Source: Effrenium voratum
Taxonomy: Eukaryota > Sar > Dinophyceae > Suessiales > Symbiodiniaceae
DNA: 64,000 bases
Direction: 5' to 3'
Assembly (NCBI GenBank): GCA_963377175.1
Contig: CAUJNA010001735.1
Span: 990,635 to 1,054,634 of the forward strand
Positions 1-64,000 of the stretch are shown here, one piece after another (the stretch's first letter is position 1; every line of letters begins with the position of its first letter). Under the pieces are notes generated by a model that was given only the letters and a program-made list of their open reading frames with translations, had not been told where the DNA came from and did no database searches. The translations under genes were made by a program, and so were the position numbers.

Positions 1-1600
1 AAGCCCGCAGTGAAGCGCGGAGACCGGCGCCGGGCGGAATCAGAGGCTTCAGGGCTTGCCGCGGCGGCCTGACGGGAAGATAGGCCTGCTGACCGCGTGC
101 ACGACAGCGAGAGTTGGAGTTTTCCACTCTTGAAGTTCGCATCTCCCGTGGTCTTGGACAAAAGAAGAATCTTTTGTTCTTGGCACCTAGGATGATCCAG
201 AGCGAACGTCGGCACACGGTTTTGGTCAATTTCCGATTTCCAGGCGCAGGTGGCTGGCAGCACTCTGCTTCCCAATAAGCGGAGTGCTGCCATAGACTTG
301 CTCCTCAAGTGCTTGCACTCGGAGTGCAGACTTCCGTTGTATTTGAGGTCGGATGTGCCACGAGACGTTAGAGGATCGAGCCTTCCATCAAGATGGACCA
401 AGCACGTATGGAATTGGTCCAGGCACAGACGATGTCGAGTTAATGACCGGATACCCTGCTGAAGGCCGGGTCATCCAAATGCATCAATGGCTGGCTGAAT
501 GTTGGCTTACTCTCATTGCGTTGCCTTCGTCTCACCAGATGTGCTGGCTGCAGCACATTGCAAGAGGCAAGATGCAGAAAGGCCTGCTCAGGTCTGTGGT
601 CACATGTCATGCGTATGTTTCTCAGATAGATTTGCAATGTTCCCTGATGTTCCCTGTGTAAACCAGCCCAAAAGACTAATTGCACGTCCGATCCATTCCG
701 CAGCCTAATGGGCTCCGGTGGGCAACCGCCATGCCGATCGATTCCACATCCGGCTGAGGCCGACAGCGAGCGCCCCTGGGCCCCTGATCATGCGAGTATA
801 TGCGAGTAGTGCTCATGATGCTCATGATGCTCGTGGGTCAGGTGCGGCAGTTGGGCCATGCTTCCGGGTCCAGCGGGTCCAGCTGGTCCAGCTGGTCCAG
901 CACGTGCACGCGCGGTTTTGGGCTCAGCCTGTTTCGGACGGGATGGTCATGAATCCTGAATATTCCCTACCTGAACGCATTCCCACAAGCTTTTCAAAAG
1001 GCGTGTCCTTTTTTGGACCAAAGGTATGGGTGCTGTTGTTTGTTGAGGGGGTGCCATTTTGGGGTTGTTGCGAAAGCAAAAGATACGCTGCACCGGTTCC
1101 CCTTCTTGTATTGAGCACGACCTTGTAGCCAAAGAAGAGCGAGAACGACTTTGAAGGTTCCTTTAGCGGTTCCCTTATGTTTAGACAAGCCTAAATGTGC
1201 CATGATCAATTGACCCCTTTGCTTGGAGTGTCAACTAACAGACAGGGTTTTTGGACCATGGGAAGCGTTTCTGAGGCAATGGCAAGGAGTTTTGACCAAG
1301 CCGCGGCCCGAATTCTCAGGCTCCGCACTTTGAGACCGCAGATGTCTTCAAGACGATCGGCAGGTTGGGTGATTTGTTTCAACTGGATGACATGGGACTG
1401 GTGTTTCCATGAGGTTTCGCTTTGGTTTCCCTTTCAAACCAGAGGCCTCAGTACTCAGATCTGAGCCGCTGAGTCTGAGGAGCTCCTGGGCGCATTGTGG
1501 AAGCTGGCGGACGGGCTTGGAGACCCAGCGCTTGGGACTTGCGAGTTCGACTCGACCCCCCCCCCCGGCTCCCCAAAATGAACATCAGACTTGAGTCAGT
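1..1600. other. No supported gene
   Basis: I see no recognisable gene in this stretch. It contains two short 9-bp minisatellites: a GCTCATGAT-type repeat at about 811-836 and a GTCCAGCTG-type repeat at 868-903. The open frames here are short and share no features with known families. Confidence 0.6.
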
Positions 1601-1882
1601 CGCGTGTGTGTGTGTGTGTGTGTTGTGTTGTGTGTGTTGTGTTGTGTTGTGTTGTATTGTGTTGTGTTGTGTTGCGTTGCGTTGCGTTGCGTTGCGTTGC
1701 GTTGCGTTGCGTTGCGTTGCGTTGCGTTGCGTTGTGTTGTGTTGTGTTGTGCGTGTGCGTGTGCGTGTGCGTGTGCGTGTGCGTGTGCGTGTGCGTGTGC
1801 GTGTGCGTGTGCGTGCGCGTGCGCGTGCGCGTGCGCGTGCGCGTGTGCGTGTGCGTGTGCGTGTGCGTGTGTGCGTGTTTGT
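1601..1882. repeat. Composite GT-rich microsatellite
   Basis: Several simple repeats run into one another: (GT)n, then GTTGT-type 5-mers, then about twelve GTTGC units near 1674-1733, then GTGTGC and GTGCGC hexamers to 1882. The units change by single substitutions, as expected for slippage and interruption of one ancestral array. Long frames on both strands here only reflect repeats without stop codons and should not be read as genes. Confidence 0.95.
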
Positions 1883-4800
1883 TTTGGTTTTCTGGTGGAG
1901 CTTCAAGTCGTTATTCAATGGAAAAGACAACCTTTGGGCTATTTTCTTCTTGCCTCGGCCAGACATTCCCAGCCAGGTCTCGTCGCCTTCACCTCCGTCG
2001 CCCTGGCGCGACGCAAGGCGTGCGGCGTGCAGAGCGGAGCGGATTGAATCCGCGCGGCGGAGTTCCGTGGCAGGTCACCAGAACCGCCGTCCTTCCCAGA
2101 CTGCAGGGCGTACACGGCCCATGCCTTGGTATGATTAAACTGCACCTAGGGAAAACGCAATGGTTTCTGCCGCAGGGATTGGCTGCTTGTATTCCGCATT
2201 TCCTTGAGAGTGTCCTGACTGGAAGCGAGCCTTCGAGCCTTACCGCTCGCCGTCTGAGTCCACGAAGTCCACGAGCTGCCTCTGGTGGAGCGCGCGACCC
2301 ACGCGCACGAGCTGCACGAGGTGCACGAGGTGCACGGGGTGCACGGGGCGCAGCTGGGCTCGGTGGTGCGGCGGCTCTACTCCAGCTGAGGCCTTAGCTC
2401 CGATTTGCTTCGAATTCGAGCGGTGCCATCGAAGCGACTGGGCGCGAGGGACTATAGGATTCCCTGAACCAAGGTTTACATGCAGGCCGTGTAAGAGTGT
2501 TGCGCAACCAGCAGGGTGGGTGAGCATAATCCTTAGCATATAGTTGTTCTTGGGATCTAGATTTGGATTGAACGAACGCCATTCAGAAAACGTCTGAACT
2601 CAAGTTGAGACACAATCATACTGTATCCGAATATTGAGGGCAGGGACAGCAACCACAAACCGTTTCAAATATTCGCCATGATGCGTCGACATTGGGTGTT
2701 CTCCTTACGAGGAGTTTCTCCGAAACCCCACCAACTGTGCGTCGGGAGTGCCCCATGGCTTGAGGTTTTCGTAGTTCCACGAAGACATGGAAGGAGATGG
2801 AAGATCATGTGAAAGAAATACTTGACTCATGAACCAATTTTACACGTCTTATTGTCAGTATGACTTGGGTCAGTTGAAGCTTGTGGATTCTGTCATTCAT
2901 CCATGTCAACAGTGTAAGCCAGCGAAGAAAGATGGTTGAGAAAACAACATTATCAAGACGACCCAGTGAGAATATCTCTTAGAACATTAAGTGGCAGATC
3001 CGTCCTGTCAAGTGGTAGCACCAATTGTGCGCAGTGTTGAGACCCGTGAGGCTTTAACGAGTGCGACGCTGACGGCACGGCGTCTTGCTTTACAGAGGAC
3101 TCGGGGCTCAGACACATAGTGACATAGTGTGATTGATTGGTGTTAGAGTTCAGCCATGAAGCCCTCAAGGATGTCAGGCAGTTCCGAGGGTCCTTGGCGA
3201 ACCGTGACCCATAAGAATGTAACGCTAACAGCCCGGGTTTGGCAAAATGGCAATCCTTTTTGAGTGTTGCACTGAAATGTCGGCGGCACACTTGTTTGTG
3301 TTTTGTCATGATTCTAAGCAGGCCGTTATTTTCGACAACCATATAGGTATATTGTTTTGGATTGCAAGTTTCTTCACATCGGAAAAGGCCACAAAGCGTT
3401 TAATTTGACAAAGGCAAGCTTGGAGAGGGCTGAACTCCGAAATCTTTAGAGGACGTCGTCTATGAAGACCTCCTCCTGGGCAACTCCACGATCGTCAGTG
3501 CCTGAGTCACCATCGCGAACAGAGCCCATCAAGTCATCTTCCGACCCCCCTGGTTGGCTTGAGAACTTGAGAAACACAGCCACGGACGCGTACCCAAATT
3601 CGTCTCAGGTGCAGTCACGCGAGGAGTTCCTAGAGCTGATCCGCACACATCCCGTCTTTGTGAGCGCCAAAGCTTGCGGCATGCTGGGCTTGCGGGGCGC
3701 CTAGCTCCTTGTTCCTCGGATCGGTCTTCCGGCTGTCGTTGCGCGCTGCGAAACAGGTTGACGTTTTTTTTTTCCCCAGCATTTTCCGTTGTTGTTTTTC
3801 GCGGCTTGCACCTGGGCGTCATGGGAATCTTGCCAGGGCAGGGACGAAGCCTCTGAAAAAACCCTCATTGACCACCTGTTCCGGTTCAGCTCGACATGAA
3901 CTGTGATTCAAGCAGAGAACGCGCAAAGATGCGACAAGTCAAAGCCCACAAAGTTATTTTCACTGTGATTAAGCGATGCCTACAGTTTTGCACCTACTTC
4001 GATCAGTGCACACAGCACTGCTTTTTTGTGCATGCAGAATACGTCATCGACTTGCTCCCTTGCTTCTTCATTTTCTAGTTCACTGACGCTCTTAGTTTTT
4101 AACCACCTGTGCAAGCCAATGATCAAAGCACCCAAGAAATTTGCAAGTCCATGAGGCCCGCTTGATTCTTTAGGTTTGGCTCCGCTTCAGGTTTTGATTG
4201 TGACTGAATTGCCTTGCCTTTTTCGGGATACCCTTGAACTGGGTGCTGACGACTCCTGGTATACGCGCGAAGGCCACCGCTGGACCTCCAGGTCAAGGTG
4301 GACAGCATGTCGGAGGACACGTGGGATGGGTTTGGAACGGGGGCGATGCCCGGATAGTTTTGAAGAGGCGGAAGGGCTGTGTGCTTTCTTTTTTCTGGGG
4401 AAACGAGTTGTGTTTGTGTTTGTTTGTTTTTTGTTGGGGGTCAGACGAAGATAACGAACAATGCCTGATAGGACACCAGAAGATACACTGTGGGCGTGGA
4501 GTGGCACGTCGAGGCATGGAGCCCAGGCTTTCACGGCGGTCCAAGTACTCGGATTCCATGATCAAAAAAAAACCTTTACTTGGGTTAAAAGGAATGAACT
4601 GCCACCTGGTAGTAAGGATCCTTAATAACCATTGAGATGATTCCTGTTAGAGCAACCATGACGAAAGGATTCATGACCATCCCTGGTATCCAAAAATGAG
4701 TAGGTGTTTCGACTGGCACGGGTACTGTGAAAGGAAGCTAGCCACACTTGCCAAGTTCCCACAAGGCTAGCCCCCGAATTTCCTTTGTGAGTGGACACGA

Positions 4801-6158
4801 GCTGATTATTGGCTTTGCAGACGATCAGGGCCTTTCGCGATGTTTCAAAAGGGATGCAGGGCCATTTGGAGTTTCTTCAAACACACTGTGTCTCGTTTGC
4901 CTGCAAGACTTCGGATGCCGGCCGAGGTTGGTGGGCAGCCGCTTGTGCTTGGCAGAGGCTTGAGCTTCATGAAGATCTGTCGCAAGACAGGCCCGGAACT
5001 GAAACTGGGGGAGAAGGGCAGCGAAGGCTTTCAAGGGACTCCACGGGCTGCCAAGAGAATTGGGGCTGTGATGGTTGATGCCCGTCTTGGTGAGGGAAGC
5101 GGCAACCATGGATGCCCCGATTTGGGGAGCCCCAATGTCATGAGAGCTCTGCGTTCAGGCCTCATCGCGAAGGCCACCGACATCGCTGAGGCGCCGTGGC
5201 GCGCCATAGGCCTCCTCTTGGCTCCCTTCGCGCCAGAAGCCCCAGGTCGCCCGGGAAACCGATGTTGCCGGTTCCCATGGCGAGGTGCTGGCTCAATGTG
5301 CTGAGTTCTTGACTCCAAACAAGTGCACCATGTGTTCATAGTGTTTTGTCCTCAGCATGTCCCGTTCCGTGTGGATCGCTCGGGAAAAAAGCCATCGCCG
5401 GGATTCTGTGCCTCGTTCCGAGGCGCGGCATTCGAGACCTCTCGCGGCTGCTGAGGGATTGGAGCTTCTCCTCCGCGAGGGCCCAAGGCTTTGCCTGGAA
5501 ATTCGGATGGCTCATCTCGAAGGAGGGTGCCACCTTGGAGGGACACCAAAAAGAAACCTTTGCCATTTTTGGGACGCCCAAGTGGAAGCCCTGGTGGATT
5601 TTGAGAAATTGGGGCGTTGTCCCCGTTTAAAGGTGCAGACCATTTCTGGAGGGATCACCCCCTTTTTCCTTAGGATGGGTTCTTCTTAGATCTCGTATCA
5701 ACATTAAGAATCGAATTGGTAGCGACCCCCCGTCAACAGTAAGTTGCGAATTGGCGGCGAGTTGTCCAGGGCAAGTTGTCCAACAAGAATCCAGGTTGAA
5801 TGTGGGGGCTTTTGCAAAGAGAAATGGCATGGCCAGCATTTGAACGGATCCCACATGTGGTCACCCAGGTAAGCAGGTAACCAAGATTACTGAACGCCTG
5901 GCTGATGAAGACGGAGTCCCATGTTGGAAGAAATATTCCGCTCAGGGGGAGTTGCAGTTGCACTCGCCTCCCAAAGGAAGCTTTCATGTATGCATCATGT
6001 GCGAGTTAGGATGTGGCCATTGTTGCAGTCAGCTCAGATGGCCAATGAGTCGGCGAACTGAGGTCATTACGGTGGTGCTATTTGCGATGCTCTTCCTCGA
6101 CCGGTACCTTGCTGAGTGCTAAATGTCTCTCAAGGCGGCATGAAGGTCCGTCGTTTTT
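1883..6158. other. No supported gene
   Basis: There is no recognisable coding sequence in this 4.3-kb stretch. A five-unit 9-bp minisatellite (GCACGAGGT type) lies at 2305-2349. Open frames near 4840-5304 and 5357-5689 are under 160 codons and show no domain or motif I recognise. Confidence 0.55.
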
Positions 6159-6210
6159 GAGGGTACCCTTTTTTGAGGTTTTAAAGGGAAACCAAGAGGA
6201 GAACCACCGT
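6159..6210 (+). repeat. Dispersed GAGGGTAC-type repeat, copy 1
   Basis: The segment reads GAGGGTACC, then a T-rich stretch, then TTTTAAAGGGAAACCA. The same arrangement occurs in reverse orientation at 27526-27566 and, more diverged, at about 32020-32062. Three copies in one window suggest the terminus of a small non-autonomous element. No coding capacity is seen. Confidence 0.6.
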
Positions 6211-6699
6211 ATAAAATGTATATAGATATGATTGGGCTGGGTCTCCAAAAAAAGAACCCCATAAGAGTGTCATCCAAATCAACTGCAAAGGGAGCTTCTG
6301 GATTTTTACAGCAGAGGCCACAGGGGAAGGCTCAGGGATTTCCATTTTCGAAGATGAACTAAGACGCCCAAGCGGCTTTCCGCCACGGCGGAAAGCGGGG
6401 CTGAGGTCATCCTTGGACATGCTCAGGGATGACATTGATACTTTGGATGATTTTCGGAACCAGCTGGACCAGCCGCAGGCTGAGATTGGGGCAGAAAACG
6501 CTTGCCCAGCCCAAAGATAGCTGAGAGCTGTTCTCAAACTCTGAGTCATTTTGCCTGTCCTGTTGCGAGAATGTCAGTCTGGAAGCGGGCTCAGACCAAG
6601 CTTTCAGGTCTGACCACAGCGGGCTGAAAAGCATGCTGGCCGAGATGGTTGCCAATGTAGGCACGACATGATATTTTCTTGAGCCAGACTGCATAATAT

Positions 6700-8600
6700 A
6701 ATATATATATATATATATGCTACCCCCCCCCCAGGGACCTACCTTTTGGTTGCCTCTCCAGTGCATGTTTTGCCCATCTAGGACTGGCAGGAACGATCTC
6801 TCAACTAGGACCAGGACCAAATGAGACTAGAACCCAGTATCTCTCAAGTGGGACTGGGACCAAACTAGGACTAGACGACCCACCTCAGATTCTTACAAAA
6901 AAAGAAACTTCAAGTATAACTTCCTCTGTAATGTCCTGTATACTTTCTAATTATTGCAGTAAACTAGGGAGCAACCTAGCACTAGAACCAAGGATCTCTC
7001 ATCTAGGACCAAACTAGGACTAGACCATTTAAGTCTACTTCTTATAGTATTTGGATGTCAAGTACTACATTCTGGTGGAAAGAAAGTCATGTTTAATATT
7101 TGGTTTGAACCAGAATAACCATAAATTATGATTGGATATGTTCTGTAATTTTAATCTACTGTTCAGATAGCAGTTGCATAGAAGTTGATTAATATATTAA
7201 CTACAATTCATAAGGAACTTCCTTTGTATTGTCCTTTGTACGTTCTATTTATTTCAGTAAGCTAGGACCATACTAGGCCTAGAACTAAGGATCTCCCAAC
7301 TAGGAGTAGGACCAAACTAGGACTAGACCATCTAAGAATCTAACTCTAGTTCTGAAAGTGATTGAATTTCAAGTACAATGTTCTATTGGACAGGAATCGT
7401 TTGTACCATTTAATTTGACATAGAACAATCAATACTTAAGTTCGAATCTGAATCGAAATTCTGGCTGGAGTATGTCCTTCTTAAGCTCCATTGAAATTCA
7501 AGCAGAAATTGGGTCGAATGTGATAAAACATACTAAGTGGAATTCATAAGGAAAGAATCCAAAGGTCCAAAACTTGTGTCTTTTCACTAGTCCTAACACT
7601 ACCATGGTCAGAAATCACCGTAAAACACAGCATTGTGTAGTGTTTTTCATACTCAATTCACATCTCCACCAACGTACACTCGCTAAATGCTCGTTTGAAT
7701 TTGAACACAATTTAATTGGGACTCAATACGGAAATATTTGGTCAGAATCCTAATGGTAATCAAATCTGAAATTTCGAGTTTAAATAGAGTTCCTTTCCCA
7801 ATATGTACTTACAATTCAATTAGAGCTTTAGCAGGATTTGATAAAGAACCCAAGCCTGTATTCAACATTCAAGAATCAATATTCTCTAGACAAGTCTTCG
7901 TTGCAGACGCGAGTCCAGGCCCGAGTGAAACCCATTGAAGCCAACTGAAATTTCAGTTGAGCCTGGGTTCAAAATTCCCTAGAAAGCGTTGGCCTACAAA
8001 CTTGAATGTGGGCCTAGATTGAAGCAGATTGAATGAATAATCAGGACTTGGATGCTTGCACAACACTGTGCCAAAGTACAGCCGCGCAAAGCGCAATGTT
8101 GAATTTGGGTCTCGATTTAAACCGATTTAAACCGATTTAAGTTTAAATCGGGCATGGATTCAAGATTCAAGAATCCAGGCCAAACTTTTCCAGGGAATCT
8201 TGAATCCAGGGTCCGATTTAAACTTAAATCGGGCATGGATTCAAGATTCAAGATTCAACAACATTTTTCAGGCAGTCTTGAATCTTGAATCTTGAATCCA
8301 TGCCCGATTTAAGTTAAATCGGTTTAAATCGGTTTAAATCGGACCCTGGATTCAAGATTCCCTGCAAAAGTTTGGCCTGGATTCTTGAATCTTGAATCTT
8401 GAATCCATGCCCGATTTAAATTTAATCGGTTTCAATCGGTTTAAATCAAGCCTGAAGCTTCCAGAACGTCCTTGGAAATGCTTCTTTTTCATTGCTCTCC
8501 CCAAAGCCCAAAAAAGGGTAGAACACCCTGCAAATACCAGTGAATTCTTCAAAAAGGTAGGTCCCTGGGGGGGGGGGGGTACCATATATATATATATCAC
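6700..8600. mobile_element. Putative terminal-inverted-repeat element, non-autonomous
   Basis: The left end (about 6700-6746) reads (AT)n, GCTA, a C-run, then AGGGACCTACCTTTT. The right end (about 8551-8598) reads AAAAGGTAGGTCCCT, a G-run, TACC, then (AT)n, which is the reverse complement of the left end. The 1.8 kb between is AT-rich and has no transposase frame. It contains three diverged copies of a 'CTAGGACCAAACTAGGACTAGACC'-like block near 6800-6880, 6965-7045 and 7258-7340, and a nested foldback palindrome at its right end. Because the (AT)n and homopolymer parts are low-complexity, the support rests on the 15 to 20 unique bases in each arm. Confidence 0.55.
8114..8447. repeat. Long inverted repeat (foldback), arms about 160 bp
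   Basis: The left arm (8114 to about 8264) and right arm (about 8277 to 8447) are near-perfect reverse complements around a short centre near 8265-8276. Both arms are made of the same parts: GATTTAAACCGATTTAAACC units, GGGCATGGATTCAAGATTCAAG, and CCAGGCCAAACTTTT. Parts of the arms also repeat in direct orientation. It would form a long hairpin in single-stranded DNA or RNA. No protein is encoded. Confidence 0.9.
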
Positions 8601-11600
8601 ATCTGTATGTTGATCACGCTGTGTTTGCTGTTGTTTTCCAAGCAACAACAGATTTGACTTGCCTGCAAAGCGGGTTTGTTAATTTGTTCTGCATCAGATA
8701 GGTTTCCTTCCCCGTTTCGATTGGTTTCAAGTCGAGGGGGTTCAGCAAAAGGTGCAAATCCGCAAACTACCAACCCAAACCACCATTTCCGCGTGTTCTA
8801 AACGGCCTATTGTCCTGCTCTTCGCTTCTTGTTCAACTCATACTTGCCAGGCTCCATTGGGTCACCCAGCTGACGCCGGTCTCACACGTTTCACTCGGTC
8901 GCATGAGGCAAGAGCCCTGTCCACATGGGGGGTCTGTTTGAACAGAATAACTGTTTAGTTGTGCATAAAGGGAAGCCCGCAGGAAAGAAGCCAGTGTTTG
9001 GGGGTTGGGAAACACCCTCATTGACCTTTTGGAATCTGGGCCTGTGAGCCTTAACTAAAAGCAAGTTGCAAACCAAATAGAGATTGGGGCAGTCGGGACG
9101 GCTAAGGTCTTGCTTGAGTAAAGCTGACCAGCGGATCGACGGCCAAGCGTCGTATGAGTTCGCAGCCGGCCCGTTCAAGCGAATTTTCTTCTCAGCATGG
9201 CTGGAGAGATGCGGATTGAGATGAGTGCGGCAGAGAGAACACTAGGCCCAAGTGGCCCAGGGTATATCCCGGTGCCTAAAATGCCTGGAGTGTCCGAGTG
9301 GGATTGTCCAGCCCCACACCCTGTGGAGGTCCTACCTGAAAGGCCAGCACATTGCGACTCTTCCAAGCGGAAGCATTTGGTGGCTTAGGGGTTGATTGAA
9401 AGGGTTTTGAGGGTAGCTCTCCCAACTGAAATTCATCCCGTGCGTGGCTTCGCAGTTTTCCAGCACAATGCAGTTTCGGCGCCTTTGGCCGCCGCTAGTG
9501 TTGATTTGCCTCCACGCGATCCTTGGATGCTACTAAACTGGTTGCCAGTTTTCGCGGTGCAGTGCGTCCGGGAAGGGATCGACCTGGATGCGCGATGCCC
9601 AGGATCGCGTGTCAGGGCTTGAAGTACCAAAACTCAGGCAGGAAGAAGCATGAAGAAGCGAAGCTGTCGGCCTTGCACCTTTCAGCTTTCAGCTAGGTGA
9701 CTTCAGTGACTTCTGCATCAACGGGCATGTAGCACCCAAATTCTTCCTCCTGGGGGCCCAGCCACTTGCCGAACTGAGTTGCCCGTTGGATTTGGGTTGG
9801 TCTCGAAATAGGAGAACCCCAAATTAAGTGATACTCTCAAAAACAGACACGTCCATTTGTGCCCTAATGTGCCCTAGGAAGAGTGCGACCACCAACTTTG
9901 CCTTCCGCTTGGGAGATGTTGGTCAGGCTCTAAGCGAAGCTTTTGAAAGCTGTCGAATCCGTTTTTCTAAGGCGCAAATATTGCTTGGGCGCAGCCGGGG
10001 CCGGAGGAACCGTCATTCTTCTGGAAAGAGCCACATATCTTCAACCAGGAGGGGCTGTTTATGTTGTAGGCACGCCAGGCCTAGTGCAAGCATTTGAGTC
10101 TGGAGATAGAAATAAGATGGCAAGGGTCACGCTCTGCAGGAGAACTATAGAGGTTTGACGAAAGATCAGTGGCTGGCATACTACCCGAAGTGCAATGCAT
10201 CACAGAGGCTTGGCAGTGGGTACCGCACTGAACATTCTGGATGCCGTCGCTGTACACCAAGAAATCTTGCCGATTACCGCAGTTGCATGTTTGTTAATAT
10301 AATGTACGTGAATGTGAAGCTGCTTTTGGCTTGCTTTTGCTTTCACATAAGGAACATGATTGCTGTGGACGCAACGCCTGCTTATTTGGCCAGTTACGAG
10401 GAGATGTCGCATGTGTTGCATCGACTGCATGCACTGGTGGCTTTTGACCCAAGCGCCTGGTTGGGGTGGCAATGGTGTGTCCCAAAATGGGGCCCTCATG
10501 TTGGATGCTTTTAAGGGGAGCCTATGGGACACACCCGAGGGTGTTCTCGAAATGAGGGACACGCATTCCGAGGCCGCCAAGTGTTTTAGATCCGTTGGTT
10601 TCCCAACAGCAGCCTTTGGGATCTATTCCACACCCAAAAAGCACCTCTTTGAAGGCTCCGGAGCGCATCCTGAGCTGGTACGGTGCAGACCTCATTCAAG
10701 ATTCAAGCCCAAAGAAACATGTTTTCTGGATTGGGGTGTGAAGTCTTGGATTGCGCTGAGGACATGAGGTATCAGAAAAGATCGAGTTCCTGATTTTGCT
10801 GCGAGACCCGCTGCTTGGACATGTCACATATGATGTGTACGACGTGATGCGTGGAGGTTCAGATTACCATTGGTTCAGATTGGTGAGTTGGGTTGGAGTG
10901 TCGGAGGGTGGCAGTTCAATCAAGGGCTCGAGCCAATCCAAGCAGTGACTCTGTGCCAGGTTGGAAAGGATGCACTCGTCCTTCCACCACCAGAAGGACC
11001 GAGCTTTGCGATGTGTCTAACCCGCCTTTCCTAAATGCCTTTGTCTTACCTGATTGGTTTGGATTGGTTGGGGCGGGCATAAAGACAAGGAGAGCGCCCA
11101 AGTCCCCGCAAAGGCAAGCACAAGGCCCAACCCGCTCAAAATATCGCAGCTCAGAACCAGCCGTCCTCGCCCTGGGCATCGATGTCCTTTGCGCACCGCG
11201 GCTGTCCGATTTGACTTTGGCCCCTAGGTCTAGCCTATAGGTCCCCCACAAGGAAACTTCAAACCTCAGAAAAGAAAGCGAGGAATCCAAGCATGCAAAG
11301 GGGTTCCGGACCGATGGATCTGAGGCAGTACGTTGATCGCGTGCTGGCAAACTATGAGTCACATGGCTGCCTCACAGGCACCGAGATGTGACGAAGTCGG
11401 AGAATGATTCAGATATTTGCGAAGTCATTTGCAGGTAATGTCTTCTTGGAGGATGATAACTACCACTGCAGCCATTCTGATGCCTCGAACGACCCCCTGT
11501 ATTTGTCGATGTATGTGCCTTGGCGAAGTATTACAGTGTCCTGAATAGTTTGATTTTGAATGCAGTCACCACACTACAGCCGCCACTCATGTGCTTAAGT

Positions 11601-12595
11601 TGGTTTTGTTTGTCCTCCATTTGGTGTTCGGTGGAAATCGGAATGACACTGAAGCATGGGAATGTTGAACCACTAAGAAACTGGAAGAGCCATCGCACAC
11701 GTATCAACTTTCTTGGCTGGTATTCGACGTGAGAGCAACTTCGCAGCTTCAGCCATTTGCCAGATAGAATGTGATGAGTTCAAGCATTGGTCTTGGAGAC
11801 AATCCCACCAGAATTTGGTCAATTTGTAGAGCGCGCAGAATTCGCCCTCGGAGCGGTTTGCGCTGAGGGTACTGAAGGTGGTCGCACGTTGAAGAAGTAG
11901 TGCATCTTGTTGCGCACAAGTCCCTGGACAGTGAGTCGCTAGTACTCTTCGTGTCCCACCAATGAGTTGGCAGAAATCAGCTTGATGCGAAGGGAGAGCA
12001 GATCCGTGCTGAAAAAGAGTCACCAGGGAGAGATCTTGGTGGAGGATGACCACGTGTCACAATGGCAGCAGCAGAAGCGCACGGTTCTCTGTCGTTCGCA
12101 CTGCGCCAAGCTGCTAGATGCTTACACTTGGTAGGACTATTCTGGCGCGCCTCACAACAACGAGGAAGTTTTCACAGGTCGAGAAGAGTAGTTGGCGCAC
12201 ATCGTTTCGATTCCCGTAAAGTTCGCCCAGTGTTTGTTCGAACATATTGCGACTGCTAACTTTAAAAGGCTCTGAGGAAGGACTGCTAAAAAGCTAATCG
12301 GTGTGGGAACACTGTGAACTTGGTTTCGGAGAAAGAGACCCAATTGGCAAGCCTTGGGCGCATTCCGAGGCCGCCAACCTTTGGCCCTGGTTCCGTTTCT
12401 TCCGCCCCACGCAGTTTGTGGTGGCGCCCTTCAGGCAGTATGTCACGCCAAAGGCAGATGGGTTTATCTCAAAATCGGAGACCCTCAAACTTGGCGGTGT
12501 CTTTTTGTTCCCCTTTGAAACCATCCAAAACAGAGGTGCCCCAAATAGGATGCACCCAAATGAGTTGCGGAAAAAAGTGTGGGCCTTTCTTCCTT
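8601..12595. other. No supported gene
   Basis: Only short open frames occur here, none with a recognisable domain. One perfect 10-bp inverted repeat is present at 10474-10535 and is listed separately. Some short blocks preceded by a pyrimidine tract and CAG, for example near 9195, could be exons, but nothing identifies them. Confidence 0.45.
10474..10535. repeat. Short hairpin with 10-bp arms
   Basis: GGTGTGTCCC at 10474-10483 is the exact reverse complement of GGGACACACC at 10526-10535, with a 42-base loop. It resembles the ends of small inverted-repeat elements, but it is too short to assign. Confidence 0.5.
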
Positions 12596-12599
12596 GCCA

Positions 12600-12981
12600 T
12601 GCAGGAGGGCACTCCGCGCCTCATGGAATATGAGGCCAAGCGCGTGGGTGTGCGGATCAAGCGGTTGGCTCGGACGATCAAGCCTGCTTACATTTGTTAT
12701 GGTGGCACCGTGGTGCTGCGAAGCGAGTTAGGCCTGGCTCCCACATGTCGGCCATCCCCAAGTCCAGCAAGTCTGCGGGTTTGATCCGGGCAGCGCGGCG
12801 AAAGGCCGAGGAGACCCGAGAAGTTCTTGCAGCCGAGGCGTATCCTGGCTTGGAGGAGGAGCTGGCCATGATTGAGACTGCCAAGGTTGAGAAGCTGCAA
12901 GCCGTGATCGAGCGCTATGCTGGCGCACACTTGCTAGCTGAACTCTTAGGAGAGAGAGCCTTGAGAATCATTGAGAATTGA
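12600..12981 (+). CDS. Possible exons, unknown helical protein
   Basis: Two adjacent stretches look coding but lie in different frames. About 12600-12735 reads MEYEAKRVGVRIKRLARTIK and onward. About 12750-12981 is an alanine-, glutamate- and lysine-rich helical stretch ending ERALRIIEN and a stop. The composition suits coiled or helical protein rather than chance translation, and the frame change would need a short intron near 12740. I recognise no family, and the borders are guesses. Confidence 0.25.
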
Positions 12982-13555
12982 GACAATTGGAGCACCTGCC
13001 AAAGTCAAAAAGTGTGTGAAGTGTCAGAAGTGGGTGCAGGACAAAGGATGAAACAAGGCCTTGTACTCTTTGGCTTCGAGGGCGATCCCTCCAACACCTC
13101 TGCCGTTGCAGAATACTTGCATCTTGACTGAATATGGGCCCGAAGAGGCTTGCGTTGAGGCAGCTGACGTGGACCGGGCACCTTTGGGACGCAGTCATGT
13201 CCGGCCTGAGGTCGGAGAATTGGTGAGCTCGCTAGCCGCTATCATGTACAAATCGCCAGCCGCCTGTTGCCAAGGGCAATCATGTTGCGGGAAAAGCGGA
13301 CCGACGCAGTAGGTGTTTGTCGAAGCTTCAGAAGATGTTGACATGTCTCGCCAAGGTAGGACTGCGATTGCTCACTTCAGTTCAGGCCGTCCAGCTTGGC
13401 TTTAGCCACCTGTAGGCTTCCCATCCTCCGCTCTGAGAGCTGGGATGGTGGCCTCCAAGAAGGAGGCGACAGTCGGTTGCAACGGGCTCAAACCTCACCT
13501 TGCCAGGTTTCACTGTGCAGCTTCGTGATATGGCTCGTCCCTGGCTCTACGCCAG

Positions 13556-13613
13556 CCTAAACCCACCTACCTAAACCCACCTAAACCCACCTAAACCCAA
13601 CTAAACCCTAAAC
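13556..13613. repeat. Telomere-like interstitial repeats
   Basis: The stretch consists of CCTAAACCCA-type units, about five in tandem, ending in an exact CTAAACCCTAAAC. Dinoflagellate telomeres use TTTAGGG, whose complement is CCCTAAA, so this looks like a decayed interstitial telomere tract. Further degenerate pieces follow to about 13700. Confidence 0.6.
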
Positions 13614-14463
13614 GCGCGAAGTCAGCACTGAACCAAGCCTAGACCTTCCCTCTACAAACCCTAAGCCAACCCAAGCCAGCCGTAAACCCACCCAAAAGAG
13701 CCCCCAAAACCCGCCCTAAACAAAAGCTGGAAACCACCAAACTCGTCTTCAGCCAGGCTTTCGGTGATGTCGGGGGCTAAAGGATGCTGGGGATGTTGAC
13801 GTGGCGGGTGTAAAAATTGGAGCATGGTGTTTGCAAATGGATTCAAATACCCTGTGTGCGTGGGTTTCTTTTCTGCGTGACTTTGCACGTTGCATGGGTT
13901 GATCTGCAATGAAAAACAGGTTGGCACCTTCAGCTCCCTTTCTCGCCCTCTCGATTTCCCTGCAGGCGCAAAGCTGGTGAATGGTTGTGTGCAATGTCAT
14001 CGTGGTGACGGCGGAGATTTTCGGCAGGAGCTCTGGAGAGTTGGCAGAGGTGTGAGTTTAGAGAGACGCAGAACATTTCCGAGGGATGAGGCAAGCAGTT
14101 TTCAGGGGCATGGCCATTTCTCCTTATTGGTCATCTTGGTCTATGGGACATTTTGATGACTTCTCCTTTGTGTTTGAAGACATACAAGGGCGACGGTCAA
14201 TGTGCTAAATCATGTTCGCCAAAGGGTCCCCCAATCCGGCTGAATTGTCGGCCAAACTCATAGTCTGGTGTGCAAATTGCAGCCACCTTAGACTCACAGT
14301 AGGGGACGTTGGCAAATGCCTGGACGCCAAGACTTCTTGTTGAGAGCCGGGGTCGCCCGGTTGTTATTTTTTTTCAGTCTATAAGCCAATTCTCGCCTTG
14401 TTCTCGCATCCAGGAGTCCAAGATTTCTGTGGTTCTATGTGCTTTGCTTGCTTTGCGGCGCAG
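13614..14463. other. No supported gene
   Basis: No gene is recognised. A stretch after a strong acceptor-like CCCTGCAG at about 13965 could be an exon, as it would encode a CxxC-containing peptide, but it has no similarity that I can name. Confidence 0.45.
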
Positions 14464-14924
14464 ATGACCCCCGCCGGCTTCAGCCGCAGAGCTTTATCGC
14501 CGGGCAATTTCACCCCTTGGGGGCCGTGGCGCTGCAAGGCCTCGACGACTCTTTGTACAGAGCCGGGCGGCTCCGAGTTCGACCGCTCGGCTCCGCCTGC
14601 GGCGAAGCTGGATCGAGTTTGATGGATGCTGCGGTGCAGCCTCCGTGCGTAGGGAACATTTGCAATGGCGCCCACACGCGGCATGGGGACATGGCGGTGT
14701 GGGAAGCCGTGCGCATTGTCCGGGTGGGGATCTACCAGCTGTGCTGGTGTCGCCCATCGCTGGCCTGTGATGCGGCCAGCAACTGCTGCCAAGCAGACGC
14801 CGCCTTCAGCGAGGACGTGGGGCAGGTGGAGGTGGCCGGACCTGGGTGGGTCTCTGTGTCCCCAGTGCTGGGGCAAGGCTTTCGCTTCCAGTTGGAGGGA
14901 CCCGAAGTCCTGCCAGGCATGCAG
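14464..14924 (+). CDS. Cys-rich repeat protein, exon 1 of those visible
   Basis: The frame encodes about 153 residues holding one pair of repeat modules. First comes the module ending SLYRAGRLRV...SACGEA, then the module with GIYQLCWC, a following C and CC, and a closing VGQVEVAGP. The exon begins after GCGGCGCAG and ends ATG CAG before GCGGGA, which is a GC-type donor. Splicing there joins in phase 0 to the next exon, with a 108-base intron that contains an in-frame stop. The cysteine pattern suggests a secreted or surface-exposed protein with disulfides; this is inference. I have no functional name for the family. True upstream exons were not found. Confidence 0.7.
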
Positions 14925-15032
14925 GCGGGATATGAGCCAAAATAGGCGAACGGAGCGATCTTTGTTGAAAGAGCACCAAGCGGGTTTATCTTAGCTTTAG
15001 CTTCAGGCGCTTGAAACAAGTGCTTGGCCCAG

Positions 15033-15938
15033 GCCTTGCTGCGCCTGCGGGTGAAAGGCCCCTGTGGCTTCACCCCCTTCCGGGATGCTGCAGAACTCAA
15101 GGCCTCGACCCTGCAGTTTGCGGCGGAGGAGCACGAGAACCTCGTCTTGGCCACGTCTCCCCCGACTGACTTGAACATCTCTGGGCAGATGGGGTCACAG
15201 ATGATGGTGGCCTACCTGCAGCGGCACCTGGCATATTCCGTTTGCTGGTGCGCCAGGGACTGCACTTTCCCAGACGGCAGCATTGATGAGGAGGCCTTCT
15301 CCGCGGAGGTGGGGGAGTTCTTCCCGCGCGGGCCCGACACCGAGAGAACGGAGCCCCAGCTGGTGGTGGCGGGGGTGTCCTTCGACTTGGCGGTCCAAGG
15401 GGATCGGCTTAGCGCCAACGACCGCGTCCTGGTCCCTGCAGCCGAAACCGTCTGCGGGGACCAAAGCACCGCCCACGCGCTGGCCTTCCGACTCCACATC
15501 TGCGGGCGAGGGTCCAGTGATTGCATCGCCACTCCGGCCAACGGCCCGCCCACCAGCTTTCAGAATCTCGGAGACTTGGTGGGCGAATCAGGTCTCAGCT
15601 TCCGGCAAGAGGCCTGGTCCCCGGTCCAGATCGATACCCCTGGCACCTACCGGATTTGCTGGTGTGTGGACGACAGCTACGACCCAGTGAAGTTAGAATC
15701 CTATGGTTTCTGCGGCTCTGGGCACCAGTTCTCTGTTCAGGCGGGCCTCATCCTGGTCCAGGGCACCTTTGGGGACCAGTTCTTCTCCTGCAGCGCCTTC
15801 CAGTCTTGTCGCCTTCCCGTCCTCTCGGAGCTCAGCTTCGACTTTGAGGACCGGCTCTTGATCGTGGCACCACCCCCAACCTCCACCAACTCCCTGGCCG
15901 CCATGTGCGGCAGAGGCACCACCGGCTTGCAGGCCAGG
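15033..15938 (+). CDS. Cys-rich repeat protein, exon 2
   Basis: This is the largest exon, with 302 codons. It carries two 'CWC' modules (AYSVCWCARDC and TYRICWCVDD) and three partner modules marked by LSANDRVLV...VCGD, FEDRLLIV...MCGR and an earlier diverged copy. The order is alternating, with each pair about 110 to 130 residues long. The exon starts directly after TTGGCCCAG, in phase 0, and ends CCAGG before GCAAGT, a textbook donor except for GC in place of GT. Its length, its composition and the repeat pattern leave little doubt that it is coding. No transmembrane segment is seen in it. Confidence 0.85.
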
Positions 15939-15992
15939 GCAAGTAATTCGATCTGCAGTCATGGGCACGCTCGTTTTTCTGTGTGTCAGAGC

Positions 15993-15993
<1 letters not shown>

Positions 15994-16038
<45 letters not shown>

Positions 16039-16069
16039 TTCTCTCTCTCTCTCTCTCTTTCTCTCTCTT
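15994..16069. repeat. (CT)n microsatellite inside intron
   Basis: An interrupted CT dinucleotide array lies wholly within the intron between 15938 and 16189. The intron also has a CTAAC branch-point-like motif at 16153-16157, about 30 bases before its AG. Confidence 0.9.
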
Positions 16070-16188
16070 GTTTTGGTGTCTGATCCAAAGGTCGTTGGTG
16101 CGAGGGAGGAAATCGGGAAAGACATCGTGACATCTTTGCACATGGCATCATTCTAACAATCGCGGTTTCTCGAGTGCCTTTTCTTCAG

Positions 16189-16336
16189 GTACAGTTGGCC
16201 AGCACTCGCGGAATTTATCCCACGACAACGCCTCATCCAAATGCAAGTCTCGATGCGTTGCATTTTGTGGGCGAGTTTGACCTAGCTTCAGCGGGCCAAG
16301 CAGGCTTATACAGAGTTTGCTACTGTGGCTTGGCAC
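16189..16336 (+). CDS. Cys-rich repeat protein, exon 3
   Basis: After TTTCTTCAG the frame continues in phase with exon 2 and reads VQLASTRG and onward to AGLYRVCYCG, another copy of the tyrosine/cysteine module. A potential N-glycosylation site (NAS) precedes it. The 3' border is unclear: the frame stays open for some 35 bases beyond the CYCG but no convincing donor is seen, so the end given is approximate. Confidence 0.65.
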
Positions 16337-16519
16337 ATTCCAGACTTTCTGTGAGACAGACCATAAGACGATGAGAACAATATTTTGGACCCCGAGGTAA
16401 AAGCTCAGCAATGGGCCCCTGTGATGATCCTGTGGCCTTCGCGCAGTTTGCTGGAGTTTTGCGGCTCGCGAGAAGTCAGTCACTTCACCGATGCGTGATG
16501 TCGAGTTGCTTATGCAGAG

Positions 16520-16704
16520 AGAGACAGAGACATGCTTTCGATCTGAGGAACATCACTGGGAAGATCGAGTACAACGAAACAAACGGAGTGCACCAGGAGT
16601 GTTTGGCCTCCCGTGCTTGCCGCTTCAACATCACGGGCGTTTCTTGGCTCCGGTTGGACGTTGCGCTTGGCCGCTTGGGTTCTGCAAGTGAATGCGGACG
16701 CCAG
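16520..16704 (+). CDS. Cys-rich repeat protein, exon 4
   Basis: The frame encodes two NxT sites (NITG and NETN), then the partner module ECLASRACRFNITG...WLRLDVAL...ECGRQ. That fits the C-x5-C, G, D-x-L, CG pattern of the other partner modules. The exon probably ends at GGACGCCAG before GTTTGG. The frame stays open to 16896, but the later part lacks the repeat pattern. The start is approximate. Confidence 0.55.
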
Positions 16705-16974
16705 GTTTGGGCGATGCAGCTGAGCTTCCTTGACTCCTTCCGCGCAGTGCCCGATGACTTGGACTGCTCCGACATCTCGGACTCCTCGGCTTACCCCTAC
16801 TTCAGCTTGCGAACCAGGCCCGGAATTGGCCAGCTCGCGGTTGGCCGTTTTCCCCTTGTTCAACGCACAGGACGCAGCTTCCAGACAGCTGGATGAGTGA
16901 GTTCACCCATAAGGACCGACTGAGTTTTTCCCGGACTCGCACGGATGGATCCCCGGACTCGCGAGGCTGGAGCG

Positions 16975-17091
16975 GAAGATTTCTACTTCACGGGGGACTA
17001 CAGGCTTTGTTACTGCAACTCGGCAAAAGAAAAGCGGATCAGCCCAGATCGGACTCAAAGGCTGAGGCCCGAGGGCTGTCCAAGCGCGCAG
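16975..17091 (+). CDS. Cys-rich repeat protein, exon 5
   Basis: Thirty-nine codons read EDFYFTGDYRLCYCNSA and end GCPSAQ, which is the first half of a tyrosine/cysteine module. It ends AGCGCGCAG before GTCAAG, a GT-type donor in phase 0. The next exon at 17202 supplies the missing second half in frame, which supports both borders. The start is uncertain. Confidence 0.6.
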
Positions 17092-17201
17092 GTCAAGCCT
17101 CTTTGACAAGTGATGGCACCTGCGACACCCCCGCGCCTTGGAACAGAGAATCTTGCAGCGTCAAAGCTTCATGTGTGCCGTCCGAGGCAGAGCATTCACA
17201 G

Positions 17202-17252
17202 GAGGTTGGAACCCTTTTCATAGTCGGGGCCATGCCACGAACTCAGCCCTGA
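17202..17252 (+). CDS. Cys-rich repeat protein, exon 6
   Basis: After CATTCACAG the frame reads EVGTLFIVGAMP, the 'VG-x-L-x-V-x-GP' closing stretch of the tyrosine/cysteine module. Joined to exon 5 it gives CPSAQ then EVGTL with no frame change. The exon's 3' end is not resolved before the TGA at 17250-17252. Confidence 0.5.
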   Translation, partial: EVGTLFIVGAMPRTQP

Positions 17253-17285
17253 TCCAAAGCAACAGGGGAGGTTCACTCTGCCCAG

Positions 17286-17352
17286 GTCAAGGATGGACTG
17301 GACCTGCCGCCAAGGGGCACAGTGCAAATTGGTGGCGTGGAGCTCAAAGACG
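17286..17352 (+). CDS. Cys-rich repeat protein, exon 7
   Basis: After CTGCCCAG the frame reads MDWTCRQGAQCKLVAW, the C-x5-C opening of the partner module. The 3' border is not clear. A second part of the same module follows in the exon at 17442. This exon is placed mainly by motif and order. Confidence 0.4.
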
Positions 17353-17441
17353 GGATGTCTCGTTCTTTAAACAACGTTTCGAAGCTTTGCCTGTATCTTT
17401 GGGTGCAAGGGACACAGTTTTTTACCCATGGGTTGCGCAAG

Positions 17442-17552
17442 GTGCATGGCTGGCGCGCCACCCAAAACGACTCAGTTCGCCTTGTGGCGCCCTCCTTCCC
17501 ATGTGGCGCGCCGGACCCGGAGGATTTGGCTCTGGGACAAGGCCGTGGGAAG
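17442..17552 (+). CDS. Cys-rich repeat protein, exon 8
   Basis: The frame reads VHGWRATQNDSVRLVAPSF then CGAPD, the closing 'D-x-[VL]-x-LV...CG' part of the partner module. It ends GTGGGAAG before GTAGGA, a good GT donor on a codon boundary. The start after GCGCAAG is probable but not proved. Confidence 0.5.
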
Positions 17553-17772
17553 GTAGGAAGGCTCCAACGCGTGTCCTTTAGGGGGGGGGTTGAGTCAACC
17601 CATCCGGCTTCCCTTGGTTTGCCTGTCAAGGCCTAAGGGGGAGGATGCGAGCGTGGCGCGAGGCTTTGATTCCAATCCAGCTGTGGCCAACCGCTCCGAC
17701 AGCTTGAGCAACGGGGTGCACCCACGGCGGGCATTGCTGTTTGGCTGGTCACTTCACTCATAGATTCGGCAG

Positions 17773-17850
17773 GTACTTCTTCAGTTCGACCTTGGGAAAG
17801 CACGTGGTGCAGGGAAGTGGCGCGTTTGCTTTTGCTGCGGCCTTGAACAA
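17773..17850 (+). CDS. Cys-rich repeat protein, exon 9
   Basis: After GATTCGGCAG the frame reads VLLQFDLGKARGAGKWRVCFC, another tyrosine/cysteine module in which tryptophan replaces the tyrosine. The order and spacing fit the preceding exons. The 3' border is unknown; the frame closes at a TGA near 17890. Confidence 0.45.
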
Positions 17851-18296
17851 ATTATTGCGGAAAACTCTCCAAAAGAAATGCCTTGGCCCTGAGGCGTGTC
17901 TGCCCTTGGAGGGTGCTCCAAAGCCTCCGACTTTGCACAGGAGGCACGGCAACACGCCGAGTGCCCAGCGGTCACCACTGGTCAGTCAACCCCGGAAGGC
18001 CGGCGAGCTCATCATCGAGGGCTTGCTGCGCTCGGTGACTCCGTGGCCTGGCTGAAGTTCAGAAAGTTCGGAGTCCCGTGAATGTGGGTCCGAATAGCTG
18101 GTCAGTTTGACAGGGACATGGGGGCACTCGCGCAAGACCAGGGGACATACCGATTTTTCCTTACCCTTGACAACTTCATATTTTGATTGTGGCTCCGCGT
18201 GGAAAGGTCTTCACAACCGGCCACAGTTGCCATGGCAACAGTGCTGGCCAGGTTCTTAGTTGAGCACTGAGAAAGCCTTGAACGTGTTTTGCAGAG

Positions 18297-18435
18297 GTGG
18301 ATGTCATTGAGCCAGGGCAGCCAATGGGTGTCACGCACCCAGCCCGACTTGTTAGCAAAGTCTTATCCGAAGTGTGTGGCTCAGGTGGCATGCGCTGCAT
18401 CCAACCAATCCCTGGACTCAGTGCCTTCCTCATCA
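18297..18435 (+). CDS. Cys-rich repeat protein, probable exon
   Basis: After GTTTTGCAG the frame reads VDVIEPGQP, resembling a module end. It then runs EVCGSGGMRCIQPIPGLSA and FLIIV, resembling a partner-module start (C-x5-C followed by G and a hydrophobic strand). A related stretch at about 18104-18175 reads DQGTYRFF in the position of the YRICWC motif but has lost the cysteines. Both are more diverged than the upstream copies. Confidence 0.35.
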
Positions 18436-21400
18436 TTGTGGCACAACCGGGGAATCTCTTTTACGCATCTACCAAAAGCGCTTTCTCTTTTACGCATCTC
18501 GCTCCGGCCTTGAGGCGCCCTCCAGCGTTGCGGTCCTGACCTGCCAAGACAGCATTCCTGGATGCCTCGGTCTTACGGTGCTGCCTTGGGGAGCTGACCA
18601 GGCCGGGTGCGAGACAAAGCGGGGTCCCTATGAGATCCACTCCATGAGGAGATAAGGAAGGGCCCTTCACGAACCGGTGTCCTTTTGCCTTTACCACGGC
18701 CACACCAGCCCAAACCCAACCCAACCCACCGACCAACCACCACACCGCTAATGCAAACGCCGCTACGCCGTATTAAAGGGCACTCTTGGTGCGGCCTGCA
18801 GGGCTTCAACGTGCTCCACATCCCTTTCGCCGAAAATGCCCTGGCAGCGGCAGGCAGGGTCGTGCCTGCGTGAGCCAAGTCAAGAGAATGCGTCTCAAAA
18901 TGGAGTGGATGGGGGTGAATGGGTGGAGTCGCTTGGGTGTTCCTTTGCAACAACCGTAAGAAGGACACACAAGTGTGTTGCAACTAGCGACCCCTTCAAT
19001 AGCTTGTTGCTAGGGGGTCCTTTCCCTAGCTTTCCCAAGAGAAGGCTTCCACGATTGTGCAATGTGTGGGTTGGATATTTGGTCTTGAAACTGTCAAGAA
19101 AATCAATCTCGGAACTTGCATGTGAAAATATGGCAAAGAAACTGTTATTCTCAGGCTCGCCATAATGCTCCTGTGCCGCTAGGATTCGAAGCCCGGGCAG
19201 CTCACATTTGGTGCACCGGCGTGCGAAGCTCAGAGTTACCGTCGCTCCCTGCATCCCTTGTTTTGTTTTCCAGCGTCACACCCAAATGAGCTCAAATGAG
19301 GCCTATACCAAAATGGAGAAGCCTGCTTGGTCAGGGGTTGAAAGGAAGCCGCATAGCCACACCCGTGTCTTTAGATTTGAGTGGCACGCATTGTGTGCCT
19401 CCAAATTCCCATTCAATGGATGAGCCATGTATTGTATGAAAGCCATGACACGGTTTCCAGCCCGAGATCTTGAGGATATTTCCCTCTGCCCCACTGGCCG
19501 ATGCGTTCTGCCGCCCACTCGGGCAGGGCACCAGCCTCAAATCCGCGCGTTGCGTCGAGTCGAGCTTTGACCCATGAAGGCCTCGGCAACAGGAGTGTTG
19601 CCAAAGATGATCATGCTAGAGTTCAGAGTCAATTGAACATGTGAGTGGTAGTCTAAGCAGGGGGCCAGCGCAATTTTCCCATGTTCTCTTGGGGCACAAA
19701 TGATTCGTCAGTTGCTTTTTTGTGGAAGGCACATAATTCAGGCAAGTCCATTCTGAGTCGGTACCCTAAGTTTCAAGGGAACTAACCAACCCCCGAGTTT
19801 GACCATGCCGCGAAGCCCAAATTTAAATCTGAAGCTGTACGGCTTTGGCCAGAGATTGCCTGTGGCAGCTCCTTGGTTTTGCTCGTGTCTTTTCGAGAGT
19901 ACCTTTTTCAGGGCTGTTCTGAGGGAGACTCCAGAGATAAGGAGGAGCCGATGCCCATTTAATTTGCGGATCCCTTTTCAGTGCTTGCTGATGCTTAAGT
20001 CGGAAACATCAGGCAGTGGTCAAGGGGAGGGACTTGAGACGATCCCAGATTGATCCAATTGTAAATTGGGGAACCCTGCAAAATAGGGCCGGTTCTGCTT
20101 TGGCATCCCCAAGCCCAACAAGGCACCAACTCGAGGAATAAGAGCCACACCCTTAGATGGGTGTGAACATGTAGTATGTTTGGGCTCTTGAGAGAAACAA
20201 GAAGGGGTGGGTATTCTGGGCGATTCCCCGAGAGACGACTCAGGCTTCAGCTGGCTCTAAGCGACGGAGTGGAGCCCTGGACGAGCTTCTCCTCAGCCGT
20301 GGGCGAATCCGTGGAGCTGCAGGCTGGCTGAATGCGCTCCCCCAAAACAAAAAACACTCCAGTGAGGGTGTGGCTATGGTTTACCCCGACCCAAGCGGTC
20401 TTGGCAGCATTTGTTGCTTGTGCGGAGGTGTTTTCCGTTTGGGGTATTGAATGGCACTTAGTAAACACGGGGGGCTGGGGACTGCTGAGCAAAATGACAC
20501 CAGGAGTCACGTTCAGGGTGGTTTGGGGGATTCCTGTCCAGCAAACCCACCCCCGGTTTTTTGTGCCAGCGTGTTTGGGCTCTTGGTCTTGCTTGAATCT
20601 TCCTCTACAGGAAGCAACCTGAGTTTTGTTTAAGTCAGGTGTTTCATAGGGCCCCAAAGCCCTGGAATGGTGGCGACACCGATAATGACCTGCTTGGTTG
20701 ATTCTTCTTCTTGCCCACGCTCATGATTTTCTCAGGGAAACCAAGAGTATGCTTAGGCATTCCTATGTTGATTGCCAAATCCTATAGTTCAAGCTGCTTC
20801 TGGGCGAAATGAAGCCCAAAAGTGGGGTCTGACCGGACATACACGGGCCTGGCAGGTACAGGGCAACCCTCTGAACGCAGAGGGCGGGTGGCTGAAGATG
20901 GTGTGGCCGCAGGATGGTTGCCCCCAGGTGCCGACTGATCGCGCCCAGTCCATAAGACCCAACAAGCTTGGGTACACCAAAAGCCTGGGCAGAAGATAGG
21001 GGACAGTCCCTTTCCATACGTTTCGGTCCTATCCCATCAGTTTCGCGTAGACTCCTTTGATACCAGATGTTGCATGGTTTTGATTGCGACTTGCCATACC
21101 ACCCTTTGGTAGTGAATGACAGAGACCATGCTGGTGTTGATGCACTACCGTAATTAGGTTGCCAAGTGGGGGGTTGTCATTTGTGGGTGTCGATTTGAGA
21201 CCAAGCCAAGTGGTGCCGGCAGGTGGGGCAGGCATGGGCGGAGCCCATCATCTCCCCCTTCGAGCTGGGGCAGCTACCTGAGAGAGAAGAACTCTGGCGG
21301 CGTCAAATCTGGGGTAAACGCAAGCCTGAACCCACATCTGGGGTAAACAAGTCTGGGTGTTTGGGGTTTGGCCGGAGAAAACGCCTTGGACGGGTTGGCA

Positions 21401-21639
21401 ACCACTCCAGGCGTCCAGCGTCCGCGTCCCCGGGAAGCTCTGTTCGCTGGCGCCTGACTGCGCCCTTCGCTGGCCTGCCACGCACTCGTTTTGAAGTCGG
21501 CGCACAAAGCTGGCGGAGTCACTTGTGGAGCTCAGGTTTTGGCTTTGCTGGCGGGGCTGGCATGGTTTGAAGGGACCCAAATTCGAATGCAGTCGAGGTT
21601 CCTTCGATACAATCATGAATGCATTGGTTTGCCTGACAG
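18436..21639. other. No clear gene; possible intron(s)
   Basis: In these 3.2 kb I find no confident copy of the repeat modules that flank it on both sides. It may be one or more introns of the Cys-rich gene, or decayed exons. The longer open frames (for example 21248-21871 on the minus strand) show no recognisable motif. Confidence 0.4.
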
Positions 21640-21771
21640 GTGTGACCGCTCCTACGGGGCGGACTGTGCCTTGTGGCAGCACGTGGGGGAGTTGGTCATT
21701 GCGGGCCCCATCAATGTCGAAGCCTCGAATCGATCGGCGGAGCTTCAGAGCGGAGTGGTTGCCATGGGCAG
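21640..21771 (+). CDS. Cys-rich repeat protein, exon
   Basis: After TGCCTGACAG the frame reads CDRSYGADCALWQHVGELVI then AGPI, the second half of a tyrosine/cysteine module (C, C, hydrophobic, VG-x-L-x-I-x-GP). It runs 132 bases to ATGGGCAG before GTGAGC, a canonical donor. This is one of the best-bounded small exons in the gene. Confidence 0.6.
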
Positions 21772-22132
21772 GTGAGCGGCATTCCACCAGCAGTGGAACC
21801 ATCGGAGGCGGTGGCTTCGGGGCAAGGAGTCCTTCCGAAAAGTCACCTGTTCTGCAGGAGTTCAACATCACAATGACGGGCGTGAATCTGACATCAGAGG
21901 CCTAAGCTCTCGCCTGAGGAATTGCTGCGTCTCCTTCCGCCAGACCGTCAGGAGCGTATCTCTCTGCATCCTGGTATGGAATGCACCGAAGACGTGCCCA
22001 TGGTGGGCCCCTGCAAAGCTGCAGCCTGAGCTGCCACGTTGCCCCAAACCAACGAAGCAGAGCTTGAGCTGCATTCCAGCGCTTTTCAGGAATGAGGGCA
22101 AATGAGTTTCAGAAGAGATGTTTCCTTGGCAG

Positions 22133-22237
22133 GTGTTTGCTGGCTTGACACGCGCTGACTTTCAAGTACAAGCGCCCCAGCAAGCAGGGTACTACACCGT
22201 GTGCTGGACAAGAGGCTTGCCGAATGCCTGCTTCATT
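22133..22237 (+). CDS. Cys-rich repeat protein, exon with altered motif
   Basis: After TTCCTTGGCAG the frame reads VFAGLTRADFQVQAPQQAGY and then YTVCWTRG. The tyrosine/cysteine motif is present, but the second cysteine is replaced by threonine (CWT instead of CWC). This suggests relaxed constraint in this part of the gene. The 3' border is not defined; the frame closes with TGA at 22238-22240. Confidence 0.45.
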
Positions 22238-23578
22238 TGACACACGGAACTCCTGTGGAGACTCATGCTTGGACTTAAACGGCTTTGTGTCAAACCAGGC
22301 ACCCGGATGGCGATCCTGTTGCGTTTTAAAGGAAAGGAAAAAAATGCAAAGCCGTGGACACCGGTGCAAGGTGAGGGATTGTGGGGGAGTGCACGGAGCT
22401 CCGAAGGGTGCCCGTTTCCAGGCAACGAGTCCTCGGAGTCTCGGAAGATGGGGGCCGGCTTTGCCAGAGAGTCCCCAGCTCGGTTCGGTTCCTTGAGCGG
22501 CATGGCACCTCCCTCTGCTCAGGTCCAGAGACTGTATTCTCGCAGGCATGGCCTTGTGCCTTGAATTTTGGGGGTCAACGGGAGCACAAGGGAAGTAGAA
22601 ACCGCCCGTTCCGCAAAAACCCAAGCAAAGGAGCCACGAGCCTGACAGTCAGACCTCTCACGTCAACGCGTCAAAGTGCCATGCAACTTTTCTTTGGTAA
22701 TTTGTGTTTGGCTTTCGCCAGGATGGGAGTACGCTCCATCTTCAGACAGCTACCCATTCCCGGCAGGCCCTGTCAACTCATGTGAGTCGCTGACAAAACC
22801 TGACTTCGACGAGGTGATGGCCAGGCTTGCAGCAGAGAATGCGGTGGTGGCTTCTACGAGCTTCGCCGGCGCATCATTGCACAGGCATGGTCCGAAGCCT
22901 CAAGTGAGGGACATTTTGTTTTTCCCGCTGCAGCAAAAATGTCTAGAGGTGGGCATGGTGGACATATCAACAGAAAAGGTTACACCACACTGCAGTCGCG
23001 GAAGGTTCGTGGAAGGTTTTTTGCCCGCGGAAGGGACGTGGTTGATTTGCTCTTCCAGATTCCAAATATTGCGTTGAAGCTCTTTGCAGAATAGCAAATC
23101 GTGCACACGAATTCCCTGGCAGAAGCTACCTTCCTCAATTTCCAGAAGCAACGTGTTATCGCGGAAGACCTGCGGAAGTACTACCTTTTACACCGCGGAA
23201 GCCTTTGGGATACATCCGTTCAAATTTGAAGGGAATAAGACCACCGAACCTCCACTCAAGTCTTCAGCTTGAGTTCGGTGTTTTTGTTTTTTTCCGATGG
23301 GTTTTGTGAGGCTGTGGGAGGCGGCCTACCCTGTCCAGCGCCGGGTGCTCAGACCGATCAAGACAGGCAGTGGTACGTGGCACCACTCAGGGCAGACAGC
23401 GTGGAACGCAGCCGCTTCCGCCCCTGCAACGAGCACTCGTGCCCTGAGGTCGGGAATTGTAAATTGCACAGCACCAAAGTTGATAGAAGCAGGAAGCAAA
23501 TAAGCAAACAGATGCCAGGCTCAGGCGTTCAATGCCTTCACCCAGCCTTCCTGGGTGCGTCCTGGCGACTTCTTTCAG

Positions 23579-23679
23579 GCAGGCCTCAATAACGCCTTTT
23601 TCGTGCCTTCGAAAGGCACCTGGGCTCAGGTCATCGTCAACGGTACAGACTTTGATCCCAGCGAGGACGGATTTCCAAG
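23579..23679 (+). CDS. Cys-rich repeat protein, probable exon
   Basis: After CTTCTTTCAG the frame reads AGLNNAFFVPSKGTWAQVIV then NGTDFDPSEDGFP. It sits directly before another partner-module exon and has an N-glycosylation site. It may end TTTCCAAG before GCTTCA (GC donor), but that border does not join in phase with the next block as I have drawn it. Confidence 0.4.
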
Positions 23680-23700
23680 GCTTCAGCTGACATGACATAG

Positions 23701-23822
23701 ACGTCCACGCTGATCTGCAAGACCACGCCCCCTGGGCAACGTCTCGCGGAGGATCGCATGGTTCTGGTCACCGGCGGAGAGTCCGTGCTTTGCGGTGAGG
23801 CGCACGTTCCCGCATTCGCCAG
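23701..23822 (+). CDS. Cys-rich repeat protein, partner-module exon
   Basis: The frame reads TSTLICKTTPPGQRLAEDRM then VLVTGGESVLCGEAHVPAFA. This matches the 'L-x-x-D-R-x-x-V ... CG' pattern seen at 15430 and 15850. It likely ends CATTCGCCAG before GTTCTG. The start is approximate. Confidence 0.5.
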
Positions 23823-24423
23823 GTTCTGGGAAGCAACAGAGAAAGTGAGGGAGAGAGAGTTGTCCCATTTCCGGTACATCAAGGTTTTGGATTGGCACCG
23901 GTGAAGACGAACAGCGCACATTTCGGTGAGTCGCATTTCTGGCCTCAACCCGACTTTCTGAGAGGTCACAAACCGCACAGATGCAGGCCTGGTTTTGCCA
24001 GTGTCCTCATGTTTGATTTGAAACACCCACATAATGGCTAAATTGTGGCATGGATGGTTGTCCCTCTGGCCAGGTATCTTCAACATGTCAAATGTCACTG
24101 GAATGCCGGGGCGCCCGGACAATTGATTATGTTTGTTCAATCTGCAGCTGGCAGCCTTGACTAGCCTCAACTGACACTAGGAACATTTCAGAGTCTGAGT
24201 CGGTGGTTCTGCGAGGTGGAGGCCCGCCAAGTGACAACGGGCATCGCATGGAGTCTGCCTTTTCACCGTAAGGCGCTTCTTGCTCGCAGCCTGCAAGCAA
24301 CAGCACTTATTTGGAGCCGCTTGGCCCAATATGAGTTCCACCTTGGACGCATTTTCTTCGACCATCATCGAACGGTTCGAGGTGCGGAGATGGCGTTGCA
24401 AGCTTGCACCTGACCCTGGCTGG

Positions 24424-24585
24424 CGCATACCGTGCCTTGGCTCGACTGGGCAGCAAATCTGGGTGATCCTTTATGAAGCCACCCCACAGAGAGGCCTTGT
24501 CGCTATGCCAGGTCTCTGCATTTGCGATGCTTCTGCCGTGAACATCGACTACATCAATGTGTCAGGCGAGCCCTGCGAAGATGTT
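24424..24585 (+). CDS. Cys-rich repeat protein, last recognisable copy
   Basis: The frame includes GQQIWVILYEATPQ and then AMPGLCICDASAVNIDYINV followed by SGEP and a stop. This is a diverged tyrosine/cysteine module (GLCIC, then a hydrophobic strand ending SGEP for GP). It is the most downstream copy that I can recognise, about 10 kb from the first. Confidence 0.35.
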
Positions 24586-24599
24586 TAGATTGGCTTTCG

Positions 24600-27500
24600 G
24601 CTGGGCCATCTAGGCTCCATCCTGGCCAGCCGCGAGCGCTGTAGTCGGCTAGAAGACTACAAGGTGATGCCAAGTGACGAAGCCGCAAGTGAACTGCGGT
24701 AGCAATGAATCAAAAGCATTCAAAAGCCGTATTCGAATTTGACGTGCTTCGAGGCAATGGATCCCTGGTTCACATTACGTACACGGATGTGCAGGAGGAG
24801 GAAACGATACGGAATTCGGCGGATACGACGAGAGGTGAATGTGTTGAGCCAGGAGTCAAAGAATGTGGTGGATGCCGCTTTGGGCGTTCTCGGGATTAAT
24901 GGCTTCGCAGAGGATGGCAAAAGCAGGACAGCGTTTGAATGTGCGCATGTTGCTCCTGCGAAGTTCACGCCAGAGTCGCCATTGTAGTGCGGCAATCCGT
25001 GCAAGACTGCTGTTACAGTCGCTGGAATTAGAACATGGCGTGTTTGCACATGACACCCTTCTTCCATACAGCCTTTTTTGGTTTGTGATGTGCCTCTGCG
25101 TTCGATATTTGAATTGATTCCTCAAGCATGCAATGGGCGAACAGCTGCCTGAGCCTTACGTGTTTTTCCTTTTTTCGGAAAAGCCGGCTTGGGGGTCTCC
25201 TGTGTACGGGCCCTGCAAAATGATTGATTTTGTTTGAAGCTTCTCTTGAAGCCATCAAGGAAAGGTTTCCACTTTTGGAAAGGCCCGTATCATCTTCCCT
25301 CTCTTCTTCTTGGTTTCGTTTGGTATCTCCTTCCTCCTTTCTACTGTCTCCTTTCCCCCGCCCCGCCAGACCGGATCGAGGCTTGCTTCGGTTGAGCGTC
25401 AGCGTCGAACAGACTATACCACGAGGTCCAGTGCATTAACGTCCTGATTGGACCCCAACGAACAGTTGATTCGACATTCAACGCTTTGCTTCTTTTTGTA
25501 TCTAACCGGGAAGCCACAGTTTCAAGAAGCTTCGCTTTGCTGGGGAGCACAGCAAAGCATAGGAATGATATCTTGCTGATCCTGGGGCTGATTGGAGCCG
25601 CTGCTTTGTGCGCCCAACTAGGGATCCGGAGTCTCCATGACCCTCAGCGTCTCAGGTACTGCTGCGCAGTCTTTTGTGCCTGCTGGTTCTGGCGGTATAG
25701 GCAAGGCCACAGAAAAACATAGTCCATTCAGAGAACTAGCAAAGCAGCTGCAGCGGCTATAGCAGGCCAATAGTGACCATTTAAACTTAGGGCCATGGCC
25801 TTCCCACAGATGCCCTTCTGGCATTGGCTTTGAATCGGAAAAACTAAGCACAGCGGCCTGTCTTGGCAGGTGGAGGAAGCGAGGAGATTGGCGCAGGAGC
25901 TGAAATGTCTGGGTAGCATTGGCTATGAACTCAACGCAGAGAACCCTTACAAATGATTGGAGGAGATACATCCCTGGGCAATCAAATGATGTTCACGAAA
26001 GGCTCCTCAATTGAAATCATGCGTCCCAAAGACGAACAGGGACATGAAGGGACTTTCGCAGGTGACCCATGCTGAAAGTTGAAGCGAGCGCTAACGTAGC
26101 TAGTCACCCTTTTGTCTACCCCACACCGAGCACCCTTAGCTAAACTGTAGCTACGTCATTGCTTCAAACGAACATGTCTTGTGAGCCACCTCAGGGTATG
26201 GAAGCTGCAAACAGTTTCGGCAGAGCTGGCATGTGAGCTTTGCTGATTCCGTTTCTGGAGGAATGTTCCGAAGATGTTTGCCAATACATTAGCAGCTCGT
26301 CGGCACTGTGACTCTCTGATTTGCCTTGATACCACGACCTCATGACCAGGTTGCCAAAGCAACGCGAGCAGCCTGGGAGGCTTGTTGCTTGTCAGTGGTG
26401 CCATTCACGGCCTGCGGAATCTGCATGGCGCAGGCGTACTCGCGCGCAGTTACAGAGCAAACGTGGTGGTCTCAGTAAATCGGTGGCCGGATGACATGGA
26501 CTCGCCTTGCACATCTCGCCTCAGAGATTCAGGTCAGATGATGATGCAAAGGATGCAGTAGAAAGTGGGGAGCCTGTTCAAGCGCCCCTCACTGACCTCA
26601 TGTCGTTTCAGGCAAGCTGCTTGTTGGACGAATGCTTGATACCTTCATTGCCTGACATTGCCTGACAGGCAGGGTCGCTCACCCCTCCTGGAACTGGGGT
26701 GTCATTGAAGAGTGGCAGCTCTGCATTCAGCTCTTCTACAAGCAGCACCAGAGCAACGACACCAGGCGGACGGCAATATGATAGAGAAGCAAACTGTTCT
26801 CTTTGCCAAGGCAACCATCCTTCGCTGCTCAAGGCCCGGATTCAGAGAACTCGCAGGGACCCTGTGATTGGTCTCACGGCCGTTCCGCAGGTGTCCCTGC
26901 AGAAGGACGTGCACCGGCCCGTGTCTCCGAAGATGGGGGGCTCCTTCTTGGACTTGCCGCTGGCAGGTCGAGGCATCGCCGGAAAACCGTCACACGGACC
27001 CGAAGAAACGTGGAAGCTCCTGTTCGGACCAGGATCCTCTCAAAGAAGTCGGTTTCGTGTAGGAATGTACGTGTGTCCCTATGGAAACCTTTGGAGAGAT
27101 TATCCACTTTCCGGGGACGCCCTTGGGTTGCTGACCTTCAAGGTGAGAATGCTTTGAGTTGGACAGGCCGCTGGTCTTCATACGCCCAAGCACAGTGCAT
27201 CAGTAGGCAGACTCTTGGTGGTTATGAGAGGCACTCCGAACTGAAAAACAGAGGTGCTTGTCATGTTAGATGCTGAGAGAGTAACTTTACACTGACTGTA
27301 ATCTCTTCTTCTCATTCAATATCGGCAGGCAATTTATCAATTTGTCACTAGTCCAAAGGGGGCCCAATTCCGCTTCGGCCCCTTTGCTCTGCAAAAGCAT
27401 GTTCATCAGAGTCTTGCTCTCAAGTTAAGCATTGGAATCGTTCAAGTTGCACGAGCTTTAGAGGGCTCTGTCATGACTTGAATTCTGGTTGGAGGGTTAT

Positions 27501-28131
27501 TTATTTTTCGTGGGACCCCCCCCCTTTTGGTTTCCCTTTAAAATCACAAACAAGAATGTACCCTCCGAAAAGGATACACCTGATAAAGTCGGATTTGGAG
27601 GCTTGGTGATGATGACGCTGTTCTGGTGTGAAGCTTGCTTGGTGCTTCAAATGTCGGGTTGACAATTGGATCTGTTCGGGGTCGGAGGCACCAAATCAAC
27701 GGCCAACAGCCCATCGAGACCCGGCACTGCTGCCACTGCGATTAGCATCTCCGAAGAGCCTGCAGAGCTGAAAGGCTGCTTGTCGCAGACAAGTTCCAGT
27801 GTGGTTCTTATAGGGAGTTTAGACCAATTCAATCCGACCATGGGTTTCGAGGATCATGGATTTTTTGGAAAACTACGACCAACATCCCTAGACCACCCAA
27901 CTCCACGAACGGTTCCATTCGCTTGTCGCAATTCGATTCGACATGACGCGACGGGCCCAAGGATCGGAGGTGAAGCAGGCCACTTCTCCGAAGTCGGGGA
28001 AGAGCTCCTGCGCCTTTGATGCCTTGGCAGAGTCGACGGACGGAGTTCGCGCTGACGTTGCACGCTGGCTGCTCAGCCGAGGTGCCGGTACCCCACCAGA
28101 AGCAGAGGACCTTCAAAAGCCGGGAGTCGAG
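24600..28131. other. No clear gene; one possible membrane-segment exon
   Basis: I find no named gene in this stretch. At about 25486-25720 on the + strand an open frame contains a hydrophobic segment (ILLILGLIGAAALCAQLGI) followed by basic residues. If it belongs to the Cys-rich gene it could be a C-terminal membrane anchor; that is speculation. The rest holds short frames only. Confidence 0.35.
27526..27566 (-). repeat. Dispersed GAGGGTAC-type repeat, copy 2
   Basis: On the minus strand it reads GAGGGTAC, a T-rich stretch, then ATTTTAAAGGGAAACC, matching 6159-6210. A C9-10 homopolymer lies just beyond. Confidence 0.6.
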
Positions 28132-28378
28132 CGACGGATGCCGACGGATGCCGACGGATGCCGACGGATGCCGACGGATGCCGATGGATGCCGACGGATG
28201 CCGACGGATGCCGACGGATGCCGACGGATGCCGACGGATGCCGACGGATGCCGACGGATGACGGTATATCGGATGCCGACGGATGCCGACGGATGCCGAC
28301 GGATGCCGACGGATGCCGACGGATGCCGACGGATGACGGTATATCGGATGCCGACGGATGACGGTATATCGGATGCCA
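28132..28378. repeat. 10-bp minisatellite with higher-order pattern
   Basis: About twelve GGATGCCGAC units are followed by GACGGTATATC, then about six units, GACGGTATATC, one unit, and GACGGTATATC again. The 10-bp unit has no stop in any frame, so all six frames stay open and predict ten-residue peptide repeats. Translation across it is therefore not evidence for a gene. Confidence 0.95.
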
Positions 28379-30579
28379 GGATGCCTCGCCCAAGAGAGCT
28401 CCACCTCCCAGGTCTTCCAGGTCCGAGCCAGGGCTGGAAATGCAGCTCCCCGGCTTGCAGCGCAAGCTGGCGAAGCTCAAGGAGGCCAGAGCTGCCAGAG
28501 AAACATGCAGACCAAACATGAATCGATTTAAGTTGGAGAAGATGTTCGATTTAAAGAGGAAATCACTTTGTGGATTTGGATTTGAAGCCTAAAGTTTATT
28601 AAAGGGTTTCTTTAGGGGGATGAGACCCAAACCTGTGCAGGAACAATCTGAGAGCTCGGATGAGAGCCCGCAGGTGGGGACGGAAGCCAAGGTTGAGAAA
28701 TGCTGGGGTTGGACGACTCAATTTTCCCACAACCAGGCCGAGGGGCCACCCGTTCACGTCACTGAGGTACCTACAAAAAGTCTGGTGCCGGCACCACCTG
28801 CGATGGCGCCTCCCTCTTTGCCAGGCAGGAGCTTTAGCAGGGAAGGAGTCCCATTTCGGTCTGAACTTAGCTTGGCTTGGCTCTTGTTTAGCCATTCCCT
28901 GGACGTTTGTTGGATAGCTAGTCCAGAAGCTGGAGACTAATCTGGGCGAGCAAGTTCGAGCGTACACGCACGCACTTGCAGGTCAAGCGGAAGCAGAGCA
29001 AGTCAGCAAGGAGGTGAGCCAGCAGGCAATTCGGCTTTGGTTGCTGGCTCCAACTTGTCTCTTCCAATTTCAAGCTGAGGCAACGGCAACGTCTCCACGT
29101 CCTTCGGAGGCCAGAAATTGAGTACCGGAGGAAGCTTCGCCTTTCTGCAGCAGCATTTGTCCCAGGTGCCCAAAGCACCTCTGAAAGTACCGGCGCAGCG
29201 AGCTCAGAGCGAGTGACTGGGATCAGAGAGTTGGATTCAGCGCAGGTTGACGATGCTCCGACCGTTGCCACCGCCTCCTGCGAGACTCAAGACAGAGGCG
29301 TTGCAAGATGTGGCGGTGCCTGCCATTCAAGCCCCAACATGAAAGACTGGTTCAAAATTGCCGCATGCTGCAAGGCGGAGGCATCGAACGCACCAAGTGA
29401 GGCGGGTCATCTCCCGAGTTCTGTGCCGTCCCGAACCGCCTTGGCGCAGGGGTTGGAGAAATAGAAAGAGGATAATTTACAAAATGGTGGCCCTCAACAA
29501 ACAAAACCCATGTTTCCCGCTCTCTCGCGTTTCTCCATGAAGGTTGTCATTTATATAAAGTGTCCGCCGCAAGGTCCTTGCAAGAAGCCTGAGAGTCAAA
29601 CGTTTCCAGGAGCAAGCTCAGGTGGGCAAATGAGCGACAAATTGAAGAAGTGACAACAAGTACCATTCTATATGGATCAAACAATGTCCACGCTGGCCAC
29701 AGATTTGGAACGTCCAAACTTGGCCGACCATGAGCAGGTTTGGGCGCAACGCAGAGCGCAACAGCACAAATTTGACAACCACGGGCGTGGTCAAGCCTCA
29801 CAATGAGCCAACATTTGCTCAGGGACCCAATGCTTAGGCTCAAATGCCTGCTTTGCGCCTGTCACAGTCGCATGCTTGACCCTGCCGGCCGAAGCTGGCG
29901 CCTAAGAGCGACTTTCAGGTAGGCGCGTTTCGTGCATGCGAAATACATCATGCTTCTGTCCAAAGAAAACTCTCCAAAAGCTTACGAGCAGATTGTGTGT
30001 TCGCAGGCCCACTATAATTCTCCACCCGACCTAACGCACCTCACAATCACAGTTCTTTTGGGGCACTCAGGCCATGTTTGTTGCCGTCCTAGTCCCCCGC
30101 CCCTCCCTCTGCTAGCTCAAGCAACAGCAAGATCAAAAAACACGCCCTACACCAACCCATGCAGCTAAGTGCAAACCCTGCCTCCCATCCCAGGCTCCGA
30201 ATTTAGCGTGTGTCATTCGTCCTGCCAGCGCGCAGCTTGTGAAAGCCCTTCCTTGTGAAGGACTCTTGACGGAGCTACTATCGTCAAATCCCAAAGCAGC
30301 ACCGATGACGTCTCTCAGTTTTGACACGACCCCGCAAGTGGCCCGCCCCAGTGCTATGCCAACCCGAACCCAACCACCCCAATCCTCTACATCCTTTGCA
30401 TCCTCTACCTTCAGCCAGCGGCCTGCAAGCACCTAGCTGAAGGCAAGCTCAAAGCTCTGAGCGCCGAACTCAGCTCAAGTCCAACCCTAGTTCCCAGAAG
30501 CCGAGATAAAACAGCTCCAACCAAACTATCCCTTTTCGGCTGTTGGTTCCAGGTTTGAACATGTTTTAATCCAAACAAT
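28379..30579. other. No supported gene
   Basis: No recognisable gene is present. Some stretches, for example 28930-29040 in one frame, look like helical coding sequence (AYTHALAGQAEAEQVSKEV) and might be an exon, but the borders and family are unknown. Confidence 0.4.
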
Positions 30580-31191
30580 ATGCTGGTCCCAGCCTCTGCC
30601 CAAAAGGTGCAATATGCTCCACGCCTGCTGAATGCTGCCTGTGAGAGTCCAGAGGACAAGATGGAGCTGCCAAAGACGGAGGAGGAGCCATCTAAGGAGA
30701 CAGAAAGTGAAGGTGCAGAGCACGAACAGGAATTAGAGAGAAGAGAGGAGGAGAAGGAGGAGACAGCGGCCGAGGAGAAGGTGGTAGAGGAGGTGGAGGA
30801 GAAGGCAGAGGAGAAGGTGGAAGAGAAGTTGGAAGAGAAGTTGGAAGAAAAGGCACAGGAGAAGGTGGAGGAGAAGATAGAGGAAATTACGGAGGAGAAG
30901 ATAGAGGAGAAGGTGGAGGAGCAGGTGGAGGAGAAGATAGAGGAGAAAGCGGAGGAGAAGGAAGTGAAAAAGGAAGCAGAGCAAGGGGAAAAAGAGGAGA
31001 AAGAAGGGAAGGATGAGACGGCGTCTGAGTCCACGCCAAAGTCCATGGAGAAGGTTCGCTCCAGATCTTGGGTGCAGAAACAGATGTGCTTTCTTGCAGG
31101 GTGGATCTTCACCTCCAAAGTTTTCCTCATGGCTCACGGACATGAGGCCGACAGGTGTGGTGGCTCTCCTATTACTTGCTGTTGGCTGTAG
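30580..31191 (+). CDS. E/K-rich coiled-coil-like frame
   Basis: A 203-codon frame starts MLVPASAQKVQ. Residues 35-145 are very rich in glutamate and lysine, built of EEKVEEK-type units, and would form a long charged helix or coiled coil. The DNA is a GAGGAGAAGGTG-type purine repeat, so the open frame may simply reflect the repeat. The flanks outside the repeat are not repetitive, which leaves room for a real exon. No function can be assigned. Confidence 0.3.
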   Translation: MLVPASAQKVQYAPRLLNAACESPEDKMELPKTEEEPSKETESEGAEHEQELERREEEKEETAAEEKVVEEVEEKAEEKVEEKLEEKLEEKAQEKVEEKIEEITEEKIEEKVEEQVEEKIEEKAEEKEVKKEAEQGEKEEKEGKDETASESTPKSMEKVRSRSWVQKQMCFLAGWIFTSKVFLMAHGHEADRCGGSPITCCWL

Positions 31192-31769
31192 GTCTCGGGT
31201 CTCAAACAAGAGCACTGCCGAGACAAAGGCCGGCTGGCAAGTTGTGCTGCCGCTAGCAACCGAAAAGAAGCTGTCGCAGATTGCTCCGCCTCCGCCACCC
31301 TCCAAGAGGTTTGCCTCGCCGGCATGTAGTTCATCGGGTTTTGAAGTTGCAAGACACATCGGCCGCATCTTGAAAGTTGTCAGCATCCCATCGCCAGCGT
31401 CCAACTCGGTTCGCCACGCTCGGCGTTTTTTGCACGCCAGGCACCCTCCGGAGCACTTTCGGCGGGCAGAAGTGACCTACAAGTAGCCAAGGCGCCTTTC
31501 CAGGTGAGTGTGTGATTGATGCCAAGCAGATGTGTTTGAGCATTTGATATGGATTGATCCTTGGCACACCGGGCACTTGAAGGAGAAGAATGCAAAAGAA
31601 GTGGACTCTCCAGGGCTCATCAGGTTGGCCAGTGCACCTCTCGCACCTGCCATCCGCTTCTCAGTGAGGTCGCGTCCGCAGCTGCCGGAACTTTCGCGAC
31701 TTCAATGTCAAGGCTTGGATCCTCCCGGTTGAGAGTACACCTTTTCACAACTAGGTTTGCGGTTTCTTT
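31192..31769. other. No supported gene
   Basis: No recognisable coding or repeat structure is seen. Confidence 0.5.
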
Positions 31770-32062
31770 GAGGGTACTCTGTTCCTTGTGGGTTTATATA
31801 AAGAGAACCCAAAGAGAAAGCCCGAGCTATGGTTTTGGTCGCGCTTATTTTGACCAACCCAGATGGAACTGGCAGGAAGTTCCAGCCAGCCGGACACTCC
31901 GACAGCAGAGGTGGCGGCACCGATGCCTCCAGGCACAGAGTCGTCCGAAACGTTGGTGGAAGTCTGGCTGTCTCAATATGGGGTGTGTCTTTTTGTAGGG
32001 AACCCACAAAATGGTGATCTTCCTGTTAACCCTTTGAAACCACAAACTAAAAAGGTACCCTC
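31770..32062. mobile_element. Small inverted-repeat element (MITE-like)
   Basis: The left end is GAGGGTAC (31770-31777) and the right end is GTACCCTC (32055-32062). Inside each, a TTGTGGGTT and its complement AACCCACAA are also inverted. The right end matches the dispersed repeat at 6159 and 27526, so the family has at least three members here. There is no coding capacity. Confidence 0.5.
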
Positions 32063-33486
32063 CAAAAATGGTGAGCCCACTTGAGCACCCCAAAAACAGC
32101 TGGTTTCAATGCTTAGTTAGAAGTGGGTTTAGTGTTGCAAACCAAAGGAGGACCCACCTGCCCTTTCCCACTTTCGGTTCGGCCAGGGGACCAGACAGAG
32201 ACGGTCGCATTGGAGGCCGAGAGCCCAGATTTCGGAGTTCCCTTTGGCTAACTTTAGCTTCAAGTGAAGGTGCGAGTGACTTTGTGTTTGTGTTGAAGCT
32301 TTCAGGTGCCCTTTTCGGGCCGCTCAGGCGCAGGTGGCCGAGTCCAAATCCAAGCCCCCTGACTTCAGCGTGGCTGGGCACGGAACCAAGAAGGCGTGTC
32401 AAGTCGTACAACGCGCTGAGTCTGAGTGTGCAGGCTTTGAGCTCAAAAATAGAGATAGAAGCAACACAAATGCAAAGGTAAGCTTGCAATGGAATTTTCA
32501 GCTTAGCAAGAAAGGCCCCAGAAGTCAGTAGAAAGTGATTCAGTTCACAGAATTTGCAGAGATCCAGCCTGGCCTAGCCACACCATGATGTCCAAGAGCC
32601 TTGGCTGAACATGTTCGGTTTTTCGCGACCGGAATATTGAATCAGATACCCAACAGTTTGTGGTTGGATTTGGCTTTGACCCCCTAGTTCTTGAGGAAAA
32701 AAATTGGAAACCACCCGTTAGCCACCAAACCAGCAATCCAAGCCACCAATCAGAGAGAAGCTGACTGTGTGCCATCGAATTGGGGGCTCGAGGATCATGG
32801 GCAGCTGGAAGGGGTGCCTTGAACTGAAATTCGTCTCAGCTGTCAATGCGCATGCCGCGCCACGCACATGCAGGAAGCCGACGCCAGAGGCTACACCTTC
32901 GGTATCCTCTCCAGTGGATGCTGTCATTCTTGAGGAGCGGTTGCAGGGACTCTTGTGGTTACACTTTCTCAGCCAAGAGTCGAATGCCCAAACAATGTTT
33001 GAACGATTTGATTTGGTCTGGCCACAAAATCCAGAAGCTGCCATCTGAGGGCTTTGGACTCACAGAACTTCCTCAGACGTTGTTACCACAGAGATCCCGA
33101 TTTGTTGTCACAATTTAGGAAGAATCGGGCAGTGCCAATCAATCCTTAATCCCCAATGCAAATTTGAGGCTCGTCCTTGGCTTCAGGACGCAGATGATTC
33201 TTTTGCAGATGGACGAGTGCTGCATGTTGGAGAGGCCCCGAGTTTTCCACGTCACAGCTACATGGGGTCGATCCAGCCTTTCAGGACGGCGTGCCAACTT
33301 CTTAGTTTCGCTGATGCCGCTTCCAAACGCTTCGGAGCAACTGCGTTTGAGGTTGGATATGGGTGAGCAGGACCACGTTTGTGGAGCAGATCAGGAAGTG
33401 ATCGAGGCATTGCCAAAGTTGAACTTTGATTGTGCTGAGCTGCTTGGTTGCATGGTTCAATGCGCATGTAATCATGTAATCTTGCC
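32063..33486. other. No clear gene; may hold upstream exons of the RING gene
   Basis: Short open frames only. An N-terminal part of the RING-H2 protein would be expected here if the ATG at 33487 is not the true start, but I cannot identify it. Confidence 0.4.
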
Positions 33487-33857
33487 ATGAGATCTGAATC
33501 AAGGAGCATCCACAACCAGAGCGTTTGCTCCATTTGCCAGGCTGGGAACTGCGATAAGGTTTCAAAGTTTTGAGCGCTGCACTGCAGGACGCCTTCTCCC
33601 GTGACCAAGCACTGAAGATGCTGCCCTGCAAGCACGCCTTTCATGGAGGCGCTTTTGGCAGTGGACATGTGGCTCGGGAAGAGGGTGGGGTTTGCATGTT
33701 TTGTTTCAGGGTGCCTTTTTCTGGCCGGTTGAAGCGGACACCACGAGAAAGGTCCCCTATGTTGATGCATGCCCAGTTCTGCTTTGGCCCAGGCTGTATA
33801 GACGAATGGCTCAGCGTGAGCTGCCAATGTCCTGTTTGCCAAGTGGCCCTCCAGTGA
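33487..33857 (+). CDS. RING-H2 finger protein (probable E3 ubiquitin ligase), three exons
   Basis: Exons are 33487-33540, 33588-33648 and 33793-33857. Spliced, they give a perfect C3H2C3 RING: CSIC, then 14 residues, then CKH, AFH, two residues, C, ten residues, CPVC, with the usual 'IDEWL' helix. RING-H2 proteins bind zinc and usually recruit E2 enzymes for ubiquitin transfer. Both introns (47 and 144 bases) start with GC and end in AG, and each lies between AG and G. The canonical cysteine spacing is restored only by these exact borders, which is strong support. The frame stops at TGA 33855. The first exon opens with an ATG, but a 59-residue protein is short, so upstream exons are likely. 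Confidence 0.8.
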
Positions 33858-36800
33858 GCGAAATGGTGGGCGTTTGGATCCAGGGCGGTCTTACAGCTGC
33901 TATGCAGCTGTTACAGCGGAAATGATCCCCTCCGCTTCAGAATTGAAGCCGGAGCCAGGGCGAGTTCCGAATCTCGAGAGAAGGAGTGTGCGCATATGGT
34001 TGCGTAGTGATGTCAAGTGCTCGGTGCTGTGCATTTGCCACTGAGTTCACTTTGAGGCGCGCAGCCTTGCCCACGGGCAATTGGGAAGATGCTCAGGAAA
34101 AGCTCCGCCAGGAAGGGATTTGCTCATGGCATCCCCCAAGCGCCATCTCTCTGGGTAAGGCAAGGGCATGCAGGAGGCATGAATAAAAGGCAAAAAGGCA
34201 AGCCAAGAAGCAACATGAAGCAACCATTTTGAGAAGGGGTCCGATTACTGCAGGAGTGGCACCAGAAGCTGGCTGCGGGTGTCGATGAGAATGAGAAGCC
34301 ACGGCGCGGCAAGGCATGGCACACCGGAAGTCAGGGCCCCTTCTCACTTCCCCCAGTTGGATTGTCTGAAACTGGCTCCCCCAGAAGTAGTCAAAACGAG
34401 ACCCGGCGACGCTTTGTGCCGCCATTCAAAGGCTTGTTTTGTTTCGCAGCTTCAAGCCAGGTGGCAGCTGCCCGAGATAAGCCTAAGGTCTCAACCGACT
34501 ATGAGTCACAGCATCGATTCTTCAAAATTGTCCCGGAAGATTCGATATATACCTGAACATGTATTCAAAGCACCGATAACCATTTCTTGTGTGTTTTAAG
34601 ACCATGATCGTTTCCGCATAAAGGGCACCACCCAACAAAGCAGGTGGTTTTCCTTTGAAACTGTCCAAAGCAAAGGTGAATTGCTTCCTGTAGCACTGTA
34701 TCCACGGAGGCCGGACTTATCGACTTGGCCAGGCCTCACTCCGTGGAGCTGCCAATGGGCCCCGGGCCTTAGCGAGTTGCAAGTTGCGGTGTTGGGACGC
34801 CCCATGGCTGGCTTGCTGCTCATAAATGGGCTCTCATGCGACCAAGAGGAGGCATTCTCTGGGCTTCATCATGTGTTGGCTCTGAGGCGATCTCAAAGAC
34901 CAGGAGCCTCTTTGCGGGGCTCTGCCACGGCCAGCGCGGCCGGAAGTCAAGCCGGCAGCCGAGGCCTCAGTTGGGATGCTGATGCTGTGTCGACCAAAAG
35001 GAGGATTGACACATGCCCCAGAAGCGAAGAAACGAGTGTTTGAACCGTGGCATCAGGTGGAGACAGCCTAGGGCCCCACCTTTCACCTTGCTTCGCCTTG
35101 AGGTATGGCGCCCTCCCGCGCCTCCCAGTCGCCCGTCACCTCGCCCAGGCCGCGAGTCGCGAGTCGCAAGTCGCGACGTCGCCGCATCGCAGGACCGACC
35201 CCCCCCCGGCGCCCGCGCCGGCGCCGGGCCTTGGCCCCACCCTGGGCCCCACGGGCCCCATGGGCCCCGGCCCTCCACTGCCGGGGTCGCCACCCGGGCC
35301 ACCTGGGCCACGGCCACCGCGGCCCGGCCAACCCCAGTCGCGCTTAGCGCCGAACTGGGCGTTTTGAATGACTTCAGTTCCTTTGATCCGTTTGATCCGT
35401 TCGAAATGTGTTTCCCAAACACATTCAAGTTGTACATGTGCCTTTGTTTGGAACCAAATACAGCAGTGTACCCAGTGTACGTGTATGCAGAGCCTGCTAA
35501 TGCAGTTCTTTGCGCAACCAATTCCGTGCTTTGCGAGAAAACTGGTGCGAAGCTTCTCGGATTGCTGAGAAGCACGTGGCGAGTCCTTGAAAACAGCACC
35601 TTGCGTTTGGCAGTTCGACTACTTGGCTCCAATCAGCTGAACAAATCGTGCCAGCTTCCAGAGTCACAATCTGAATCAGATAGCATGAACTACCACGCGC
35701 GAGGCAAACTCCCCTAAGTCCCCAGACCGAGCACCCACAATCTCCCAGGCACACAGGGATTGGAGAATTGATTTAAGGGGTTGCTCCCACCCAATTTTCT
35801 TGGGCGCGCCTTGGTGGCAATAAAGGCATGCACTCCCAGAGGTTAAAGAAATGCATGTCACTCGGCATGCTGAGGTCTCCCGGAATGACAGGCGTTGAGG
35901 CTCCGGATGCAGAAGAGTTGCTCATGCAAGTTCATCAAGTTGAGTAAGTTGACCTGCACAATGTGAAGATTTGCGAAAACATGGTAGTTAACACCTGCAA
36001 TTCCAGGCAGTTGTCAAGCGACCGAGCTGGCATCCCAGCGTTTCCGGCACAGAGACGGGATGTTGGATGTTGCATTCCGGATGCGTGCTGAGGTCTGAGA
36101 AAGCGCTCTGCAGGCCTGTGCCATTCTTTCCAGTTCCCAATGGTGTTCCATATCATAATATGGTTTCCCAATACGGCTGTCGGGTGAATGGATTGCTTTC
36201 TGCTTAATTGGCCTTGCTTGTATGTCTTGCCAGGTGAGGATATCCAAGTGTTGCAGCGGAGGCTGTCATGGAAAGGGGCCCAGGCCTGAGACCTGCCGCC
36301 ATGTCCGTGATGGATCTCGAATAGAACACGGAGATGCCGTCCGGGAGGGAAAATCGAAAGAGAACTCAGTTTCGACAGGGCCATGGATCACCGAATCGAG
36401 AGGGAGACACAGAGAGGGAAAGCGAGGGAGAGGGGAGAGGAAGAGGGAGGGAGAGATCGCGCTGAGGACAAAGAGAATACTTCCAGGTGCGAGTTGCCCC
36501 TGTTGAATGAGTCTTTCCTGCATTTTCAGCGAATGATGCCATTGCAGGGAAGTTGCATTTGGCTCCGCACTGAGTGGGATTGCAAAAATCTGATGACATG
36601 TGAAAGTGTGAAAGTAGTAAACAAACGACTAGAAAACTATTGGAGAATGGGCGTTATCAAAATCGATTGTCGCGGGGGACGTCATGAATATCCATGACCG
36701 CAGCCATGGATTCCAATTAGGAGGGCGTCCTCCAAGCATCGACCAAAGCAGGACTGCAATTGGGCCACCACTGGAACCCCAATCTATGCTTTCCGCCCAC

Positions 36801-38314
36801 GACTTTGTCAGAACAGTGAGGCCTTTTGCCAGCGCTTCGGAGCAAGAGAAGCACTCACCACCAAGAGTTCGTTTTCTGTTGCTGAGTTTCCATACTGGGA
36901 CCCTAGTCGGAGCTTAGCCCTCCAAAGCCCAGAACACTGGCCCTGCGCAGTGTTTTGCACTTGCGGCCAACTGGTCCCGACGGGTGTTGGGGCTGGTCAC
37001 ATGGATTGCGTACTGGTAGTTGCAGGCATGCTCCACTTCTTTGAACCGACAGGATACAGCCGCTGGACAGAATCACTGACCAGCGGTCTGCGCCATCCAA
37101 GGCGGCGTTCCCTTTTAATACGCGGCTAGATTTGCCGGCAAGATGCGCAGGTGGATCATTTTCACATCGCCAACTCCTTCCAGCAGGGTGGAAAGCTCAG
37201 CAGACACGAGCAAGACTCACATTGCATCTCGCTTGGAATCTTAGGCTTAGACAACGTTGAGCAGGTCATCATTTATGTCCAGAACCTGATTGAGCTTCAA
37301 TTGCCGTGGCTACCGCACCGTGTCTCAGGATCCAGACCACCCAGACTCCGACACAGAGGACGATGGCAAAGTCACCGCCCATCTCTCAGGGCGCATCGGC
37401 GCACCGCGCTGCGTTGGCCGAGATCTCAGGTCTTGTCTTGGCGCCAGGCACTGCGGGGGTTCCCAGCCGCGCAACGAAGCTTATTACTATGAATGTTGGA
37501 CACTAGTAGATTATTCGACTTTAGGTCACTGCCTCTGTCTTTGAGGATCAAACAATTCTACAGCTTCTGCCGCGCCATTTTTCATTGCTCCTTGGCAGCA
37601 GCTTTAGCACGCGGCTTCATGTGGTTTCAGCGACACCTGAGGTCATTCGTGTTTACGTTTCTGACAGCGGCTACGGCCACATCATGTTGTAAATTGCGTA
37701 CCAAGAACGACACTAATTAAGCGAACGATACAGAATAATTACACAATATTATGGTCATTGTATTTTTTTGATACGTTTACAATAATTTTGCCAAGATGCG
37801 TGAATGTTGCTGTAGTAATGTACACAACTAAAAATAGAGAAGAATCAAGTGGCATTGGCTGCTCTATGCTTCAACAATTGCCAGCATGAGCAGCCCTCTA
37901 TTTCAGCGTTGCATTGCTCTGGGTCCTTAGGCTGTCTTTGGGGAGATGTTTACGCTTGCGAACAACTGCACTTCCAATTTGTGCTGCCGTGCTTCGGGCG
38001 TTTGCGCTCTCTTCTCATTTGATGTAATATTGCTGACAGAGTTGACCTGTCTTTCGTTGCCGGTTTTACCCCTTCCTTTCCCCCCTGCTCTTGACTTGGG
38101 ATGGCCTCGTTTTGGGAATCTTGCACCAGCATAGAGCCCAAGCGGATCGTGTGCTTCATAGCACATCTGAAACAAAATACACTTACAAGTTTGTAACTTA
38201 CAAGTTAGATTGCCAGGTATTCATTTTGTTTGAACATGTGCAATGTATGCATTCTTTCTAGATTGAATATATATATATATATGTATGATATATTTTCTAT
38301 ATACAGTCTAATAC

Positions 38315-38345
<31 letters not shown>

Positions 38346-38977
38346 GTTTTTATCATACATAGATATATATATATATATATTTAATCTATGTGACAGGATT
38401 GGCTTAGTCCGCTCCTAGTGCCTGAAAGGCAGTCGTCGAAAGCCATTCGCGATGTGTCCGAAACAACGGAACACATGACGAAGGGCCTTGAGTGCCTCGA
38501 ACGTGATACTTGCTTGACTTGTTTGTTTCGGTATGTTGAAACTTTGCTTGACTGACGGGAGGATTCCTTCGGCTCGTCTCACTGGATTAGGTGGCCAGGG
38601 TTAAGACGGTTAAGAGCAGAACCCCTAAACCCAGAGACATCCCATGGACTCGCGACAAACCCCATGAACGCACACGTCACCCACGCCTGCGCCCAAGAGC
38701 CCCACGCAGCACCGGCCCGGACGACCCAGGGACTCGAGCCCGCCACCCGCCCAGTGCCAGCGCGAATGTGCCCGGGAACTGGGATGACACCCTTCCTCTC
38801 TGGCTGTTTCTACCATAACTTGCAAAGATCATGTTTGCAAGAGATGACGTGTCTGCTCTTTGGGCTCGAAAGTTCATTAGCATTAGCAAGAATAACAGCG
38901 ACACTGTCAGCATCAATTGCAACTTGTTCAGCTTCACCAGGATGTGCGTCACCAAGCCAAACCGCATTTTGTATGGC
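33858..38977. other. No supported gene; several compositional tracts
   Basis: I see no convincing gene in these 5.1 kb. The stretch at 35090-35340 is very GC-rich. A purine-only tract (GAGGGAGA type) lies near 36396-36456. Numerous frames of 100-230 codons in the GC-rich part are probably chance. Confidence 0.5.
38264..38385. repeat. (AT)n microsatellite
   Basis: Three interrupted AT dinucleotide arrays lie within about 120 bases. There are no terminal motifs like those of the 6.7-kb element. Confidence 0.9.
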
Positions 38978-39772
38978 TTATTCTGCCGAAATGGTGTATG
39001 GAGCGATCGTGCACGGGAATCTCACGTTGCGGGGGCAACGCCACCTTCGACGGATATTCTTATTTCCAGGAGGCGGGCCCAAGAGATGTTGACACGGATC
39101 CAATCTTTCCGGCGTTGCCTTGCCGTCTGATGGCTTCCGCCAAGAGATGTTGATGTCGATTGTGGCCTGCAGGCAACCAGATTGGTTCCAGGGTTTGTGG
39201 GAGTGTATAAGAGTTCCAGGTGCCGTTGCAGCCTGAAGAAAGTTGATGCCACGGATCCGCAAAGAGTCGCACATGGGCTGGTGGTAGCTGTTGGCTTTTG
39301 TCTTCTGGGCTGTGGCCTCGGATGAAGTATGTCGGAGCATTGGCATTTCATCCAATGAGGCGCTATGTGGTTCATCTCGCTTCTTGCTGATCCGTTTGGT
39401 TGACATCGCCCTGCTTCCGATCGTTGAGTTTCCCTGTGTCAAGCGTTTCTGTTTTCCTGATGCTCCAATCATCTCCAATCTAATCGCTTTAGCTTGGCGT
39501 ATCAGCCACAAGAGAATGGTGCGGTGCGCTTCGTTTAACTTCCTATCCGGTCCAACCTTTTTTCGGCTCGGCGGCGGATTTCGCAGGCTTGCCTCCAAGT
39601 GGCAGGCGGCCTGACAGTCTCCGGCACTCTGGCGGTGGGTCACTGCCACAATTATGCAAAGGATGGCCAGGGCGGCTCCTTGTCCATGCAGGACCGGCTG
39701 AACCGAAGTTGACCGCAGACGTTTGTTTGCGCTCCTGGGTGTCAAGGTGTTCCTGAGTACTTCGATGAGCAT
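38978..39772 (-). CDS. Hypothetical frame of 264 codons
   Basis: The frame starts with ATG at 39770-39772 and runs 264 codons without interruption, which is long for chance at this base composition. It is rich in serine, arginine and lysine. One hydrophobic segment (GAALAILCIIVAV) lies near residue 35. I recognise no family and see no neighbours that explain it. The opposite strand also has a 107-codon frame. It may be coding or a chance frame. Confidence 0.3.
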   Translation of the reverse strand: MLIEVLRNTLTPRSANKRLRSTSVQPVLHGQGAALAILCIIVAVTHRQSAGDCQAACHLEASLRNPPPSRKKVGPDRKLNEAHRTILLWLIRQAKAIRLEMIGASGKQKRLTQGNSTIGSRAMSTKRISKKRDEPHSASLDEMPMLRHTSSEATAQKTKANSYHQPMCDSLRIRGINFLQAATAPGTLIHSHKPWNQSGCLQATIDINISWRKPSDGKATPERLDPCQHLLGPPPGNKNIRRRWRCPRNVRFPCTIAPYTISAE

Positions 39773-39988
39773 TGTGTAAGGGTTGCGGCATGATGGCGGC
39801 CCGAATTATTTGGGAGTCATCTCAAGGCGGTGGCTACGTTGAGCCCACGTGATTGCAGGTTCAGTTGCTTGTTGGTTTTTGGGTTTTGCATTCTTTCTTG
39901 CCAGCCGTGTGGGTGGTGGCGTCTCTTCGGCAGGAGGGGCTTTTGAAGCTGTATATCTTGCGTTATTCTGGTTGCACTTCTGCATGTT

Positions 39989-40075
39989 TACATGCGCCAG
40001 CACATTGTACTGACAGCAGCACATTGTACTGACAGCAGCACATTGTACTGACAGTACAATGTGCTAGCGCATGTA
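39989..40075. repeat. Stem-loop with internal 19-bp tandem repeat
   Basis: A TACATGCGC..GCACATTGTAC arm at 39989-40010 is complementary to GTACAATGTGC..GCGCATGTA at 40054-40075. Between them the 19-bp unit starting CACATTGTACTGACAG repeats three times (starts 40001, 40020, 40039), and the last copy itself forms a 27-base near-perfect palindrome at 40038-40064. It looks like a hairpin whose one arm has been duplicated. Confidence 0.8.
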
Positions 40076-41666
40076 CAAATACAGAAGAATGAAGCTTGCC
40101 TCATTCTATGTTCTTTCTGCCCGTAACTTGATTTGTGCTTTTGTTCTGAGAGACTGTCAAAGCAGACAGGCCCCCAGGAGCACGCAGTAAGGGGGTTGAG
40201 CTTTGGCAAGTCCTGGACCCAACATGGGAACCGACATGTTTCTCGGGGCATTGTTGGAGAAAACAGGACCCCAAGCTGGTGGTTCCCTGACACGCTTGCT
40301 CTTGCCTGCATCCTGTGCTCTCTTCGCAAGAGATCACAGCCTTCACAGACATTGGAGAGAAAATTCACGATGCCAAAGAGTGTTGATCATTCAGTACGAA
40401 ACCCAGACATAGCATCTGACAAACCCAAATTATGTCTCAATTGTCAATCGGAGACACGTGACAGAATATGACATTTCAATTCGTGTGTCTGTGCCAAGTG
40501 TCTGACGAAACCAGGGACCAACGTTTGCAGGGGGGCAGTGGACCCCCATTAATCATCCCTGAACCGCCGTTGTTTGCTTTGCCCTGTTAGAGTAACTAGA
40601 CGGAAGCCACATAGACTCGAAATGACTTGACTGTTTCGTTTTCCACTTCGATGAGATTAGCTGCTTGCTTAGTTCTCGATAATTGAACATGAATGAGACC
40701 CAAGGTCTCAACCTAAGCGGGTCGTAAGATGAAAGAGCTCAGGATAGGAGCTTCATATCTATCTTGAAGCCTCTGATCAAGATCATGATGCTTGCTGCTT
40801 GGAAGATGAAGATGAGAAGTCCCGAGAGTTACGAGCCAGAGGCTCATACCTTTGCAAAAGACGATAAGATACGAGATATGAATGCAAGATTCAAGAAGAG
40901 AAGCAATATTATCTTGCTGAGAATATTTTGTTGAAGATGTTAGTTCTCATCTGACAAGAAGATGCACAGCATATTATGATGATATTTGGATTGACGGTTG
41001 GATGAGACATTTATTGTCTCATTCATTCTTCCTTCGAGTTGTGTGCCTTTGTGCAGGCAATGGGAGTTCTGGTTTAAAGTTCAAAGTGATTGGAGTTCCC
41101 GCCATTCACCACACGTTAAGGAGCTTGGTCTTGTGAGGGATGTGCAACATCCTGAAACATAGACAAGCGATATTGGTTAAAATGGTTTTAAGAACTCAAT
41201 GTTGGTGATTTTGGTGTGAATAATGTTTAGGCCTGTGCCTTTGGAACGCACGTCTCCTGTGTCCAAGAGACACACAGTCAATAAGATGAGTTGGAGGTTG
41301 GTGATATGAGTATCTCGAGAAGCAAGAATAACATGTTCCCATGGTTTTAGTGCCTGCTTTGTTTGGTTTGGCTGAATATTTTGAGCAACTGCAGGGCTGT
41401 GAAAAAAGTGTGTGTGTGTGAGTGTGTGTCCTATCAGTGTTCATCAAGCAATCTTCATGCGCCATCACTGTCCCACCATTGCAGATTGTTCGCTCGCTCG
41501 GAAGATCATTGTGGCCGTCGATTACAGCGAGTGGAATGCTACAAAAAGCCACGAACCACATCCAAGGAGAAGAACAGCACAACTATAGAATAAGCAGGAA
41601 CATGCACTTGGTTGAGGTTCATATTAGCTTTCGCAGCCATGATAATGATTCGTGGACTGCGAAGCA
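40076..41666. other. No supported gene; upstream region of caspase-like gene
   Basis: No gene is recognised. The last few hundred bases precede the caspase-like frame and may contain its 5' untranslated region. A short GT repeat lies at 41407-41430. No TATA-like or other promoter motif could be supported. Confidence 0.5.
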
Positions 41667-42920
41667 ATGTCGCAATCTGAAGTGAGGCCACTTACCCGTG
41701 TTGCCTTTCTTATTGACAACTACCAGTATACCAAACATGGGTGCAACTTCTGGAAGACCCTTCCTGCTGGCCATGTTATGACCAAACGAGCATGCAAGCT
41801 CCTAGATAAGATGAGCTTTGAATGTGGCTTGGCAAGGAAAAATGCTACGGGGGAGGATTTGAGACTGCTGCCGAAACAGATTGCGAGCCGTCTCCGTTCA
41901 ACCCATGGAGCTTTGGCCTTGATGGCTTATGGCGGTCACGCAATGATGTACAACGGGAGGTTGTATTTTATTCCCACAGATCATGCAAGTGATTTGCCTG
42001 AACCAGGCCAATGGTTCTTGGCTGCCGTGCTGTTGATGTTGCTTCCCAGTGCTTGTATGGCCTTTGGCTGGCATGGGCTGTTGAATCTGACGAACGAGGT
42101 GGGCATTGTTTTGATGATTGGATCGCTTGGTTGGATTGCCTTGGCACGCTGGTTCTTGAATATGACATGGAGCATTTTGACCTCACATCCGCTTTCCAAT
42201 GCCGTTTGCCTTGATCAAATAAAGGCTGAGCTGGCCAACATGCATGAAACGCACGGTGCCTCTCATGCCATTCTTCTTTGGTTGTTGGATTGCTGCCGCG
42301 ATTTCGGACATTTGTCTTTGTGGCATCGTTTTCTGCTGCGCTTTGCGCCCGACAAGCCAGTGGCAATCAGGATATCCCACAAGAACAGCCGACCAAACTT
42401 CTTCAAAGTCTTTGCTTGTGAGGAGGGGCGTGCTGCCATTGGATGGCCGCACGGGTTCCTGACAGAAGCTTTTGTGGCTGCCCTCGGCAATCTAAGATGT
42501 GGTGGCACGCTGGATGAGCTTCTTACACTACTGGATGAGAACATTCGAACTTTGTGCAGTCCTGGTTTGCAGAAGGTTTGCATATATAGCACCTCATACC
42601 GGCTTGCAAAGCAAATTGTTTTCTGGGATCAACATGCGGATGCAGCATTTGATGTTGGGCCAACCTTATTGACAATGAGGAAAGGCCACCTTTCGACCTT
42701 GAAGCCTCCAGAGTGGCAATTGTTTCACAAACATCGCTGTGGCAGTCCCAAAGAACGCAAGCAGATCCTGGCATTGCCTTCTTTGTCGGATGACCTTCGT
42801 GCGATGTTGCTGTTGCGAATCTTGGCAGAGAAGAGATCAGGACGAGGCTTGCTGAGGGAAAGCTTGAACCACGCAAGGTTTTGTCCCGTAATCATCAACC
42901 CTCCTCTCAAGTGTTTGTAG
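41667..42920 (+). CDS. Caspase-like (C14 family) cysteine protease with membrane segments
   Basis: The 417-residue frame starts at ATG 41667 (MSQSEVRPLTRVAFLIDNYQ). The caspase fold is seen in RVAFLIDNYQY (residues 11-21), then LALMAYGGHAMMYNGRLYFI followed by PTD with the catalytic His at 91, then HAILLWLLDCCRDF with the likely nucleophile Cys 210. A later stretch, FKVFACEEGRAA...GFLTEAFVAAL, fits the small-subunit region. Caspase-family proteases cut peptide bonds after Asp, Arg or Lys depending on subfamily; the subfamily here is not clear, with 'LLDCCRDF' closest to paracaspase or caspase forms. Between His and Cys are two hydrophobic stretches (about 115-137 and 145-172) that would be membrane segments. 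This is unusual, and an unspliced intron there cannot be excluded, although the frame is open throughout. Confidence 0.75.
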   Translation: MSQSEVRPLTRVAFLIDNYQYTKHGCNFWKTLPAGHVMTKRACKLLDKMSFECGLARKNATGEDLRLLPKQIASRLRSTHGALALMAYGGHAMMYNGRLYFIPTDHASDLPEPGQWFLAAVLLMLLPSACMAFGWHGLLNLTNEVGIVLMIGSLGWIALARWFLNMTWSILTSHPLSNAVCLDQIKAELANMHETHGASHAILLWLLDCCRDFGHLSLWHRFLLRFAPDKPVAIRISHKNSRPNFFKVFACEEGRAAIGWPHGFLTEAFVAALGNLRCGGTLDELLTLLDENIRTLCSPGLQKVCIYSTSYRLAKQIVFWDQHADAAFDVGPTLLTMRKGHLSTLKPPEWQLFHKHRCGSPKERKQILALPSLSDDLRAMLLLRILAEKRSGRGLLRESLNHARFCPVIINPPLKCL

Positions 42921-43177
42921 TTGTAGTTCATAGCATCAAACACCTATGATCTTGGTGTGTTTGTTTGTATGATATGATAAGCGTGGAGTTTGAACCTTAG
43001 TCGCACCAGCCTTTCCAGAGTTGACTTCGCTTGACTACAAACTGTTATGGACTGAGGGCGCCAACCGTCCCGCAAGTCTTGTCTTTGCTCGTACTGGTCC
43101 TCCCAATTTGTCTTTGATAGTTTGGAGCCATAGCTAACTTTATGTACATGTTGTTTTCGTGCCCCTTACCGGCGCAG

Positions 43178-43947
43178 GGTCTCGGAGCTTCCTGAGCACG
43201 ACAGACAGCTGCAAAGCAATTAGGCGGCAAGGCTTGCGGCCCTGCAATGTCAAATTGCTTGTGTGCCAGCTGAACCTGATGCAGGCCAAGTTCTTATGTG
43301 ACAAAAGCATCGCTGTCTTGGGCCGTGCCATCATGGCAACACCTGGGATGAACGAAAACTGCATGGAATCTGTCGATCGCAAAATGGGGCGCGTAGAACA
43401 GTTGTTGGCCAGAGTGATTTGCACACTTGACCAACATGCCACAAACGCCTATTTGCGTGGCAAGGTGGAAGAAGTCATTGCTGGAAGTATAGTGGTTGAG
43501 ATTTTCAAGCAACTGCGGACTTTCAGAAGCTCATGCCGAAGCTCATGGCCCTCCCTCGGAGATCTTTGCAGCCAGGCCAATGAGTGTTCGGGCCACTTCC
43601 GACGCGCACTGCATGCTTACGCAGAGGGATCTCTCGCAGAGGATGCTTCGCGGCTGGTTGTCATTTGGCGGCTTTCGACAGTGTTTGCTGCTCTATGTGC
43701 CAGGGACTTCCCTTGCCTCAGGGAACAAGCAGATAATTTCAATATGGCGCTAGCTGCTTTCAAAGTGTATTCGCCGAGCTTCGACAGGCACTGGGTAATC
43801 CAGAGGACACTTGCTGTCGTGAATCTTGGAATTCAGGTTGTTCACCCTGCTTCAGCGCTGATTTGCAAGATCGCTCCTTCAGCATTGAGGACTGGAGGCT
43901 TAGGATTTTTTGGTTCAACGTTTGGTGCGAGGGGCAGCCGCAAGTGA
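43178..43947 (+). CDS. Hypothetical helical protein or downstream exon of caspase-like gene
   Basis: An open frame of about 256 codons follows an acceptor-like GGCGCAG and ends at TGA 43945-43947. It is predicted helical with scattered cysteines (for example SRLVVIWRLSTVFAALCARD). It has no recognisable domain. It lies only about 260 bases after the caspase-like frame on the same strand, so it may be a further exon of that gene. I could not find a donor in the upstream frame that joins in phase, so they are kept separate. Confidence 0.45.
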
Positions 43948-44416
43948 TTGGTTAAGTTTGACACTGTGCGTCGTTCGAGCAATTTCGTGCATTGTGAAAT
44001 CAGCAGGAAGCTATAGGCCTGTTGACATTGTGTTGAAGCACGAAATTGTTTGGCTGTCCCCTAGTTGCCCAGCATGGATTTACCACAGTTATGGCGTAAA
44101 ACACTCGGAATGAAATAAAGTCGTGATAGAATGCTCTCTCGCTCTCTCTCTCTGACGGCGTTCGGACAGTCTGTTCCAAGCCGAGCTTGGGGACATAGCC
44201 CCGCCTGTAAAAACAGTCAGCTGGACTGACCAACTGCGGCAAGCAAACGTTGGTGCGGGAGACAACAAAGTGAAAGGCCCGCTTTCCGCAAGCACACCAC
44301 AATCAAACAAGGAAAACAGCGGTGCCCCCACTCCATCTCGCTGGTCTACTTCAAAGCGTCCAGCATCTCTTGCAACTGTCGGTCCAGAGTCGGTCCAGAG
44401 TCGGTCCAGACCCCCT

Positions 44417-44917
44417 TCAGGGGCTTGACCGTGCTTTCGCTTTGCCCCGCTGAGGATCAAGGCTTTCTCCAATCGCACACAGCCGACAAATCCTCTCGGC
44501 ATGCTGTCCGCTTGATGCAATTTTGACTGTCCGCTTGTCCCAAGCCTTGCGAAGCCTCACCACGTGTATCTGAGACGCCAGAGCGTTGGGGTCTGTACCA
44601 GGCTTCGTGATGTTCTCAAAGTGATCCTTGAGCACACCAGCCTCTTCCGGCTTCAGAGCACATTGCGACGCGGCCTTCACCGCTGCAGCCTACACATGGA
44701 TATGCACAGGGCCCAACTCCTCCATCTGCTTCTCGTTACCCTTTGACTGAGTGCGAATCACCGCGGCCTGCAGCTCGCGAATCTCCAAGGCATTCTTAAA
44801 ACAAGGTTTGGGCACCAACTCCACCATCTTCGCCATTTCCGACTCTGCCGCGCCATCCTCATCGCTTGGCTGGCCTTCCGACTTCTTGTGCGCGCTGGAA
44901 CCACGACATTGGAACTA
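44417..44917 (-). pseudogene. Broken frame of unknown function
   Basis: On the minus strand one frame of about 165 codons reads from SSAHKKSEGQPSDEDGAAES through MVELVPKPCFKNALEIRELQ to PEEAGVLKDHFENITKPGTD and ends near QRGKAKARSSP. It is interrupted by a single TAG (44692-44690), where CAG would keep the frame. The acidic start and helical body look like real protein. It lies just downstream of the LINE fragment in the same orientation, so it could be part of another retroelement. No family is recognised. Confidence 0.4.
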
Positions 44918-45189
44918 GGGAATGCGAGCTATGCAGTAGGTCTCCCAGGCAAATGCTGCGTGATGCAATGCAACACTCCGTCAAGAGAAGGATGCTCCAA
45001 ATTGCAGAAGAGGCACACCAATTGATGCGGGGCAGAGACATGGAAGCAAGTAACACTCCCCTCACCGGTGCATCTTTGAGAAAGCAACGTGTTCCGAATA
45101 TGTTTCTGGGTGACACATACACTGGCAAATATATGACGGCACCAAGGTCATTGATTGCAAATTGCTGCCCGCACGTGTGGGTGAATCCT

Positions 45190-46135
45190 ACCATGCGTTC
45201 GCAGGGATATCTAGCATCACTGTTCCCCTCAGTCTACCCGTGTTTAGTGGAGAGCAACCCAGTATGAAAGCCAGTAGGGGGAATGCAAACAGATAAGTAA
45301 GCAGTCCGCAATGCACCGCAATCCACAGCCAAGAAACTAGATTTGTATAATATAAACACCAAGAAAAAATGTCACCAATGCCATACAACCGCTCTGCTGC
45401 AGAATCCAACTGCAATAGTCGTCGCATGTCCTGTGCAAACTGCTTGACCCATGACAAATTGCTGAATGAACCATTCTCACGAACAGTGCGTTCCAAATCA
45501 AAAGACATCCGTCCAAAAATCGCCGCGAGAACTGTTTTGTGCAACTGTGGCTGCTTTGCGACTCCTTGCCAGTACCGCAGCCGGCACCAGGCGCACCAGC
45601 TTAAAAACATCACTGTCGGGCAGCGCCCTATATTCGATTTGCCTATCGTTGGAATCCTTACGACAAGCATCCCCACGAAGTATCTTTTTTGCAAAACGCA
45701 GCACCACTGAATCCAACTCCTTGTAATCTTGTTCTGATAAGACGCATGCTTCTAGGCCAGAAATTGCAACTCCTCTGACCATAGTATTAAACACCAAGCA
45801 CTTGGGTCGCAAAGGAAGAGGCTTTGCCCACAATCTACCTATGAAGTAGAAACCGTTCTGCGCAGCCTTTTTCCGAGCTGAAATTTCAATGTTGTTGAGC
45901 CCCTTGAAGTGCCGGCGCCCGCCCAAATACCTCGCCGCCGTGTTCCTATTAGCGCCTGATCCCGCGAAAAAAAGAGATGTTCTTGTTTGTTTACATCTTG
46001 CTGCGCATCGATCTTCTCAAGCTCTCTGTCTAAAACATTGTTGGAGGTTGTGATCTCTGCGAACAAGGTTTCGCTGTCCGCCCCGAGAACGTAATGTGTG
46101 TGCCATATCGTCAGCGTAGCTAATTGAAATATTTA
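45190..46135 (-). mobile_element. LINE (non-LTR retrotransposon) fragment, 3' part of reverse transcriptase
   Basis: Reading the minus strand from 46135: ISYADDMAH contains the YADD catalytic box of reverse transcriptase. Then comes RYLGGRRHFKGLNNIEISAR and VRGVAISGLEACVLSEQDYK followed by FAKKILRG, the usual post-catalytic thumb region of LINE enzymes. Then LAAIFGRMSFDLERTV and SWVKQFAQDMRRLLQLD resemble the C-terminal tail of dinoflagellate LINEs. Frameshifts lie near 45935 and 45555. The part upstream of YADD is missing, as is typical of 5' truncation. It is a dead copy. Confidence 0.75.
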
Positions 46136-47340
46136 ACGATATCCTTAGTGACAGGATCTGGCACCAGCATCTCAGTCTATTTTGTTGCTCGCCTCCATTT
46201 GTCTAACGTAGGGTGGTAAACCTCTAAAAAATTGCGAGCACATAACGTTGTTTCCTTGAAGCCCTCTAGACCCTGTCTGCAAACAGCACATTCTATCTCT
46301 GGCCGGGATGTATATGCTGCTATAGTAAGATTTTGTCCTCTTGCCTCGCTACCTGGTTTGTGGCTGTCTCCAAAATTTGTCTGGTTTGATTAGGAAATGC
46401 ATTGGCAATATTATATAATGATAAAGCATACGAAAATTTGCTGCACCGAAGCTTGTGTTATAATACCTACTGCTGCAACATGGGGGTGTATGTGCGATTT
46501 GCTAGCGATAGCCAGACGCGTAAGTCTTTGTATTTTTGTGTTTTATAGTGTATATTGGGGTATTGAAAAAAATTGAGGATTTGATGTTATTTAATTAAAT
46601 ATAAAAATATATATAAAAGATGTTTAAAATGTTATTATAAATAAATGATTATTTGATATATTAATTAAATATTAAATGAATTTTAATGAATAATTGGTTG
46701 ATTTTTTAAAATATTTAATTTTTAAAAAAATAAGATTTGAACCCTTTTGGGGGTGTTGATATGTTTATTTAAAATATAGAAACAATTATTTAAATTTATA
46801 TTGGTAAGATATTTTTTATTATTTAATTACTAATATATATATTATATTATTGGTTATGGCTCGTAATTTCTCATGATTTTAAATAAAATGATTATGGACA
46901 AACCGATGTATACCTCCCGACTCTTTATTTGGAAGATATAATGGCCCCGGTCCATTTGTTCGAATATTTCGAGAAATAAATAAAAAATGAAGCCATTGCA
47001 TCTTCCGAATTATGGCTAGGGTAGCCCGGACAGATTTAGGTAAACATTCTATAAGAAATATGAAGCGATTACACCTATTAAGGGTAGCCCGAACCAATTT
47101 TCCAAAATAGCCGGTTTTTTCGGAAAAATGGTCTGGGAAAACGTGCGTGTACGATAAGCAAATTTCACGATTTCATGTTATGCAAATCATATATATAAAA
47201 TATAATATTTAATATTCTATTTAAATATAATAACATAATAATATAATTCAAATAATAGGGGACCCGTTACTTTCCAGCAGCGTGCAACATGAAGCCCGTG
47301 ACAGGAGAATAATAGAATCAGAGCATAAAATAAAAAAAAA
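46136..47340. other. AT-rich stretch without genes
   Basis: GC content drops sharply after about 46550. The stretch has A- and T-runs and no coding frames of note. GGGTAGCCCG occurs twice (about 47020 and 47082) within a loosely repeated segment. No organellar gene is recognised. Confidence 0.6.
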
Positions 47341-48190
47341 ACACATATTCCAATTTAATAATTATAGATAAATATATATGATTTTTTTTTTTTTTTCATA
47401 GAGATAAAAATTGGTAATCCGAGTAAATGTTTTACAAGGCGGTTTCGGAACATTTCCAGAAAAATAAATGATTGTGATTTTGAGCCTTTGCCTTAGATCC
47501 TGCCCAAACAAAATAGTTCGAAATATTATACATTGTACTACATTAAAAACCAAATTTTAAAGACCCAAATATCTAAAAACAAATTATGAATAGAATTTCT
47601 CAGCACCTTAATATCTTTTCTAAAACATTACGATACACAAAACAACAATGTGTCTCAGGTATCCGATGCTAACATGTAGACATTTAGTCAGTGCAAATCG
47701 AACACCTAAACAAGGAGAGAAGAGAACCATAGATTATAAACCTTAAAGATCCATCCCCATATATAATTATTATAACGCACACGAAAACATCCTCGACCAA
47801 AAAACATCCTAAATACAAACAAAACCGAACTGATTTCGTTCAAAACGATAAAAAAATCGTCATTTAATTATAATATAATAATCGGTTCTCACATCACTAA
47901 ACTCTCGCAAATCGAGCACAATATTAAATAGCTATTTTTCTATCCTCCCAACAAATATCCTTCATAGATATATTCGTTCCATAATAAACCATGCCAATGT
48001 GATTTCGATTAATTTAAGGCATTAAAAATTCGAATCTCTTAAATTAAGCCGAAATTAACCAGCTTCATCGTCTCATTAACCTAAATCTTGTTACTTAAAT
48101 ACCCTTTCATAACATCCTTTTTTAAAGCTAAACCAAAAAAATCCTTATTAAAAAATAATATATTTAGGTATACATAATACCTAAAAAAAA
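47341..48190 (+). repeat. 850-bp repeat, copy A (AT-rich)
   Basis: This segment aligns along its full length with 49685-50528 in the same orientation. Shared blocks include GATTTTGAGCCTTTGCCTTA, CAACAATGTGTCTCAGGT and CTAACATGTAGACATTTAGT. Most differences are C in copy B to T in copy A, or G in B to A in A. Both copies end in the same hairpin (48163-48185 here). No coding sequence is seen. It may belong to a repeat family or a decayed element. Confidence 0.85.
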
Positions 48191-48439
48191 TGTTAATAAT
48201 AAATATAAATTAAATTGTTTTAAATTTAAATAATTTAACAATAAAAATTAATAAAGCCTAAAAATACTTTAATCATTATTTCGATCCGATTTATTTAAAA
48301 CAAACTATAAAATATAAAAATATATTCAAAACAATATATTTTAAAATTGGAATTAAAATCGAAATCCTAAATTTTCATAAATTCATAATAACTAATCTAT
48401 TTAACATCAATTAAATTTCATAAATTCATAAAACACAAC

Positions 48440-49050
48440 CTATACAATATCAAGTTCAATCAAATAAACAAATACACAAATAAAAAACAAAAACAAAACA
48501 AAACACAAAGAAAAATAAAATAGAAAAAAAACAAAAAAAAAGACAAAACAAACACAAAGACAAATATAAACACACAAACACACAAACACACAAACACACA
48601 AACACACAAACACACAAACACACAAACACACAGACACAAACAAACACAAACAGACACAAACACAGACAGACACAAACACAGACACAAACACAAACACACA
48701 ACACAGACACACAGACAAACACAGACACAGACAGACACAGACAGACACAAACAGACACAGACAGACACAGACAAACAGACAGACACAGACAGACACAAAC
48801 AGACAGACAGACACAGACACAGACACAGACACAGACACAGACACAGACACACACAAACACACAACACAGACACACAGACACAGACAAACACAGACACAGA
48901 CAGACACAGACAGACACAAACAGACACAGACAGACACAGACAAACAGACAGACACAGACAGACACAAACAAACAGACAGACAAACAGACAGACAAACAAG
49001 AAAGACCAACAGACAAAGAGAGACAGAGAAAGACACCGACAAAGAAACAG
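48440..49050. repeat. CA-rich microsatellite (CAAACA/CAGACA)
   Basis: A long array of ACACAAAC and CAGACA units with almost no G outside CAGACA and no T. Parts of the array are themselves duplicated (about 48660-48800 and 48850-48980). Long frames on the minus strand translate to Cys/Val/Leu repeats and are artefacts of the array. Confidence 0.95.
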
Positions 49051-49395
49051 AGACAAAAAGAGACACACCTCCGGCGCGCAGCGTGCCGGATTCTGATGTC
49101 CACATGTCATAGGTTTCGCCTGCGCACACACACGCGTCCGACTCCGAGCCCGAGAGCCGTGATGCAGACGGGCTGCAAGAACGCGCGTGCGAGCTCTAGA
49201 TTGCGCGTGGATCGAGTTGCACGCGGCCGCTGGCCGCTTGTCCCCTGGCGTCCTCGCCCAGTGGAGCCAATGGGAAACGGTTTGTCATGCGTTTGTCTCG
49301 GCGCTACCCTGCCGCTCTCCTTGCCCTCCACGACGGCTATATTCTGGCCCGTGGCCAGGAAGTGGTTGCAGGTGTTCGGCGGCCGTCTTTGGACT

Positions 49396-49447
49396 GGGCA
49401 TCCCGGCTTGCTACCAGCCCGGGGCATCCCGGGTTGCTACCAGCCCG
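49396..49447. repeat. 26-bp direct repeat
   Basis: Two adjacent units, 49396-49421 and 49422-49447, begin GGGCATCCCGG and end GCTACCAGCCCG, with one mismatch. The surrounding 49050-49570 holds no supported gene. Confidence 0.85.
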
Positions 49448-49684
49448 ATTTGGATTGGTAGTTTGGATCGGTAATTTGGAAGTTAGGGGGTGGTTTCCCG
49501 TTCAATTTCAACATGATCTAAGGGGTTTAATCCCCAAACCACCAATCCAAACCAGCAAATAAAAGTAAATTACGGGTGCCAAAAAAGGGCCGAGCTCTTA
49601 GGGGCTAAGGTCCAGGCCGTGGCGGGTGTGCTAAGAACAGAGCAAATCTTATAGAGCCCACGCCGGTAAGACATTTTTTGCAAC

Positions 49685-50528
49685 AACACATTCCAATTTA
49701 ACAATGATAGACAAATATGGACGTTCATACTCACAGAAACAAAAATAGGCAACCCGAGCAAGTGCTTGACACAAGGCGGTTTCGGAATATTTCGAGAAAA
49801 TAAATGATTGCGATTTTGAGCCTTTGCCTTAGATCCTGGCCAAGCAAAATATTTCGAAAGACTATGCGCTGCACTGAACTGGAGACCCAATTCTGAAGAC
49901 CCAAATATCTAAAGACGAGTTGTAGATAGAATTTCTCAGCACCTCAATATATTTCTTAAAACATTGCGACGCACAAAGCAACAATGTGTCTCAGGTGCCC
50001 GATGCTAACATGTAGACATTTAGTCAGTGAAAATCGAGCGCCTAAACAAGGGGAGAATGGACCCGTGGACTGTTAGCCTTAAAAGATCCATCCCCATACG
50101 CAATTACTACAACGCACACGAAAACACCATCGACCAGAAAACATCCTAGGTACAAACAAAGCCGAACTGATTTCGCTCAAAACATTAGGAAAAACCGTCG
50201 CTAATCATAACAACCGGTTCTCACATCGCCAAACTCTCGCAAAACGGGCACAATATTTCAACCAAAATAATAATGGAATAATTAAATAAGCTTTTTTTCT
50301 AATCATAGATACGTTCGTTCCACAACAAGCCATGCCAATGCGGCTTCGATTAACCTAAGGGATTATATGTTCGAATTTCTTAAGCCAAGCCGAAATTAAC
50401 CAGCTTCACCGTCTCATTAACCTAAATCTTGTTACTTAGATACTCTTTCATAACACCCTGTTTTAAAGCTAAGCCAATCAACCTCATTGGAAAATATTAT
50501 ACTTAGGTATACATAATACCTAAGAGTA
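49685..50528 (+). repeat. 850-bp repeat, copy B (less AT-rich)
   Basis: This is the partner of 47341-48190. It retains more C and G at the sites where copy A has T and A. It ends with a 9-bp-stem hairpin (50502-50524), and the retroelement LTR begins only about 24 bases later. The element therefore seems to have inserted next to or into this repeat. Confidence 0.85.
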
Positions 50529-50551
50529 TTTTTTTTAAATCTATTATATTT

Positions 50552-50897
50552 TGTCAAGAGACGGCAAGGTGACGTCCCGTGGGACGCTGTGCACCGAACC
50601 CTCAAGCTTCAATACCAACCACGTAGAAAGGTGTATACGGACGATGCCGTTATAGCCGAAACCGTGTAAACGTTGTAAGGAAGAAGGGATGATAGTCACA
50701 ACAGTAGTCCTGACGGTGCGGCGCGAGCAGTCGTTTTCCTCCTAATGCCAATCACGGATATCCGCAGTCACACATCAGATCTTGAACCTCAATTGTGTCT
50801 TGAGCCAAATGGCGATCAAAGGAACTTGGGAAGCAACACCAACAAGGACCTCAGAACTGCTACCCAATTTCGGCACGGGGCCTAGAGGGTTTTAACA
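50552..50897 (-). repeat. Putative 3' LTR, 346 bp
   Basis: On the minus strand it begins TGTTAAAACC directly after AAATGGGGGA, a typical copia polypurine tract. It ends CTCTTGACA, so the ends form the imperfect inverted pair TGTTAA / TTGACA. To its left the sequence becomes AT-rich flanking DNA related to the 850-bp repeat. The second LTR is outside the window, so the call cannot be confirmed by comparison. Confidence 0.55.
50799..50813 (-). other. Spliced-leader-like sequence in LTR
   Basis: On the minus strand it reads GCCATTTGGCTCAAG. The dinoflagellate spliced leader ends GCCATTTTGGCTCAAG, so the match is 15 of 16 with one T missing, in the sense direction of the element. Relics of the leader are known to become fixed when spliced mRNA is copied back into the genome. 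The upstream CCGTA of the leader is not present. Confidence 0.55.
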
Positions 50898-50907
50898 TCC
50901 CCCATTT
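50898..50907 (-). other. Polypurine tract
   Basis: AAATGGGGGA on the minus strand lies immediately before the TG that starts the LTR. In LTR retrotransposons this purine run primes plus-strand synthesis. Confidence 0.5.
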
Positions 50908-51521
50908 GGGTCGCATTGTTCATCATGCGGTCCAAACACCACAAAACGTTCCACTGGCCACGGCTTCAACTACGAAATCGTGTCGTGCACTCTTTTACTT
51001 GCTATCACTACACCGTTCATTCGCTGTGAAACATGCCGGGTTCGATTGTACGAAAAGTGAAACATTCATCCTCCAATCGAAGCACACATCCATATGCAGG
51101 TGTATATAATACACTGTGGCCACTTCACTTGACCGCCAGTGAACATTCCAGCTGCCGCATTTGCGCATCGCGCAGCTGTCATCCATAAATGGGTTGGCCA
51201 CAAATGTCCACCATGCGCGCCCGCTTGTGATCGGTCTGCATATCTCCGGCAAAGAAACATCGGTGAGTAATCAATGCAAATCATAGCCATTCCAGATACC
51301 ATGGACAATGCATAAATAATGAAAAGATATCATCTATAAGGTAATAGTTCCATCCATGAATATCCAGAGCGTCATAGTCATCGGAATATGTAACCATGTA
51401 CACATCCAATCATCTTGGACACATGAATATAAATCATGACATAAGTCGTTCCACCGAAACAGTGTCGATGTGACGCAAGTAACAGATGGGGACTGGCCCA
51501 CATCGTACCGCAATCACATCT
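50908..51521 (-). other. Element 3' non-coding stretch
   Basis: About 610 bases lie between the last frame and the polypurine tract. No coding frame of note and no repeat are seen, apart from one copy of the GGGACTGGCCCA motif at 51489-51500. Confidence 0.5.
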
Positions 51522-53124
51522 TCACGAAGCATACCTGTCCCCGATGGACAGCCTATGGGTACGTCGGCGGAACTCCTCGTCCAAGTTCTTCTGGGCTTCT
51601 CGTGCCCGGACACACTTCTTGTTGTAGTCCTCTGGCAACCAGTGCCCTTTCCGAAGGCACCAATCCAGCAGGGGTGTGTCGCATTTGTTCGGGTCGACGG
51701 CCGAGATGATGGCGCTCACATTGACCGCGTAGCCATGCTTGCCAAGGTTTAGGCCATCCCTCACGAATGATATATACTTACAGTTGAAAGCTAGCGCAAA
51801 ACATCTGAAAATAATATCACCCACCGGGTGCACTCGGTCCTTGACCAGGAGCTTCATTTCTTCCTTGGTGACATCGAGGATTCTTGCTGCAATCCACAGC
51901 TTGTAGAATGTGTATAGTCCCTCGCATTTGTTCACCATCATACGAATATATTCGTCACGCTCCTCAACCGATCGGAAGGCTCTTGTCCGAACATTCTCCG
52001 ATTGAGAAATCTTCGTTATTGTTGATGGCAAAAGTATACCTTCCTGATCATGCTCAGTGATGTTGGGGTACCTCCTGAAGTCATTGTGGTAAGGGCAGCC
52101 CTCTCTCCCCTCGAGCTTGGCAATCATCGTTCTATCCTCACCACCTTCAAACATCCCCCACATCTTGGACAGCTGGAGTGCGATAAATCCTGCCATGTAC
52201 TGAGCCTCACGCGGCTCGTCAAGGCAGATCGCCATCCGTTGGGAACTTATAATGTCCCGTGACGCCAGATCGGTGTCGCGGTAATGCCAACCGCTGTCTT
52301 CTTCTTCTGACGCATAGCCGGATGTATATCCTTGCGTGTCCATGTCGTCATCTTCTCCCGGAACTTCCTCCGCTTCGTCTTCATCCTCCTGTGCTGCCGC
52401 ATCGTGGTTAGCTTCTTCCTGTGCACGCCTGGCATCTCCAGAGACGTTGGGGTTTTGGTTGTCCTCCTCGTCATCGGATTTGATGTGGATGTAGTATCTT
52501 CCGATGGAGATCAGTTGTGCCTCGCACTCCAGGCATAAGCAGAAGCAGGTGGGGATCGCGGTCGCACATGATGGACATATCCGGCACCTCAGTCCTTCCC
52601 ATGTCTCATCATTCAGGATGACGACTTTGCTGACTTCGTCCCGGACCTCGTTGACCTGTGCGTTGAACTCTTCCATCTTGTTGTTTCGATAGAGTTCGCA
52701 AGCACGATTAACCATGTCAACGATGTAGTGCAGATTATCGGCACCTGTCTCAGTCTCCGGCATCCTCTCGCTGATCTTTGCGACGTTCTGGAGGAACATC
52801 GCAGCCGACTCTTGGGATGAGTTGACAAAGCCAGGGCAGATCTCGTTCTCCACACACTTCGAGTACGCCCTCTTGATGTCAGCGTACTCCAGGCGCTTCC
52901 CTCCATTGCTTTTGCCAATCCAAATGGACTTGACCTCATAGAACGGGATCACGTCAAAGACCATGAAAGTCCCATTAGCCGCGACTCCAGCCCCATACCG
53001 CGCGAGGGTTGCACTGGGAATATAGATGATCGCAATCGGATCCCCTATCCTCACGTTCCGTAGCGTTGTCTTCGTCGCCACGTTCATCTCATCCCATGGA
53101 GCAAACGCCCCGAAGTGCAGTGCT
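51522..53124 (-). CDS. C-terminal part of extra frame: end of Tpt1-like domain, Cys cluster, unknown region
   Basis: The frame opens before its first ATG (53087) with ALHFGAFAPWDEMN, which continues the Tpt1/KptA-like domain from the previous frame after a single-base shift near 53125. The sequence up to about residue 57 (IGDPIAIIYIPSATL, VFDVIPFYEVKSIWI) matches the position of that fold's last strands. Next comes a cysteine cluster, RCRICPSC then CFCLCLEC (residues 168-188), likely to bind zinc. A strongly acidic stretch follows (about 204-265), then a helical region of about 250 residues ending IGDRYAS and a stop. The last region matches nothing I know. Confidence 0.6.
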
Positions 53125-53975
53125 AGCCTGTACCGCCATCGATTCCGCCGGGGACTAGCCCACAGCGTACGATGCTTGGCAGGTTTTCCACATACGTCAC
53201 ATGGAATGCTCCTCCGAGAGTATCACCCATTCTTGCGGAATACCTATTCGCCAGTGCGGATGAGCTCATGAATCCAAAATCACTGTGACCGGTTGTGACT
53301 CGGATGCACCAAGGTCTGTACCATCCATCGCATCTGTTGAACATCCTGTCGATGTCGTCCCGATCCACGCCAGCCTTGTTCATTTCCTCTCTGGCTGCCC
53401 TCGTGTCGTTCGGGTTCATGATGCTCGGAAACCTTGCTGCCAGAACCTGGAATCTCGACTTCTTGCTTCCGGATTCCTGCCACTTGATCACCTCCATGAT
53501 GCCCATGTATCGTTTCGCTCTCGTGGTGTATGGTGGGAATATGTCGTTGTTCCGGTCGTCAATGACAGCATCAATGTCGACCCATCCACCCTCGTCGCAC
53601 CTGAAAGCACTTCCTCGGCAATTGCCGATCTTGTGTCGAAGGACTTTGCATAGGTCGTGAGATAGCTGGTTTGCTTGGTCCCTTGAAGTAAATACCGAGC
53701 GATCATCACCAATCCTGCATAGTGGAGCACCGTCGAAAGGAGCAATGCAGAAGTTGACACTCTTGCCAAGTTGCATCACGTCCACTTGCTCAAGGATTGC
53801 ACCTTTGGGAAAGTACCTGGGGTCAACAATAGACGCGTATGCCCGTGGCATATGCACTTCAATCATGTCGCCGTACTTCGGGATGTAGCACGGGATGGTG
53901 TCGCATCCCATCTCAAGCGTCTTCTTGAATGTCCTGCTGTCCCCGCACGGGTTGTATGTGAGGTCGACGCCACCA
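53125..53975 (-). CDS. RNA 2'-phosphotransferase (Tpt1/KptA-like) domain
   Basis: Within the frame that starts at 54163, residues 167-340 carry the family's landmarks in order: LSHDLCKVLRH (family form LSxxLxxxLRH), EGGWVDIDAVI (DGYVxVDDLL), RVTTGHS (the R-x-x-x-GHS motif), and FHVTYVENLPSIVRCGLVPGG (H-GT-x-x-x-W-x-SIxxxGL). Tpt1/KptA enzymes remove an internal 2'-phosphate from RNA using NAD, classically after tRNA splicing, and use conserved Arg and His residues that appear retained here. The usual 'H-G-T' is 'H-V-T'. An insertion of about 85 residues lies between the second and third motifs. About 100 upstream residues are unassigned. Single-base shifts flank it near 53975 and 53125, so as assembled the domain is split. 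Confidence 0.7.
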
Positions 53976-55925
53976 CATTGTAAGCTCTCCTCCCTCAGCC
54001 GTGTCAGCCATCTCCACCAAATTAATAGTGTAGCTGTACATCTCAATTGTTTCTTTCCCTGCTTGTCCCCCTTTCTTTCTTTCCTTGGACGTTGATGAGG
54101 ACGGTTCCTCCGTATCCCCCATGTCTTCATCAGATGAAACAGGGTCACTGCTGAGTAGCTCACGGAGCACCTTCATCGCCTTCTCATTTCCAGCAGCCTC
54201 CTCAATGTCCTTGCAGTCGCCGTCGTGGGCCAGGTTCGCGCACTTCTTACAGATCCCCATATCTCCCATGCACTTCTCCATTGACTCCAGGAACCCTAGT
54301 GCCGCTCTCCGCCCGTCGATCACACGCTGCTTCTTGTCCTCCTTCTCAGTATTGGCTTGAGAACTTCGACTCGGGTCTGGTGCTTGACCCAGACCCTCAT
54401 CTTCGCCCTCCGTGGCCTTTCTCTTGGACCCTTGTGCAGAGGGCTCGGTGATCAGGGATCGTGGATGTCTGGGCTTGACCTTGTTCATGATGTCAAGCAC
54501 CTCCTTCGTGGGCACGCCGAGCTGTGCGGACGGTTTGTTCCGCTTTCTGTTCTGGCCCGTCGTGTGGGTCACGTTCCCAGCGAGGTGTCGCACTATTGAC
54601 TGCTCGAACTCCCTCTTGATCTTCCATGCATCCTTCCACAGTGGCAGTTCGTGCTGGAAGTACGACATCACCTCAAAGAATCCCAACACCATCTCGACGA
54701 CGTCTCCCAAGGATTCCTCGTTCGTGGTTTGTCCCAGGAGTTCATACATCGTTCCTTGGTCGAGCACACTCTTGATCCATGACGAATATGCCACATTGCC
54801 GAGATCCTTGCCTATCAAGAAGATGGACATCCTCTCCTCGACTCCCTCGGAATTCTTGCACACGATCACATCCCGGGATGCGCACAATTGCTTCCCGTGA
54901 CCGTTGTTGTAGAACTGCGCTGCTTGATCCACAGTCATGCTCACGAATCCCACGTGAGAAAGCTCCTTCTTCAGCCTTGAATACACGAGCTCCCGTATGA
55001 TCGTGATCATAGCCTGGATATTGTTGACGTCCACCATGAGGTTTTGAAGGTCGGGGATTGCCACCACGCATTCCGCGAAGAGGCGCGTGTACATTTTCTT
55101 CCCCTCGATAGACATTGCAAGACCGTTCGTGTCCGCGTTCCAGTTCGCGCAACAGTTCACGCAAGAAGAGGGATTGTACTTCGACTTCGGTCCGAGCACC
55201 TTCGACTTGCTCATCTGCATCTCTTTAGCGCAAAGTTCGCAGATAAATTTGCTGAGCTCCGTGACCGTATACCATCGAAGATGTTGATCACCGGCATCGG
55301 CTTTCCCAAAAGCATCCTGCTCGCCGTGTCCTTCATCTTGCCGCTCTTGTTTCCTCTTCGACTGTGCAGTGAAGGTCGGCTTGTACTCGAATTTCACCTT
55401 CGATTCCTCCATGTTCTTCGGGATGTTGAATCGAAGGTCGGGCTCGTTTATGCACGTCCCCTCCAGCTCACACACACACGTGTTGCTTGGTGCGACCGCA
55501 TCGATGGATTTCTCAATCAGCAGTCGTTTCAGAAGGAAATGTTGCAAGTTCGAGCTCCCAGGGATCTTGTAGTTCTTTCCTGTGAGCGCGTGGACCACGC
55601 GCCACAGGCGATCGTTCTCGGTCACCAGCGCGCCTGCCGCCTTGCAGATCTCACTAACCTTGTTGGCGATCGTCCCCAAGTCCCCTCTTCCACCATGGAA
55701 AGCAACATCGCGATTCACGCTCACCACGACCAGGCCCTTGCATGTGTTGACGAGGTCAGATATCGCCTTCTGCAGGGAGTCGATGATGGGGTTGGCGGTC
55801 ACCTGCCATCCGCATCCTCTCATGCACACCCAATCATATAGCGACATCCATATGTGCACCGACATTGGTGAGTCATCCATGTCTCGCCTCCGCCGTTCAG
55901 CGATGAGCTTATCCAGCTTCTGCAA
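53976..55925 (-). CDS. Extra frame, middle part, unknown
   Basis: This is 650 codons in the same frame as the upstream 460-codon frame, separated from it only by one TGA at 55926-55928; no ATG is needed at its start. It contains CxxC-type pairs (ICELCAKE, SCVNCC, ICKKCANLAHDGDC) and a basic, low-complexity stretch (GQNRKRNKPS) and ends acidic and Ser-rich before the frameshift near 53975. The body is mixed helix and strand. I recognise no domain. The continuous frame suggests one very large protein, with the downstream Tpt1-like part fused to it. Confidence 0.5.
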
Positions 55926-57308
55926 TCAGGAGATGATATTCAACGTGTCGTTGGGTGAGGAGACTTGCTCACTCGACCCATAGTATGATCTCTCCTCGAT
56001 GTTTGTCCATCCCTGTTCGTTGACCATCATCTGGAAGGTCTTCGTGCTCCCTTTCGAGTTGACGGCCCTCAGGGGCCAATCCAGGACCAAGAATCTCTTC
56101 TTGTGGATCATCATGTCGCGAATCGTCGCCTCGCCAATGGGGCTCCTCTTCTGCCTATTGATAATCCGGTTCAACTGTCCAGGTGCGTTGTCCGGGTTCT
56201 TCTCCGCCTGAATCAACGCGTTGATGGCTTTGGCGCCCGGAAGGCGTCCAGTAATCAAGCATCCTGTTTGGGAACACAAGAAAGCATACAGCTGTAGCCA
56301 TGCCGCATTTCCCTTCCCAACATAGGAAAGAATGATCTTCTCCGCGCTGGTCTTCTCCTCGAAGTGCAATAGCGAAGAGGTCAGGCATCTCAGCATACAT
56401 TCCCAATACGTTGCCTTCTTGCCTTCTGCAAGACACGGCCCAAATACAGTTTGTATGATTGGGTACCCCGTATTGTTGACTATGTTGAATTTCACATTGA
56501 CAGTCGCGCCGCCCAAAGTGGTACCCCCTTCGAATGAAGTGTAGGTATCGTGTCCAGCAGTTGGGTTGATAATTACCCATCTGTCGTCGTCCCCGCCAGA
56601 GTTCATTCGGAAAATGGAGTCGATGATCTCGTTGTCGATCTTGACAGCATCGCTGGCTTGCGACCCCCCACTTGGAGCTCCCGGCTGGGGGACTGGCCCA
56701 CCAGCGGTTTGGCTCCTTTGTCCGGAGCTTGATGCCGACTTCTGCTGTCGCTCCGTCTTCCGTGGCGGCTCTGTCTTCGATGAGCCCATCACCCACCATG
56801 TCGGCTCTTCCCCAACCACGAAATCCTCGGGGTACTTCTCCAGTTCCCTCTCGATTTCATGAATCGTGCAGTATTTATTCTGGAAGAATTCGATCATGGC
56901 GTCCTTCTCGGCCTTCTTCTCGATCTCCTTCATCCAGCTTACCCACTTGCGCCGATCTTGGTTCTCAGCGGCCCTGTCAGCCGCGTGCGGTGCCAAACTG
57001 ATGGAGTTGATGTTCATCTCAGGCAGCTTCGACTCATAGATCATATCGATGCACCATAGGAAATCCCTGGCGTACTCAATCTCCCGGTAGAGATCGTTCA
57101 GCTCCTTTTTGTCTGGACGGAAATAAGCTGTATACGACTGATCTTTGGAGTCCTTCTCACCGAGCAATGGCTGCAATCTATATTGTGATGAAGAAGACGC
57201 ATGAGTGTTCGCATCTGCTTGCGTCGATGACACCTGCCCCTCGCGCCGTGCTCGACGGGTCGTAAGCGCAAATAGATTTGCTGTTGGAAGCACAGCTGGC
57301 ATTCTCAT
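55926..57308 (-). CDS. Extra frame, N-terminal part, unknown
   Basis: It starts at ATG 57308, with an in-frame TGA two codons upstream, and runs 460 codons to a TGA. Residues 1-45 are low-complexity. Residues 55-165 are charged and helical. A Pro/Ser/Gly linker follows (about 180-220), and then a folded-looking region with WVIINPTAGHDTYTSFEGGT and LVLDWPLRAVN. I cannot name it. The 205 bases between it and the preceding frame hold no obvious gene. Confidence 0.55.
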   Translation of the reverse strand: MRMPAVLPTANLFALTTRRARREGQVSSTQADANTHASSSSQYRLQPLLGEKDSKDQSYTAYFRPDKKELNDLYREIEYARDFLWCIDMIYESKLPEMNINSISLAPHAADRAAENQDRRKWVSWMKEIEKKAEKDAMIEFFQNKYCTIHEIERELEKYPEDFVVGEEPTWWVMGSSKTEPPRKTERQQKSASSSGQRSQTAGGPVPQPGAPSGGSQASDAVKIDNEIIDSIFRMNSGGDDDRWVIINPTAGHDTYTSFEGGTTLGGATVNVKFNIVNNTGYPIIQTVFGPCLAEGKKATYWECMLRCLTSSLLHFEEKTSAEKIILSYVGKGNAAWLQLYAFLCSQTGCLITGRLPGAKAINALIQAEKNPDNAPGQLNRIINRQKRSPIGEATIRDMMIHKKRFLVLDWPLRAVNSKGSTKTFQMMVNEQGWTNIEERSYYGSSEQVSSPNDTLNIIS

Positions 57309-57512
57309 CCCTCATCAATGTATGCGGGTTCATTTCATCGATGCTGTACAGCTCATTTCTATAGTAGACAACCCAAGGTCAGTTCATGATGATCGTCGCC
57401 GGAACCACATTCGCGGAAGTCGATCTTGGGAGCGATCACATCGCGTGTTCACTCCCCCAATTCGTCCAACATCTTTACGTTGCTCCGATCGTGCCTCTCG
57501 ACTCTTGTCATC

Positions 57513-58170
57513 TCAGAACTCCTCAGGCTCCTCCACCTTTCTCGATGACGATGCACCTGAATGATAATCGCGATGGATACAATACACCTCCCCAACCGGG
57601 GTGTTCTGGTGGAATGCTGCTTTGAACGACCGTTCATCGTTGTCCTCAGCCACGCCTAGTGCGAGATCCCAGATGTTCGCGATTGATCTCAACATATCCG
57701 CCCCTTCCATGCAGTACTTGGTTACGTTGAGCAACTCGGGGTTCTTCGCCAGCATCATTGCCTCACCGCAAAGTTGGTTCAGCGCCGACACGATCTTCTT
57801 TCCCTTGCTGCAGAATTCCCTCCATCCAAGCATACATTCGTCGGCAGAAAGCTGTCCGAAAACTTTGCTGATGAACTCTAAGGCGACCCCTCATAGACTG
57901 CCCTTCACCTTTCATCATCCCGCGGCCCTTGGCAGAGTAGTACGCTGAGTATGCATAAATCGCGGGGACGCCGATGTCCTCGATCCACTTCACGCACGTA
58001 CCCAGGTCGCTGTTCACCTCCATCCTCTTGGGCATCCTCTTGCCATCCTCGATGGCGTTCTTCACCAAATTTCCCAAGAAGATTGCTGCTTGCCTGGATT
58101 TCCCAATAGGCACGCAGAAGAACTCATTCGTATTGACGACGTTCGGATTGGCAGTCATCTTGATGATATT
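57513..58170 (-). CDS. Extra frame of about 215 codons, unknown
   Basis: It starts MTANPNVVNTNEFFCVPIGK at 58170 and continues after a one-base shift at a short G run (57887-57890 on the + strand) into VFGQLSADECMLGWREF and ends KVEEPEEF and a stop. It is mostly helical with no recognised domain. It lies 74 bases after the end of the polyprotein and 200 bases before the next large frame, a compact arrangement. Confidence 0.5.
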
Positions 58171-58243
58171 CTCCAGAACCAGGAAAACCCAAAATAAGCA
58201 GCTGCAAATGAAGCCACGGAATTGTCCCAATACGATCCCAGCT

Positions 58244-58913
58244 TCAGATTGAGGTGACGAACTCATCCAGCTCCTCCTTGAAGCCTGGGGTTCGGGACTG
58301 ACCCAGCTCCCCGTATGCACCAGAGGTTCGGGACTGGCCCAGCACCTCGGTTGTGCAGTTGGGGTGGTGCAGATTTCGCTCGCAGTAGCTTGGCGCTTCC
58401 GCGATCTCCTTCGCGTAATGCAAGCAAGAGCGAGTTTCAACGGTGCCGGTTTGAGGCACCTTGCTCGAGCACGAAAACGGCGAAGGATCACACCCACAAT
58501 TATAGATGTGTACAACTGGGTTTCTTTGGTTTCCCGACCAGCACAAGGTCCATGCTCATGGTTTCCATTGCATTTCTTAGACAACGAGCCACCAAGTTCA
58601 AAGTTCCATGAGACAACTCTCCATGGTTTCTTGATTGGCATGGGTTTCTTCGCATATCTTTGTTTCAAGCCATAGCGACACCCATCAAACTCGTGACTAG
58701 TCCCATCATGCACGACCTCATACAGTCTCTCATCTTTCCAATAATCACAACTTCCAGGCAACTCAAACAAAATCGCAGCTCGTTTTGTCATGGCATGCCG
58801 TTTAATTTCAACGAACCGTTCAAATAATCTCCAAAATTCTCTTTGTTTGGCCTCGATTTTCTCTGCGGTGTCAATGCCGCGAGTCTTGTTGAGGCGTGCC
58901 CATGATGATCCCC
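58244..58913 (-). CDS. Polyprotein C-terminal extension, possible methyltransferase-like module
   Basis: After a one-base shift at a C5/G5 run (58910-58914) the polyprotein continues GGSSWARLNKTRGIDTAEKI. Conserved-looking parts are the preceding FFAGPCTG, then AILFELPGSCDYWKD, then FDGCRYGLKQRY, KPWRVVSW and HGPCAGRETK. The order PC, EL, YGxxQR loosely recalls motifs IV, VI and VIII of cytosine-5 DNA methyltransferases; this is only a suggestion. A further shift near 58513 leads to a frame ending DEFVTSI and a stop at 58244. That tail contains a duplicated GQSRT peptide from the GGGACTG motif. Confidence 0.45.
58294..58341 (-). repeat. GGGACTGRCCCA motif, two of five copies
   Basis: The 12-base motif GGGACTG[GA]CCCA occurs at 58294-58305 and 58330-58341. 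Further copies lie at 51489-51500, 56689-56700 and 63864-63875. All five have the same orientation and all lie inside the retroelement. I did not find it elsewhere in the window. Confidence 0.75.
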
Positions 58914-61053
58914 CGTGCAAGGCCCGGCGAAGAACAACAAATCGGAAGGTTTGGTAAGCACATGTCTGGCGATTCTCCCCCCGTACTCGCTCAGTAAGTC
59001 ATCAACTAAAGTTATGGTGACGACCTGCGGCCCGTTATGGCGGGCAAGGGCAGTGAACCAGTTACGCGGTTCGGAACATGCCATCAGCACGATGGGCCGA
59101 GCCAAGTCAACACTGTAAAGAGTGACGACTGTGCGAGTTCTCATACCAGGAAGCGAGACATGAACAGGAGCGCGAAGCACACCACCGTCGTGTTTGACCA
59201 TCGCGAGTTCAATACACGGCGCTAACTGTGGCTTGTGCTTCACCGCAATGCGATACGGAACAAAACAACGACCAGGGACAAGCTGCTCGTGATTGATATG
59301 CAGACAACGCATGAGCAATTTCAATCGGAGCAACGTTTCCAAAGCAAGGTCGTTAACACACTTCAACTCTACGCGCTCGTTCGACAGTTCTTCAACAAAT
59401 GCGGCCAGCACGGACTGCATGTCAACATCCCCGGACCCGACGTGAATTGGTCGTGGTCGCGGAGACCGTTCCCGCGCCGGTGCAGCGACCGGTACGGGAT
59501 GAAACTGCCAAACTGCGCGTTCAACCCAACCATCAATTCGCACACATTGTAGCCCCGGGTCAACTCTATCCTCAACTTTGAGCCATGACCCATTCTTCAG
59601 AAACCAAGTGGAGCGAAGCCACTTGCTCCCAAACGGTGTCATAACCGCGAGTGGAGGTTTTACACGCATTAATCTGGGTCCCTTGGCAACAACAACCGGA
59701 TCATGTCCTTCATCCTCATGCAATCCCTCTTTGGATGTTAATCCAGACCACCATAGGTCCGGGGGCATGATCGGTATGTGTGTGTACGGAAATGTTGGAA
59801 CTCCGTCAACTGTCCCCGAAGCGGTCTGCATGGTCCCCTTTATGGGATCACACGTGGGTGTGAGCGCCTTGAGGGTATCCGGATCAGACATCAAGCTCGG
59901 GTCAAGTAGACCAATCTGCAAACATGCATGTTTCCATTTGCGCCCATCGTTGAACGCCTTGGTGTAAATATCGGCCGCCATCCTGTCGGTGACCTCATAC
60001 GCCAAGTACATGTAATCACGTGTGAACATCTCATGCATCCACGAAATGCTAACACCATGGCTTCTCTCAAGGTAGCGCATCGTGGGGTTTCTCCCCGATC
60101 GCACGACACCGATCATAGCCTTGTTATCGTCATAGAACACAAAGTTCGGTGACTTCTTGAGAATCCGCTCTACCAGCTTGAGAGCGGGCATGCCCATCGA
60201 TCTCATGGCAACGTCGGCCGCAACAATCTCGGCCTCGGGAGTGGAGTGACTCACACAACCCTGTCTTTTGGAGCTGCCAGACAACGGAAACCGGGTATTA
60301 GGCCCTTGTATATTCAAGTGTCCACCAGAGGTGGAACGCAGCGAGTCAATGCATCCTGCAAAGTCAGCGTCCGCATACAAGGCCAAGTGCACATCGTCCA
60401 TAGGGTCTCCAACCCAACCGACCATGCGCCAATGTTTGGTGTGATGCACATAGCACATCAAGTGATGCAAACCCCGATCATCGGAGTCAGTCCACCTATG
60501 CACGTTCCGTGCTAGGCGATTCACTTGCCGCAACAAATCGAAGCGAGCAATCCGCGCACCGTACAACAACTTCATCAGTACGCTAGCGGCATGCGGAGCA
60601 AGGTGTCCACGCACGGGCTCCTTCATGGCCAACTCAGGAGTCCCTCCCCGTTGGTCCGGCACTGTGGCAGATCCGTCGGTGGGCACAAGATTGTTACACC
60701 AATTGCACACGACTGACGGCCCCTCTCTGGCAGGCTTCCGTGAGACGTGATTCTTTGTTTCTTCATGCAACTCAGGGGTGACAACCTTATTCACCTTCAC
60801 GTCGCCCGCCACTTCAAGATAGCGGTCGACACAGGAACGTAGGAACTGTTCCATGTCATAGGTCACCGTTGTTACTCGGTGTCCGTTCCCGAGAGTTACG
60901 TTTCCCTTGCTTTGATTGCAACCAAGGTACATGTCAAGTCCAGTCTCGGGCTCAATCTTCAAACGTGTACGCAACATGCTCCACCCTTGGGCAAGGTTCT
61001 TCTGCGGCCCTGCCATTTTGAAGTCGTCGACATACACAACAGAACAAGCTGGA
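58914..61053 (-). CDS. Copia polyprotein, reverse transcriptase palm end, RNase H and extension
   Basis: The frame begins with SVVYVDDFKMAG, the YVDD catalytic box of reverse transcriptase, and continues through the thumb and connection. RNase H is complete by motif: LYADADFAG, SHSTPEAEIVAAD, FYDDNKAMIG and ADIYTKAF, giving the acidic catalytic residues (about 238/240, 283, 318 and 371 from 61082). Then comes an extension of about 350 residues beyond RNase H (for example GLTSKEGLHEDEGHDPVVV, then ARPIVLMACSEPRNWF), which ordinary copia elements lack. It runs into the C-terminal module after the G-run shift. Confidence 0.85.
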
Positions 61054-61054
61054 G

Positions 61055-64000
61055 CTTTTCGTGAATGTACACTGAAGGCCATTCTTCGCCGATGGGCTCA
61101 AAACCAACGGCACGCACCGACTCATCGCAGTGCTGCTCCCAAAATGTTCCCGCATCTGGGTGTCCGTACAGCGCCTTCCTCAACGGGACGACGGGTCTTC
61201 TGTACTTATCCCATTTGCATTCACTTGGCACGGCCTCCGGTGGCAATTCAATCCAACACGGCGTGCCTCTCAAGGTGGCCTGTATATACGCCTGAACAGC
61301 GTCGGCCATCTGCACATCCCAGCCATCATGACAACCCAGAAAATCCGCCCAACGCGAGGCTTCAAATGAAGCAGGGGAGTTCCCCAAATCTTGAAACATC
61401 GCAGCCTCAAAGCTTTGGTTCTTCGCTTGGTTCCCCAGCAACACGCCTCTACCCTTGAACTTCCTCTTAGGATCACCAACAGGCAACTGTGAGTGCTTTT
61501 CAACGCAAATGCCATGTGCGCGAGCCATGTGTATTTCCTCCCCCTTCGCTTTTGCTGCTCTGGCTACAGCGTCATATTCACGCACCGCGCCAAGATCGAA
61601 GACCCCCTGGTCGATTAATCCCGACCACTCTTTCTTCATTGATGCCAATGCATCAGGGTTGGTCAACATCTCTTTCCAGCCTACCGGCCTGGATACTAAA
61701 GCGTCGAAGAATCGTACAACTTTCACAGCCTTCTCTCTGTGCTGTATTCGCTCAGAAGTCACGCACGGCATCGATGGGTACTTCTTGGCTTCACCGTCTT
61801 CGCCTATCGCAGGCATTGCGAGTGGCACTTTTCCAGAAACTATCTCAGCAGACTCCTCCCATTCATACCAGGTGAGGTCCGTCGATTCGTCGACCGATGG
61901 ATCCATCCCCGATGCCGTCTCAGCTTCGTCTTTATGACTCTCCATGACTGATGCAACCGCCTTCGTCCAGTTTGGAGTCGACTTTGATCGCTCCTCAGAC
62001 TTGAACTTCCAGGCATAAATTACCACCAGACACTCAAATTCTTTCTCAAGCTGAACGTTTCGTCTCATGACGTCTTTGGACTGTTTGGAATCCATGAGAA
62101 CAACCACCCCGTCGACAGGATTAACAACAATCCTGACCCATTCAAGCTCAGCCAAGTGCTTCCCATCCATTGGGTTCTTGATCTTTGATATGTTCTTCCG
62201 CAATCCCCAATTGTACTGCCATTCTCCTCCACCCCAGCGGTTCCGAAGCATCGCTCGAATTCTCTTACCACCGGGCATCTGTAATGTCCGTGCCTCTGCC
62301 GGCGCGGAAATATCAGACTCTTTACTCTTGGGATCTTCTTCTTTCCTTTTGCCACCGCCCTTCACCTCGGCCTTCTCTTCCTTGGTGTAATACTTACTCA
62401 TCATCTTCCATTCTTCAGGAGTGAACTCCGGAGGTCTCGATGTCTTCATTAGCCTGAATCCATCCTTCCCGACAGGATACGGTCTTCCGGCCTTGTCGAT
62501 TTTAACCTCCTTGCCATCATCGTTGACGTACGTGATGCCATCCCCAGGTAGTCCAACTGACACGTGTGGAAGGTCGGACTTTACAACCTTCTCATCGCCC
62601 TTAGGGTGTCCATCTCCCTTCCCTTTTGAAGAGCTCGGTCTAGCATCTTCTTCTCCTGCATGATCCCCCCGATCTCCGGCGTTTACCTCCGGGCCATCGT
62701 CGAGCAGTAGACCAGCGATCTGATCGACCTCATCGTCAAGCAGTCGCTTCTCGTCACTCTGCAGCAATTCAGGCTCGTAGTCCTCATCTTCGATCAGGCG
62801 GTCACGCGCATCCAGACCGATTGCATCGATAGACATCTCTATCCCTTCCAAAGTCTCGTTGGCAACCTTGTATTTCTGTTGTATTGGGAATGTCAGAGGA
62901 GATTTCAGAATCATCCTCTCCGTCTGATGTGGCATTCTCAACCGAGGTGGAACCTTTGCCTTCTTGATGTTCAACTCTGCACCCGCAAATGCAGTAAGTG
63001 CCCAAGCACGATACTTGTTTGCCCAATGCATACCGGTGCTCAACACATATCCAGCAAATATACCAGTCTCCCCTCTCGGCTCGAACTTCTCCCTCTTTCC
63101 CCCTCGTGCTTCACTCGGCTTGAAGTCCACTAGCGCACCAAAAGGTATCTTCTCGCCCTTGAACTCCTCGCCATGCAGCCTCATCCATACACTCGATCCG
63201 TTCACCTCTTCGATGTTCATGAGATGGCACAGAGTGGTGATGGCCTGCACCCAATAACACGTGGGTAGACCGGCATGTACTAGACAAGCCGAAGTCTGGT
63301 CAATGATGAATTGATTTGTTCTTTCAGCAAGGGAATTGTTCTGTGGCCGTCCAGGCAGCGATAGGTCGTGGTTCAGCTTCAGCTCCACGCACGCATTAAT
63401 CAGTTCCGGGCCGTCATCTGAATATACCTGCTTGATTTTCCTCCTCCCGCAGAAGTGCTTGATAGCCCTGACGACTGAGTCAGTGTCTCTTCTCGCGGTG
63501 GGATAAGCCATGATCATTCCGGTATATATGTCCCGGATGATGAGCGCATACCTGCCCTCCACTTCATGATCTCCTGATGCCGTCACAAAGTCGAACGTCA
63601 CCAGGTCACCGAACGTCTTCACTTCTCTTTTGAATGCTCCCGTTCGCGATCTGAAGTGCCTCATCTTTGCCTTGACGCATGATTCGCAGAAGGGATTTCG
63701 GTATCTGTGTGTAAGCAAATGAGCTATGGAGTTGGCGTCCTTCTTGAGGACTCCCACTTTCCTCTTTTTTGATGATCCTTCGTACACGTCTACTTCGATT
63801 CCGGCATCTGGATCATCTTCGTCAGCCTCTTCCTCGTGAGCTTCAGCATCACCATGTCGATGCGGGACTGACCCAACATCTACAGGTATTTCCTCAGCCA
63901 CGGGAGGCGGACGTACCGGACCGGCTCCTCCGGGTGGCCCGAAGTCGAATGCCCCGTCGTGGTGTACGCCCTCGGCCTCTGCGGACTCACCGACAGCGGC
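61055..64000 (-). CDS. Copia polyprotein: integrase and start of reverse transcriptase (partial)
   Basis: The frame is open to the window edge, so the start is outside. Numbering from a GTG at 63901: zinc-binding H61, H65, C72, C75 (HLLTH...CESC); integrase acidic residues in VTFDFVT (D104), VYSDDGPEL (D162) and SLAERTNQ (E193). A low-complexity acidic linker follows, then RPPEFTPEEWKMMSKYY and reverse-transcriptase motif VQMADAVQAYIQA (D867). Then the frame is lost at an A4 run (61054-61057), just before YVDD. Integrase inserts the cDNA and reverse transcriptase copies the RNA. No protease motif is in view, and gag and protease are presumably upstream. Confidence 0.9.

Follow-up and report, generated by a model that had tools for sequence, protein, structure and literature searches.

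We propose that the minus strand of the window, the 64-kb stretch of DNA analysed here, carries what appears to be the 3' portion of a very long LTR retrotransposon of the copia type. Its host is probably a dinoflagellate alga (Symbiodiniaceae), and between pol and the 3' LTR lies a ~6.6-kb second gene, ORF2. The whole that explains the data best, and that we hold with somewhat better than even confidence, is a long copia-type element of a multi-copy lineage, encoding pol and then an ORF2 with a Tpt1-family domain that would play an accessory role through RNA repair.

Layout of the element

In the sequence of the window, the order on the minus strand is pol, ORF2, a polypurine tract and one LTR, with the following features.

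60962-63901, minus: upstream part of pol, in a frame without a stop up to the end of the window at 64000 (Pfam rve and RVT_2, sub-threshold)
58791-61082, minus: pol, downstream part, second frame, with the end of the reverse transcriptase (YVDD), RNase H region and tail (from the translation)
58471-58914, minus: pol C-terminal domain (GGSSWARLN ... CAGRET), without a Pfam name (alignments A1 and A2)
58159-58470, minus: spacer, open here in the pol frame, with a hydrophobic stretch just ahead of ORF2 (identity rows, hydropathy)
51522-58158, minus: ORF2, ~2,200 codons including the stop, broken in this copy (tblastn tiling by P0106, P0009, P0182 and P0041)
52900-53674, minus: predicted Tpt1/KptA RNA 2'-phosphotransferase domain within ORF2, frame broken inside (PF01885; extent from tblastn and the KptA alignment)
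50898-50907, minus: polypurine tract AAATGGGGGA (by inspection)
50552-50897, minus: 3' LTR candidate, TG...CA, 346 bp (boundaries by inspection)
50799-50813, minus: GCCATTTGGCTCAAG, spliced-leader-like match inside the LTR (pattern search)
50547-50551, minus: AAATA, candidate for the right-hand copy of a 5-bp target-site duplication (from the sequence; partner site beyond the window)

The LTR candidate reads TGTTAAAACC...CTCTTGACA and directly follows the polypurine tract, as in Ty1/copia; it is a single LTR with a boundary set by inspection, and it stands where the sequence-only reading had placed a polypurine tract and an LTR-like sequence, after the extra frames. No second LTR copy was found within the 64-kb window: The 5' LTR and the element start lie beyond its end at 64000, as does the gag/protease region, and the span inside the window exceeds 13.4 kb with gag and the 5' LTR not counted.

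In the upstream part of pol, integrase precedes reverse transcriptase in the same frame, which is the copia-type order: Pfam rve matches the integrase core at residues 116-186 (~63344-63556, E 1.3e-4) and RVT_2 matches the start of the reverse transcriptase at residues 844-940 of the same ORF (~61082-61372, E 0.0011), neither reaching the gathering cut-off, and the best solved integrase chain matches this part at E 8.8e-4. Pfam gave nothing but a sub-threshold zinc finger on the frame 58791-61082, whose putative reverse transcriptase and RNase H motifs are read from the translation; residues 1-170 of P0052 match 59420-58911 at 97% (tblastn). Ordinary copia elements finish shortly after RNase H. 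Here a C-terminal domain follows, at least 20 residues of which are present in 80 of the 115 database proteins matching the frame 57766-58920 (62 with pol only and 18 with both pol and ORF2). A motif suggested that this domain might be a C5-methyltransferase; that reading was dropped, as 0 of 12 members match a Pfam family of this kind at E values up to 10. The frame 57766-58920, which relatives follow, runs uninterrupted in this copy out of the pol C-terminal domain, across the spacer and into ORF2. The earlier placing of pol frames on the minus strand to ~58.2 kb stands; the stop at 58244 does not stand as the end of pol, since relatives do not use that frame.

ORF2 is represented by the minus-strand frames 51522-53087, 53123-54163, 53913-55925 and 55926-57308, which bear out the description of ~1,930 codons open but for one TGA and two frame changes. 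A 215-codon frame (presumably ~58158-57513) had been considered separate from that region, but both are one ORF2: P0106 aligns by tblastn to 58158-57859 and 57887-56457, that is, to both supposed frames, and the gene model P0180 starts with the 215-codon part and finishes with the end of the 1,930-codon region, skipping the middle. Overlapping models (P0056, P0104, P0106, P0009, P0182, P0041 and P0167) run from the pol C-terminal domain to the end of ORF2, and the models tiling ORF2 stem from different copies. The copy in the window bears further lesions: the frame changes near 57.87 kb, and ~130 codons around 57.58-57.18 kb have the same length as in P0106, yet are unreadable in one frame. 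At least 51 database proteins match the frame 53916-55925 among the best 7998 candidates scored, in clusters of up to 240 members, and 24 match P0041, a relative of the final part of ORF2. On these matches, the ORF2 lineage is multi-copy.

Linkage of pol and ORF2

Our comparison of predicted proteins argues for a single element. At least 20 residues each of the pol C-terminal domain and of ORF2 are joined in the 18 proteins noted above, all of them gene models and as such prone to wrong exon joining; among the spanning proteins, P0077, P0080, P0082, P0086 and P0088 are 42-46% identical. P0077 maps by tblastn to 59084-57540, covering pol, spacer and ORF2, and the N-terminal part of ORF2 (ORF2-N) in the far family (P0077, P0080 and P0082 used) matches that of the near family with an hhalign E of 1.3e-20 at 33% identity. 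It is hard to see how a family so diverged could share a nested insertion that arose by chance, which points to one element and not two neighbours. The alternative is two elements: a copia element whose end lies near 58.2 kb, and a second repeat with ORF2 that adjoins it or is nested with it. It would account for the 62 matches with pol alone and the 35 with ORF2 alone, for the many ORF2 models that begin exactly at the ATG of ORF2 and for an LTR pair not being seen in the window. The pol-only and ORF2-only matches could, however, come from truncated gene models or from elements lacking ORF2, and against two elements stand the diverged spanning family and the single polypurine tract and single LTR, both of which come after ORF2. 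We therefore regard two unrelated elements as very unlikely and are confident that ORF2 is a gene belonging to a single element with pol, in line with the giant copia element that the sequence-only reading had conditionally put forward for pol and the extra frames.

Identity along the junction varies among the near rows. Compared with the window, P0053, P0055, P0056, P0057 and P0059 are 89-94% identical in the pol C-terminal domain, 43-57% with gaps in the spacer and 75-88% in ORF2-N, and two subfamily rows deviate (P0052, spacer 94% and ORF2-N 71%; P0064, spacer 79% and ORF2-N 54%). The far family hardly differs between the two regions in pairwise identity (ORF2-N 21-38% in five rows, spacer 26-30%). 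Since its ORF2-N is barely above the spacer, the case for constraint at the protein level rests on the near rows and the hhalign match. In more distant families (C, D and E), hhalign of ORF2-N against the downstream ORFs of one family at a time gave no significant homology. Pooled profiles suggest a likeness only: C+D against ORF2-N (AB) gave E 0.015, probability 2.9% and a score of 21.6 (100 column shuffles scored 16.2 at most), and AB against C+D+E gave E 0.012; the reversed controls of these two comparisons gave 0.59 and 0.58. If ORF2-N-like domains do follow pol in further diverged families, copia elements of dinoflagellates would have had ORF2 as a second gene since ancient times.

The position of ORF2 raises the question of a viral source. 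The usual hydropathy mark for a membrane segment is 1.6, and over 19 residues one ORF2 stretch, a borderline candidate for such a segment, reaches 1.64 in both P0104 and P0106 and rises to 2.04 in P0056, but attains only 1.28 in P0182 and 1.58 in P0168. Plant and rotifer elements hold env-like ORFs between pol and the 3' LTR, according to the available parts of PMC5408684 and PMC7264820, so that ORF2 might be a virus-derived env-like or structural gene that turns the element into a virus, whether infectious or endogenous. We consider this improbable: No env or capsid Pfam family scored above its cut-off in the pieces scanned (best Astro_capsid_p, E 0.57, and U83, E 0.04), and the suggestion of capture from a virus found no confirmed relative in viral contigs. 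Five pattern scans of these (IMG/VR) gave 2, 3, 1, 4 and 17 stretches, 0 of them confirmed by tblastn; one ORF2 frame had no tblastn match in phages, and a pattern scan of genome contigs gave 57 stretches, none confirmed.

A predicted Tpt1-family domain

Profile searches of the extra frames, proposed by the sequence-only reading along with an accessory function for them, returned PF01885 in ORF2 at E 5.6e-8 and 33.5 bits, above the Pfam cut-off of 26, and this lends support to that function. Relatives agree (P0168, 33.9 bits; P0182, 31.9 bits), and PF01885 is found on 12 of the 24 proteins matching P0041. We aligned 10 family members with E. coli KptA; 12 were tried, P0170 and P0172 being left out because their cut points were not found. 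LRHK, a KxSRF-type motif and C[IV]RxxxGHS are each present in 10 of 10 members, and GWxDID, HxT and GxR each in 9 of 10, with HGT replaced by HVT in the element's domain. The Arg-His-Arg-Arg catalytic tetrad of Tpt1/KptA (PMC6333775, in part) is recognizable for Arg-His in 10/10 and for the last Arg in 9/10. The middle Arg is ambiguous: MAFFT pairs that of KptA with a later Arg, absent from P0179 and P0181, and the motif points instead to KxSRF, which implies an insertion. By hhalign the family matches KptA alone at 5% probability (E 0.0078, 56 columns), and the NCBIfam Tpt1 model NF002014, a bacterial/archaeal equivalog model, scores 12.8 bits in P0168 and 11.6 bits in P0182, under its cut-off of 239. 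No PDB chain was found by phmmer, PDB profile searches with alignments A1-A4 gave nothing credible (best dynein, E 0.047, and ribosomal S7, E 0.21), and the structures modelled for P0168 and P0009 could not be used (pLDDT 30.5 and 35.1, respectively). At the level of sequence, ORF2 carries a Tpt1-family domain with most but not all catalytic positions assignable.

Possible roles of ORF2

We infer that the ORF2 product assists retrotransposition as an accessory protein. Copia elements are primed by half-tRNAs; for this host, the available part of PMC4247016 does not address such priming. In the scheme that we tentatively put forward as a possibility, the Tpt1 domain would use NAD+ to strip 2'- or terminal 2'/3'-phosphates from a primer tRNA, a tRNA half or cut-and-religated element RNA, the remaining portions of ORF2 holding or targeting the RNA. 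The dephosphorylated RNA would offer reverse transcriptase a usable 3'-OH and an unblocked template, and healing of primer or template would thereby let reverse transcription proceed. Some Tpt1 enzymes have terminal 2'/3' phosphomonoesterase activity, and Tpt1/TRPT1 ADP-ribosylates 5'-phosphate RNA in vitro (both from PMC9458441, in part). The latter activity fits another, rather unlikely role, in which the domain would counter host defence or cap RNA, ADP-ribosylating 5'-phosphate ends or resetting nuclease-damaged RNA, and so protect element RNA instead of serving priming. The same source describes human TRPT1 as being without 3'-end activity, which means that end specificity varies among family members and is set against this role. 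That the working part is instead the middle of ORF2, as an SGNH/GDSL-like esterase of the kind in rotifer LTR elements, has very little probability in our view; a fold comparison of the P0009 model weighted SGNH and APOBEC rows equally and was set aside with that model.

Within the LTR there is also a near match to the spliced leader of dinoflagellates (DinoSL reference sequence, from the part of PMC12014239 available). The full 21-base leader pattern with 3 mismatches and a 16-base pattern gave 0 matches each, because the LTR match is short of one T. A 15-base form gave 3 matches at up to 3 mismatches, with 3.36 expected, and is exact only in the LTR; the statistics of this form are post hoc, its design having followed inspection of the LTR. 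A combined reading, which we find doubtful, is that an entire lineage of dinoflagellate copia elements encodes its own RNA-repair protein (ORF2/Tpt1) and keeps within the LTR the spliced leader of the host: Trans-splicing would act on the transcripts, the LTR leader would keep R-region identity for strand transfer, and an NAD+-dependent enzyme encoded by the element would heal primer or template ends.

Comparison with known systems

If the proposed repair role is right, a conserved 2,200-codon gene with an RNA 2'-phosphotransferase domain links a retroelement to RNA-end repair and, with the LTR leader, bears on how retroelements cope in a host that trans-splices its mRNAs. It would also be a natural enzyme for probing the role of Tpt1 beyond fungal tRNA splicing, a role described as unclear in the accessible part of PMC6333775. 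In genomes of this kind, the many copies of the element may give rise to spurious gene models.

Copia elements of S. microadriaticum are said to be heat-activated, reportedly in work by Chen et al. in 2018. In Symbiodinium, copia elements are the most abundant retrotransposons (PMC5890265, in part). The element shares with Ty1/copia the integrase before reverse transcriptase, the polypurine tract and the TG...CA LTR, and differs in the ~6.6-kb second gene that separates pol from the 3' LTR. LTR elements with an additional 3' ORF are already known, such as plant aORFs and ORF3 of bdelloid Vesta/Juno with GDSL or DEDDy domains (PMC5408684); here the extra ORF is ORF2, ~2,200 codons long, and its predicted Tpt1 domain is not named in the descriptions seen in that source. 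Relative to Tpt1/KptA, the domain shares PF01885 above cut-off, the motifs of both lobes and most tetrad positions, but it is embedded in a giant retroelement ORF, has HVT for HGT and probably contains a ~40-residue insertion in the RNA lobe. A parallel in kind, a dinoflagellate retroelement with a nucleic-acid-modifying enzyme, is offered by SymbioLINE-Dnmt and SymbioDIRS-Dnmt3 of Symbiodinium, retrotransposons with DNA methyltransferases (PMC5890265, in part): Those are LINE and DIRS elements with a methyltransferase, whereas here a copia element would carry Tpt1.

Organization of the element

The copia-type element is laid out on the minus strand as follows.

Window-end side, minus strand: upstream part of pol, a single frame with signals of an integrase (Pfam rve, E 1.3e-4) and a reverse transcriptase (RVT_2, E 0.0011), neither reaching the Pfam cut-off
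58791-61082, minus strand: rest of pol, in a second frame
57766-58920, minus strand: third frame, holding the pol C-terminal domain and staying open into ORF2
58471-58914, minus strand: pol C-terminal domain, strongly conserved (FAGPCTGGSSWARLN and CxGxHxHxPCAGRET in relatives)
58158-51522, minus strand: ORF2, a new gene behind pol
Between ORF2 and the polypurine tract: gap of about 600 bases with no frame of at least 100 codons
50898-50907, minus strand: polypurine tract
50552-50897, minus strand: LTR, TG...CA, 346 bp

The polypurine tract and the LTR thus follow the extra frames, as a sequence-only reading had placed them. The stop at 58244 that it assigned to pol lies in a frame that relatives leave unused: for the predicted protein P0052, the alignment (query residues 3-298, 94%) continues from the pol domain across the spacer and into ORF2 with no gap. 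The pol C-terminal domain occurs in protein-search matches from the ena, jgi, lgn and ncbi sources and has no supported Pfam match.

Directly beyond the LTR lies a direct repeat of about 850 bp (47343-48184 and 49686-50523; 79%). Its differences are one-sided, with A/T in the first copy against G/C in the second 102 times and the reverse 19 times, and transitions make up 102 of 140 substitutions; the one-sidedness resembles cytosine decay of one copy. A long (ACACAGAC)n-type microsatellite at 48532-49094 gives rise to spurious minus-strand frames.

Within the LTR, from its position 85, GCCATTTGGCTCAAG (50799-50813) is identical, but for one missing T, to the final 16 bases of the dinoflagellate spliced leader (DinoSL; sequence from the available text of PMC12014239). 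This is the only one-edit match to the 16-mer in the window; of 150 windows simulated with a first-order Markov model, 2 contained at least one such match (expected 0.013), in a post hoc test on a single LTR. A looser search allowing 3 mismatches gave 3 matches against 3.36 expected, i.e., chance level. Among the matches listed, the literature examined, including the available portions of PMC6050394, PMC12014239 and PMC3229502, gave no report of a leader within an LTR.

Linkage of pol and ORF2

A protein search with the frame 57766-58920 returned 115 matches, all of which were mapped: 18 contain both pol and ORF2 (at least 20 residues of each), 62 pol only and 35 ORF2 only. One far family, at 42-46% identity to the window, accounts for five of the 18, and the earlier proposal that pol and the extra frames belong together is supported by the spanning proteins. 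The N-terminal domain of ORF2 (ORF2-N) in this far family, of which P0077 maps to window 59084-57540, is homologous to that of the near family (hhalign E 1.3e-20; three members used). The one-sided matches may be truncated gene models; it is also possible that they reflect elements that lack ORF2. Matches to pol, ORF2-N and mid-ORF2 fall on contigs sized 88,005, one example of several such recurrences, equal size being a mere proxy for the same contig.

We compared identity region by region in 12 proteins, seven near and five far. In five near ones (P0053, P0055, P0056, P0057 and P0059), the spacer is 43-57% identical, with gaps, and its flanks 75-94%, which fits two genes of one element with a loose spacer between them. 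The other two depart from this pattern (spacer 94% and ORF2-N 71% in P0052; 79% and 54% in P0064), and in both the gene model seems to run out of frame within ORF2. In the five far proteins, the identity of ORF2-N (21-38%) barely exceeds that of the spacer (26-30%), the pol domain being at 68-74%; the far family supports linkage of pol and ORF2 more than it supports constraint. A hydrophobic stretch directly before the ORF2 start (58159-58230) is 57-100% identical in the seven near proteins, better kept than the remaining spacer in each; a leader peptide and an RNA signal for ORF2 expression are candidate roles.

ORF2 and its Tpt1/KptA domain

The 215-codon frame and the 1,930-codon region, previously taken as separate, are one ORF, because the predicted protein P0106 aligns to both; the gene model P0180 begins in the former, skips the middle and finishes where the latter ends; P0182 (1,483 aa) runs stop-free across most of the latter, its final stretch in another frame; and P0041 terminates at the stop of ORF2. 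In the window copy of ORF2, breaks lie at about 57.87 kb, along some 130 codons between 57.58 and 57.18 kb, at about 55.93 kb (a TGA), at about 54.0 kb and, inside the Tpt1 domain, at about 53.13 kb; database proteins include less broken copies.

Profile searches on the extra frames, suggested earlier, placed a Tpt1/KptA domain (RNA 2'-phosphotransferase) in the window ORF2 frame with a score over the Pfam cut-off, and left the other parts of ORF2 with no supported Pfam family: P0009 and P0106 matched none up to E 10, and P0011 had one sub-threshold row. Two Cys-rich stretches are present in ORF2. The domain is marked on 12 of the 24 proteins matching P0041; the NCBIfam bacterial Tpt1/KptA model scores far below its cut-off, and the family profile matches KptA by itself only weakly (E 0.0078, 56 columns). 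Against E. coli KptA, ten family members keep LRHK and C[IV]RxxxGHS (10/10 each) and GWxDID, HxT (for HGT) and GxR (9/10 each), so motifs of both Tpt1 lobes are present. Of the Tpt1 Arg-His-Arg-Arg tetrad (described in PMC6333775), the initial Arg-His and the final Arg can be aligned and the middle Arg is ambiguous: placing it in KxSRF (10/10) requires about 40 inserted residues, and the alignment program's choice, a later Arg, is absent from two relatives. The Effrenium voratum gene model P0183 (86% identity over 46% of query P0041) fuses a C-terminal fragment of ORF2 with a PPPDE peptidase domain (PF05903, E 5.4e-26), either a wrong gene model or a host exon fusion. A dinoflagellate host is likely, given this match from a member of the Symbiodiniaceae and the leader-like sequence in the LTR.

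Possible function and comparison with known elements

We infer that ORF2 serves the element. Its Tpt1 domain might use NAD+ to take 2'- or terminal phosphates off fragments of the primer tRNA or off element RNA after religation, a mechanism that we put forward as rather doubtful. In vitro, ADP-ribosylation of RNA 5'-phosphates is a further activity of Tpt1 enzymes (available text of PMC9458441), and the domain could instead act on such ends in capping.

No title among the matches listed, in a literature coverage that is incomplete, concerns Tpt1 in a retrotransposon. According to the accessible part of PMC5890265, methyltransferases occur in LINE and DIRS elements of dinoflagellates, and copia is said to be without a methyltransferase domain. 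Extra sense ORFs located behind pol and before the 3' LTR have already been described (PMC7264820 and PMC5408684, in the portions available), and in having an additional ORF there the window element resembles plant and rotifer LTR elements.
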